Program-made: the position numbers and the translations under genes
The notes under the pieces: model-generated
Told to the model about the DNA's origin: nothing
What the model saw: only the letters and a program-made list of their open reading frames with translations
Databases searched by the model: none
In this document: positions 1 to 64,000 of the stretch, one piece after another
Layout: each line of letters begins with the position of its first letter
Position numbering within the stretch: the stretch's first letter is position 1
Source: Thelephora terrestris
Lineage: Eukaryota; Basidiomycota; Agaricomycetes; Thelephorales; Thelephoraceae
DNA length: 64,000 nt
NCBI GenBank assembly: GCA_015956445.1
Contig: WIUZ02000009.1
Coordinates: 806,001 to 870,000, forward strand
Reading direction: 5' to 3'

Positions 1-1204
1 CATAACCTTGCTCAACGAGGGAAGGAGTGAGGCGGATGATCTCCTCGAGCAGGTTCTGGGTAGAGTCGGCGTTGGTGGAGTTGACTGTAATAAGGGCAGC
101 AGCGAATGGAGTAGAAGGGTGCGTCTTGTAAGTGACTGAAGTGACGACGCCCCAGGTGCCTCCACCTCCACCCCGAAGAGCCCAGAACAAATCCTGATTC
201 TGGTATGGGTTGGCGATGACGTGATTGCCATCTGCAGTGACAATGGTGATCTCCAAAACATTGTCCACACCTACGAAACTGTCATGAAAACTAGTCGGTC
301 AGACCGAGAAAACTCTGCGTACCGAGTCCATAGTTCGGAGCGAGCGCGCTGTGACCGCCACCTGCAAGCCATCCGCCAGCAGCGCCAACGCTTCCTCTTG
401 CACTAAGACCACCGACGAGGAGCACGCTGTGTTCTCTGGCCGCTTCATAGGCTTCAAACCATTGGACACCGGCTCCAAAGGTAAAGACTGCCGTCGGGGT
501 TAGCAAGGATTTGAAAGTTGAACAAGGTCGGGAAGAGCAAACCGTTTTGGTATTTGACCGAGTCTGTTGCACCCGTGGGAGAGAATGAATCGTGGAAAGT
601 GATATTCTTCATATGGTGAGTCCATATCAAGAACGAATCCCTGCCCGAGCTCCTTCCGAGATAATCGTGTCTGGGTGCAAAAAAAAGTCGGCGTACACCC
701 TCAAACTCGGAGGAAATGAGAAATCAAAAGGGAAGCTCACCCCGTGTTCTTGATGACAAGGCGCAGATTGTGGCTCCCCGCAAACTTGACGGCTTCCTGG
801 ATATCGCTTGGCGTTCTAGCATCGACGCCGATTACGGGCACGCTCCCTTGCTGACACGAAAACCCGAGTGAAGTGTTGAGGTAGCAGCCTTGGATCGTGC
901 CATTGGGGAAGGTGTACGTCTCCCAGTTGGTGTGTTCAGCAGCGCCAGACTGATCGGAACGCCAAACTCCGTTGTACCAACCAGCTTGAACCTCAGTGCA
1001 GTTCCCCGCGGCAGAATTGTAGCATGGAGTGGCCGGTGGGATCGGGTGGATCAGCGGCTGGGAGACCTTCGACGCGAGAGTTTGAAAGTCGGAATCAGAT
1101 GGCCAACATGCAGAATCCGATGTACAACGGCAGTTATTGGTCGGGATCGAGGACACCGACGTCAAGCCGAGAGCGATGGTCAGCAGACGGGTGAGAGGAA
1201 GCAT
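1..1204 (-). CDS. Secreted FAD-linked oxidase, berberine-bridge type (5' part; runs off the left edge)
   Basis: Exons (minus): 1204-741, 670-543, 487-323, 270-<1. Introns of 70, 55 and 52 nt have GT-AG ends and restore one frame throughout. The start at 1204 gives a signal peptide (MLPLTRLLTIALGLTSVSS). An ATG 48 nt further upstream in frame would place charged and polar residues before it. Residues 154-165 carry GHDYLGRSSG; in this family the His after the first Gly binds FAD covalently. Further on, the PCMH-type FAD domain shows FTFGAGVQW, GWLAGGGHSALAPNYGLG and RGGGGGTWGVVT. Such enzymes oxidise alcohols, sugars or natural-product intermediates with O2; the substrate cannot be read from this part. 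The C-terminal substrate and BBE domains lie outside the window. Neighbours are a SnoaL-like gene and a methyltransferase. Confidence 0.9.
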
Positions 1205-1260
1205 AGCTGTAAATGGGGTCCAGTACACTTCGGTTGGGGGATGGCAAAGCATATTTTTAC

Positions 1261-1272
1261 GGGTATATATAG
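1261..1272 (-). promoter_or_regulatory. Probable TATA box of the FAD oxidase gene
   Basis: A TATATATA run on the minus strand lies about 60 nt upstream of the chosen ATG at 1204, a usual fungal spacing. Confidence 0.5.
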
Positions 1273-1611
1273 CCCATCATGAACTGCCGTGCAAACCCTA
1301 CTATTGGTAGGGCATGACGCGGGGTTTGGGAGTGACCGTCATCAATTCGCCGACGAAACGACTGCGGGTCGACCAATGTCTTGTGTTTGGGTTGCTGCGG
1401 TGAATTCCTATTGGTCCCAAGACTGGAGGCAGGCTGAAGCGCGGCTGGGGTTCCGAGATCCGTGAAGAGAGCCGCAGAACAAGCACTGGGATACGGATGC
1501 AGTGCCACACTTCTTGGTCGATTACATAATCGGCAAGCGAGAAAACCAAGGCACCTGTTGGAGCTTGCCTCCCAATCTTCAGAGAAAACCACCTCCTAGC
1601 GTTTCAGCCTG

Positions 1612-2177
1612 ATGTCTGGGCAAGAGAACTCCGAATCCCCGAACGTCAAACTCATGCACGAATGGGGTCGTGGATTCGTGGAGAAAGATATAGACCTTAT
1701 CGCGTCGCATTTGCACAGGGACTATCGTCATATCACGTACCCCCGATCTCTCGGTATGCCAGAGGAGGGCAAAGAGCAGTACCTCCAACACATGAAGGGG
1801 GTATTCACTCTTTGGATCGATAATGAGGTGAACCATCAACTTTTGTCCAAGCTCTGTATTCCTGATTATGAAACGCCCTCCGCAGTCGACCGTCAATTCC
1901 ATCATAGAAGCTCCAGGAAAGGTCATCGTTCACGTTCGCACTCAAAACTCGTTGAGATTAGGAACTGCGCCCAATTGATGCGGTGCATTCACAGGTCACC
2001 AGCAAGATGAAGACCGTGATCGGGGTGGATACGATCCGTGAATCGATCTACATCGCGCAAATCGTTCCGGACGAAAACGGGAGTTTGAAAGTCAAACAGA
2101 TCGAAGATTTCACCGACTCCAAGGCCCACCTGGACTTTGTTCAAGCTGTCATGGCCAAACAGTCGCGTGCCTCGTGA
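1612..2177 (+). CDS. SnoaL/NTF2-like small protein
   Basis: Exons 1612-1827, 1886-1950 and 2003-2177, with introns of 58 and 52 nt, give 152 aa. The protein starts MSGQENSESPNVKLM, has the WGRGFVEKDIDLIASHLHRD segment typical of the first helices of NTF2-fold cyclase/isomerase-like proteins, then APGKVIVHVRT and IGVDTIRESIYIAQI, which look like the pleated beta-she­et strands, and ends QAVMAKQSRAS. The size is right for a single SnoaL-like domain. The family includes polyketide cyclases, isomerases and many proteins of unknown role in fungal genomes. The second intron's acceptor was chosen because the nearer AG leads to an immediate stop. The neighbouring oxidase and methyltransferase make a role in a small metabolic group possible, but this is inference. 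Confidence 0.75.
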
Positions 2178-4565
2178 TGGAATGTGAAACTTGTGTTCGC
2201 TCCTCAATATTGCAATAGGGATGGAAGAAGGGAAATACTTTCAGTGTGTACGATAAAGATAGGCAGAACTGCACCGATTCTCCGCTTTACTTTAGCAGAA
2301 GATATGTGGTCCATAACAATTGCAACCTCGCATACTTCGACCTCGCCAGGGGTTTATGTCGTCTCGATGCGTGATTTATGAATTTCGTTGACCGTGCACG
2401 ATTGGAGAGGCCCTGCTCGTGTTGTAACGCGGGATTCATTTCCGCCCTGCTTGGAAACCTCGCTAAGGGGACATCCAGTGATGTAGAAACGCGTGGGAGG
2501 GACACCTCGATTTGTCCGGAAATCCTACGGATTGGCTAATCGATCGGTGTCTCTTGTGCAGTATTCCTGCGACTTTAATCTGGAAGGTGGATGTTAAGCC
2601 TTAATATCACTGGCGCAACGGTATCAACACGCACCCTTTTGTGCTTCTTCCTGCCCCGTATGGGTGATACTCTCTCCTGAGGGACCGCAGCACAGAAACA
2701 CACGTGAGTATTGACCACAACGGCAGGAATCAGGACTAGCACCCGCAGGGCAATTTCCCCTTCCGGTAGCGTCAAACGCAACAGCAGGGGCCTATTTTCG
2801 TGGCGGGCGAGGCCCATAAACTTCGCTGATTCCTCCATAGATTATGATCAGTGAAAGTCTTGGGTTCTTGTCGTCCAAAACCCCAGCCAAATCGGCTCGA
2901 TCCACATTCAAGTCGTGGTGAGAAAATCCGGGAAAAGGCGCGTAGCAGGGAACGGCTCAATAACGGAAGGTGTAGTTATCAACACCGATGGTAAGACACC
3001 CAGCAACGAGCAGTTCTCGGGCGATGCAGGAAACGAGTCCAAGACAAGACATCAAGACCGTTGTCGTAGGAGGACGCGTGGACGAGGGGGGAGAGGATCA
3101 ATTGGTTGTTTTCTGGATAAAGGACGCGACACACGGGGTGTGGAGATCATAGAGATTCTAAAGCTCGTCGAAACAGACTCCGCCCGCACCTTGGTCATCA
3201 AAAACGGTGTAGGTCGATGCGTCATTGGCCCGAGCAGCTGTGAAAAGCGCAGAAGGAGACTGAAGTGAACCCTCGGCGTCCACATGTAACCCTGTGGTAG
3301 CGAACGTCATAAACCAGGAGAAAACTGCTGCCCGTAGGAAGTCCAGATCGAAGGCGGAAGTGGATGAATGCGCGCCTTGGGGAATGAGATGATCCGGTAA
3401 AATGTCTAGAGGCGTTAAACGGTGACCGCGAAGGGTGCTCTTCCGGACGATGATGAGGTCAACTCGGATGGAGGGATTATCGACCACCACTTTTCGATAG
3501 CGCATTGGGCGTCGGGCAACGCTATGGCGAAAGTGCGTAATACATCTATCGGTGTTGACTGCCGGGCTTTCGGCTTCAAGCTCTAACGCTGAATGTTGCA
3601 ATGGGATCCCCAGGTGTGATGGACGATAAGTTGAGTGAAGGTGGGTGGAGGTGGACTCAGTGGGAGCCTGAGGAGCGCGACGTTTCGGAACCATGCCGAC
3701 CTGATCCGGCCCGAAGCGGCAAAACGGACCGCCCAACTAGATCGAAATTCTGTGGGTTCGGTTCACATCCGGGAGTGGATGGTCCTTAGTATCAACCTTT
3801 CTCCTGACCGTGCCTCTGCAGAACCAATGCTTTACTTCCTCCAGAGGGAGTGCGTTGTCGTCATAGCTTCATGCCGAAGCGAGCGGTCTTGCGCGATCAT
3901 TGCAGCTCTTGACTGACACGAGGTCAAAACTTCGAGTGGGGCGTGTCTTGCTGATTCTGATCCAACTGACGTAGACGTCCAATATAAGCCTCAAGAAAAT
4001 CCCGAGGCATCGCATGCGTTCAATAGCTATGTCCTGGCTGGTGGTAATCGTATGTTCCCCGGTTTCACTTGTCTCCTGGTAGGGCTGCCTGGGAACGGCG
4101 TCCGTATCATTATCAAGGAGGTTCAAATCGGTGGTCTCTTCATTTCTAGTTCTGGCTCTCCACCATGAGAACTGGTCGCTGGTTCGATAGTCTACATCAT
4201 CGCGCGGAGAAGTCTCATCTAGTGCAGTTCGCAGACCAAGGATTCTCCAACCACAGCGCAGTTGAACAGCCGGTCGTGAGGAACATAACAATGAGCTTCG
4301 AACTGCACATTTTGCCCGCGACAGGCGTGGAAAATGTAAGCCTTGCGGCCAATTTGCGCCTGTGGAGAAGGACATGTGGCGAGAATCAGTGGGACCATGC
4401 ATGACATTGATATGTCATTGACGACACAACACTGGAGGGAAGAGCCGGATTCTCTCCTCGATCATTCAAGTTGAGACACCGCACAAGCGCCAGAGAGATC
4501 CAGATGATACAGCCTACAATTTAACGCAGATACCTAGAAGCGTACACAACAATCTCACATATCCT
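2178..4565. other. Gene-poor stretch
   Basis: Only short overlapping frames on both strands. The longest is 3694-3158 (minus, 178 aa from an ATG), with a hydrophobic segment (FLRAAVFSWFMTFATTGL) near residue 130 and no recognisable domain. Nothing else here can be supported as a gene. Confidence 0.5.
3158..3694 (-). CDS. Uncharacterised open frame (doubtful gene)
   Basis: A 178-aa frame from the ATG at 3694 to the stop at 3158, without an intron. It is rich in Arg, Ser and Pro, has one hydrophobic stretch of about 17 residues, and matches no family I recognise. It lies in a region with many random frames. It may be chance or a relic, and is listed only because it is the longest ATG-started frame in the gap. 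Confidence 0.15.
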   Translation of the reverse strand: MVPKRRAPQAPTESTSTHLHSTYRPSHLGIPLQHSALELEAESPAVNTDRCITHFRHSVARRPMRYRKVVVDNPSIRVDLIIVRKSTLRGHRLTPLDILPDHLIPQGAHSSTSAFDLDFLRAAVFSWFMTFATTGLHVDAEGSLQSPSALFTAARANDASTYTVFDDQGAGGVCFDEL

Positions 4566-5652
4566 TTACAACCGTTCTACAGACCAGAAAAGCCAATGAG
4601 GCTTGTGCCTCAGATCCAGGTGTGGGAGGAGTTGACTCGCCCTCTCAGCGACCATGTCCACCTCCACTAAGGCCGTGGTGACCTTTACCTGACCCTTCTC
4701 AAACACCTGTTCTTCCCACAGTTCGGTCCAAGACTCTGGGGAATGAGCAAATGCCTTCCTGAAACTTCCTTCACGTTGTCCTTTGACCGGCGCAGCTCCG
4801 TGCGCACCAAAGATGATAGAACCGGGACGAGGGTCAAGCAATGAGCCAATGCGCTTGGCGAGATCGAATTGCTTCCCTTCATCAAAGAGGTGAAAGAAAG
4901 ATGAGGCGTAAATCACGGAGATGTGTCCTCGTAATTCAGTCAGCGTGTTCACAGACGCAACAGGAGGTGGACCGCCTGATGGCACCGGAGCGGTGGGGGA
5001 AAGGTAAGCGTCGTCAAACGCGTCTCCAGCTAAGAACTTTGCGGGGTAGGACTCAGGTGTGGTTCTGAACAACTTGTGTCCGACATCCCAAAACCCTGTA
5101 ACGAGTCAAATGCTATTCGACGCAATCAATGCAGGTGACAACCCGGTACCATACCTGCTTCGAGGTCGGCCCCGATGACTTGCGAGACGGGCCATCCGTC
5201 GTGGACGACCTTTCTCAGCTCAGCGCCCACTGTGAAAAGATGTCGATCAGGCCGTCAAGGCAAATCCCGAAACGAATCCGTACTGCAACATCCCATGTCC
5301 AAAAATATCGCGTCTGGTCGCTCCTTCAACAACTCGATGGCGCGAGGATACGCGGGCATCTTTGCGATCGTGAGCTTCGCAAACCTGAATCCGCGGATGC
5401 AAGGATACGGGTAAACCTGCCAACGACATTAAGCGTTACTTCCACATGAGGGTAGACACAGCCACGGCAAGGTCAATGACTCACCTTGTACGCGTCCTCC
5501 TGGACTTCGACAATGTGCCTCCTCAATTCGTCGCCATCCTGGATCCCCGTTTCGTTCTTGAAGAATTCTTCAGCCTCAGCATTCAGTACCAAGAAACTGG
5601 CGTCGGGAGGTAGGGCGCGAAGGTACTCTTCAATTTCAGTGTTCCGCTCCAT
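4566..5652 (-). CDS. SAM-dependent methyltransferase of the fungal natural-product type
   Basis: Exons (minus): 5652-5485, 5416-5284, 5229-5155, 5095-4566; introns 68, 54 and 59 nt; 301 aa. All phases agree. Key segments: VYPYPCIRGFRFAKL, then AIFLDMGCC (SAM-binding glycine motif I, about residues 92-100), QVIGADLEAGFWDVGHKLF (motif II acidic residue and the conserved FWD-G-LF block) and SVIYASSFFHLFDEGKQFDLA. This layout is that of the ausD/phomopsin-cluster type of fungal methyltransferases, class I Rossmann fold, cytosolic, often methylating carboxyl or hydroxyl groups of terpenoids, polyketides or peptides. The substrate is unknown. Its position 3.4 kb from an FAD oxidase and 2.4 kb from a SnoaL-like gene suggests a small cluster. 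Confidence 0.88.
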
Positions 5653-8089
5653 GATTGCAGGCTCTTGGTCCTTGTGGGGGTCCGAGTCTAGAGGAAAGCT
5701 GAGAACCTTGGGAGGTTTTATAGATTAGACAACAGCGCCCGCTGTTTCCGACGAAGTCCGACGGCCGGCGGCCTTTCGGCTTTATGAAACCAAGCATAGG
5801 GCACGCCTACGTACCCCCAGCCACAAGGATCCGTAGGACGTCAAGTAGCTGTATCACCTTTCCCAGTTGAAGAGGTTCAGATCAGCGACTTTGAAGCCTC
5901 TACAAAAAGGGTGTCCTCTCTGGAGTGAGCCTGCTCCGCAATTCTCGGGGGCATGCCGCATTCACCAGTTGAGTCATGTCGTCCGATCTCCTCGCGGTCG
6001 TCCCGCGCGCCTCGATGAAGTTCGTTTCGGCAGCCGGAGTGCACGGCCGCCAGGAAGGTAAAGGCGTTGCATCTGTCCGTCACGGCAATCGCGTTTTAAT
6101 CTCTCACGAGCTGTCCAGGTCGTCCAATGGCAGAAATAGAGCCTCATAACTCTCGACAACGGCTGCCGAAATCATGCCGCTGCCGCTACCTTCACGAAAG
6201 GCTAGATAACGGCCTCCATTACGTTCAGCAAGAAAGCCCCACCACCGATCGTTCCCATGGGAGGAAGAGTGACTCGGGATATCTCCGGGAAAACCGGGTT
6301 GTCCGGGACTCCATAATCTAACATCTCGGGCGCTGAGGCACACCAGAGAAAGGTTCCGAACACACCACACAAGCCAAGCCTTGAAGCCATGCGACCACAT
6401 AAGCCAGACTCCAGCCACGTAGTGTTCAAGGCAACGGTCGGTCGATTCTCGGCAGTGACAACGAGCTGTCGCATGTTGGAGTAATCTCGGGGCTCTCACG
6501 GAACAGAATTATACGTGGAACCATGACACGACCGTTCGGCGACCAGAATGGGGGGAAGGATAGCCCCAATTTCAAATCCGATGTGCAGGAAACATCAGGA
6601 AATGTAAAGCGCATAGCTCTGCATAGCTGCGACAGCTGATAGACCGGGACCATGTGCTCTACGTCCCTATATAAGACCCCATCCATTCCAGGTACCTGGA
6701 CTCGCTTGGAGCTTGGGGCGTCGACTTAAATGTTAAGTGTGATAATTGCAGAGCGGCCGAGCCTGAGGGTGATTCTGATTGACGTGACACACTCCGTCCG
6801 ATACATTGAAAACGGGAGATTCCGGGCAACACGGTCTCCAGATGTTGATAATGTCTGGACTTTCGCTCCGAATCTAATCCGCTGCACGGTACACCGACCG
6901 CGAAGCACAGGCGGAGTTATCCTGCGGATAAATAACGGAGGAATAACGGAAAAACAAACCTTATTTTTGAATGGAACGAAAGTCCGGCAAGATGTCGGGT
7001 GTCTCACAACTGCAACGTTCCGCCGAGGCAGACGCGGACGGGCCCCCATCTCACGCCTGGAGATAAGCCATTCTGATGACGAAGCTACGTGAAGGGTCCG
7101 ATATCACCCCGCATCTCCCAGTGGCACTTGCATCAGTGATTCAGTGCAAGTATTCCTGTCGCCGGTCAAGAGGCCGGATCAGAGGAAGCCAACGCGAAAA
7201 TTTGCAGGGTACCACTTACGGCGTGCTGTGTTGGTGAACTATAAAACCAAGGGCGGTCGCGGAGGGGGAAAGGACCATCGCCCATACTACAGAACAATGT
7301 ACCACCACGCACCTGTCATCCACAAAGACTACCGAAGCGGAGTTGAGACTCCAGAGAAGGTCAGCTTACTTCACCTTTGCTCTGCTCCTGGCGTAGCAAA
7401 GGATGATTCATTAACGGTCTATGGCCCAACTTAGATGCGAGCGTTGACTGCTGCCCTCTACGCCTCCAAGGGATCGAAGCAAGTACCCTTCTTTCCCAAA
7501 CGAACCTTAAGCACCGTCGCTACAAAGCCAAAGGTAAACACACTTTTTTAAATTGAGCCGGATACGCCTCTCACCCCATGCCGATAGACATATCATTTCG
7601 TTAATCTTCCGTCCTCCAAGTCGGAGGACTCCCTGACATCCGACCAGAAGTGAGACAGGGCTGAGATAAACGAGACGAGCGAGCGGAGGATAGAATCTGT
7701 GAGAGTTTCAACGCGTCCCAGGCTTTTCTCCTAGCCACCCATGTGTAGATATGTATGTAGATATGTAACACCACCGCTATTAAACACCTCCACACCGCAT
7801 TCAGAGTTGCACAGGTTTCCCGTAGCATGCGTGGGTGCAACTAGTCCGCAGAGGCCGGGTAACACTGACTATGCTCGCCAGATCGTCGGAGTGAAATTGT
7901 CTAGGATGGCCGCCGAAGGGTATCTTTCTGTCGTTAGAGAAGGAGGGTGAGAATGAGAACAGACGGATCAAAACAAACAGCTCCGAAACTCGATCTCACT
8001 CTCCGTCGTCCACGTTTCTCCCCGTCTGGACTCTGAAGGACCCTGCTCCCGACCCAACTTCACTTGTCCCAGCCAATCCCTCACCAAGA
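5653..8089. other. Long intergenic stretch
   Basis: No family could be recognised in any frame. Frames of 90-130 codons on the minus strand at 6104-6499 and on the plus strand at 6730-7092 (ATG-started, 120 aa) lack recognisable domains and show no consistent splice pattern. The last 150 bases before 8090 are pyrimidine-rich and probably hold the promoter and leader of the coatomer gene. Confidence 0.45.
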
Positions 8090-8900
8090 ATGAACCTGAC
8101 TCTCTACTCAATAACCGCCTTCATCATCCTCGACACCGACGGCAACCGCGTCCTCTCAAAATACTACCGCCAAGAAAACAACCCGTCCGCCACAAAAGGC
8201 CTCGCGAACCCAAAAGAGCAACGGGCGTTCGAGAAGGGTCTATGGCAAAAAACGAAAAAATCAGGAGGTGCGTCCCGGTCTCGCAAATCACTCGTTCTCA
8301 ATCTCTCTGATCACCAACCCCTTCAACCCTCAATGGACTCCTTCCCATTGACTGACGGATTTCTTGGTACCCCCCAACATCTTCCCACTGCGATGCGCTC
8401 TCTGGATCTACGGATTGGTGGGGAACACAGGTGACATCATCCTTTACGACGGTCGTCTAGCCGTATACAAACACTCTCTCGACCTCATCTTCCACCTAAT
8501 CGCGAACCAAGACGAGAACGAGCTGATGATAAGCACCGCCTTATCGGCCTTCTCAGACGCCATACACATGCTCCTCCGGAACCAGGTCGAGAAGAGGGCG
8601 GTCCTGGAAAACCTCGACCTGGTCCTGTTGTGCTTGGACGAGACGATAGACGAAGGGTGCGTCACCCTCGATTCCTCACCGCAACGAGAATCCTTCCTTG
8701 GCTGTCCGAATCTCTTGCTGCTGTATGCTAACGTCCACCTTCACAGTATCATCGTGGAAACAGATCCGACGACGATAGCTTCACGAGTCAGCCGGCCAAG
8801 AGCCGATACGTCGGAGATCGTCATCAACGAGCAAACGATCCTGAGTGCTTACCAGACGGTTAAGGAAAAGATGACCCAGCGGATCGCTGCTGGGTTCTAG
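8090..8900 (+). CDS. RET3: Coatomer subunit zeta
   Basis: Exons 8090-8267, 8431-8656 and 8747-8900; introns of 163 and 90 nt; 185 aa, close to the usual size. The longin-type small-chain fold is clear: MNLTLYSITAFIILDTDG, RVLSKYYRQEN, KEQRAFEKGLWQKTKKS, DIILYDGRLAVYKHSLDL, ENELMISTALSAFSDAIHML, RNQVEKRAVLENLDLVLLCL, DETIDEGIIVETDPTTIASRV. Coatomer zeta pairs with gamma-COP in the COPI coat on Golgi membranes and serves retrograde Golgi-to-ER transport. The insertion NPSATKGLANP after YRQEN is longer than in animal proteins. The first intron is unusually long for this window, but the junction KSGGDIILYDG fits the family exactly. Confidence 0.95.
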
Positions 8901-10401
8901 GAACACCTCTCACCTTTCGTTATGTATTCACACGTCAGCTTGACACTGGGTCGCTATATCCGTAAGGCTAGATATCTCCGAACATCGAAGTCAGTGCTAC
9001 TTAGCGAACTGTCTCGCTGTCAGGATCTCCTTGAGAGTTCCCTTGTATTTATTTACATGCGCGTCCTCGGCCAACATACGACCCTGAGATCCAGCTCGAG
9101 CCCAAGAGCGCTACCGTCACACCCACCCATCGCTCGGAACTACGATATATTTGAGTGCTAGACTACGGAAAGTTCAGACGGCCAACTTGCGAGAACGAAA
9201 CAGAGACGAGAGAGAAAGACGAGATGAACGAATCAAAGCATGGCCAGACTACACGAGATAAATCTGACTATTAGCGATTAGGAAGAAAACTGAGGAGGCA
9301 GAGAGAGGGAGGGAGGGGGTAGTGTAGGAGCAGGGATGAAACACGGGATCGCAAGGCGCGAATTAGGTATGAACCGTACAAGCTACAGTGGCAACAACCA
9401 GCGTGAACCCAAACCGACGTGGCGGTGGCGGCGTGTTTATCTGCACATGGAAAGCGAGAGATCCCAGGAAATCAACCCCAAGTGGTGTGTGTGTGTGGCG
9501 GAGACGGTCCGCAACAAAGAACGTGGAGTGTAAAAGTGTGAGAGGAGCCAGGGTAAGGTAAGACCGTTGACCAGCGAAGGACACGGAAGAACCGATGTAT
9601 CAAAAGGCAGAAAATGAGGTAGAGAGAGGAGAAAATCAATCATATAGGGCAGAGGTTAAACGAATTCGAAGAGTAGAAAAAGAAAGAAAAAAAAGGAAAG
9701 AACTGTGAGTGAGAGAGTATTTTTATCAACAGTAGGCGAAGGAAAGACGAAAGAGGGGGGGAGGAAGCAATTGTGTGTGTGTGCACGAAAAGGGCAGGAA
9801 GGGAATGGGGAGGGGGACTAGGAACGAAGAGCGAAAGTATCGTATCTGGGAAACGTGCGAACGGCAGAACGGTACATGGAGAAGGGGAAGGGGGAAACAG
9901 GAGACCCGGGGTAAAAAGGTCGAGAGAAAGGAAGTGGATAATGATAGGTTTCAATGAAATCAGCACAACCAACAAAACATTCCCCAGGGTCCCCCAACCA
10001 TTGTACCATCCACAAATTTCGTGACTTTCCCACCTTTCAATGAAAAACCCATCCTCCACCACCGCACTCTGATTTATGTAGCCGCTCGTCGACAACTGAG
10101 CGGAGGCGCATCATGGAGGACCTTTTCACCACTTTCGACAGAAGAGGTATAAGTACAAGACACTGGTCGCCAGGGGGGTGTGAGCTGAAAAGACTGTGGG
10201 TGGTTTCGAAGCATTGATTCGAGAGATAGAGAGAGCATAGGAGAGAACGAAGACGATGCGGGGGGATATTGTCAATCTGTCACCAGCGATGGCGAAGAAA
10301 GACGGCCGGGAACGAGAGAGAGAGACGAGGGGTATCCGAGACAATAGTATCCGAACAAAAGACATTTTCTTCAATCAGGCGAACACCACTTGCGAGGAAG
10401 T
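8901..10401. other. Intergenic, purine-rich on the plus strand
   Basis: The 3' flanks of two convergent genes. From about 9180 to 9950 the plus strand is strongly biased to A and G with many GAGAGA and GGGAGG runs and a short GTGTGTG run at 9486-9494. Long open frames on the minus strand here (for example 10095-9640) are products of this low-complexity sequence. No gene supported. Confidence 0.5.
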
Positions 10402-12655
10402 TTAGGAGTTCACATCAAGGACCTCTTCGCCTCCGTCTTCGATGCCGAGAGATTCCTCGTTTACGTTGATGGCCAAACCGAGGCCATTCTCCCCAGAGGG
10501 ATCTCCATCATTCATGCCGATCGCCGTGTTGCCGCTGGCAGTCCTCTTCATCCCGCTGGCTTGGGGACCGGACCTAGGTGGGTTTGCACACCTGTCCTTC
10601 CCGTGTGCGATCCTCAGGTTCGAGTAATCGGGCTTAGCTTTAATCCCCTCGATGGCCTTGATCGCGTTCGAGATGTTTGTGTAATTGACGAAAGCACAGT
10701 TCCTGACGAAGAAACGATCAGCACTTGACTCGCATGGATGGTGCTGGCAAAACTTACTTTTCCTTCAAGAAGTTCACAAGCTCGATCTCGCCATACTCGC
10801 CAAAGTCCCTCTTCAACCTTTCCTCGCTGAAGGAATCGAAATCCTCAATGTTTCCAATGTACACGTTCCTTGTCGCACCGGAGTGGACGGAGAGTGCGAG
10901 AGTGGGAGGAAGCGGACCAGAGTTCTTACCCCAGCCGACCTTCAGCCTACGGTTGTTAAGGGTCATGCCCTGGAAGGAAGCGACCTGGAAGAAAGTCATA
11001 GCAGCGGCTGGGTCGACGAAGGTAACGAACTACCAAGACCACCATCAGGGAAGGGATCAAACAGTATGAGATAAATGGAGAACATACCGCGATATGTTTG
11101 TCTTGCATGTACCTGATGCTCTGCAAGACGCCTCCCCTGATCGCATTGCACAGGTCCTCAGTGGTGGTCTCGGGATGGATGTTCCCGAGGTAGATAGTCC
11201 TGTTCGGCGCCTGGTTTCCGTTCAAGCCTCCAAGGCCATTCATGCCGTTCATTCCTCCGAGGTCGGGGGTGAAGGATAAGTACGGAGTCATGGGAGACCC
11301 GAAGTTGCCTTGGTTTTGCATGGGCGAGAGGGAAGTTTGAGCAACTAGGGATTGAGCTGCGGCGGCCTGGGCGGCCTGTGCAGCAGCTTGTTGAGACTTG
11401 GGGACGTAGGCGCATCGATCCTTGCCGTAGTTGACGCGCTTCCCTGCCCAAGCGGGTTCCGTGGGGAGGGTGTTGACGACCTAGATCACGGAGATGTTAT
11501 CACCGCAAGCCCACTGAACGATGGAAGAGATCGAGCCAACCTTTGTCGCGACCGAGATACTTAGGAAGTGGACGAAGCCGATGTTCTTGTCCCGAACGAT
11601 CTTGACCTGATCAATCAAACCAAACCTGCTGAGGTCATCCCTCAATTGCTCTTCGGTCGTGTTCTCGTCCAGACCACCAAGGTACACGTTTCGGCTGGCG
11701 TTGCTCTGTTGAATTGCCAAGGTGACTTGGCTGGGAACCGGGGAAGGCTTTCCCCAACCGATCTTCAACTCTTGTCCATGCAGGGATAATTTCTTGACGA
11801 CAGCGTCAGCGTAGAACTGAGCGGCTGTAGAGGAGTCCAAGAAGGACAAGAAGACACAAGACTTCTCGGGGAGCACTCGGATCGACTCAAGGGGACCAAA
11901 GTGAACGAGGTTGAGAAGCTCATCGACGGAGGCGGTGGCAGGAAGGTTCCCAACGTAAACGGTGCGGCTGGTAGCAGTGTTGGTGGCACCGAGAGCGACC
12001 TGGAGGGAAGCGGGAGAATATTGTGCCTGTTCAATGATCGGGAGTCAAACCACAGACCGATGGATTCAAGTTCAAAAAAAAGGTATTTTTACCTGAAAGT
12101 TGTTCATCTGAGTGTTGTACGGGAATCCCCCCATGGTTCCGAGCATGTTCATCCCGGGAAGACCCATGCCAAGCATGTTGTACCCGAAGCCGAGATACGG
12201 AGAGTTGGCGGTCGCACTGACGGGCGTCTGAGCCTGCTGTACAAAAGAGGTGCCGTGGTTCGGGCTGAGCTGGGAGGGTAGCCCGCCGTTTCCGCCAGTG
12301 CTGGTGTTGATGGTGAGGGATGGGGTAGAATACAAAGCACCACCGAATCCGTTGACGGGAGAGTTGAATTGGCCTTGAGATAGGCTAGACTGAGGCCCGT
12401 AGCCGTAGTTGGCGAAGGCGTCACGAGAGTTTCCTCCGTTTCCTCCGTTGTTTTGACCGAAAGAGTTCGGAGACCAACGGGCTTTTTTGGGATCGGGACC
12501 ACCTGCGGTATCCATAGACCTCTGGAAACCGGAAAATCAGGTGAATAAGACGGATAACGCGGATGGCCGGAGAGCGGGTCGCGCACCTTCATCATTTCGA
12601 TGTCAAACCCGTAAGACGGATATTGAGATGCAAAAGTGGTCTGAGATTCGTCCAT
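10402..12655 (-). CDS. RNA-binding protein with four RRMs, Nrd1-like
   Basis: Exons (minus): 12655-12587, 12521-12093, 12026-11541, 11480-11088, 11029-10758, 10702-10402; introns 65, 66, 60, 58 and 55 nt; 649 aa. A Gly/Asn/Ser-rich N-terminal third ([16 protein letters not shown]) is followed by four RRMs, each with an RNP2-like core: RTVYVGNLP (about 187), RNVYLGGLD (about 285), [10 protein letters not shown] (about 417) and [11 protein letters not shown] (about 505). After RRM2 and RRM4 comes the hallmark GKDRCA. Between RRM2 and RRM3 is an Ala/Gln run ([14 protein letters not shown]). This order matches fission-yeast Nrd1 (Msa1), which binds mRNA and controls the onset of sexual differentiation and cytokinesis. 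The target in this fungus is unknown. The acidic tail ends [10 protein letters not shown]. Confidence 0.93.
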
Positions 12656-13762
12656 GGGGAGTGCGGTGGAGGGAGATAAGAGCAGAAAGTGTGTGGGGAA
12701 AGAAGGGGGAAAGTAAACGTTAGAATGGGTAATTTAGCAAGGTAGGGAGCGTGAGGGTTTGAGAGAGAGATGTACGAGGTCCCCTGAGGCGCGGGTACAG
12801 TAGCGCTATAATTATAGAGCAAGTGGAAGCTGACAGCGAAAGAGTGATGATGTAGCTCGCTACGTCTGTCGTTCGTCGCTCTCGCCTCGGGCTATCGGCA
12901 ACAGGGTGGCGGCGGACTGTGGGGTATTGGGGGTAGTGAGAGAAAGACACGCACGAAAAGAAGGGAGTGTAACGGGTCAGAGGTAAACTGTGGGACGGGT
13001 GTCTCTGTGAAAATTCTCTCTAAGGAAAGCCAAAAAGGACCAACATATAAAAAAGGTGGTTGTCACTTTTCGACACACACACAGACGAACGATAAAAGTC
13101 AGAAACCGCAAATGGGGCGGAGGAGGGGGAGCGGAGAATTAAGAGGTCGGGGGAGAGAGAAGAAAATGACCGTGAGAGCTGGCAGGGGTTGGGCGAAAGA
13201 AGCGTCGACTGAGGCGAAACGACCCATCAGAGCCAGACGCGTCGGAGATATTATTTTCCTTCTCTTTTTTACCGAATTTTTGAGCCTACTGCGAGGTTGG
13301 AGCCTTCAGAATTATTCTGTGCGTATGCTCTGGACGTGGCTCATTTTCTAACACCCACACCCTCCGAATCCTGCCTCGTGGCTACCCGTCTCCATCCACG
13401 TCAACGTTCGGGCGGACTTTGAAAGGGAATGGCCGCCCCGGCTAATCCCGTCCATTGTTCATCCGGATCTCCCACGCCTGCTACCGCTATTGTTCTCCTT
13501 GGGGTTCGGAATTAAATCCACCACACTGAGCATTGGCCAGCTTTGGCCATCCCTTTGTCCCGCACCACATTCTCGAGACGTGCCTTCGAATTAAGGAGAG
13601 TGAATAGCTTCCATGTGGCCAATTGTTAACTCTCCTATAAAGCACTACGCTTTGAGCGGAGGTTCCTGATCCTTTGTGGTTCACCCTCCATCTCCCACAA
13701 AGTGCTAGTCACTTGTACCGCTGGTCGTCATCCAAAAACTCTTTTTAATCTAATTCTTCGTC
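12656..13762. other. Shared divergent upstream region
   Basis: Between the divergent Nrd1-like gene and the 13763 gene. It holds a TATAATTATAG sequence near 12808-12818 on the minus-gene side, GA-rich tracts near 12760 and 13090-13190, and a pyrimidine-rich leader up to 13762. No coding sequence recognised. Confidence 0.45.
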
Positions 13763-14524
13763 ATGTCTTCTACACCCATCCATTCTCCGGCCTTCGTCCC
13801 CTTACGAGAGCGCTGCAAGGTCAGCCTCAGCGTTGACACCAATTGCGAGAGACGACGCATCTTGAAACGTGACGAACCACCGACCCACTCTTTCCCCGAT
13901 GTTCCCATCGACGAGGAATCACCTCTCGAGGAGACTTCGACCATGCCAGGACTCTACTCCTCCACCCTCCCCAACGGACAAGACAGGTGCTTGGGCGCAA
14001 TCATTCCAGGCGTATTCGTTTCTTTCCACGAACCCAATCACACATCAGCACAAGTAATCCGGGCTAATCGGTGCTTCACCCACGTCATTTGCATATCATA
14101 CTCCAAACACCCTTGTCGCATCGTTGAGACCACAACCTGGTTCAAGGACGATTCATACGTTCGCGCTTTACACCTTACCCTCCCCCTCTCATCGTCAAAG
14201 CGAAGCAACAGACGGCTTCAACTCCAGGATAATCAACTCCTTGTCGCCCGCGACTTCTTGTCTCTTGCCCTCCCTTTCTCATCCCGTTCAGCACCGCACG
14301 ATTGGGCCCAGAACACATCCCGTGTGTTGATCACGACGCCACTTGGCGCACCGATCGATGCCCTCTGTGTTATCGCTGTATATCTCAGTTTTTCATCGGA
14401 GCAAGATGTATACGACGTGTTGAGTTTGTTGGAGGATATCGAGGAACTGCCGAGGGAGTGGAAAGGAGTCGTCTGTGAGGACGACGCGGAGATCGCGCAG
14501 GATGTTGCTGACGAACCCCACTGA
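13763..14524 (+). CDS. Dual-specificity-phosphatase-like protein without a visible active-site loop
   Basis: An intronless frame of 253 aa from the ATG in TTCGTCATG. After a polar N-terminus, residues 77-240 have the order of a small tyrosine/dual-specificity phosphatase domain: CLGAIIPGVFVSF, then NRCFTHVICIS (the strand holding THVI), LHLTLPL, DNQLLVARDFLSLAL (the helix before the P-loop), then RVLITTPLGAPIDALCVIAVYL. At the place of the P-loop signature HC-x5-R stands TTPLGAPID, so the nucleophile Cys and the Arg are both absent. This suggests a pseudophosphatase, which could bind a phosphoprotein without cleaving it. The family call rests on pattern only; a plain uncharacterised protein is the alternative. 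Confidence 0.5.
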   Translation: MSSTPIHSPAFVPLRERCKVSLSVDTNCERRRILKRDEPPTHSFPDVPIDEESPLEETSTMPGLYSSTLPNGQDRCLGAIIPGVFVSFHEPNHTSAQVIRANRCFTHVICISYSKHPCRIVETTTWFKDDSYVRALHLTLPLSSSKRSNRRLQLQDNQLLVARDFLSLALPFSSRSAPHDWAQNTSRVLITTPLGAPIDALCVIAVYLSFSSEQDVYDVLSLLEDIEELPREWKGVVCEDDAEIAQDVADEPH

Positions 14525-15111
14525 TGCTGACCGTTGACCGGGACTTTCGCATGTGCTGGCATATAAGTTACCCACCCCACTCATTTAATTGTGTTACTAG
14601 CATACCTTCACCATCACATCTGGTCCTGTAGCGATTAGGATTTTTTTTCGAGGAATGTGATCCCTTTCGTTCTCTAGAGTCTCTCGTGCGGGCGGTATTT
14701 CTCACCAAATCTGTCCATCTCCGCCTGTGGCTGGTGCCCGGTCTCACGTCACTGCGCCAACTCCGCGAGCATGTCCAGTCGGTTGACGTGCAGCCAATGT
14801 TGAACAAACGTTGGCCTCCCGTTTCATCACAATGTTCAATTTTACTAGCCAATCTATCGTTGTCTCCCTTTGGCGGGAGTGCCGGTAATAATAATATACC
14901 CTGTCCTTTCCCTTTCCACCCACCATCCAGTGGTCCCCTTCGTATCTTACACCCTCTTCAGGACCCGTATACCCCGCCTAGGAAGTAATAGTCACGCTTG
15001 GGTCCCTCCTGTCTTTCGTTTCTCCCTCCCCTTCAGCTTGTGCTCCCCTGGTCGCCTCCCTGGGTTATTTATTGGTTACAAGAAGGAGGGAGGAGGTGAC
15101 CGAGAGAGATA
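14525..15111. other. Intergenic with promoter of the membrane-protein gene
   Basis: No coding frame supported. It holds a T-run at 14641-14648 and a CT-rich stretch from about 14880 to 15070 typical of fungal core promoters, with TTATTTATTGG near 15065-15075. Confidence 0.4.
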
Positions 15112-17084
15112 ATGTCAACATGCGTACCTACACCAGTGTCGACGGCGTTCTCAACGGTCATCGGGAACACCGTCACCACAACTTATTCGCTCAGCACCTC
15201 GGCGGTTCCTCCTGTGGTCACGACCCAAGTGGATCCCTACTGCGAGAATGAAGCCGTGGTTCTCGATTCAGCCGTATGTTTGAAGACTGGGATGAGGACA
15301 GGGACGCAAACCCTCCAACGTACGTTCCAGTCGCTCGCGATTTCAACTCTCTCGTCCTCGTCTGTCGCTTGTGTCTCTGTCTTTTCCGCCTCTTTGGATT
15401 CGCAAGAACTGACGTTATTCTTGTTTCCCGTAATCTCAATTCATTCGTCCGCAACGGCCGCATATAATCATCTCCACGCGCCTGTTCCTATTCCAACGCG
15501 ACGCCCAATTACAATCCGTCTACGTTCCACCCCTCCCGGAATACAGCCGCTTCAGACGTTGTATACACGATCCCATACGAAACCGCGATCCCTTACACCT
15601 CCCTCGTCCCCATCAACACATTCTACAGCAGCTGCTCAGATACTCCCTCAAATCCCGGCGGGAACAACCCAGGCGTCCTCGGCGGAAGTCCCGACTCAAG
15701 ACCCAGCAACGGTATAACCCCTAGCCCGAATAACCTCGGCTCGAACTTCAACTCTGGGAACGGCACCAACTCTGGATCGAACAACAATGCGGTATCGATC
15801 TCAGTCCCTCCCGGGCTTTCGCTCGTCACATCCTCCGTGCTGGTTTACACGACTGGTCCGCCGACAACCTCTCTGATAAATTCAGTCATCACTCTACCGA
15901 ACGGTCAAGTGACCACAACCTCGATCCTTACGGTCGTAACACCGAAGCCGTCCCAGGTGTTCGTGCCTACAACTGCGTTGGTCGAAGCAACTGGAGACAG
16001 TAGCCCCAGTTCGGGAAAATGCGGAAATGTGGGCGCGATTGTCGGAGCGGTCATTGCGGGCTTCATTGGTTTGTGCTCGATGATCTTGGCTTGGTGGTAT
16101 GTAAGGTACGTGAAAATGTGTCCCTCATCACCCGACGTAGCGTGGGACTGATCTCATTATAGACGAAGGCGGAAAAGGGCCAACGACGAGATTCTTCACG
16201 AACGCGAAAAACAGGTAGAGGACCAGGAGGCTCGCCGACAAGCAATCGAACGCTCGAAGGACCCAACGAGGCAACGAGAGGGCGATCCAAAACCTACCCC
16301 ATATCACTACGGCTCCCTGCTTTCTAGCGGAAGTAGAATCCAAAGCTCTACCTCCACTGGAGTCACACTTTCGCAAAATCCGTTCGAAGGGACTGTCGTT
16401 GGGAATAGGGCGACGTACATGGCTCCTAGCTCTCCCCTCTTCACATCCGTACCTGTAATGGAAGGTTCCGGGATCGATTCTGGGTGGAGCGGAGCTGCTG
16501 GGATTGGTGCAGGGATTGGAGGACGCGGTGGGGTGAGAGATTTATTGAACCCCTCTGCGTCTTCGATGTCCAACACGTCCGGATCCGTCCACACGGTTGG
16601 CTCTGCACCGACCCTCGAGTCAGACTCTGGTAGGAGCGCCGACCTGGACTACCTCCGATCAGGTGGCTCTACCGACGAGTTCATCGACGTCGATATCGGA
16701 GGATCGAGAGTTGTTTCCCCTCCTCCACATCTGTCCATGAGCTTTGGAAGTTGGAACACGAGCTCTTCTCAAGACAGAAGGAGCGCTGGGTCGAAGCGGA
16801 GTAGCGGTATCGACCCAGGGAGAGACCCGGACCTCGGAACCATCGATGAGGGTCAAGAAAGCGAAGGGGGAGGGCATGGAGGGCTTCTGTGTCCTGGACA
16901 ACACCAGCAGCATCAGCGGGATACGATGGACACCCATACGACTGCGACGTTGGTGCAGATGGAGGTCTTGCGAGATGAAATCAGGGGACATTTGAGGAAG
17001 AGGAGCGGGAGTCCTGTTAGTTGGGCTGCCCCTGCGAGAGGGACGTTGTTTATCGTGAACCAACGAGACTCCGAAGATCTCTAG
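15112..17084 (+). CDS. Single-pass Ser/Thr-rich membrane protein
   Basis: Exons 15112-15319, 15547-16105 and 16163-17084 give 562 aa. The first intron (227 nt) is long, and its acceptor was chosen by frame; an extra small exon inside it cannot be excluded. There is no clear signal peptide. The extracellular part is rich in Thr, Ser, Val and Pro (STVIGNTVTTTYSLSTSAV; SVLVYTTGPPTTSLINSVI). Around residues 237-259 lies a membrane segment with glycine small-residue motifs (GAIVGAVIAGFIGLCSMILA), followed by RRRRKRAND, a stop-transfer signal that places the C-terminus in the cytosol. The cytosolic half is low-complexity with Ser/Gly stretches. The layout resembles fungal wall-sensor or mucin-like proteins, but no conserved WSC or Mid2 domain is seen. 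Confidence 0.75.
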
Positions 17085-18406
17085 GGTTCCTTCCTTCTCC
17101 TCAAGGTCCACTATCCTTCAGCTGTCAACGGTTTGCGAAACCATGCCCCACACCGTTCACCTTCCGACTCTGAGTCCCACGCGCTGGAACGTCTTTACAA
17201 CGTTCCCCTCCCACTAACCATCACCATCATTTCTCATCTCTAGACTCTCTTTTTTTATTGTCTATTATTTCCATGTTTACCCTTCAATTTCTGCCTCATC
17301 GCCGGCATTGTCTGCCATTCGTTTTGATGTCACTGAACTCACAAATGTTTCTCCTGCTCTGGATTCACCGCTACTCTCACTGCCCGACTTTTTTTCGCAC
17401 TCTCGTACTCACAACCTATCGTGTCTCGTTTTCGGTCGTTTTTCTTTAATTCTAATGCACACTTTACTTCACCCCCCCCCTTGCCTCTCCTTTCCCCTCC
17501 CCTCCCCTCCCTTCCTCCCTCAATATCCTTCGTCGATGTGTGCTGAAGTTATCAGCCATCAGAAACCGCCCCGTTACTCTGCCCTGCATTCATTCATTTC
17601 GTTCGTTTCCCAAGGTTCTCTCCTGTACCAGACTAGACAATCATATGCGCATTGCTCGGGCTTTGGGTCAAGGTCTATCGAGGGGCTACAGAGGGGAATG
17701 ATGAAAACGCTGTCGCTTTCTCCAGAAGCAGAAGGAACCCAAGTCCCTTCTTCAAGTCTCTCAAATCAAAACCAGGGCAGCTTAGCCCGCTTGGCCCATA
17801 TCGGAGTGACTTCAATCTCCCGGGTTTGTGAGGCCAACCACCCACGGTGTGTGGTTTCCTGGACGAAGCCAATTCAGGAACGGAGGCTGCCATGTCTGTG
17901 CGATTGTGGAAGGCCCCCATACGAAAACAGTGTCATTGAAAAATCCGGCGATACAAAGATACAGAAAACCTTGAGAAGTGCGTGCAGCTGGTAGATGTAA
18001 ACGGTGGTAAAATTCAAGGCCTAGCCAAGGTCGTGCAGCCAGGGTCAGACGGTTTGATGGGCTCGTGGGTTAGAGTAAGATCCGGAGGTCTGTTGAGAGG
18101 CTTGAAGTGATTGAACTTTTCCTAGGTACTGGTGCTCCGTCTGGTTTGTCAAGGTGCTGTTGTGATGGAATCCATGCCGTGTATGGTTAGCAGCACCTCG
18201 CACGACCGTATGCTGGATAAACTCACCATGAAGTCATCGTTGTCTTCGTGATTATCTTTCATGCTTGCATTAACGGGCCCCCTTTTCGCAATCAGAAGTG
18301 GCTCCAGCCCCATTACTCAACGGCTCGCTCTCTTCCCCGGTCGAGGGTACTTTCCGCTTTCTCCGTCTATCCGAAAATGTCGCGTACAAAAGAAGCAGCC
18401 CCAGTG
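17085..18406. other. Intergenic, with homopyrimidine tract
   Basis: Contains a C/T-only tract (CCCCTTGCCTCTCCTTTCCC and on, 17468-17520). A 228-codon plus-strand frame at 17308-17994 runs across it; its composition and the lack of any domain argue against a gene. Confidence 0.4.
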
Positions 18407-18764
18407 TTACTGGCGAAGTCGATCAGCAGGCGAACAGGGGGTGGATACACCGTGTCTAGGCGTACCAAAGAGTGAGCTAACCACCGACCCAACGATGATT
18501 GCCTTCTTTTTCGTGCATTTGACTCCCTTGTTCCTAAAAAATTCCGCCGACTCGTGTTAGTTTGCAGAGCAGAAAAAATTACGGTGACCTTCACCTGTTG
18601 TCGTAGCAGTCAGCGTTCGATACACCACCTACAACGCCACCGGTTTCTGGAGTATTATCGTCGCTTCCAGCTTCAGCCCCAACATCAGAAACAGCAAGTA
18701 ATATCGTGATAGCGAAAGCAAGGCAGTCCAAATAAGTGATTTTCACAAGCGACTTCCGAGTCAT
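18407..18764 (-). CDS. Small secreted or membrane-anchored protein
   Basis: Exons (minus): 18764-18595 and 18533-18407, intron 61 nt, 98 aa. The N-terminus MTRKSLVKITYLDCLAFAIT continues into a hydrophobic stretch (ILLAVSDVGA) like a signal peptide. Then comes an acidic, Gly-rich part (GSDDNTPETGGVVGG), a pair of cysteines (NADCYDN, VKCTKKK) and a second hydrophobic stretch (AIIVGSVVSSLF). A TATA element lies about 60 nt upstream. Function unknown. The 3' end is uncertain: a further intron after SSLFG is possible. Confidence 0.5.
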
Positions 18765-18820
18765 AGGTGGGGCGGCGAAGTGAAGTCCCGTAGATACGCA
18801 GTTTGGGCAGGGATGCTAGT

Positions 18821-18830
18821 TTTATATAGA
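18821..18830 (-). promoter_or_regulatory. TATA box of the small secreted protein gene
   Basis: TCTATATAAA on the minus strand, 57-66 nt upstream of the ATG at 18764. Confidence 0.55.
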
Positions 18831-19323
18831 GAAGGGGGGGAGAAATAGCACTGTCGGGGCTGTGATACTAGGAAACCTTGGCGTCCTTGTAGTCTTCATA
18901 GCCTTTTCAAATCTATGAGAGTAGGACGCTCCAGCGACACAAGAACACAGTGTTTGCAGGGCTCGATAAGGGGGCGGAGAGAAGAAGTGGTATCCCCCCC
19001 CTTCCGACCCTACATAGAGAGGATCGAGTCCGCGGTTTTGCGCTCGAAAACGTTTTGTTTTCAGTTCGCATGGGTCCCTGACCCTGCAAGCGACGTTCTA
19101 AACGTTCCCGACAAGTTTTCGGGCTTTGAGACTCAAGCCTAGGTTTGAGCTTCAACTCGTCGATTGGCAATATTCCTTGGTGTTATATGATCGTCATCGT
19201 GGGCGTCCCGGAGGCGCAGGTAAGGTTAGAAACGTGTGGCTGTTCCTTCTCACGTGCTTACATCCACTAGACCGCACACTGCGCACAGTCCGCGCCAGGT
19301 CTTTCACGCTCTCTGCCTCTCCG

Positions 19324-21069
19324 ATGGACACACATACTTACCCCGGAAGGGGCCTATCGGTCTCACAGCTCATCTTCGCTCTCAACGAAGAGTTGAAGCG
19401 GGTGGCATATTCTCCGCTGTATGTCGAAAAACATAATTACGGACTGATAGGGGAACAACATGCTGATCACTTCTGCAGTTTTACTTTGGAGGCCGTCTCT
19501 CAACTCGACTGGGATGGTTCAACCGCGCTAGCGTCCATTCGCGAGTGGAGGAACTCCCTCGTTCGCGTCAACCGCATCCCGATCGATATTCTTTCCCTTA
19601 TCCCGACCCACCTCACTTCCCAGAAGGATCATTTCCATGCCGCTTCTGTGTGCCGCCATTGGCGTGGGGTTCTCCTCAATCATGGCGCAATGTGGTCACA
19701 GTTGTTCCTCGGAAAGGGCGAAGAGTGCGTGTCAACCCTCCTCGAACGCGCGAAAGGGTCTGTGCTAGATGTCGTTGCCTATGGCGATCCTCCCGTCGGC
19801 ACCGTAACTCTCATTTCCTCTCGCGCTCAGCAAATCAGGCACCTTGAACTCAGACACATCCGCTGGCAAGACATCACAACATTCTCTGAATTAAAGCCTC
19901 TCCTCCGCACCCTCAAGATCATTTCCCCCGAGACTACCAATTTACACGGTCAACCCATCATTTTGGCCCCTCCTTCACTTACCCTCTTCAGTGGCTCCAT
20001 CAGTCTGGAGCAATTCGTCTTCTGTTCCTGGAGGCTTCCCTTGTTGAACCATTTTTCCTTTCCAAACCTCACCACGTTCGAGCTGTTGTCAGACCCGTCA
20101 GGGAATTACAGTGCTTTACACCTACTCGACTTCCTGAAAGACTCGCCTACATTGCAAATGGTCGAAGTAAGGATCTCGGAAGTTTGGATGCAGGACGTCC
20201 CGCAGGAAATGGTCGTTGTCCTTCCCAATGCCGAGACCTTCTCCTTGCGCGTAGCCGATGGCCCCACGACGCGGGTATATGATATTGGAACCCATATTTC
20301 GTGTCCTAGCGCTAGACAAATGGCGCTGAAATGCGAAATAGATGACAGCGACATGGGTCTCTACCTGGCAATATTCCCCACCCCCGTTTTGTGGGACACA
20401 ATCGTTCACCAACACATGGCCAACCCGATCGAGGAAGTCACACTCGAGATAGATGGCTCTGATGATGATAACATTAGGAGTTTCCTCACCTTCCAGACCT
20501 CCGATGCGACGACTGTTAGATTGGGCTTTGATATTGACGATACGGGTGCAGACAGGGATGAGCTAAACATGCCCCGTGATGAGATGGGCTGGGAGATTTT
20601 CTCTCAAGCCCTCACGACCATCCGGGATCACCCCCTAATATCACACGTCAAACGGCTCCGCATCAAATACAGAGCTGCCGCACCACACACATTCGGTATG
20701 CTGGCCGTGGCGGACAAGGTTCAGGGACTGTTTGATTCATTGGGGCCCTTGGACCAGTTGACCATCTGCGGGTGCGATTTGCATGTATTCCTTGCCACCT
20801 TTCTTGACGACCCAGTGTTTTATGACTTGGAGCAACCCATTGTATTCCCACAGATTAGGGAGCTTGCGATCTTACACCCATTGATGGATGACGATGAGAT
20901 GGAATGTATGGATGCAATCAAGGAACTTGCCATGTCACAGTACATGCTGGGGGTGCCCTTCGAGCGTGTGACGGTCCGCATGTGGAGTCTTCCCGATGGG
21001 ATGGCGGAGGAGTTGGGTCAATGGGTCGCTACAGTTGATTGTTGCCAAGAGTGGTATAGGGAAGAGTAA
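19324..21069 (+). CDS. F-box protein
   Basis: One intronless frame of 581 aa. The frame is open further upstream to 19126, but MDTHTYPGRG at 19324 is the first ATG that gives a plausible protein start. An F-box-like segment at about residues 80-126 reads NRIPIDILSLIPTHL, then ASVCRHWRGVLLNHGAMWSQ. The remaining 450 residues have irregular leucine-rich repeats (IRHLELRHIRWQDITTF, LRTLKIISPE, HVKRLRIKYRA, DQLTICGCDLHVFL) as in the large Agaricomycete F-box/LRR families. Such proteins present substrates to SCF ubiquitin ligases through Skp1. The substrate is unknown. The family is greatly expanded in mushrooms. Confidence 0.8.
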   Translation: MDTHTYPGRGLSVSQLIFALNEELKRVAYSPLYVEKHNYGLIGEQHADHFCSFTLEAVSQLDWDGSTALASIREWRNSLVRVNRIPIDILSLIPTHLTSQKDHFHAASVCRHWRGVLLNHGAMWSQLFLGKGEECVSTLLERAKGSVLDVVAYGDPPVGTVTLISSRAQQIRHLELRHIRWQDITTFSELKPLLRTLKIISPETTNLHGQPIILAPPSLTLFSGSISLEQFVFCSWRLPLLNHFSFPNLTTFELLSDPSGNYSALHLLDFLKDSPTLQMVEVRISEVWMQDVPQEMVVVLPNAETFSLRVADGPTTRVYDIGTHISCPSARQMALKCEIDDSDMGLYLAIFPTPVLWDTIVHQHMANPIEEVTLEIDGSDDDNIRSFLTFQTSDATTVRLGFDIDDTGADRDELNMPRDEMGWEIFSQALTTIRDHPLISHVKRLRIKYRAAAPHTFGMLAVADKVQGLFDSLGPLDQLTICGCDLHVFLATFLDDPVFYDLEQPIVFPQIRELAILHPLMDDDEMECMDAIKELAMSQYMLGVPFERVTVRMWSLPDGMAEELGQWVATVDCCQEWYREE

Positions 21070-21740
21070 GGTGTGTAGAAAGCCTGCATAAAGTACCATA
21101 TAGCTGGTCACTCAGCAAGTTGTTAGACTCAGGTTGTATAGCAGAGTAATTGACTGTACAGTCGACAGACTGAGACGAACTAATGGAACGAGTCACTCCG
21201 ACTACTCTAAGTCTCACCTACATTCCCTGAAATTCGAAAGCCCGTGGGGCTGCACGTAAGGGCCCACCCGGGGGAGCACAGATTTCTAGCTGAGTCGGCG
21301 TTGCTCTTCGGGTTTTGTGTATATTTGGGCTCTATTTCTTAGCAACGTCTGGGGGTTTTGCTTCTGGTTTGGTCTCTGACTTATGGAAAAATTTACGCAC
21401 ACTGGGAGCCACGGGTGCAAACAACGACTCCGGTTGTCGTCGTGTGTCTGAGTACACGTCCGAGTGCTATGCTCCACGATTGGATTGTGTGTATGCAATC
21501 GTCCGGCCGCAGAAAGCGATACACAGTTATAGACCGGTTAAAAGTTGTTGGAAAATTGTGATAGATGGGGTGTAAAAGGATTCGACAAAGAACGAGGAAG
21601 CGCAAATGAGAACAAATCAATGCGCTGACTAGATAAAAAAATAACAGTCCAATTGTAATTCGAGGCAAATGTCCGGTGGCGATGCGTTTCGCAGAGCCAC
21701 AAAGCGAAAAATGTCTGTGGAGAGCGTGGAAACTGGATGC
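21070..21740. other. Convergent intergenic region
   Basis: The 3' flanks of the F-box gene and the cysteine-rich secreted protein gene. Short AT-rich pieces near 21600-21660. No gene supported. Confidence 0.45.
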
Positions 21741-22598
21741 CTAAACAAACCGACGATCCCAAGGGCGAGCAGCCGGTGCCTTCTGCGGGCAATTCCCATC
21801 ATCGCTATCCTCGAGAAGCCCCCCGGTTTTCTGCCGTTCGCATCAGTGGATTGCACGATTCGTCGTCTGACTGTAAACTCACCGTGCCGTACTTGCAGAA
21901 AGAGCAGGTGTCGCATTCTGAAGTAGAGTAGCTGCAGAACAAGTAAGGCCCACGGATGGCTTCATCTGTCAACGGATCATTCGCGAGATCCTGCTCAGGG
22001 CACCTGAAGTTGCATGGTTGTTGAGTCGAGGGAGGGGGGCTGGGCTTGGGCTTGGATGGGGACGGGGTGCCATATGGACCTTCCCATGGAGATGGGCTGT
22101 GTGAAGGCCAAGACCAATCCGCGGTGGAAGAGGGCACATCGCGCTTGGGCCCTGGACTCGGTGACCCGCGGCGCTCCCATTCAACTTTGTGGCCCGTAAC
22201 TTTTCCTTCTTTGTTTTCGTGCTCGTCATGAGCCCCTCGGCGAACCATCGCTTGCTTCAATTCCCGGTTTTTGCTTCCGACACATTTTTTGACCGCTTGC
22301 TTAGGGCAATTCTCATCGCCCACGAAGACTCCAGTGGACTGGGTGACAGTGTAAGTAGGAGCTAGGGACGTTGAAGGAAGACGTGGCCTACAGAATTATA
22401 CGTGCACCACTTGGGAGACTCGCCGGTGTAGGAGCAAGAGAGAATTACGCCAGTAGTGGATGCAAGGAGAGGGTCACCGTCGAGATCCTTGTCGGGACAG
22501 ACGAACGCGCAGCTGCCTCCACGAGCGTATATGGTGGCAGCACGAGTAAAAGTGAACAGTGACAAAACAGAAACAGCCACGGCAACGGAGAAGATCAT
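21741..22598 (-). CDS. Secreted cysteine-rich protein with two tandem domains
   Basis: Exons (minus): 22598-22392, 22338-21883, 21830-21741; introns 53 and 52 nt; 250 aa. The signal peptide is MIFSVAVAVSVLSLFTFTRA. Domain 1 (about residues 29-90) reads CAFVCPDKDLDGDPLL, then SCSYTGESPKWCTYNS, STGVFVGDENCPKQA. Domain 2 (about 170-240) repeats the plan: CNFRCPEQDLANDPLT, LFCSYSTSECDTCSFCKYGT, LLEDSDDGNCPQKA. Both have the spacing C-x3-CP-x2-DL-x2-DPL, C-x-Y and D/E-x-NCP-x2-A. A charged and Pro/Ser-rich linker (PSPSKPKPSPPPST) joins them. An intron falls at the equivalent place in each domain, which points to an internal duplication. I know similar single-domain small secreted proteins from mushrooms but no function. 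Confidence 0.8.
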
Positions 22599-23076
22599 GT
22601 TGAGTGATGTGGAGAACAGAGTATTCGACGACTGAGGGAGCGCTGCTGGTGAGGCGGTGAGGGAGAAATGGGATTACCACCGTGTTTATAAAGGATCTCA
22701 GGCACAAGGGAGACTTTCCGCTGCTCCGCATTTTCCACGGCAAGTGAGGCATGACCCCAGGGGCAGGGGGTACTTGGGGCCTGGGTGCTCGGAATATCGG
22801 ATGAAAATTCTGGATCCGAGACTAACCGCTCGGAAGTGATCTGAAAACTAGTGGAAGTGATCGACAGGCTGAACTAGAATGGAGCACACAAGCTAGCCCA
22901 GGAGGTCACGAACATCGCCTCTCCGAGGATTTCTCATCTGCATCGAAGCTCTGGCATTCTGATGGAAACCAAAAAGTGTTTAAATCCTGAAGTAGACCAT
23001 TACAACCGCCAAGGCCGTGGTATGCGATCTAGAAAAACGAGGTCCCCGGGTGACCTAGAGAGGATAGCATTGTTGA
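22599..23076. other. Intergenic region with TATA box of the cysteine-rich protein gene
   Basis: TTTATAAA at 22685-22692 lies about 90 nt upstream of the minus-strand ATG at 22598. The rest is the 3' flank of the D-lactate dehydrogenase gene. Confidence 0.45.
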
Positions 23077-26000
23077 TCATGACGAGCTCCCCTGAGTCTC
23101 CTGTGGCGGTGAATCTGGGTAGACCTGCACGAGGTTATGCGGGGACGGCAGTGGAACAAGGCATCGACACTAACCTTGCCCGGGTTGAACAGATTCAGTG
23201 GGTCGATAGTCCTCTTGATCTTCATCAGGAAACCTGCATATCGGCTTTTGATGGCTTGCCGTGGCTTTTGATGGCTTTCAAAGCCGGCAAAGCCACCAAA
23301 AGCCACAAAGCCAAAAGCCACGGAAGCCAGTCAAACTGACGAACGGCTTAACCGAACGGATGCCCCCCGAAAGCCACGAAAGCCGATCAAAAGCCACGCG
23401 AAAGCGGTTCGAAAGCCATCCGCGGGACGACTTATCAAGAAAACAACGAGGGGTATCTTTGTGTTCAACCAGCCATTTGATTACATGATAGTACATTACA
23501 AGCAGTATTAATCAATTCACCCTCACGGCTTGGGATCATTCTCGATGTCTGGAGGACAATTCAACGACACTGATGGTTTTTTTGGTGGGACCCATGTCGC
23601 ACGAGTCAAATTGTTCTTCTCCTTCAACCATGATGACGTTGAGTACCCATGTGCTCTCGTCGAATGGTTCGAACGTGTCGCTGACTCACCCGAAGAAGAA
23701 ACGGGCATGTGGCTCGTTCGGCCAGAACTGACCCCGAACGACACGCAGCATGCGTCGGTCATTCACCTTGACACCGTGCTTCGGGGCATTCATCTGTTAC
23801 CTTACTTCGGGGACCAATTTGTTCCTGGGGAACTTCACTACTCGACGACTCTCGACAACTTCTGTTATTCCTATGTAAATAAGTACATAGATTATCACGC
23901 ATTTGAGACAGTTTTTTAGTACACACCCTTGTAATGGTAGCTGTATTGAAGGATATGGGAAGGGCGCACAACACTGTGCAGGGACTACATGGCCGACTGG
24001 AAGCCACGAAAGCCATCTGAAAGCCACCCGAAAGCCGATCGACGAACCCGCGAGACCAGACGATGATCGAGTCTCGAAAGCCCCCGAAAGCCTCAAAGCC
24101 GTTGAAGCCGTTGTAGGTTTCCTGATGTTCTTCATCAGCTCGACAGTGCCATGCCCTAATTCTTCATAGAGATATTCCCTCTTTCCAATCCCCACGCCAT
24201 GTTCACCGGTACATGTCCCCCCAAGCGCAATGGCGCGTTTGACCATTTGCTTGACGAGTTTTTTCGCTTTCACATATTCTTCGTCTGAAGTGAAAAGCAA
24301 CTGCGCGTGAAAGTTCCCTGTACGACGTCAGCGGGGCTTCAGGGGGCTGAATCAGCAACTGGAAATGAGCGAAACTTACCATCACCGACGTGCCCGAGTA
24401 TAGTTCCGAGTAGACCGGCTTCTGCAATCTCTTTCTTTGCCTCGAATACGAGCTCCGGTAACTTCGAAACCGGAACGCTGAGTCCAACCTCAGAACCGCA
24501 CACAGGCCGATGACCTAGATGAGGACCCACCAAACATCCGTAGGCCAGTACTTGCACCCTGGCATCAATGCCAACACTGCATAAGCTGCGTTCTTCCTAT
24601 CCGCCCACAGAGCCTCCGCCTCCTCCTGATTATCGGCTGTGTCGAACCCTGTCCCTCCATGCTCCTTTGTGATCTCCTCAGCCAGTTTTATGGATTCCAA
24701 GATCGAGGCCTCGGTCGGTCCTTGGAACTTGATGAAGAGCGAGTCCTTCTCAGGCCGCTTCCGGATCGATTGGCCATATTTGTTGATGGCGCCCATGGTC
24801 TTGTCATCAAGGAGCTCAATACATTCTGTGTTCCGTTCCACCGCCTGTGAGCTCTACACAGAAATGGCAGGAGTAGAGACAACGCCTACGAATTCCAATA
24901 CCCTTGTTCAGAATGTCCTTCACCGCTTCTGTTGCATGACGCACGTTTGGGAATTGAACAACGGCGACGTCAGTCTTGAGTAGCGGGGCAAGCCTCACCG
25001 TCACTGGAAAGATCAGCTTGTCCCGAATATTCCTTCGGATGCCCACAGGTACACACCTTCAGTAACGATGCCGAGCGTTCCTTCCGCACCAATGAATAAT
25101 TTTGTCAGGTCAGGTCCAGCAGCCGACTTGCGGGCTCTGGAACGAGTTTTGATGATCTCCCCACTCGGAAGCACAACTGTCTGTGGCACAAGCATCAAAC
25201 CCCCGAACGGATGACTTATGCAAACCTCCTACGATGTTGAGGAACCATTCCGCTCTTGCAGTCCCGTAACGAACTGCGTTTGCTGTGACGATGGATTAAC
25301 AAACAAATGAGATGCAGAGCACTTGGACCTACTCCCAGATCCACCTGTGCTTACAATACCTCCCATCGTGGCTCCGGGACCGGGATCAAGCTGCACGGCC
25401 TTGAGAACAGCCGAAAGGTCGATTGCAATTGCCCAGCACTCACGGGAAAGAATAGGGGAATCCCTACGCACCAAGTGTCAGTCGGTGACGTCGTTGATAC
25501 GACAAGAGCGAACCTTTCTCTTTCAGTACTTCGTTTACATCCATCCATCGAGCTCCCGCTTGACAAACGAGGTCAGAATCCTCCTCTACCCAGCGTAATT
25601 AGCCCATGCGCTGAGGAGATCTCAAGAGATTACCGTGGATCTCAAGGATCTTGTCCATCCCAGACATATCCACACATATTCCGCCGGATGGGTGCTGTAA
25701 ACAATGTTTTGAAATCACACAACCAAATACTAGAGTCACACTTACGGCTCTGAAGTTTCCCTCCAGGGACGTCCCTCCCGAATAGGGCGTAACTGGAATC
25801 CGGTATTTGGTAGCTACCTTGACAATCTTTGCCACATCTTCGGTAGACTCGGGGTGAACGACTACGGTGTGATTCGACACTGGGCACTGCAACTTCAGCT
25901 CGGGACGATGTCGTTAATAAGAAAGTGGTACCTGGATGGTGATCATATTCGGAAAATCCGTACGGTTCAAGCACTTCGGGATCGTCAGAAACCGCGCCAG

Positions 26001-26322
26001 GACTCGGGAACGTTGCCTTGAGCTCTTTAATCGCTTCCTGGAAGTCTTTGGCGGTGCCGTATGGCAGGTTATCGAGACTAGATGCATGAGCCTCTTCCGT
26101 TCCCCCGGACTTCGGAGAGTTGTAGGTTGCGAGGAGATATCCAGAGGATACACTCAGGAGAGCCGTGCCGACCAAAAGCAAAGTCGTGTTTCGTCCTCGG
26201 GGAATCCGTTGAGGTGACTCGCTCACTCTAATGTACGATCTTTTGGCCGATATTCGTCTTCCAGGGCAACTCAACGGAAAGCTCTTCAGCGAAACCCTGG
26301 CGTGTCGCGCGATTCTCTGCAT
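23077..26322 (-). CDS. DLD1: D-lactate dehydrogenase (cytochrome), mitochondrial; split by a transposon
   Basis: Exons (minus): 26322-25932, 25879-25746, 25694-25634, 25585-25514, 25463-25444 (20 nt), 25390-25333, 25282-25233, 25180-25057, 25003-24890, 24825-24531, 24477-24380, 24317-24129, [insertion], 23218-23175, 23124-23077. Without the insertion it would encode 565 aa. A basic N-terminus and membrane segment ([20 protein letters not shown]) fit the mitochondrial intermembrane space. FAD-PCMH domain: [54 protein letters not shown]-terminal cap: [54 protein letters not shown]. It oxidises D-lactate to pyruvate and passes electrons to cytochrome c. The insertion lies between ELMK and [15 protein letters not shown], about 30 residues before the end. 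It would replace the C-terminus unless it is spliced out. Confidence 0.88.
23219..24138. mobile_element. 0.9 kb DNA transposon derivative inserted in the D-lactate dehydrogenase gene
   Basis: The direct repeat TCTTCATCAG occurs at 23219-23228 and 24129-24138 (up to 10 bp; the true duplication may be 8). Just inside stand inverted ends: AGGAAACCTGC at 23227-23237 and GTAGGTTTCCT at 24114-24124. Both ends are followed by dense, short AAAGCC/GGCTTT repeats (about 23240-23400 and 24000-24115), as subterminal repeats of a transposon would be. The middle holds the end of a Plavaka-like transposase frame. The length is far below an autonomous element. One copy of the direct repeat plus the flanks restores the host frame exactly, so the insertion is recent on an evolutionary scale. 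Confidence 0.8.
23530..23919 (+). pseudogene. C-terminal piece of a Plavaka-type transposase
   Basis: Open frame of 129 codons with the features of the Plavaka transposase end: [61 protein letters not shown] and the end [17 protein letters not shown]. The larger N-terminal and catalytic parts are missing, so this is an internally deleted remnant carried by the 0.9 kb element. It is a different lineage from the whole transposase at 49.7-55.2 kb, which ends its conserved part with MRYRGGGVGH. Confidence 0.75.
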
Positions 26323-26713
26323 CCCGAAGGTTTACGTGGAAGTACGGAGAGTGCTTGCTCCTCGTGGGTCCTGTCGTCATGCTTAATGAGCCCGTGATCG
26401 ATAAAGGCGAACTTGAAGCTCAATTATGCCGGGCCGGTGTCAGATTGATGCCGAGTGGCTATACTCCGTCCCGGTTTGGCCCTGCCCCGGGTCTGGCCAG
26501 GAGCAACGTTTGCGTGGTTAAGTATATACATTTTCTCTCGCGCAAATTTAGAACCAGAGTTAGGAAGATATGTACAGCCTAGCATAGCGCAACTGAAAAG
26601 CGCATCACGAGACACCATAAAGGTAGAGATACATGCGAGAAGGGAAACGTCAGTGAAGGAAAAAAGGAAAGGGGAATAAGTAACAGAAAAAGGGTGATAG
26701 TAACGTGAAAACG
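26323..26713. other. Short intergenic stretch
   Basis: Upstream of the D-lactate dehydrogenase gene and downstream of the F-box gene. CG-rich CCGGGTCTGGCC near 26490, AT-rich 3'-flank sequence after 26515. No gene seen. Confidence 0.4.
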
Positions 26714-28764
26714 TTAGTCGTAGCATAGAATGAACACCTTGCCTCCTTCCACCGAGAGTAGAATTGCACCCTGACTCTGGTCCAAATTTATAGTCTCGAC
26801 CTTGTCGATATCAAGTTCCTCCGGGATAGGCAGACTCTTCACTCGTCCCTCGGTCTCATCCTCCAACCCGAATGTGCCTTCCTCACCCTTCCTCGGCTTT
26901 ATAACTCCGTTCTGGTCCATGACAACAGGCGGGAACGAAACGAATCGTAGCTCCTTTGTCTTGGTGCCGTCTGGTCGGGGAACATATTCTATCCAAGTGG
27001 CATGCCCAAAGTCAATCGCAACGAGGGGGCGACACTTCCCAAGAACCGTCTCTCCATCTTCGTTCACTTCATCCTCCTCCAAACTACAGACGGCTTCGAA
27101 TGTGTCGCTCACGAACCACATCTTGGCGATCGGCTTCGCATCCTCGGCCTCTAGATCCCGGTCCGATTGGGTAGCGAGCGCTTCAACGCCGACATTCTGT
27201 GTGTTATCAGCCCGGTCATTATTGGAAGCGCTGTTTGGCGCAGGGGGTGCATCGTCTGCTTGGAGATCTGTCTGTCGCTGTCGCTGATATTTCTCGAAAG
27301 TGACCGTCTTCCCCCCAGAAATGGGCACATCGAAGTAATGCTGTGCTATGATAAAGTTCACCGGGTGGCCCTCGCTGTTATGTTCGGCCAGGAGGAACAC
27401 AGTGCAACTAAGCCTCGGCACTAATGAAACAGTGGGCCACCATTGTCTGACGAAGTGCGCAGATTCAGGGTACCAGGTATGGGTGAAGAAGGGAGATGGC
27501 GTGTCCTCGGGGAAGTCGGGGAAACAGAAGGGTTTGGTCACGATACGAGTGGCTGGTACCCGAGCAGAGGCCGTTGGTGAGCATTGTGGCAACTGGATGT
27601 GTTGCTTCAAGAGGCTCATGGGGAAGAAGTGTTGCGCGATCCCATCCTTGTCTTCACAGTGAACGATGATGTGGTTGTCCTCCACGATACACGACCAGTT
27701 GGAAGGGAAGTACTGTAGATGTACGTAAGTAGACGAGTCTGGTCGCAGGGGAGTGGGCTCACGCATGTGATGCAGGTATCTATAAAGATAAAATCTGGTT
27801 GATCCCAGTTGGGCAGACAATAAAGTCCAATATTCTGCGGTCCAGAGAGGAATATGAAGGCAGCAAACAACTTTTGGATGGGGTCCAGGAGGAACACGTT
27901 CATGACCGGGCCGGGAATAGAAAATGACGAAAGAGTGGTGAAGGTGGGTTTAGGGTTTGGCCCTTCTAACGGAAAATCGATCTGCATCACGACATAGTCA
28001 GTAGTGCTGGTATTGACATCACGCGAACCGCTGCCGAAATAAAACTACATCAGCAAAGTGATCAATTCTAGATCGCCGCATCGAGGCTTACTCGATGTTC
28101 TTTGCCATTATAAAGAACACCTGGCGGGAATCAAACTCGACACGACATTTCCATAGTTCCCACTTCTCCTCTGGCTGCCATGCGTTAAGGTAGGTTTCGT
28201 CGTGGATGTCCCAGCAAATGACTCGTCCGGACTTGGTGGCACAGAGCATGTAGCCTGAAGATATGGGCGATATCCAGTCGACATCGGGGTCTGGGGTCGA
28301 GACGATCCGATACCAGGTGTCCGATGGGGTCTTCCCTCCAGATAGGTAATGGCAGGGCGAGATTGTGGGGCAGGTGGGCGCGAGCGAACCAGTCATCCAT
28401 GACTTCTCGATCCGATATGCCTTGGTCAAGATTGAGACAAGCTCTTCGGTATTGAGATCTTGCAGCCGTTGGAATCCAACGAGTGGCAGTGCGCGATTGC
28501 GGCGAAGAAGGCGAATTGCAAAGTTTCGATATACTGGGCGTGTCCTGAGTGACTGATGTAGAGATTTTGCAGACTGGGATGACATTAGGGCGACTCCTGC
28601 TGGAGAAACAATGTTGTTCGCACCGACTGGAGAGATTGTATGTCTGCGAAATCGAGGTAGGCAACGACGTGTAGTAAAACATCGTAAGGCAGGCAACCTA
28701 GCCTGAGTACTGGAGGCTCGTCGTGGTTCATCGCGGAATCGTAACTATAGTTCTGGCTAGTCAT
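26714..28764 (-). CDS. F-box protein with a long beta-rich C-terminal domain
   Basis: Exons (minus): 28764-28624, 28573-28092, 28030-27763, 27712-26714; introns 50, 61 and 50 nt; 629 aa. Residues 22-70 form an F-box: RLGCLPYDVLLHVVAYLDFA, DIQSLQSSAKSLHQSLRTRP, VYRNFAIRLL. The rest has regularly spaced strands ending in WD-like positions (SGYMLCATKSGRVICWDIHD, ELWKCRVEFDSRQVFFIMA, QKLFAAFIFLSG, GAILLSVEGGKVFILCYD). It is thus probably an irregular propeller, as in many mushroom F-box proteins. It would act as a substrate receptor of an SCF ligase. The start shares a 421-bp divergent upstream region with the Ca2+ pump gene. Confidence 0.8.
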
Positions 28765-29185
28765 GGCTTTCGTTCTGAGTGTCGAAGAGATCAGAGAGGA
28801 AGAGAGGGAGAAGAGGGTGGACAGACCTGAAGAAGTGGTGATGGATGCCCACTGCAAAGAGTGCAGAACTGCCGACAAGAAGGGCGGTCAGTCTCCGATC
28901 TAGAGGTCCTGGCTCTGGTGTGGGGGATATCTTCCAGCTCATCTATAGCACCATTACCGGTATCGATCGCGTCGACGAGCACGAGTCCTTGAGCGGCGGC
29001 GGTGTCAACGGGAGCGAAGGAGAAGGCGCAGCAACTGGAACTTCGACCACCGACAGAATCGGCTCCCGACTGATCACCTTCCTCATTTGGATACCCGCAT
29101 ACAACCCAACTCGCTCCTCCACGTCGGCAAAGATAACACTGCCATTGTCGTCGCCACCGAAGTCACGACGGACAATCCACGCAGA
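28765..29185. promoter_or_regulatory. Divergent promoter region, F-box gene / PMR1-type pump
   Basis: 421 bp between two head-to-head starts. The left half on the minus gene's side contains CT-rich sequence. Frames cross it in both directions, but none connects to a conserved domain. The N-terminus of the pump is not conserved, so its start could lie somewhat upstream. Confidence 0.4.
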
Positions 29186-32866
<3,681 letters not shown>

Positions 32867-33135
32867 TTTCAAGTCACCGCTGTTATTGGCTGTTATTGGA
32901 CTTTCTAACTAAGTCACTCATACATACTTATATCATAGAATAAGGAACAGAATTTTGGGTGAATAGGACGAGCACATTTACAAGGATAATACACGCGAAC
33001 GAACATTGCGGTTGTATCTCAGCTCCGAGCAGAGACCGAACCATCGATTTTTCACGTACGAGGTGAACGTACTATGATGCATCCATGACCAGCAAATTAA
33101 AAAGGCAGGGTGGCGAAAAAAGTGAGGGGTAGGTG

Positions 33136-34669
33136 TTATACTTGCCAGCCTTGGGGTGTTCGTGGTTGCTGACGAAAGGGGCCTACGCGCGGCAGTCAGC
33201 GATCCATTTGTGCACTCCCAGTCATGAGCTCGGCTCTTACTTGTGCCACCCAGGTAGATAGTAATCTCCCTCGGTTTTTTGCATAGGTTGTCAGGTGGAT
33301 GCCTTTTCAGCTCGTCTGCTACCTCGGTCTTGATATCATCGAATTCGTCCAGCACGTCCTGGTCAAAATCCGGACCAGACCTGTACAATCCGAAAGGGGA
33401 AGCCACACGATCCATGGCAGAGTGTCTTGTGAGTAGGTAATGTTTGACGTCTGCCCGACGAAGGCGGAGGATGGAGTGGTTGAGGTTTATCGTCACGGAT
33501 GACCAGATGAAGCTAGCCTCGAACGCGCATTAACAAGAAGAATCGTGGGGTACTGTGGAGCGTACAATAGAGTGAGGAACACCAGACTTTGACGAATGTA
33601 GATCGCTGCAAACATGCTCCCGAGTCGAAGGACGAACTCCGTCATGAAGAAAGCCAGGCCGTTTTGTCTCAGTGAGCTAGCTAGCGGCATTTGAGCTGTC
33701 CGGGGAGTCGAGAGGGAGTGATAAGCAACGAGGTAGATGATTATCACTTCAAGGAAGAGCTGATGTTCCCGTCTATCAGCTCGCGGACCGATGTTATTGT
33801 TCCAAAACCACACGTACTGAAGCGGCGTAGGTAGCTGGGAGAGATGGCGCCTTCATGGAAAGAACGCAGGTCATCGTTTTCGGGGACCACTCAACATTGG
33901 CTGGAAGTAGCCATCAGCGGGTTTCCCAAAAGTGAGTGAAGCGTCAAGGGCTCACGAATAGCCATGATGCAGGTCAGGAGCATCAGAGAGGCCGTCACGA
34001 GAAGGCTCATCAAGTACCCTCCCCAGAGTAATCGGGTAACATTCTTGGAAAATCGACAGAGTTACTCAGGTACAAAGAGTTGCGATGGGGTTAAGCGTTA
34101 CGTACCCTATCATCTTGCCAAAACACCAAGATTCGGAGTAACATAAGGGCGTTGGCGGTGCCCATCGAAAGTATTGACGTCATTCCTGTCGCAAAAAGGA
34201 TGGATTGACACCTGGAACTACCGTAAACGTTCTGATAAAACGGTGGGGGCATCAAGCGGAGATTCACTGCAGATCCGAAAGCGTAGGTCCAAAACGGCAG
34301 GTCGCTGCGCATCGATGGGTTTGAACCCTTAGTGAGTGCTCAAGTCCGCTGTGTATTTTTGCATTTTAGACGTACCTGGGAGGATAAGGACCATGACGCA
34401 GAGGACGGCATACCGGTTCAGGAGGAAGCCATACTTGGCAAAAGATGACTTCGCATTCCAGATGAACCGACACTCATCCGGCAACGTTCTCAAGTGGTCG
34501 TAAAACAACACCACGGCACCCGCACCTATTACCCCCATCCGCCACGCGACATGAGGAACTCCTGCGCTTCTCGGATTTTACGGGCGCAATTGAACGCACC
34601 GATGAAATAACTGGTTGCAGACGCATCCCAGATGCTCTGACTGAGATTCTCGGCAGTAAGTGGTTGCAT
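33136..34669 (-). CDS. Seven-helix membrane protein of the DUF6533 family
   Basis: Exons (minus): 34669-34600, 34525-34376, 34266-34106, 34043-33956, 33900-33818, 33759-33566, 33512-33241, 33182-33136; introns 74, 109, 62, 55, 57, 53 and 58 nt; 354 aa. The family start is seen as GAGAVVLFYDHLRTLPDECR, FIWNAKSSFAKYGFLLNRYA, VLCVMVLIL. Further helices: SILFATGMTSILSMGTANAL with LLRILVFWQDDR, RLLWGGYLMSLLVTASLMLL, LFLEVIIIYLVAYHSL, GLAFFMTEFVLRLGSMFAAI and FLTLFFIWSSVTINLNHSIL. The cytosolic tail ends PRTPQGWQV. The family is very abundant in Agaricomycetes. It is predicted to span the membrane seven times, and its function is unknown. Exon 3's start is the least certain junction. Confidence 0.85.
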
Positions 34670-35099
34670 GTAGCACTCTGCAGATCTACTGAGAGGGAGA
34701 ACTCGTAGGGAAGTGGGAAAAGAACAGGCAACAACGGCAAAAGCCGAAATAGCTGATAGCTGTGGAGTGCAAATATTCGCGTGTGAAGATCGACCTATTT
34801 GGTGGTGGTGAATGTGTAGTTTCAACATATATCAGCAAACAGCAAACAGGTGATGCTTATCCCAGTACTGTTACATAGATGTGTACCTCCACTGAGTCTG
34901 CCGAGTCTATAGATTAGACTGTGTTTTAGGTCCATCACCATATCTTTCGCTTGAAACATCGATCAATCAAATCAGGAGTGAGGCCAATGAGAGCTGGTGT
35001 TACGCGAATCCATCAACGGAATCAAAAGTCGCCTGCGTCAGTTTAGCCCATCACTGAAGCAATCCCACAGGATGCAGGGCTAAGTGCTCACCAGCGTAA
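34670..35099. other. Intergenic stretch
   Basis: Upstream of the DUF6533 gene and downstream of the peroxiredoxin-like gene. No coding frame supported. Confidence 0.4.
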
Positions 35100-36249
35100 T
35101 CAGGGCGAAGGAGTTGGTTTGGGATCGACCAGTTGTGACGGAACGACGACAAGCTCGTCAGGCAAAAGTTGCGAACAGTTTCTTTGACTTCTCTCGCTTG
35201 TGGAGAGAGTCGTTAACGCTCGGGAGGGTGAGGACGGGCGCGTCTTAATCCCTAAATGTTTTATCAATTCGGAAACCTCGATGTCTGGATAAATATAGAT
35301 TAGAGGACTCTAAACCATGTTGTCAAGGTACTCACGGTCTTCCGTATGTTGCATCTGCCACGCAAAAGTACATATAGGGCCTAGAATTTCTGTGGGTCCT
35401 AAACGACCGAAGAAACGTTCCAAGGGCAACGCACCAGGGCCGAAGACAAAGTCTCCACCAAGCTGGGTCATATTCCCGATTTTCCCCACGAACTGTGGAT
35501 TTTTTATGAACAACCGCTATGTTGACGTCCGTGAGCCGTTTCTCTTTAATGATATTAGTGACTTACCACAAGGTTCCGAAACGCATACCATGGCGTGTTG
35601 TTAGTAACTTGAGTGATGTAGCTTCTTTTCTGTTGACCCCAAGGGGTCAACGTGAGTCCTTGGAACCCAGATATCAACTCGAGGGTGCGAAAGGTGGATC
35701 TTGATGGGTCAGTGTAGATTTCGCCAGTGAACCCAGTTATCTCTGGAGGGGGATAAACGCATAGGGTTAGTTCAATTCCCATGGAAACCTCCATCGATAT
35801 TAGTATTTACCTCGGTAAGAGGGAATGACATCCCAGCTTCCGCACCCAATTACCACTAAACGTAGGTTGGATTCTTCCAGCTCCTTGCTTGGGATGGAAG
35901 CAAGTTGTATCACATAGGACTGCAGTCGCTGGCGCGTTAGGAGAGCCCTAAGACGTGGGCTAGACGTAAATTTACCTGGCATGTCTATCACATGCCGGTC
36001 AGACGGTTGAACAGCAAAAGTAAGAGAGATCACGGACGGCACACCAAAAATGGCCTGTGGGGGACACGCGTAAGACAGTGGGGGGTCTGCAGTGAGACAA
36101 TGCCTACGGATGAAGATGGCTACTGTTTTCTGCGTTTCGAATAAGCTCCCGAAGGTCACTGCTCGGCCGTTCTCGTTGAGAACGTCGAGTTCTGAGACGG
36201 CCAGAATTGTTTGTTGTGAGGGAATCTCTCGTCGTCCTGCGGGGGCCAT
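35100..36249 (-). CDS. Peroxiredoxin-like-2 (AhpC/TSA-type thioredoxin-fold) protein
   Basis: Exons (minus): 36249-36108, 36054-36038 (17 nt), 35928-35811, 35742-35567, 35492-35336, 35284-35100; 264 aa. The thioredoxin-fold order is complete: VLNENGRAVTFGSLFETQKT, VAIFIRHFWCARLQSYVIQL, LRLVVIGCGSWDVIPSYREI, TGFTGEIYTDPSRSTFRTLE, GDFVFGPG, and MQHTEDHIEVSEL near the end. It belongs to the PRXL2/thioredoxin-like family, probably a cytosolic redox protein. The active-site loop reads HFWCARLQ, where many relatives have HFWC-x2-CQ, so only the first cysteine of the pair remains. The donor after the 17-nt exon (GTCCGTG) is weak and was chosen because it alone gives the conserved length. The last 50 residues are unconserved. 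Confidence 0.82.
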
Positions 36250-39200
36250 AGGGGTCGGGGGATGGGGGGAGAAGAAAAGAATTTCACACTGGTGACGCCA
36301 AAGTGACATTGACAATGTTCACTAGCCATCCCCATGGGCGAAAGGACGCTAATCGTTGTTACGAAATTCATGCCACCCCTGATTCCCTGCCACTGTCGGG
36401 GAAGCGCATGACCGTGAGCGCCGGCACTTACCGACAAATGTCCCCCCCACTGGCTGAAGCTATTACCCGTATAGCCTTTCAATACTTACCCGTGGACCGT
36501 GGATGGCGGTCTTGGGTGACACTGACAGGGAGTCTTGAGCGTTTCGCCTTCATGTCGCTGGGAAGCACGCCGTGGTAAAGTCGCGTTCCAAAAGTCTTCC
36601 CAATCTCCTTAACTCCATACGTGTGTTAAAATGTCCTGGAAATTCTTGCCGTCAGCACCCCCTCCACATGGTTCTCCTCCAATTGGAAGGCGGAGGAAAA
36701 ATCCGCAACCTGGGTTTTGGCGCTGCATACCACGCTTGGCACGTCCACTCATGGCGGTTCGCCCGTCGTTCAGGAGAGCGCACAAAATCTATATCAAATT
36801 GGCTTGGTGCGTTCCTGCCGTTGCTGTGTCAACTTATCGCCTCTCCGAGTTAGAGTGTGGTTATCGTCGGGAGTTAAACTCGACCGCTTCAGATTTGATA
36901 CGAAATCGAGGCGGATGACAACCTTTTCGTCGAAGGACGCGCGCTCTCGTTTCAGCGCATATCTTTTGCTACCATGGGTTCTCATTGCCCGGCGGCCGGG
37001 TGATTCAATTGTTAACTTCACCGACGACCCCGCAGATAACGCTAACGCGTCGCGTCTTAGCACATTCTACGCTCACATCCACATCATTGCTTCTGGCTTC
37101 TCATTCTTTTGACATGAACTCATTGGTTACCATAGATAGTGCCACTATTGAGCTGGCGGGTCTTCTTGTTCCGAGGTGTTCTACAATTCCCTCAAAATTT
37201 TGAAGTCGACGGTTGGGACGACGGAAGACTGGAGGGGATGAGGGCCCTTACAGCAGTACGTTGGACCCGCCCAAGGTGAGATGGTCACTGCTCTCTATCT
37301 TCTTGATTCTCGACATCAAATAGCTTCTTTGTGGCGGTGAAGGATAGAAGAGGTCTAATTCAAGGCCCATTCATTCGTCGCTGACCGGAGGTGATGTGTA
37401 ATTTGGATTCACTACGAACGAGCGTACAGCACGAAACGGAAGAGAATCGAATCATCGCCCCGCTCAACTTGCGAACGCGTCCCGGTCATCAGCTTGAATT
37501 GATATGTTCAATCCTAGATTCAACGCTTTCGCATCGCATTCGCCATCACCATACGCTCTCATCGACGATTCAATGAGAAGCCCGTATTGCCCGCGGATAT
37601 GTTCAGAATCCCCGGAGGCCCCTATCGACCCATCTGTTTCAAACAACCTTCTCTATTCCTGGTTCCTTCGTTGTGGATGAGTGGGCGCCTCTCCCCCTCG
37701 AGGCCGCCCGTGGCCCATCGTGCAGGCAAGAATCACGAACGAGCGCATCCAGCAGCGTGCAGATGAATGAGGAGAGCCAAGGGCTCATGTGATTTTGGTC
37801 AGTACTCGGGGCCCATGATGTGATTGAACGAAGCTCGATCCAGATACACCCCCAACACATTCACTTTGAATACCGATCCGGTTCTCCGTCCTCCGTGTAG
37901 TATCAAGAATTCCGGTGAAGTCTTCGATGCACAGACACCCACATCTCGCCTATGCGCAACGAGCGCCTGTAAATTGCTGGAAATGAATGGGTCCAACATA
38001 TCCTGAGGGAAGTCGAAAAGTCCTGGATCACGACGAACAGCTTCCACTGCTTTGGAACTTTGAGTATCCATTCAATCCCAGAGCCGCCTTTGGTTCGTTG
38101 ATGGGTGGTATTCGCAAGTGTCTGGGGTCGTTTGTCTAGTGCATTTCCGGGAGCTCGCGACCACGATGCCCCGGTTCTGGTCCTCGCGTCGTTCCGGCAC
38201 ACGGGCAGGTTCTAAGCGTGCGCTTTCACCGTGAGTGTGCCCGGCCCATCGGAGTTGCATAAAAACCCTACAGCGATTGAAAGCATGCCTGTTGCCCATA
38301 CCAGGTGGGTATCTCTGATAACTCTAATGTGAGGTTCGATGTATTGATTACGGACCATTGCGAATGGCATGGCCACGCCCAGTGTGTTACCACAAGCTAA
38401 CGAGCTCCGCTCCGGAGCGTTTCTTTACCCCACCCCTTCTCACTTCTGTTCTAACCGGTCCAGGCCTTCCAAGGTTGGAGATGATCCCCGAATCGGCCAT
38501 CGCGGCATAAATCTATCTTAGGCAAGTCTACCACATCGCTTTGTCTCCACCTGTCCCGCATCAAAATTTGATCAATGCGAGGTTCGTGACAGCGGGCGAG
38601 GAAATGGAACGACCATTAAGGGAACGGATGACCTCTCCTACCACCCTAGAATCTGACCATCCTCACAATGCACCCGGGTCGCGCGCAAGGGGGGGGGGGT
38701 AGTTCTCAGCGTGCATCGTGCCGTAGTCTACCCCAAACGACTACACGGCGATTTACAGAACGATACTGACCTGGACTTCCTTCGAACGAACTCGTGGGGG
38801 TTGAAACAGAATAGCTTAAACATGGTTCAGGACTTGACGCCATGATCGTGGACCGGTCTGGCCATAGAATCGGTCAGGATGCGCGATGACGACGATGATG
38901 TGAGGTGCCACGAGTTTACACAGTCTGGAAGCCCTGTCAACCAATCGGCCACGATTGGATCGTAAGGATTGCCGTATCTTCCAGTCGCAAGATTTCCCGT
39001 TGGGGGTCGTGCGGTCCATGTTAGCTCGCTCAGCGTCCTGGTGTGCCTAACGTTCATCGATCTGATATAATGCGCTCATTCGAACCAAGTAAAACTTATC
39101 GTTACCTCATTCTTGTAATCCTGCCAGGCGCAATCTAGCTTATCTGTGTCTGTACGTACGTGCCCCACCGCTAGATATGGCATCTGAGATGAATCGCGTG

Positions 39201-40133
39201 AAACGGGTCGTGCGTAAACCTGTGGGTCATTGATCTCAGAAACTGAACTACGACGCTAGTTCGCCCAAGGCCCCCTGAACCGATTTCGAGTGGCACGGAC
39301 TCTAAGGGGGATAGGGCCAAAATCCCGCGAGCCTGAGGTTGTGGAGCGACGGATTGAATGGAAGTTGCCTGGGATGCCATCTGCGCGCCCTCGCAGAAGA
39401 ACCAGGTACGGACCGCACAGATTCTCAGTCACGCATGCATCAAGGGACGCACACCCCCACCCCCAACGCACCGGCGGATATGCACGGTGTACCGGGCCTG
39501 GGTTACTTATTTCACGTCACTCTCAAACGTGCACGAGGTTGGAGTGACGGCGTTAAACAAAAAACCTCCCCCCCAGGTCTTCCCAGTCGGGATCACAGTA
39601 CGTAGTGATCAGGAGAGGGCTACTCATTGGCTTATCATCCGGGGTCGTCCTCGTTTTCCAGCCCGAACGCTCGTTGATCGGGGGAGGGAGAACCATCATT
39701 TTTTTCGGTTTGTTCTGGGCGGCAGATGGGTTGACCATTTTTGCGTGCTCAAATTCCTGTAAAACCATAAATTTCGGGAGGACTAACCATAGGCCTTTGC
39801 CGCCACTATCAACTTGACGTTATGTAAGGTCACATGCCCGGGTTAATAGGCATTGGCGCCCTCTCCTCCGGGGATTCCGCTGCCGTTCCAATCTTTCACA
39901 CCTGTGCTGAGGCGACGCCCGTGTCCGTAATCCCTATCCTTGGGTCCATAAATACAGCTACCGAATTACAGCGGGTGTTTAACTAAGTGTTAAGGATTGC
40001 TACATGTTTCATTATTCACATTTTGACCAGGAACCATCTACAGTACAATAATTTATGTAAAAACAGAAAGCAAGCGCAAAACAACCGGTGTGAGATACAC
40101 GAGTGGGGAGAGTGGGGGAGCAAGAGAGGAGAA
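36250..40133. other. Gene-poor region of 3.9 kb
   Basis: No frame shows a recognisable domain, codon-like regularity or splice pattern. The longest frames (about 130 codons, plus strand 36717-37112 and 39358-39762) overlap equal frames on the other strand. A G-run stands at 38690-38699. It may be old, heavily diverged repeats; no element family could be named. Confidence 0.45.
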
Positions 40134-41321
40134 TCAAGCCCACGACCGACTCGGCGTCGGACATGACCAATCTGGCGAGGCAAAGTCATTTCTAACATGA
40201 TTCCAGCTTCCAGTCACCCCGTGAGGGTGATTTTCCGGGAAAGGCAAGTTGGGCAGTGAGTTGGAACGTGTGTGGATTTGGTTGACGTAAGAATCGGAAT
40301 AGCCGGCGAAGGTGTTCTGTGGGGAGGAAACATGGGACTTGAAAGTCCTCATGTATAATTGCGCAGGGGTCTCGGGTTCTTGTGACTGGTGGGGGAAGAA
40401 CGGCGCTGGAGTGTAGTAGTTGGATGAGACGTTGGAAGAGGCTTCGTAGACGTCTTGGAAGTCGACGAAGTTACCGGAGGAGGTTGGGGATAGTGTGGTC
40501 ACCTCCTTCGAGAAACCGTGCGGGTATGTCCCGAAAGAACTGTCACCCAGTAACCACGAGTCGTGGACGCCACCGGGCTTGATAAGTTGATCATCAGTTG
40601 TGACACTGATCTGACTTGAGTACCCGCCCAGTTCGCTCGGGAAATTGGCAGGCGTGTTAATAAGCTCGCCAGGCGAGTCCGCGGAAGAGAAGGACGAGGA
40701 TGAGCGCGGTCGCACGGGAAAGCCTGGATCGGCGGTATGCCAGGTTGGGATGTTAATGTTGACGTCGGTGTTAGCTGATGAGCTCCTGGTGTTATGTTGA
40801 CGTTGGATCTGTTGCAGCACAACTTGAGGGTCGGCAGGTACGAGCGGTGGTGGTGTGTTTGGGGGCGACAGGGATTGGTCAGATGGGGTGGCAGGGGGGA
40901 TCTGAATGACCGGCGGTCCATCGATAATGGTAAATGGGACCTCGATAACAGAAGGGGAGGACTGGGACACGGTTGGAACGGGGGATGTGGATGTCAGTGT
41001 TCTCCGCGATTGCGCGGAGATACGAGTTTGAGTCAAGAGCGGGTTGCCGGAACGGCGCGAACCCGGAGATAAATGAATTCGGTAGCTGAGGGAGCAGTAA
41101 TGAGCAAATTCTCCTGGGACGCGAGGCGATAATCGCGATACTCACTGTTGCTGCAAGTTATCCTGACGAGAGCACCTGGTTTGACAACCAGGGAACGGGC
41201 ATTTGTGTTTCTTCTCGCCGGTGTGGACACGTGTGTGTCGTTGTAGATGGCCGCTGGTGGAGAAGGACTTTTGGCAAGTCGGGCAGAGATGTACGCGGCG
41301 TGAGGTTGGTGAGCGGGGCAT
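40134..41321 (-). CDS. C2H2 zinc-finger transcription factor
   Basis: Exons (minus): 41321-41146 and 41085-40134, intron 60 nt; 375 aa. Two classical fingers stand at the very N-terminus: [20 protein letters not shown] (C-x2-C-x12-H-x3-H), the linker HTGEKK, then [20 protein letters not shown] (C-x4-C-x12-H-x3-H); the intron splits the second finger just before its first His. The finger pair with the TGEK linker resembles the Nrg1/Mig1-like repressors of fungi. The remaining 300 residues are Ser/Pro/Thr-rich and probably disordered ([38 protein letters not shown]). The target genes cannot be told from sequence. Confidence 0.88.
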
Positions 41322-41366
41322 ATCTGACGGCGTCGAGGGTGTTCAGTTGGGACGGGGGAGGGGGTC

Positions 41367-41375
41367 GTATATAAT
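41367..41375 (-). promoter_or_regulatory. TATA box of the zinc-finger gene
   Basis: TTATATACG on the minus strand, about 50 nt upstream of the ATG at 41321. Confidence 0.5.
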
Positions 41376-44300
41376 GTAAGTGGGACATTGAAGTTTATAT
41401 ACTTTATGGTGAATTCGAGGGCGGCCCTTTACGGATCTTTGCACATGATCTCGATTTGCCTCCCGTGCCGTCACCGAAGGACTGGAACCGTCCCAGATAT
41501 TGCCTCCGAGGCGTCGCGTGGGTTTCGTATAATCAGAGTGACTGTAATTGAAGTTGGAAAGGCCGTCACCGATCTTCCCCTCCCCAAATGCGTGGTGGTT
41601 CTAAGCCCATACAAGTCCGGCATCGGATTGAGGGCCATTTCCTTGTTGACTACGCCGCATCCAGCATGGCGAGCGATGGTCTGCAGATAGAGTCTCTGAC
41701 TCGAAAGTGGGAGTCAATCTTCCTGTCTGAGGTGTTTGAAAAACCGAGAGCTTCCTGACTGTATTGTACAGCACGGCTTGAGGGGGTGGCATCAAGATTC
41801 CTGTACAGCAACGCTATGCTCCCAAAAAAAATGAAGCATCGAGATCAGTCAGTGAAGAAAACGAGGTCTATGACGAATTGTGGCGATCGCCGAGAGTCCA
41901 CGCAACAGTGAATCATTTCCCACCGTGTATGTAAGGGGACTCGTCCTGTTTTCGATCCCGTTTCACCATCCAAAACACAGCCCCTAAGCCACTCAACACT
42001 TGAAACGTCGTTACACCTTCGCTAAAACAAACAAAACAAAAAGCTGATCTTCTCTCCATTCCACCCAGCGTAAATCCTCATGTGGCGGGTGACAAACCTG
42101 CGACTCATTGTCTACACTCGGATCCTAATCCCGGAGCGATGCATGCTGTTTCCCCCGTCCATTCCCCACCTTTTAGTACCAGCATCACAGTTCAAAGCAG
42201 CCACCTCGTTGATGCACCCGTCAGCCTGCCTCGCGGATCGAGTTCAATCGGAAATAACATCAACAATCAATCCGTCGAGCAACCCCGTCGACGTCGGGTA
42301 GAACCTTTTGAATCAGGAAGTCGACGCTTAGGCTGGGAACCCACTCCTGCACCGAACGGATTTTCACACAACCGAGAAAAACGAGGGGTGGTCTGCTTTC
42401 TTGACGTGATACGCACCGAGAAGAAAGAAACGCAGTTTGAGGCCTCTCATTCGACCGGATGAAAATTTGATGGCCTCCGTTAGATAAGGATCCGTTCGCT
42501 TAGGGCCAAGCGGTAACTGACATGGGAGGCTAGACCAAACTCGGTATTCCGAGTCCCATCTCTTGCGGCTGCACAAGCAATGGACCGGTTGCTCGTCCAG
42601 TCGTATGTCGTTCGCGAACCGACGACGTTGCGATATTGCACCGCTACTCGCAAATACGCCCGTTCTATCTCTGTGTTCAAGTCCGTGCCTACTCACTTGC
42701 TTGGGTGCACACTCCCCTTCTCCCGCGACACAGGGAGGTATAGTCGGCACCTTGGCATCCGTCTTCATTTCCCAGGCCAACTCGAGAACAAAGGGCAAAC
42801 CGGGATACGGGCACCGCCTCTGCAGAATACCTGTCAAAGTGAGGGAAAAATCGATGGTCCACTCGACGGTCGACTCCCGATTCCCACTGTTCCGTCCGGT
42901 GATCGAAATGATCAAGATCGGCACCAATTGCTATCCAACCTCAGCATCAACCGAGAGCACAGTGAGGGGCACGGAAGACGCCATCCATGCCACCCGGTGT
43001 CTCACGAAATCGCCGGCGACCACAAAGCGCTCGGTAAGTGGATCAGGTGTCTCAACCCTTGCGCATGGGCCTGGGTCTCTGAGGTCAACCACTTTTGGTG
43101 TGGGCGAGCGCCAAACTCGTGGCTCGAAGCTAGTCCGTCCGCGGCGGCGAATGGACTGCAGTTTGTAGGATTTCATCGATCATCGACATCCCCCGGCTGG
43201 GGCGAAAAGCCCAAATACAATCCACAAATAGCGTCTGCGACCCACGACCCACTCCAGCCTATGCCATGCACGCTTTGGGCCCTCTGTTGAGCTCGGTATC
43301 CCCCCTATCAATCGGCAGGTAACGTATATCATTCCGAGTACAGATGTTCTCATCGTTTCGGGGACTTGCGAGATCAGCCGTGTATCTCGCAGCATGCATC
43401 CTGTCATTGATCACGCCGTAGCCTAGATATGTAGATGGACGTGTACCAATTCAGCGCCACCGGGTACCGGGCACCGGGGGAGATGGAACAACGCTCAATT
43501 GGGGGGTCACGTACCCAGCGTGTTACGACCCATGAAGGGACGGAAAGCTACGAAATTTCATTTGAAAGAGGAGAAACGCCAACCCAACAGAGTGTCGGAA
43601 GCGAGCTAGATTATTGGAGAAAAGTCAAAAAATGACGCAAAGACGCTAACTACATCCGCCCCTCAACGTTCGACGTTAACAAACGCTCTACGTTCCACTC
43701 GTACGGCAGTTTTTCATCGCGATATGACCGGTCCAGCCCACCGTGAGACCGTAGACCGTTTGTTTGAGATCGTGGAAAGAGTGTCCCAGGCCTCGAAGGC
43801 GTTCCGAGCTGTCGGGGACCATCCCAAAGCTGGCGAAGAAAACTAGCTTTCAGCCCAAACCATATATGGGGGGTTCAATTGCTCGCACGACGTGATTCTA
43901 AATCGCAGGATGTTATGTCAGCCTGAGATCGCGTTGACCCTGATATCTATTCCCATGGGTAAGACATGAAACTCGCGGCGAAAGGACCAGGGGGGTGGTG
44001 TCGTGTTTGGGCACTGAACATGTAGCACTTGGGGAGGACAAAGGGACGTAATGCTTTTGTCAACCGGGATCCTCGATTGAGGACATCACTCGCGGCCACC
44101 GAACTCATCGTCGGACCCTACCAGTGTTCCAAGCCTACATCTTTCTCGATGGCGGGAGGCCTGAAAAACGAGCGGGAAACACAGGGCATCGCATCAAGCA
44201 CCTCAGTTACCCCTTCGCAAAGGCTGAAGGGTGATCGCTTGGGAGACTCGTTTCGGGGAACCGCCAAGTGGGGATAGGATGGACCAACGCCCCCACACGT

Positions 44301-46799
44301 CAGGTCAAAGTGGTGCTACCATATTATTGATCCCATCCGCGGCAACACCGTTTAGGACATTAAGAGGGATGCGTGGCGATCGACTTCAGCGGTCAGCGTG
44401 CCTGTGAGGGATCCCAGACAGATTGATGAGTTTCAGTGTTCTCCATTCACCAGCGAACGGAACGACGCCCTCCCCCCCCCTCGCTTGCTCGGCAAAGCGA
44501 TCCGGTTCTGGAGTGGCTTTCGGGCAAAGCGTGGCCTGCCCGGGGCGGATTGTTCGACAGAAGGCTTTCTTCTGACTTGTATGCGAGAAATTGTTGTGCC
44601 TAGCGAAGCCGTACATTCGCCGCGACCCTCCTTGGGGATTTCGACCTCTAGACCTTGCCTACCGGCACGGCGTGAGCCCGGGATTTGGAGAATACAAGGA
44701 AATTTGGCGGACGATGGAACCTGGGACCGGCAGAAAACAATTCGGCCCGAGGGAGAGGGGAATCCCGCCGGCTCAGATATCGAGAGAAAAATCAATTCAA
44801 AGCCGCAGAAGTCTTAGTCGCCTGCAACGGGGCCTTGTGACCAGAGAATAATACAAAGAGTGGCCAAGAAAGGCCGCCACACGACATCACGCCCACGCAG
44901 TTTAGCACACCAAACAGAGCATTTTCCAAGCCGTTGGGGTTACGTCACATCACCTGGAAGTAAGTTCCGAGCGATAGAAACGCCGCTGAATGTCGAGCAC
45001 CACGGCGAATTGATTGAGGAGTCAGAAGAGAGTGGGCTCTCGCCCTGCTGGCGGATGAACGCGAGGAAACGTTCCGTGAGAAATTCTTTGAATTAGACGT
45101 CAGATGTTGAACGTTGACCAGAAGCGCAGCCATGTACACACCCACTGCCCGCAAACGGTAGACAGGGGGTCGTTCCAGTGCTCAATACAGCTGGGATAGA
45201 ACGAATAATTCCAGAGAACCTGAAGGCCATTTCCAAAAGAAGAGATGGAACGAGGATCGTGACTGGCCCCGGCACCGTTCCCGGCCCGATCGAAGCGGAA
45301 GAAAATAAGGTCACCTCCCAAGACGCCGGCCCACCCACGACTCTGTTCGCCGCTACGCTTCCGATTCGTGTCGTCGAAGAAGTCTTGCTTTAATCTAATG
45401 GGAGAAACGAGACGGTGCCAAACCCTCAAGCTTCGATGCAAAAGGCCTAGGCCGACTATCGAAGATCGGAGCGCACGCTGTTTTGGTGGGGGAGGGGTCC
45501 CACCCTTGAGGCCCGGAAGATCGGAGGAATAGGTGATTGTCCTAGGTTAGAATCCAGCCTCGAGTCCGGAGGCTGGGGGTCTCTTAATTAAGATTGCCCA
45601 GTGACCGTCCGTAAGGCGATATCCACTTTTAATCGGACATGCGGAATCGTTGAAGGAGACCATCAGGATCTCGTACGCAGATTATCTCCAAGCCACGCAC
45701 CTAGATTCGCAGTCATTTCGTTCGAGACTTTGCAAAGCTTGCGAACCATGGGCCGGGAATGGGCACATTGATCCCGCCCACTTTAACCCCACCCCATTCC
45801 GGCATCGGCCTGGCAGTTCGGCCGTTTGGTCCTATCTGTGTGCGTGGAGATGACTTTAGATGGCATAGAGGCACATAGTCACCTCATTGAGGATCAGTAA
45901 TTTGCGAACGCGGAACGCCCGTGCCACTGCTGCACCCCATGCTGAACTTTTAATCTCATCTGAGATAATGCCCCCACCCAGCACACGCGTATGACCACAA
46001 AGCGCGCATGTTTCATTCCGCCCCAAGGTGACTGCTGATTGGACCTGGCAATTGATTCGAGCCTACGAGTCTGGCAAGTATCCACCCTCGTCGCGGGTCG
46101 TGTCTGGCCCTTTTTTTTCTTTTCAATGACCGAGTCGGAGAATCCTGTCAGAACCACCTGATATATCAGCAGACGTACCCGTAAACGTACTGCGGGCTCT
46201 CTTCAATTCATCGTTGTGACAATAGCTGGAGGCAGTAGTGCGAGGAACGTCCATGCCAACTAGATTTGGTCATCGGACTCGGAACCGCGCCCCGCGACGC
46301 GACCGGCGAATTGAACTCTTGAGGGATCACGTGCGCACAACTTCCATGGATTCTGCGAGTCCTTGACGTTCTCAACGTCGTGGACGGCCCCGTAAACCCC
46401 TCTGGCAGACCAGGGCGAGCCACACACTGGCTCATGTCACAATCAGTTCCGACGCGACCTGTCGGATGTAGAGGTTTTGAGCGCGGTTCGTTCTTGGCGT
46501 GTTCCTTTGAGTTCAACCGGGTGTTCTGATTAGCCAGCAGGTGTCAGCCAGGCTGAGGCCGAAGGCAATCAGAAGAACATCGGGCTCGGTCTGCTGAACC
46601 TCATGCAAGCACAGAGTCATCGGGAAAAGGGGAAAATACTTATGACGCGGAATAGGGTTTATAAACCCTCGTTGTATTAACAGCGCGTTGTTGATATATC
46701 GAGGGTTTCATAACAGCCGCATTTCTTTTGGAACAGGTTTACACAAGTGATATAGATTCAACTAGGTTTTCGTTCATTTTGTACGGGGTACATATAGAC
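41376..46799. other. Gene-poor region of 5.4 kb
   Basis: No recognisable domain in six frames. A promoter-like stretch (CT-rich, then AAACAAACAAAACAAAAAGC at 42021-42041) precedes a frame at 42080-42462 of low-complexity composition. The plus-strand frame 42580-43290 (ATG, 236 aa) is the longest, without known domain. The rest resembles decayed, non-coding DNA. Confidence 0.4.
42580..43290 (+). CDS. Uncharacterised open frame (doubtful gene)
   Basis: A 236-aa ATG-started frame without intron. It overlaps long frames in the other plus frame (42563-43168) and on the minus strand (42927-42364), as happens in stop-poor random DNA of this base composition. No domain, signal peptide or membrane segment is recognisable. 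Confidence 0.15.
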   Translation: MDRLLVQSYVVREPTTLRYCTATRKYARSISVFKSVPTHLLGCTLPFSRDTGRYSRHLGIRLHFPGQLENKGQTGIRAPPLQNTCQSEGKIDGPLDGRLPIPTVPSGDRNDQDRHQLLSNLSINREHSEGHGRRHPCHPVSHEIAGDHKALGKWIRCLNPCAWAWVSEVNHFWCGRAPNSWLEASPSAAANGLQFVGFHRSSTSPGWGEKPKYNPQIASATHDPLQPMPCTLWALC

Positions 46800-46825
46800 T
46801 ATGAGTTGTTTACGATATCTTCGAA

Positions 46826-47660
46826 AACCAAACATCTCCTTATGTAACCGACGTTGGGTAGACGGTCCGTTCGTCTGCCTGATGAGGAGCTCGTGAGGGC
46901 TTGATTATATAAATGAGCGTGCCAAAAAATCAACCTAGGGTTTATGCAGGTATTATACACCATACAACTGGGGTATCTACCGTATAGCACGGTCATATGG
47001 TCAATGGTCAGCATATATTGTTCGGTATGTATGTTAGACGTATTAACAATAGCCTCAAATGGTACACAACGCGTTATGTACTTGGTGATAGGTAGATGAT
47101 CCGATTGTCAATCTGATACCGGCCTTGGGAGGTCCCGATTGTATAGTTGGGCGCATTATAAGATTTCTTTGGGTCTCACATAGACGTCGTATTGTCGACG
47201 GTCGCTATATACAGTTGATATTTAATCTCTATTGCTTTCAAAAGGTAAACAGCGTGTTATATACTCGGCATCGCACAAATGACCCGGTCATCAACCTGAC
47301 GCGGGCCTCAGGAGGACCCTGTTAGTTAATCGGGTGTAGCGTAGAATTTACTTTTGACATATGAAACAACGTATGCTATACAACTGAGGCGTTGGCTATA
47401 TAGATGTATTCATGTTTCAAAAGACCGGTATATAAAGTTCAGTATTTAGTTTATGTTACATTCAAAAGATGAACATCATGTTTTGTATTCGATGTTGAGT
47501 AGACGATCCGATCGTCGACTTGACATCAGTCTCGTGAAGACCCAAGTAGATAGTGCGGTGCACCAACAATATATCGTGACTTATGTAGATGTCATACCAC
47601 TTACAGCGGGCCGTTTGGTCAAGAAACGGTGTGAACCGCCTTCGTGGGTACCATGGACAA
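46826..47660. repeat. Diverged tandem satellite, about four units of 185-226 bp
   Basis: Units start near 46826, 47052, 47237 and 47460. In each, a piece like TCAAAAGRTRAACA is followed about 20-30 bases later by a core like GTAGAYGATCCGATYGTC, then CTTGACATCAGTCTCGTGAA or its relatives (CTGATACCGGCCTTGGGAGG; CTGACGCGGGCCTCAGGAGG; CTGATGAGGAGCTCGTGAGG). The differences are mostly transitions and small indels, at roughly a third of positions. AT-rich links separate the cores. No coding frame crosses it. It is an old satellite or a decayed internal repeat of an element. Confidence 0.65.
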
Positions 47661-48104
47661 ACTGAATGATTCTTCGGATTTCCTGAGGCGTACGGTGTGA
47701 ATATTTACATGAAATTTACTCGCTGTTACTGCCAACAAGCGGCTTGTGTAGATAGATATGTAGCGTAACGAAGAAACATTCAGAGCGGTCCAACCAAGAG
47801 TTTGCGAACAGACGACGAAGAGGGGCAGGGTGCCACAAGGGGCCAAGTTGGAGTTCTACACAAAGACGCTCGTCAAGAGGTTGGAAGATATCCTGTGCGA
47901 GGCGACCGCGACCGGGAGCGGCCAGGGAAAACTAACGACGGAAAGCAAAGGGTAGCAATCCGAACGACAACCAAAAACTATGAAACCGGAACACATAAAA
48001 GGCGTAACATCGATGTCATATGTAAGCGCGAGGAGGGAAAGGCGGGGATCAGCCATGGAGCGATGGAGGGAGTATACTTGAGGGCCGACACTAGCCGTGA
48101 GTCT

Positions 48105-49240
48105 TCAGGAATGGGGATGAGGAACAGCGGGTGCTGGGCGGTCAGAATACCTACTGCAGATCGGTGAATAGACCGCGGAGTCCCTCTGAGTTGTCGGAGG
48201 AGTCCTCCGTGTTGAATGACCACCGTCGGAAGGGGCGCAATGGTGTTTGCAGATGGTTGGGGAGGGAGTGCTCAGGCTGGAAGGAAGACTGGTGGTCATC
48301 GGAGACAACGGAGCGGTGCGGGGGCCATTATCGAAAAAGATAGATCGCTGCTGCCGGGTAGGGAGATTTGGGACAGGGGTACTTGGACGGCTACCCTCGC
48401 CATCGATATCCGTCATATCGTCACAAATCGGGAAGGGGTCTTCCATATGGGTCTGGAGGATGGTAGATTTGACAATGCTGACGGGAGCGGAGCGAGAGAC
48501 ATTGGCCACGATAGGTGAGTGCCCCTTGTTCGACCAAGGGACTGAGATGGCCTCGGTCGGGGTCTGCGTAGCATCGATTGACTGTTGATGACGGTTTGCG
48601 AGTTTACCTGAGGGCCATCCAAGCTTTGGAGGGGGCAGTGATTTGAAAGTTGACTTCGATTTAGTGTCCGTGAGGTCCAACACCGCGGGGATTGAAGAAC
48701 GAGGTGTCCCAAAATTCAACGAGGTCAGTAGCCACGACCGTACGCTTTGGTGGGCATCCATCCTGCTTGGCAGATTCAGGAATGGGAAGTCGACCGATCC
48801 GGGCATTGGTAAGGTCTTGCATGAACCGAATCCAATCCTCGTGATGGACGTCGTGGGTGGTGAGAACCGCTGGCAGCGGTGGCATACTCTTCTCCAGCTC
48901 CGAATCGAAGTCTTGGATCTTGAGGTTCTTGGAGGGTGTGTAGGATTGTGCAGCATTGGGAGGTCCGCTGAACCCTTCAGGAGGCGGGAGTGAGTGGGAG
49001 GTAGGTAGGGAGATGGGTGGCTATATGGTGAGGGTGAAGGTCCACGATTGTACGGATCTCTTGAGCGGGGTTGTATTTGGGTGGTTGACCTTGGACAATG
49101 GTCGCGACGCCGTAGTGGCCACCAGTAGTACCAAGGGGGTGGTGGAGCCTCAGCCTGGGTGGGAAGTGCGGGGGGAGAGGGCTGACGCGCCGGTCGACGA
49201 GTTTGCTTAGCAGGCGTTGGAGGAGCGGAAGACTGGGGAA
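48105..49240 (-). CDS. Uncharacterised gene or gene relic with a W-x5-FFNPRG motif
   Basis: A frame around 48957-48690 reads KNLKIQDFDSELEKSMPPLP, then DVHHEDWIRFMQDLTNAR and VVATDLVEFWDTSFFNPRG. I recognise the pattern DW-x2-FM-x2-L followed by W-x3-FF-x-PRG from uncharacterised basidiomycete proteins. Downstream, a second frame with SIDATQTPTEAISVPWSNKG and TDIDGEGSRPSTPVPNLPT could follow after an intron between NPRG and KLANRH. Upstream sequence is Pro-rich and could not be assembled. It may be a real gene with a disordered tail or a decayed copy. Confidence 0.4.
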
Positions 49241-49326
49241 AAGAGGAGGGCTACAGTAACCAAAGGAAAAGAAAGGTGTCAACTTGAAAAAATCCCTGAA
49301 GTAAGAGGAAGCAGCCGGTCGAAAAG

Positions 49327-49434
49327 CTCCCTTCGGCTGGGCCGCCAGGAGGTTAGAAGTAAAAAGGGTCAAATGAAGGGCTCCCTTCGGCTAGGCCGCC
49401 AGGAGGTTAGAAGTAAAAAGGGAAACACGGAGGG
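49327..49434. repeat. 54-bp tandem duplication
   Basis: CTCCCTTCGGCT(G/A)GGCCGCC plus the following 31 bases, ending AAAAAGGG, occurs at 49327 and again at 49381 with one difference. It lies between the 48-49 kb gene and the transposon's left part. Confidence 0.8.
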
Positions 49435-49697
49435 GATGGCTGCTGGCGATTTTGGTGGTGGCGAGAAAAGGTGAGTGAGAGTTGATCGATCCTAAGCGGT
49501 CGTTATTAGAATTACACGGGTTTACGTAGGGCATCGTAAAATATATGACTGATATGTCAGCCATACGGGGCGGAAACATCGCCGAATGGTACGGATATGT
49601 GCGCAGTGTTCACTCACTGTCACTACAGAAAGATTAATGGATAACTTGTGAGCCGTAGACGCCTGACAATATGCTATTTGGAAAGACAATCGCGAAG

Positions 49698-52600
49698 CTA
49701 CAAGCCAGTGAACCCATACTCGCCATCTAGGGTGTCTTCGTTATCATCTCCATCTGTTTCGTGCAAAATATCGGGGTCCATGTCTGAGCTATAGTCTGCA
49801 TCAGAGTCCGTAGTATGGTTCGACGAGGTATCTCCTTCGTTGGATGCCTCGTCCTGAGAGTCTCCTTCGCTGTTGTCTTCATGGCTGTCTCCTGAGTCCT
49901 TGCCTTCATCGTGCTCACCGTCTTCTGAGCCACTACCTGAGTCCGACAAAGTGGACATTAGGGAGTCATCGGCACCCCACCCTGTCTCAGTAAGCCAGGC
50001 CTCAATTGCACGCATGTAGAGGTGCCCAACCCCACCGCCCCGATATCGCATGAACATGTCGCGATCAACGAAGCTGCCGTGAAGGGATCAGATTGTAGAT
50101 AAATGGGGTAGTACGGAATAGTTACTTACATATTCACATGATAGTAATTCCAGTCATCCTCAAGGAACCTGACCGCGTGAGACCCTTCAGGACAGGGCTG
50201 AGGATCTGCAAGGTCATATTCAAAAGCCGGGATTATGTGGGTAGCACGCAGGACATCAGATGGCGATATAAAGCCATGCCACTCGGTCATGACGTCGCCC
50301 TGAGGGTCAACAAACTGTAAGCGTGGAATGCGAAGGTGGGAGAAGCCGTCTTTGTAAGTGGGATCCCGTTCGAACCAGCGGACCCAAAGGACTTGGAGTT
50401 CCTGTCTTCTGGAACCACTGATGAGCGTCTTTTTGCCTTTGTAGTGGATGGGGACTGTAAATATGTCGATGAGTCGGCCATATCGATATGGGTGAGAGTG
50501 ATCGCCCTCGGGAGAGACGACCATGATGTCGGGGCGTGTGCGGACGTTGATGGTGTCAGAGTGCCTCTGGAGGTCGTACGCTGTATAATTGATGCGAAGT
50601 GTCTTATGAATGGATATTTTACCACCCTTGTCGATATCAGTATCGAGTATGTCTTCACTGGAGGGTACATCCTCTTGAACCAGCAGTCGTGACAGAGCGT
50701 GTCTTTTGAGGTTCCATGTGAAATCCTAGAAGTGCGATTGGTAAACGATGGGCGAGAGAGACATGTGGCCCACCTCAAACAAAGGATCTGACTCCTGATC
50801 AGTCATCCAGATACGAGCGTTCTTGCTCTTCTTCCAAGGCTTCGAAATGACGTAGCTTGAGGCAGATGAAACGCAAGGGATGGCTTCATCTGCAGGTCCA
50901 GAGGTGCCCCTCTTCACCTCCGTGAGTCTTCTAATCAGACGTCTACGGGCTTCTTGATTGCTGATTGATCTGGCGACCAGTCGATGGTTTGTACGAGCAT
51001 AGAAGCGTTTCACACGCCGATGCTCGCATTCGCCCTGGTGAAATGATTAGTATATTATTAAGTGGATATGTAGCTAGAAAATAAAATTTACCATCTGTGT
51101 GCTATATGAATCGGTCGTTCCTCGTTGGCGGATAGTGTTGGCGTAATCTCCCAGTGCGTGGAGTTTATAGGTGGAGAGGTTAAACCTCCTTGTGCCCGAT
51201 GAGGCTTTCCTCTTTGACTTCCCAGTGGCCGCCTGTCGTTTCCGAGCCTCTGCCTCCTTCGGGAGCTCCTTGGTATCAAAGTTGTCACTAAACTTTGCAC
51301 CAAAGTGGCGGAGGGCGGATCCAAGCGGTTTTGTCAGGACGTCAAAGGAGGTCAACGTATGATCGGTGTGAAGGCGTAGCTTAGCATACGCGTGCCAGGT
51401 GGAAAGGGTGAAAACAAGGTCAAGGATGACCTTCTCGTGCTTCCTGGGCAACAGCCCCCCAATCACTGGGATGATACACTGAAATACATGAGTTAATTGT
51501 ACTATTGTTGGTTGTGAACGTACTTGTAAGATATCTTCAAAGTCTCGTGCGGCAAGTTTCTTCATCGCAGAGACGTTGTTGGAAAATTTTCGGATCGTGT
51601 CGAGTCCAAACGTCGGAACCTGTCGGAACCTACCCACATACACTGGGGGCAAGGGTTGGTTTACTGAGTCAGTAAAATGTGAGTAAATCACAAGCAAATG
51701 GAAAAAGAACCCAGCCAAATACTTGCCTGGCAAGTACAAAGCAAATTCACAATTTACTGAGCCAATTTACCTGCAATTTACTGGGTTCAGTATGCGCTCA
51801 GTATGTTTGCAGTTTACTGGGTCATGTGACCATGGTTTCCCCATTAGGTAAACCTCGGAAAATTTTACAATTTACTGAGCCACTTGCCCAATCAGTATGT
51901 TTTCAATTTGCTGAGTGATTTAATCACAATTTACTGACGATGTACCTGATTGGTTAATTTGAAAAATACCCGAAAATTTACCTGGACGTGTCATTGTCAG
52001 TAAACTGCAAGTTTTCTTTCAGTGAAATGGAAATACACGTCAGGTAAACTGGGAAAACATGTGACAATTTGATCGTGGTTTACTGGGCTCAGTAAATCAG
52101 AAAAAAACTTAACTGGTTTATTGACGATGTACCTGATTGGCTAATTTGAAAAAACTCGAAATTTTACCAGGACGTGTCTTTATCAGTAAACTGCAAGTTT
52201 TCTTTCAGTAAATCGCAAGTACACATAAAGTAAACCAGAAAACACGTGTAAACTGTAAGTAAATTCAAAGTTTACGTGTTTTCTGGTTTACTGAAAGAAA
52301 ACTTGCAGTTTACTGATAAAGATACGTCCTGGTAAAATTTCGAGTTTTTTCAAATTAGCCAATCAGGTACATCGTCAATAAACCAGTTAAGTTTTTTTCT
52401 GATTTACTGAGCCCAGTAAACCACGATCAAATTGTCACATGTTTTCCCAGTTTACCTGACGTGTATTTCCATTTCACTGAAAGAAAACTTGCAGTTTACT
52501 GACAATGACACGTCCAGGTAAATTTTCGGGTATTTTTCAAATTAACCAATCAGGTACATCGTCAGTAAATTGTGATTAAATCACTCAGCAAATTGAAAAC

Positions 52601-55212
52601 ATACTGATTGGGCAAGTGGCTCAGTAAATTGTAAAATTTTCCGAGGTTTACCTAATGGGGAAACCATGGTCACATGACCCAGTAAACTGCAAACATACTG
52701 AGCGCATACTGAACCCAGTAAATTGCAGGTAAATTGGCTCAGTAAATTGTGAATTTGCTTTGTACTTGCCAGGCAAGTATTTGGCTGGGTTCTTTTTCCA
52801 TTTGCTTGTGATTTACTCACATTTTACTGACTCAGTAAACCAACCCTTGCCCCCAGTGATAAGAAATCAGGAAAACGGACAAATCATGATTGCGATCTCA
52901 CCGGCGGTCGAACTCCGCGATGACCCCTGCGCCTTGGGTATAGAGGATCCGAAGAAGATGCGTCAATACGGCCTTCCAGACGCCCAGCTCGAATTCATGC
53001 ATGAGGTCCACGACAAAGAGCGAGAAAAACTCCAGCCCGAACTTATCAAGGGCTGAAATGAATGCGCTCTGGGGGGGTAATCAACATGCGCTCGGTTTAA
53101 TAATTGGTTTACTTACACGTGTCGGCGTAAACGATTCTGAGCCAATTACACGGTTGACAGCCATCGAATTGACGGTATACCCCTTTTTGTAAATGATCTC
53201 CCGTGCGGTTTCAACGCTGGCCCGGTACCTTTCATTACATTTCCGAACTTTCGCCCTTCTTTGTCTGTCAACCATGGTTCCTAGACCCCTGATGTACTCT
53301 CGCCTGATGAGACATCGTGGACATGGACATATACCCATGTTTCGTACACAGGCTAGAAGTACTCTTTTCAGTGTACATAGTATCAATAAAAATCTGAGAT
53401 GTGTGAATTGGCGACTTACTTCTCCGGGTAATCAGCCATATATGCAAAAAACCGAGGGAACACACGGCGGATTACTTGATCGGCAAAACAGATAAAAATT
53501 CCAAATTGATATGCTTGTACAAAGTCCGGGGCACTGAGAATCAGTAGCCAGAGTGCCTGAATGAGCTCCCGTTTGCAATGTGTGATTGTTGCGTCCGAGG
53601 GAACAATACCAAATTTCTCCCGATACCAATCGGAAAAAGAGTCGGGAAGCTACATCATATCAATTATTAAATGATCCACAGGGGGCGTAACATAGATGAG
53701 ACACACCGAAGGAAAATAGGCCGTGTGATGCGCCGCATGTGAAGAGGGTTGACAGCGGATGTATTTGGAAAGGTTCCCAAAATACACATAGACGGGCCAG
53801 AGAGACGCGGTCCCAAACTGCGCAAGCATAGTCGCATCCGAATACGGAGCCAATTCAACCACAATGCTCTCGGCCTCAGGGTAATCTGGATGTGGGGGAA
53901 TGTTCTGGACTTCTTGATATGCGGTGATCATCTCATCTGAGGTATACGCTTCTCCATACAGCCGAATTGATGGTGCGTCATCTGTTGGCTTCCACCTCTC
54001 TTCGAATGGTGCTGTATGAAAAAACCCCGCTGTTGCCTCGTCCTGACAGGCGTTCTTGATAACAGCTGTTAGATCTCGATATAGGAGGCCTTCGATCTCG
54101 AATTCCACAGCGTCCACTTCGGCAACCTTCTCCTTGGGGCATGGCACGGAGATCTTTATGTTCGCCTTGTTCCACCCCTGACCTTCAAGGCTCGACTCAA
54201 AGGCATCAAGCTTCTTAAGCTCATTCGCCAACTTGACACCTCGCAGTTCCTCAGCCTCGAAGTCCTCGTGTAGGATGACATCGTCTATCAGGCGTTGGGC
54301 GTCGGCCATAGATTTTTGACCAGTTCCCGAACAGAACCATTGGATTAAGAGGGCGACTGTTGTGTTCAAAAACAGGCCTACCAGGTTGGATAGGCCTGTT
54401 ATAAACACGATCGGCATCCGAAGACCAGAGGCAAGATTGTCTGCACATGCTTGGTGAGTTTCTCCAGAATCGATGAAGTCGTTGTGATCCGGAACAGGGA
54501 CATTTGAGAGTTCTGATACGGGATGGCGATGATAGATCCTGAATCGTCCGAACTCATCCGCCTCTGTCATAAACTTCTTGAGCTCGACTGGAGGGGTTGG
54601 TGAGACAGGGGGCGTTGAGGAGGCTTGTCTTTGGTGTTTATCTGCCTCAACTATCGCCTCTTCCTCTTCCATTTGTCGCTTCTGTGTCTTGAAGCTCGGA
54701 AGGTGCGAGAGCCCCAAATCTGTATCCTGATATCTCGTTGGCAGTCGGCGTATGCGGCCATAGCGACCTGTAGAAAGTAGGGTAGCATCAGTCAGCAGGG
54801 GAGGTGCGTTTATTGGGGGTGGTGGGGCAGCGGTTTGGCCCCCACCCTGTAACGACGACAATAATTGTGAGGCATATGCTTTTACTAAGCCTATTTTTAC
54901 AGAACACACCTCAAGATCAACATCAGCGGGTTCTACAGCCTCTGGGACAATCTCCAAATGTTCAGAGGAGGATATTTTGCGCCGTTTGGCCTGTTGGTAA
55001 TCGTCTTCACGCCGCTTGACCTCCTTGCCAACTGAGGCAAGTCCAAGTTTGGCTATCTTACACTTTCCAACATGAGTGGTAAGCGCTCTGTCACCTTTTG
55101 CTTTGAAGTTGCATCCTTCAGCAGGGCACACAAGCATGGTAGACGTGCGTTTGGGAGGAAGAGAGATGTCTTTTCTCTCTGTGAGTACTTTGCTCATTGC
55201 ACGACGCCTCAT
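49698..55212 (-). CDS. Plavaka-type transposase, apparently whole
   Basis: Exons (minus): 55212-53707, 53649-53420, 53363-53117, 53068-52902, 51629-51524, 51478-51092, 51034-50774, 50725-50130, 50073-49698; all phases agree; 1,291 aa. It starts with a zinc-finger-like segment (MLVCPAEGCNFKAKGDRALT, THVGKC). Family blocks: DEFGRFRIYHRHPVSE, LAPYSDATMLAQFGTASLWP, VYVYFGNLSKYIR, then LPDSFSDWYREKFG, FPRFFAYMADYPEK, CPCPRCLIR, and VVDLMHEFELGVWKAVLTHL (which probably holds a catalytic Asp/Glu), FDRRFRQVPTFG, CEHRRVKRFYARTNH, NYTAYDLQRHSDTINVRTRP, FVDRDMFMRYRGGGVGH. The acidic Ser/Asp/Glu tail ends GEYGFTGL. The intron between 52902 and 51629 was 51 nt before a palindromic element landed in it. 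A further intron between about 54848 and 54768 is possible but not needed. Confidence 0.88.
51641..52858. mobile_element. 1,218-bp palindromic (foldback) element inside a transposase intron
   Basis: The whole element is two nearly identical inverted arms of about 600 bp. The ends are CACTGGGGGCAAGGGTTGG and its complement; ATA at 51638-51640 and 52859-52861 is a 3-bp target duplication. End sequence and duplication length fit the CACTA superfamily. The arms differ by about one base and one stretch of about 22 nt near the centre. A module beginning GACGATGTACCTGATTGG, about 88 bp long, occurs twice in each arm (51936 and 52122 on the left). TTTACTG/CAGTAAA occurs about 12 times per arm. No transposase frame inside; the only frames are mirror images of each other. 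Non-autonomous. Confidence 0.9.
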
Positions 55213-55418
55213 CTTTTTCTCTGATTTGATTCGATCGCATCACACCGCTCTTTTTCCTCTTCCACCACGTCCTCTCTTTGCTCTCCGACTGCGTTGTCTC
55301 TCTTCACCATCATTCTGCCGCTTTTTTCTCTCCCCTTCATTGAATCTGATCTCACCTTCATTCTGCTTCGTCTTTGTCGGTTTTATATCGTGCAGATCAG
55401 TTGTCCCCCGATATCAGT
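55213..55418. promoter_or_regulatory. Divergent promoter of transposase and DUF6698 gene
   Basis: 206 bp between the two starts, CT-rich on the plus strand, with TTTTATATC at 55381-55389, 30 nt before the plus-strand ATG. Confidence 0.5.
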
Positions 55419-58400
55419 ATGACACGACATCGGGGATCCAAGGAGGCTGACACGGCAAAGAAGCGTCCAAGAAAAGCTTTCAGCTTCATGTCACTTGGCT
55501 CGAGAACCAAAGGGTTTGTATCTTAATTTCTTGACCCTTTACGAGCTGATGTAAAACTATCAGGTGGGATAAAAATGCTCCACGAAGTGATTGCCCGTAT
55601 GGCATTTTTGGAAAACGCATGCAGAGATCGTTAATGGGTTTTGGATCCCTTGTGACTGCCATTTACTCGCAAGAGATGATCACTGAAGCCACGCTCAATG
55701 CAAGTCATGGCATCTTGAACCCGGGTAAGGGCAACATGCGCTATTTTCACGAACGGCTGGGGTTCCACAGGTACATTTTAGGCATAAGCTGACAAAAGGT
55801 TGACTACTAACATGAAAATTTAGGGACGGCGTCACTACAGAATACCAAACTATGCGCAGAGCTGTAACAGTCTTACTTCGCCAATTTCCAGGTATCAAAC
55901 ATGATATTGAAAAATCCAAACAAAATGGTGATGCGCTCATCCAGAAGATCAGAAGGGTATGTGTCGATACCCCTGCCCTATATGCGATTATATGCGCAAC
56001 TGCACAACCGTACTATGGAAGTTCTGACATCCGCTCATGCCAGGTTATGAAAGGTGCACATGCAGCGCGCAACACTGATGCAAACTCAATCAGGAGTAAT
56101 ATTTTCACCCTCTCCCATGACGACGCCAAGAAACGTGGTTGGTCAATGCCGGCAAAGATTGAGAAGTCAAACCGTGGCATCAAGTCTGAGTGCACGGCAC
56201 GGTTCCTCCTCTCCTTCAAGGAACGCGATGAATATCTCAAAGATCCGGAAGCGTTGGTCTTCTTTATATATTGTTTCATTCCATCAGACAGCTGACAGAT
56301 CGCCTTAGTTACCGCGAGAAGGTTGAACGAAACCAAATCAAGCTGTCATTGACCGACACGTGGCCTGCCATCCTGTATGATGAGAGCATGGTTAATGATG
56401 AAGACGAGCTAGCCGGTCTCTTCAGGAGTGAGACACTCCTTCGTGTATGTTTTTTATCAACCTGCATATACTTACCACACTCACAAGATCCAATCTTAGT
56501 GCGGGATAACCATTCTGTGCAGCCCATCCGCAGGGTGTGAATGGAAATATCCTGAGCCAGGTGCTCGGTCATTCTCAGCAAGCCAAAAAGAGTCAAACGC
56601 TGAAATTAACGGAATCAAGAGGATAACACCTGAAACCATCGCATACTTTTCAACTTTAGTATGATTTCCTACTGTTGTTCTTGATTATATGCACGCTCTG
56701 ACCTGGCACTTGGTAGGCAATTTTTGCCATCCACGACAGCCTCATTTTCTGTCGTGACCTTGGAGGGATCGATCTCTCCGAGGTGTATCATGATGTTGTG
56801 GCTGCGCTGAGAATGAAGACAGAATGGGCCGTTCAAACGTTAGCATTTTGGAATAAGTAAGTGGGATACATGGTTTACGCCCATAGCTAATCTCAGCAAT
56901 TTATTAGGATCTTCTTTGGAGAAAGAGAAGAAGAAGAAACCGAGCCAAGGATCAACCGCGAAGATAGGTTCAAGCAACTGGAGGCAAAACAACGAGAGAG
57001 AGAAGGCCTGATGGTGTTAGATGCTGACCCACCTAGGTTACCGGCAATCACTCCACCACGTCCTCGAGGCGTTCAGAATCTTGATAACTCAGGTGAGGAT
57101 TTCAATCTTGCTTTGAGCGGATTGACTGGCTACTAAGTCACCCATCTTCGAAGGGCTGGGATCGCCCACACTTGATGATGCAGAGGACAGAGGTGAGATC
57201 TTATGATATTTCATGATCAACGACACTTATAAGATTCGCTATCATACAGTCTCTCTTCCTCCCAAGTCAAAGAACACGCAAAAGAGAAGGATGAGTGGTT
57301 AGTCTTGCCAGTCTGTAGATCCTGCAGACGCCTACTCACATCGCCACTCAGTCCCTGACTCAGACTTAGACCTAGACCCGGAATCAGAACCTGATTCTGA
57401 CCCTGATTCTGATGGAAAACAGTCCGGTACGCCTAGCCACATTACTCATCCATGTGTCATGGTTAAGTACTGACTACACACTATCATCGCAGATGCCGCA
57501 ACGCCTCCGCCCAAAAAAGTTCCGAGGCATTCAATTGGTATGTCATCCCCTCCCTTGTGTCTTATGTTCTGACATTACGTTAGACCGAGAACATTCTCCT
57601 GCTACAGTACGACCTACAGCAGCTAGAAAGAAGCAAACCACCCAGTCATCATCTTCCCAGCTGCAGGACGATGCTGAGGATGGTGAGTCTAATTCTGTCT
57701 CTGTGAATTGACGCCATCAAGATTATACTAATTTCCTAGATAACCACGTGAATGTGGGCGAATGGGATGCCGTATGCAAGGAACTCAAGAAATGTAAGTG
57801 TCATACCCAATTATCGGTCTGCCTACTCCACCCACTGTCGAACCCCAGCAATCAAGTACGCAACAGCTGCCAGTCTCAAGGAAGCAACCAACGAGTTCAC
57901 AAAGATTGTGTCCATGAGGGCAGAGAAGGGCACACGCTACTACAATGAACACTGGGACCGTCTCGGTAAGTGGTCTTATATATTACAGCCCTGAATGGTC
58001 GTTGACGTTCTCCATAGAATGGTTGAGGATGGACGTTGAACGACAGTACCAACGCACCATAGCAACAGGTTTGACATTTGAATACACCTTCAAGTTGCTC
58101 ACTGACAATTTATTGACTTGTGACCGCCCACTAGGCTTAGTGTTGAAGATCCCGGCTACAAAAAAGAAAGGTACATCATTCCCATTTTCTACCTTATCCC
58201 ACTGTGCTGACAACGTCTCACCATGAACTTCACAGGACCCCAAAGAGCCAAAAAAGGTGCGCTGATCTATATCAAACTAGACATTTGTTACTAATAATGT
58301 GTTGCCAGTGGTCCCGGGAGCACGAAGGATCACAAGGAGCATCTCTCGTCGGGAGGGCCAGGATGATGATGACGATGAACTTGACCCTCCTGCCAAAATT

Positions 58401-58448
58401 GATAAGCTCATCAACCCGCCTGTCGTGCCGTCAAGAAGGAAGCGTTAG
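55419..58448 (+). CDS. DUF6698-family protein, probably carried by the transposon
   Basis: First exons: 55419-55513, 55564-55770, 55824-55956, 56044-56252, 56309-56444, 56500-56658, 56717-56856, 56908-57092; then about nine short exons to the stop at 58446-58448. The conserved part (residues 1-480) shows FGKRMQRSLMGFGSLVTAIY, VLLRQFPGIKHDI, VMKGAHAARNTDANSIRSNI, KIEKSNRGIKSECTARFLLS, DTWPAILYDESM, LAGLFRSETLLR, RITPETIAYFSTL, AIFAIHDSLIF and QTLAFWNKIFFGE. This is the plan of the DUF6698 family of basidiomycetes. After it comes an acidic Asp/Ser-repeat linker (DSDLDLDPESEPDSDPDSDG), then a second conserved-looking block (DNHVNVGEWDAVCKELKK, NEFTKIVSMRAEKGTRYYNE) and a basic tail ending VVPSRRKR. 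Function unknown; DNA or transposase binding is a guess from the charged tail. Confidence 0.75.
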
Positions 58449-58708
58449 TCTCCAGCAATCCCTGTCAAAGTTTCTTGTCACGCCCTCCACCACAATAAAT
58501 AGCTTTCTTGGCCCCGATCATCATGTACCGCCTGTCTCTCGTACCTGAATCGTTCTCCCTACATCTGCGGTGTAATACTGATTCTGTAATTGTCAGTATA
58601 TATCCTATTACACCCAAAATCCAAACCCCGTGTAACAAATAAACCGTTGTTATCAGATTTTTTCACAATGAACTCAGATCAATACAATGAATTCCGGTTT
58701 ACCATCAC

Positions 58709-59070
58709 AAGCCTTGTTCTTTGACATAACCCTTGCTTTTCATTATAACCCTTGTTTTCCGTCATAACCTTTGTTTTCTGACATAACACTGGTTTTCCGA
58801 CATATCCCTTGTTTTCCAACATATCCCTTATTTTCCGTCATAACCTTTGTTTTCTGACATAGCACTTGTTTCCCGACATATCCCTTGTTTTCTGACATAA
58901 CCCTCGCTTTTCATTATAACCTTTGTTTTCCAACATATCCCTTATTCTCCGACATAACCCTTGCTTTTCATTGTAACCCCCACTTCTCTTCATAATGCTT
59001 GCATTTTGTTATGACTGCCACTTTCTCTTGTAACCCTCATTTCTCGTTAAAACCTTTGCTTTCCATCACA
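58709..59070. repeat. Minisatellite, 20-bp unit, about 18 copies
   Basis: Repeats of CATAACCCTTGTTTTCCGA and variants (TCATAACCTTTGTTTTCTGA, CATATCCCTTGTTTTCCAA), becoming more diverged towards 59070. It begins 260 bp after the stop of the DUF6698 gene. Confidence 0.85.
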
Positions 59071-60171
59071 ATGTCTCAGTCTATCGATCGAAGCTCATCA
59101 AGGCACGGTCAAGTCTGCGGCAACGCGGTAAGCATTGCGGTGATATTACTATTTTATGGAGGTGTTGTGAGAACTCGGAGGACTCTTACGAAGACACGCG
59201 ATCTATACAAACTATTATCGCCTTTACCAGAGCTTCTGTTTCCGAACAGAGTTCATAACTTCTTTCCCCTTTTCCTGATGGTCGCGTAACAAATGGTGGA
59301 AAACCCCTTGCCAAGGCACACGAAGCCGTTTCATCTCGAAGATATCATGAACGTGCCCTCCCCGCCCCGTGGGATCCCCGAGGATAGTTGTAATAGTATG
59401 CAACCGTACTTACCCAATTTGTAATGAGTGACTGTCCGCAGGAATAGTTTGAACAGCAAATATACATATCCGCCGTAGAAGGGTGCCAGTTCCCGCATTT
59501 CGTGGTGTTCCTGACCCTCCAGAGCGGTCGGGGTCCTTCACCTTCCTTAACGGTCCACAAATATTCACCTAGATTCGAGTGTACACTGTGTACATCCCAC
59601 GGACAGTCACTCAATACAAACACGGATTGACTGCCAGAACTTTTGTGCAAAGACTCCACAGGTTTGTACATCCATTTTAGTCTACCAATATTTGTACATT
59701 GCTCGTGTATCCCACAACCCGTGAGAACTGGGCTTGGGGGAGTGATCGAGTCCGCCCTGGACCTTCCCCCGCCATCAGACGGTGAAACCGTGAGAACTCT
59801 GTCGCAAAAAGCTGGCGCCAAATTTTTATCAATAAAAATCCACTTTGAGCGAATTCTGATCCGGAGTGATCAAGATCGATTATTATGAAAGAGAAGAGAT
59901 AAAAATCTCGACCAAAGTAAATAAAATCTGATTTTAATCCTATTTAAAATTGATTTATAATTGATTGATGATTGCTTTTGGACTGAGTTATTATCTTGTC
60001 GGGTCAGATTGGAATTAAATATTGGTTGAATTGGGGTTTGATTGTCACGAGATTATATACTGTATTTTAATCACACATTGCAAGAAATCAATCAAACGAA
60101 AATTGCATTCCAAGATATTGATCTATGTACATGTTTATAGGGTCTGATCATGTCTGAGATGTAAAAACAGC
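59071..60171. other. Intergenic, AT-rich from 59810 to 60130
   Basis: No gene supported. The minus-strand frame 59821-59345 has no recognisable domain. From about 59820 the sequence is strongly AT-rich with repeated TTGATT/AATCAA words, unlike the rest of the window apart from its right edge. Confidence 0.45.
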
Positions 60172-62002
60172 CTACGCTTTGTTCGTCTTTGCTCCTCCTG
60201 CCTTTTTTGTACCCCCGCCGGCATTCCTAGTCATCCTCCTCGTGTTGGCCTGCACAGCAGCTCCATCGTTGCCTTTCTTGGATGATTTTTTCTTGGCCGC
60301 AGTGGGTTTGCCGGCGGGTTTGCCTTTGCTATCGGAGGTGGCGAAGGGCTCATCTGTGTTGGTGAATGGTGGGGTACTTGGGGCATTGGGGTTGGGAGGC
60401 AGGGTGGATGGTCCAACATCGGTAGGGACTGAGAGGGAGGGGGGCAGGATGGGGTTGGTGGTTGGCTCAGTCTGTGCGCTTTCCGTACTATCATCTAGAT
60501 CTTGGGAGCAATCAGATATTGTGGAATAATAGTTGATGAGAACATACCAATGGTGACCTCATTCTGGAATGCAAGACAGAACTCGTCTTCCTCGTCAATC
60601 ACTACCTGAGCTCCTGCAGACGACGGTTCGTTCGGCGAGTGGATGTGGAAAAGTTCCGTGTTGAGTCGTGTGATCAGTTGCACCATCCGTGGTGTGTCAA
60701 TGTTCTTGATGATGAGCCGCTTGTATTGTTTGAAGCGATCACAGTAGTTGATCTTGGAGATGGCACCCTTCTCCGAGAAGAGTTGGTCCGGCGATATGAT
60801 GAACTGGGCCTGAATGAGGGAAGTAAGTTTGGTGGAATTGGGGAAGGGGATGGGCGACTCACGATGACAGCTGCCATAGTGATACACCCGGGGGTGACAG
60901 TCTTCAATTCCCAAGTGCGGGCACTTCCTTTGGGACCAGACCTCTGATTCTCTGTAGTGGAGCCAATGGTGGTTGGCCCATAAAGGACCGCCTTCAATAT
61001 CTGCCAGGCATTGTGAGGAAGGGTGAGAGGCTTGGACAGGTGAGACGGACTCACGTTCAAGATTGCGACACTCCCAAACAGCCCTCTGTTGTCGACTTCA
61101 TAGTTTTTGAACAGGATGCAGGGGTACGTGGCATAGGTTTCATCTGGGTTCTTTGGACTCTTCAGCAGGTTGGCGAACACCGGGACCGTAGAGCGGTTGT
61201 AACATTTGGCGTACATCTCGACGTCGGTAACTGAACGGATGGCAAATATCCTGGAGGCTTTCTTTCGCACGGTATCAATGAGAGCAGTTCGTGCACTTTT
61301 AGCACCCATCATAAACTGTGGATAATGAGTGAGAGATTCTTGATCAGGATGTAATTCAATGCACGTACCTCGTTGGCGAATAGCACCGAGTGCTCAATCA
61401 GCTCGTGGTAACGTTCTGGAAGGAGTTCGTACAACTCGGCGACACTCCCTTCATTCCATGCGGCGTCACTTGCGCACCGGCCAGAATGCCATGGACCCAA
61501 TGATTTGAGGTGTGGTGGGTAGGGCAGTCTCAGGACTGACTCCTTGGGCCACAGGTCGGATAGAAGCACGAACCGTTTCCCAGCAGAGCGGTACCCACGG
61601 ACCGTCGCATCATCTTCTTGGTGAGTGGTGAGGGAAACGGATGAGGCCGTACTGCAAGGTCGGCTGTCCTTCGCTGGACGCGTGCTCTTCAGAGCCCTGT
61701 TCTTGGCTCTCAACTTGGAAGCCTCACGCTGCAGGTCCTGAGGGGCGTCAGTACTGGGGTACAGGGTGCAGCACATCTGCACTTACCCTAAGGTGATCCT
61801 CCAGCGAACGAGGGGTGTCCGGCTCCTCAGAGCTAGAGTTGTCGTTGTAGTGTTGCTCCGAAAGGGGGGTTGGCATGGGTTTGTTGGAGATCGGAGTGGC
61901 CAGGGGGTTTAAATAGAGGTGACCGTGCTCGTTTGCCCCCACGCATCGGAACACCGAGTGCGTGAAAGCTCCGGTGGTGGTTCCAGCAGCATTTGGGCAC
62001 AT
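60172..62002 (-). CDS. Basidiomycete-specific protein, distantly DUF6532-like, likely element-associated
   Basis: Exons (minus): 62002-61787, 61737-61369, 61315-61055, 61000-60863, 60809-60548, 60500-60172; introns 49, 53, 54, 53 and 47 nt; 524 aa. The order is: a polar N-terminus; a short basic coiled-coil-like part (DLQREASKLRAKNRALKS); the conserved region with SDLWPKESVLRLPYPPHLKS, AELYELLPERYHELIEHSVL, MMGAKSARTALIDTVRKKAS, FGSVAILNILKAVLYGPTTI, VTPGCITMAAVIAQFIISPD, INYCDRFKQYKRLIIKN and QLITRLNTELF; then a Pro/Ser-rich and finally Lys-rich tail (AAKKKSSKKGNDGAAVQANT, RRMTRNAGG). The pattern of an Ala/Arg helix, L-x-SP near the end and a Y-x3-F-x2-Y motif recalls DUF6532-type proteins that are multicopy in mushroom genomes. 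Function unknown. The basic tail would suit a nuclear protein. Confidence 0.7.
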
Positions 62003-62726
62003 ACTGGGAGGTTTTGAAAAAGCCCCACCTAATAGGGGTCTCGCAACACCAAAATGGGGTGCGTTTCGCTGGGCGGGGGGTGTGCTTGATAGTCGAGGTG
62101 ACGAGGGTACCTAAACGAAAGGGAATTTGTCAGTCTGCAAAGTGCGTTGCATGGAAGGTGCCTTAGCAGGCATGTTGGATACAGAGGGGGGGTACTTACG
62201 AGCAGGAACGACCCAGACTCCAGGCGTGTGGTGCTTCGTGGTGGAGGGATCAAAGGCAAGGGAAGGAATAAGCGAAGGCCAGCAGGTGATGGGTGTTTGA
62301 GTGAGGTGGCACGCAGCCGACACGGACTCCAGGATGAGAGACGAGGGAAGGGATGAGCGGGGGTCAGCAAGTGATTGGGGTTTGAGCTAAGTGACACGTA
62401 GCCGAATCGGAACTCAAGTACTCGGCGTGCGTGACCGTGGACTTCGCATCGATCAGCAACTCATTCAAGCTTTCGAAAGCAACCTCCATCGACCCTCCTG
62501 CCACCACCACCACCACCCCATCTCTTTTTCAACAGAGATTCCCCTCACAGGCTCAACACAAACCTCCATGATGGAGGGGGGTATGGACTTAGCAAGAAAA
62601 ATGATTCCTTCGTACACCCAGGTCTTAGGTTTGCGGCGTCGGGACACTTGCTGACGAACAACTCCCTCTAGCCACGTCCAATCCGATTTCAAGATTTCCC
62701 TCCTTCTCCCATCGACTCAATCTAAC
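62003..62726. other. Upstream region between divergent gene and cyclin fragment
   Basis: Pro/Ser-biased frames on the minus strand (62397-62029) look like leader sequence, not a domain. A CAC/ACC run (CCACCACCACCACCACCCCA) stands at 62501-62520. No gene supported. Confidence 0.4.
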
Positions 62727-63412
62727 GCATTGCCGCGTCCTGTTTCGCCATCGCCCGCCTTATCCCAACCATTTTCTACCATCCTGCACCTCCCGATCAA
62801 CCTCGACGACAACCAATCGTTCCTGCATCCTTCCGCCAGTGCTCAGGGCAATCTCGCATTCCCTCATCAGCCCTCACCTTACCTCGGAATCACCACCCCT
62901 GGCGAAGAGGCCGCTATTCGGCTCAGGTCAGCCAAGGCTGAACGCCTCCAGCTTAAGTCCGCAAGCCCCTTGCTTGCGGCGTTGGTGTTCCTTTTGTCAG
63001 GTCGCCCGGTGTTGAACACGACTATGACGCGACAGCCGCCGATCTTCTGTCGATGGGTCCTTCCCCTGGAAACATCTTACACCTTTGCAACCTCGTCCTG
63101 ACCGATCGCCCACCCATCACCGCACGCGGTTCCTCCGGACACCACCTCTTCATTTCCGCCTTGAAGACAGAGCGTGAGATGTGCTCCTACTTGGAGTGGC
63201 AGCTCAACATTGAGCCCAGTGTGCTCAAGGACTTTGACTCGAGGGACTTCAAGGGTCCTGGTCCCAACCCGTCGCAATATACGCTACCCACACCCTCGTC
63301 TGGACCGTTTGCCCATCCGAAACCAAGCACAAAAAACAATCCAACGGCTATCCCATCTTTTGGCCCCGGCGCGCCTCCATCCCCACCATTGACCACCTCT
63401 TTGACGCCATAA
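62727..63412 (+). pseudogene. Truncated cyclin (PCL/Pho80-like) copy
   Basis: The second half, in the frame ending at 63412, reads LVLTDRPPITARGSSGHHLF, ISALKTEREMCSYLEWQLNI, EPSVLKDFDSRDFKGPGPNP, SQYTLPTPSSGPF. In intact mushroom cyclins ARGSSGH-x-LFISA is followed by about 40 residues of the cyclin box (the part with LASKVICDDTYSNKSW) before EREMCSYLEWQLN. Here the two parts are joined directly, so the centre of the box is missing. The preceding 120 codons (HQPSPYLGITTPGEEAAIRL, RSAKAERLQLKSASPLLAAL) are in another frame and end in a stop near 63101. No intact start is seen. A broken duplicate, perhaps carried here by a mobile element. Confidence 0.65.
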
Positions 63413-64000
63413 CAGTGTTAGATATTTCAAGTTCATTTTCGACCGTTAAAAAGACTGATACCATTGTTCCCACGTATGTTACTTCCGACATATCTTCTGA
63501 TCATAGGACACTCTTTTTCGTAGCTACCCGCTTCCATTTCTGTGTTGGTCCGCTAAGTTTTTAGCTCGCGTTTCCGTTCGCTTTACCCTCAGTGTTTGCT
63601 TTTCTTACCCACGCACTGAGATAGCTACTCGTCTACTTTAGACGAACTCCGTACGCTACCTTTGCTGGCTCACAAACGGTTGAGGAGAACTTCCTCTGAT
63701 TCTAACCCAGCCCAACAGGGACCTCCGCAGCTCCTCTGCACTCCTCCCTCGGCATTTGGGACACTCGACAGGGTCCATTGGGGTGAGCGAAGGGCGGGGA
63801 GATGTAAAGATTATCTCTAGATAATCAGTTATATATTATTGGCCCAAATAAATATTTCGATCTTTATTCCGACGGCAATAATAATTGACTGCCGGCAATT
63901 GGAATCTCCTGGACGATTATGACTGCAACCGGGGGATAAGCATTTAATTTTGATGGCATTTTTAATCGGTAAGAACATAATTATCACCATATCTAATTAT
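63413..64000. other. Intergenic right edge, AT-rich at the end
   Basis: No gene supported. From about 63800 AT-rich sequence with TTATTGG and AATAATAATTG words resembles that at 59.8-60.1 kb, so the 60-64 kb block may be bounded on both sides by similar AT-rich DNA. Confidence 0.4.

Follow-up and report, generated by a model that had tools for sequence, protein, structure and literature searches.

A near-perfect palindromic MITE in a Plavaka transposase intron, its arms probably kept alike by within-element copying

The palindrome and its host intron

The window (the whole 64,000-nucleotide stretch of Thelephora terrestris DNA that was analysed) contains a Plavaka element whose transposase gene carries a palindrome of about 1.2 kb in one of its introns (Table 1). 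As the first-pass annotation had reported, this palindrome is nearly perfect, its arms being complementary at all but one position; its ends are bordered on both sides by ATA, and the 22-nt stretch described there as breaking the complementarity is seen unpaired in a computed fold. None of the 529 inverted exact 25-mers in the whole window (partner within 5 kb) lies outside the palindrome, which is therefore not a product of chance, and the motif TTTACTG/CAGTAAA occurs 24 times inside it.

Table 1. Features of the palindrome and its surroundings, in window coordinates
Feature	Position	Strand	Remarks
Plavaka element around the gene	46618..59280	-	ends CATCGGGAAAAGGG and (reverse complement) CATCAGGAAAAGGG; GT on each side
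Host Plavaka transposase gene	49698..55212	-	9 exons, 1291 aa; hand-made gene model; Pfam PF18759
Host intron	51630..52901	-	1272 nt (51 nt minus palindrome and one ATA)
Target duplication, left	51638..51640	.	ATA
Palindromic MITE	51641..52858	.	1218 bp; termini CACTGGGGGC...GCCCCCAGTG
Palindrome left arm	51641..52212	+	572 nt; one mismatch against right arm
Palindrome centre	52213..52286	.	74 nt; asymmetric loop region
Palindrome right arm	52287..52858	-	572 nt
Target duplication, right	52859..52861	.	ATA

The insertion was said to have entered a 51-nt intron without touching its splice sites, and indeed the host intron still runs from GTGAGA to GGGTAG; the remaining seven introns of the gene measure 45-57 nt. 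The portrayal of the transposase as live-looking stands as to the reading frame only, the nine predicted exons giving 1291 codons and a single terminal stop. The left edge of the surrounding Plavaka element coincides with the start point of seven rows in an alignment of host copies. A branch-point-like CTGAT occurs at nt 32 of the intron, upstream of the palindrome, so that a hairpin would need to bring the intron acceptor close to it.

Such a hairpin had been proposed for the intron transcript, and the predicted fold does span both arms, at -1083.4 kcal/mol. This fold is what would recommend a silencing device under selection, in which the intron hairpin supplies putative small RNAs restraining the host transposon. 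We regard this as improbable, since gene and palindrome had no common sequence in the searches made and the palindrome is absent from the same site in four to five related host copies. Because the arms consist of MITE and not of transposase sequence, small RNAs arising from them would be expected to target the palindrome family, or the unspliced transcript in cis, rather than the spliced transposase mRNA.

Relatives across the genome and the search for a transposase

Other copies, for which the first-pass annotation had recommended a search, are plentiful: CACTGGGGGC occurs 1208 times (595 + 613) in the 40.6-Mb genome, against 57 exact matches (30 + 27) for its reversed control. A 3-bp target duplication accompanies 38 of 43 paired elements sharing these ends, and at least one unoccupied homologous site, aligned straight through the junction, was found for 9 of 12 loci tested. 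The window site itself was read directly as empty in a more distant host copy (C58), and its unoccupied state in three others (C4, C14 and C13) is deduced from alignment gaps of 7-8 bp. An excess at lag 11, reflecting an 11-bp internal period, was found in 8 of 9 elements tested. Short, multicopy and non-coding, with inverted ends and a target duplication, the palindromes have the properties of MITEs. Repeats behind the ends are a feature of plant CACTA elements, and here too they are present, as TTTACTG/CAGTAAA and the lag-11 excess. The CAC..GTG termini and 3-bp target duplication ascribed to EnSpm/CACTA (CMCT) elements in PMC12730594 are found as well, the latter in the 38 of 43 pairs. The family is accordingly read, on sequence grounds, as palindromic non-autonomous MITEs that appear EnSpm/CACTA-like.

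No transposase with the palindrome's ends was found among the end positions listed, which were compared by eye with Plavaka (132 matches), KDZ (125) and Transposase_21 (73) genes, and C1 and the initial 1.18 Mb of C2 together contain 13 Transposase_21 genes, none of which was seen by eye to lie between inward-facing exact CACTGGGGGC ends. Candidates for an autonomous partner were discarded: L039 (6551 bp) joins a 953-type palindrome to a long frame that by its look is presumably a Copia polyprotein, L050 (4117 bp) has no frame above 170 aa, and the region C1:161200-173000 holds more palindromes, with no transposase recognised among frames judged without Pfam. A literature search for CACTGGGGG returned nothing on transposons among the matches listed. 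Mobilisation by the host Plavaka transposase itself would suit both the nesting of the palindrome within a Plavaka gene and the presence of a 1366-type palindrome at a second site in related Plavaka copies, but is very improbable. Published Plavaka families end in TGT..ACA or CATCA..TGATG, according to PMC12730594; the host element conforms to this and the palindrome, with its CACTGGGGGC ends, does not, the former combining CATCR ends with a GT duplication and the latter CACTG..CAGTG ends with 3-bp duplications.

Likeness between the arms

Arms were compared in the 1366-bp subfamily, to which the window copy belongs (35 loci aligned, 4 near-identical ones removed, 31 used; L067 and L071-L075, being partial or composite, left out), the 874 subfamily (13 of 16 loci used after removal of 3 whose ends were damaged; L090-L092 left out) and the 953 subfamily (23 loci, 4 near-identical ones removed, 19 used). 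These samples are top matches and lean to full-length copies because only the best 40 candidates were scored per search. With the loop excluded, arm divergence within a copy was 1.48% versus 5.36% between copies (1366 subfamily, 31 copies), 2.72% versus 9.10% (874, 13 copies) and 1.70% versus 6.89% (953, 19 copies). Between copies, same-arm and cross-arm distances were equal to within 0.05 points in all three, and random re-pairing of arms reached the observed mean in 0 of 5000 trials in each. Copy-private transversions were present in both arms or in one arm in ratios of 21/20, 14/25 and 8/19 (1366, 874 and 953, respectively). L025 and L060 share 10-11 arm differences within the outer 96 columns and have none inside; they are distinguished from each other by five inner columns, and all five variants occur in both arms. 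For L012 and L016 the corresponding count is 8 of 8.

For near-identical arms the first-pass annotation had offered either a very recent origin or active arm-to-arm correction, and it is the latter that the three subfamilies favour. A young palindrome, formed by a recent inverted duplication with too little time for divergence, would explain the single mismatch in 572 sites, and near-identical sisters do exist for some copies (L031/L058, L021/L023). It has little probability nonetheless: the arms of the window copy differ by at least 4.5% from those of every one of the 30 other copies compared, private variants stand in both arms, and the 30 copies are themselves palindromic with the same asymmetric loop sequence, so that the palindromic state must predate the diverged copies. 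An artefact of assembly or polishing is less probable still. Palindromes are difficult to assemble, and the assembly does contain indel errors (C58 and C14 differ by 0 substitutions and 7 gap positions over 364 columns), but palindromes occur at many loci with differing flanks and target duplications, the arms of some copies are 5-7% apart and hence were not forced equal, and a private transversion would hardly be duplicated into the second arm.

The palindrome is thus likely to be a foldback-type, EnSpm/CACTA-like MITE that depends on a transposase from elsewhere and whose arms are alike through repeated copying within the element. We infer enzyme, repair mechanism and copying direction as follows. 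A transposase encoded elsewhere would know the element by its CACTGGGGGC end, possibly also by the repeats of about 11 bp behind it, and its cut-and-paste insertion would create the 3-bp duplication, the landing place here being the Plavaka transposase intron. One arm would then be templated repeatedly on the other arm of the same element, which would keep the two alike; copying may begin at the central loop, by fold-back or hairpin-primed repair synthesis, and run outward, often halting short of the tips. Among copies with at least three arm differences, 13 of 23 show an outward shift (p<0.05), and the concentration of surviving differences at the outer ends in the 1366 subfamily suggests that copying starts near the loop. 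Against this polarity, 8 of 23 copies have no shift and 2 of 23 are shifted inward, among them the window copy, whose arm differences adjoin the loop, and subfamilies 874 and 953 have only a weak bias towards the outer ends. Copying as such is opposed by arms that are not mutual nearest relatives in 13 of 31, 3 of 13 and 11 of 19 copies (1366, 874 and 953), and by five copies of the 1366 subfamily with 4.7-6.9% arm divergence and a chimeric appearance. In the 840 subfamily (5 copies), arms are 11.8-14.9% apart within a copy and 15.2% across copies, a sign of little arm correction.

The best-known cases of concerted evolution between palindrome halves come from sex chromosomes. Here, several subfamilies of short palindromes, numbering in the hundreds and each placed separately, offer replicates for the frequency and direction of arm copying, and for measuring how alike arms must be before it occurs: subfamilies with like arms would be corrected, and the 840 subfamily, at 12-15% arm difference, hardly so.

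Two palindromes at one site and known systems

A Plavaka copy on C17, about 99% identical to the host, carries a different palindrome, of 840 bp, within the region 124.5-126.1 kb of that contig, at the same nucleotide and with the same ATA. We lean towards two independent insertions into two gene copies at a favoured target. Target preference is weak and palindromic (73 sites, mean relative rate 19), with the window site at a relative rate of 21 and a score among the highest 0.7% of all positions in the window, and palindromes are often located in repeated DNA. Neither palindrome has a close sister, the window copy lying as far from its 30 relatives as stated above and the 840-bp one having a best match of 96% (best 40 of 412 candidates), as expected of old copies moved by cut-and-paste. 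Set against this, a rough estimate made by hand (about 1200 elements, 40.6 Mb, rate 21, several-fold repeat enrichment) puts the same-nucleotide chance at no more than some tenths of a percent for each host copy, and two more same-site pairs of different subfamilies occur among 86 flank entries.

More tentatively, and with less probability, a whole palindrome may have been swapped for an unrelated one within the same flanks, through the shared 15-bp ends only. A fragile palindrome might break and be repaired through its ends from another as template, or the broken flanks that one element leaves on excision might take up a different excised element, a process akin to hybrid-joint formation in V(D)J recombination. 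The second site in related Plavaka copies (L058 in C58, L061 in C14, L062 in C13) was rejected as evidence for replacement: L058 and L061, like their flanks, differ by no substitutions, which indicates inheritance or duplication. If replacement were true, the occupant could neither date the insertion site nor mark a one-off event, and together with copying outward from the loop it would turn the site into a socket with interchangeable, self-repairing content.

Several known systems resemble parts of this picture. The host element matches PlavakaB of PMC12730594 in CATCR ends, 2-bp GT duplication and a Plavaka transposase (PF18759), whereas the palindrome's own ends place it outside that family. 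The fungal EnSpm/CACTA families of the CMCT clade in the same paper share its CAC..GTG termini and 3-bp duplications, but here no transposase was found with the palindrome ends, and sampled copies are mostly palindromic. MITEs likewise are short and multicopy, with inverted ends, a target duplication and, as in the palindromes examined, no long frame; here, however, arms of hundreds of bp form nearly the entire element, and the interiors of the several subfamilies are barely related or unrelated. In Wolbachia insertion sequences (PMC3004938) conversion has made one inverted end of an element like its other end, although that case is bacterial and concerns 23-bp ends at 2 of 22 loci. In Galileo, a P-superfamily element of Drosophila (PMC2775673, PMC3573991, PMC4168063), the long inverted repeats of a single copy are more than 99% alike and those of different copies diverge by about 7%; there are chimeric copies, long-repeat copies are without transposase, and gene conversion and ectopic recombination were proposed. 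Its 7-8 bp target duplication (PMC4168063) and its ends differ from the 3 bp and CACTG ends found here, and the small-loop palindromes, the 11-bp period and the polarisation of surviving differences to the outer ends also set the present elements apart; what the two have in common is arms closer within than between copies, chimeric copies, and long-repeat copies that lack a transposase.

An intronic palindrome in a Plavaka transposase gene

The first-pass annotation had described a 1218-bp palindrome with near-identical arms, flanked on both sides by ATA and inserted into a formerly 51-nt intron, and this description was borne out (see Table). Its termini read CACTGGGGGC, and of 529 exact 25-nt inverted pairs lying at most 5 kb apart in the window, none falls outside it. 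The host intron (minus strand) measures 1272 nt, or 51 nt once the palindrome is subtracted, and the gene's seven remaining introns measure 45–57 nt. In the predicted fold of the intron RNA (-1083.4 kcal/mol) the arms pair with each other; a likely branch point, CTGAT, lies at intron nt 32, ahead of the palindrome, and a further candidate, CTGAC, at nt 1230, close to its far end. By drawing the splice sites together, such a hairpin would render the insertion harmless, an effect that could favour palindromes in introns.

The open transposase frame also stood: a gene model built by hand from splice signals comprises nine exons and 3876 nt, with 1291 codons followed by a sole, terminal stop. The Pfam Plavaka transposase profile is matched by exon 1 by itself (E 8.8e-15) and by the first 924 residues of the protein (E 8.2e-29, profile positions 18–318 of 325). 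Homology to related host copies starts at 46618 in seven alignment rows. The element has CATCGGGAAAAGGG at this position and CATCAGGAAAAGGG, in reverse complement, at 59280; GT borders both ends, the right one read in this copy alone. These ends and the GT duplication fit PlavakaB, which PMC12730594 describes as having CATCA..TGATG ends and a 2–3 bp duplication; a 2-bp duplication taken alone would be weak evidence. Within the element, a reading frame at 55816–56295 (plus strand) matches DUF6698 (PF20414, E 4e-6). Elsewhere in the genome, at C1:149707 (palindrome locus L008), a palindrome end lacking a matching duplication overlaps a Plavaka domain match (C1:149320–149733). The Plavaka and KDZ genes, together with the introns, mark the genome as probably fungal.

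Palindromic elements and loci (L, palindrome loci elsewhere in the genome; C, contigs)
Feature	Location	Length (bp)	Remarks
Window palindrome	51641-52858	1218	Two 572-nt arms, 1 mismatch; 74-nt centre
Palindrome of another subfamily	C17:125134-125973	840	Occupies the position of the window palindrome in a second host copy, bordered by identical ATA repeats
Same-site pair	L002/L066	838/1331	0 and 6 mismatches in 25+25
Same-site pair	L079/L112	876/953	6 and 4 mismatches in 25+25
Loci with unoccupied homologous site	L001, L002, L010, L011, L012, L014, L016, L018, L021		
CACTGGGGAC end pairs 1225 bp apart	C1:1299959, C1:3290643, C2:8363, C2:449494, C3:144438		

A mobile palindrome family

The 40.6-Mb genome contains 595 forward and 613 reverse matches to CACTGGGGGC (30 and 27 for a reversed-pattern control), and 304 and 296 to CACTGGGGAC (control 30 and 40), part of the latter being internal to other elements, as in the 953-bp subfamily, which carries CACTGGGGAC 198 bp inside each end. 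Those elements (e.g., L045:1541–2493) look as if palindromes were nested symmetrically. The recurring CACTGGGGAC end pairs with a spacing of 1225 bp would be a further subfamily. Among 43 paired elements at fetched loci, a 3-bp duplication flanks 38, and arm similarity reaches 80% or more in 31, a palindromic share biased upward by the 16 members of the window's subfamily, which were fetched by similarity (15/27 when these are left aside). An unoccupied homologous site, matching straight over the joined flanks, was found for nine of 12 loci tested (among the best 40 of 741 candidates). Hence these elements move by inserting themselves, often into repeated DNA, and produce 3-bp duplications. 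At L014 and L024 two palindromes occupy different sites, a few dozen bases apart, in copies of one repeated sequence.

Lengths of 501, 723–726, 837–840, 871–876, 953 and 1363–1368 bp recur; that of 1218 bp was seen in the window copy alone, its relatives measuring about 1366 bp. Certain subfamilies are distantly alike (63–72% across several hundred bases), and the 1218- and 840-bp elements have their terminal 15 bp in common, with no other match below E 0.1. The strongest autocorrelation lies at lag 11 in eight of nine elements tested, two of which (1218 and 1366 bp) come from one subfamily; in the same eight the signal exceeded 500/500 Markov-resampled and 500/500 random window segments, and for the 501-bp element it was equalled by 28/500 and 10/500, respectively.

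Probable arm-to-arm copying and the polarity of arm differences

Computed without loop columns, mean arm differences within and across copies are 1.48% vs 5.36% in the 1366 subfamily (31 copies), 2.72% vs 9.10% in the 874 (13 copies) and 1.70% vs 6.89% in the 953 (19 copies). When two copies are compared, same-arm and cross-arm distances are nearly equal (5.35/5.36, 9.11/9.10 and 6.84/6.89, in that order), and thus the two arms do not have histories of their own. When arms were re-paired at random, with the final 60 columns excluded in place of the loop columns, a mean as low as observed arose in 0/5000 trials for each subfamily. Copy-private changes found in both arms/one arm number 31/46, 15/28 and 17/26 for transitions and 21/20, 14/25 and 8/19 for transversions; parallel hypermutation (e.g., deamination) would not yield the same transversion in both arms. 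A copy's own arms are mutually nearest in 18/31, 10/13 and 8/19 cases, the remainder including chimeras such as L019, which lacks a matching duplication and has one arm near L014 and the other near L012/L016. Arms of the 840 subfamily (five copies) lie 11.8–14.9% apart within a copy, near the cross-copy 15.2%.

The surviving differences are polarized. For the 1366 subfamily, the first 23 copies show a within-copy difference of 4.06% over the outermost 60 columns that drops to 0.15% in columns 540–600 (1.02% in the last 60), and a between-copy difference that goes from 5.81 to 3.54%. Among 23 copies with at least three arm differences, 13 are shifted outward, two inward (the window copy and L026) and eight neither way; the tip excess is small in the 874 and 953 subfamilies. 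L025 and L060 have 10–11 arm differences in common within the outer 96 columns and none in the inner part, where five columns differ between the two copies, every change being present in both arms; likewise, 8/8 inner changes between L012 and L016 are found in both arms. Correction thus reached the inner part after the copies had separated and missed the tips. Fold-back synthesis that began at the loop and often stopped short of the tips would leave such a pattern.

Different palindromes at one site, and known systems

A second host copy, on contig C17, is 99% identical across three blocks, and at the site its flanks differ from those of the window at 4/649 and 1/142 positions. It is broken by 1420 other bases (C17:120810–122229; alignments overlap by a few bases at window 48737–48741), probably another transposon. 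More distant host copies (78–83% identity) have an empty site in C58, read directly, and in C4, C14 and C13, by 7–8 bp alignment gaps; in C2 and C59 the gaps are 37 and 92 bp. The C13 and C14 contig ends carry identical palindromes equidistant from both ends, with flanks differing from C58 by indels alone; either assembly duplication or a recently duplicated end combined with read errors would account for this.

Among the best 40 of 412 candidates, the closest match to the C17 palindrome is 96% identical, and the arms nearest to the window palindrome are 4.5% away (30 copies compared). This lack of close sisters argues against a plain copy of a donor that still exists; it fits either insertion by cut-and-paste or the capture of an element that had been excised. 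The preference for particular targets is weak, with a relative rate that averages 19 for 73 sites and is 21 at the window site. Two independent insertions at the same nucleotide are the reading we moderately favour; replacement of one palindrome by another at the shared site is a less likely, tentative alternative. Comparison of 86 flank entries gave a further two pairs in which members of different subfamilies share a site (relative target rates 4.5 and 2.4 at the L002/L066 sites), and given their high-copy hosts chance pairing is plausible for both.

No transposase could be tied to these palindrome ends, and among the publications listed in literature searches, covered mostly by title, there was no record of the palindrome family, the loop-outward polarity or element replacement. 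The ends and 3-bp duplications match those given for EnSpm in PMC12730594 (CAC..GTG ends, 3-bp duplications); Plavaka ends are unlike them. End-to-end conversion is recorded for a bacterial insertion sequence in PMC3004938. For Galileo, inverted repeats alike within a copy and chimeric copies are both on record in PMC2775673 and PMC3573991, features that these palindromes have in common with it.
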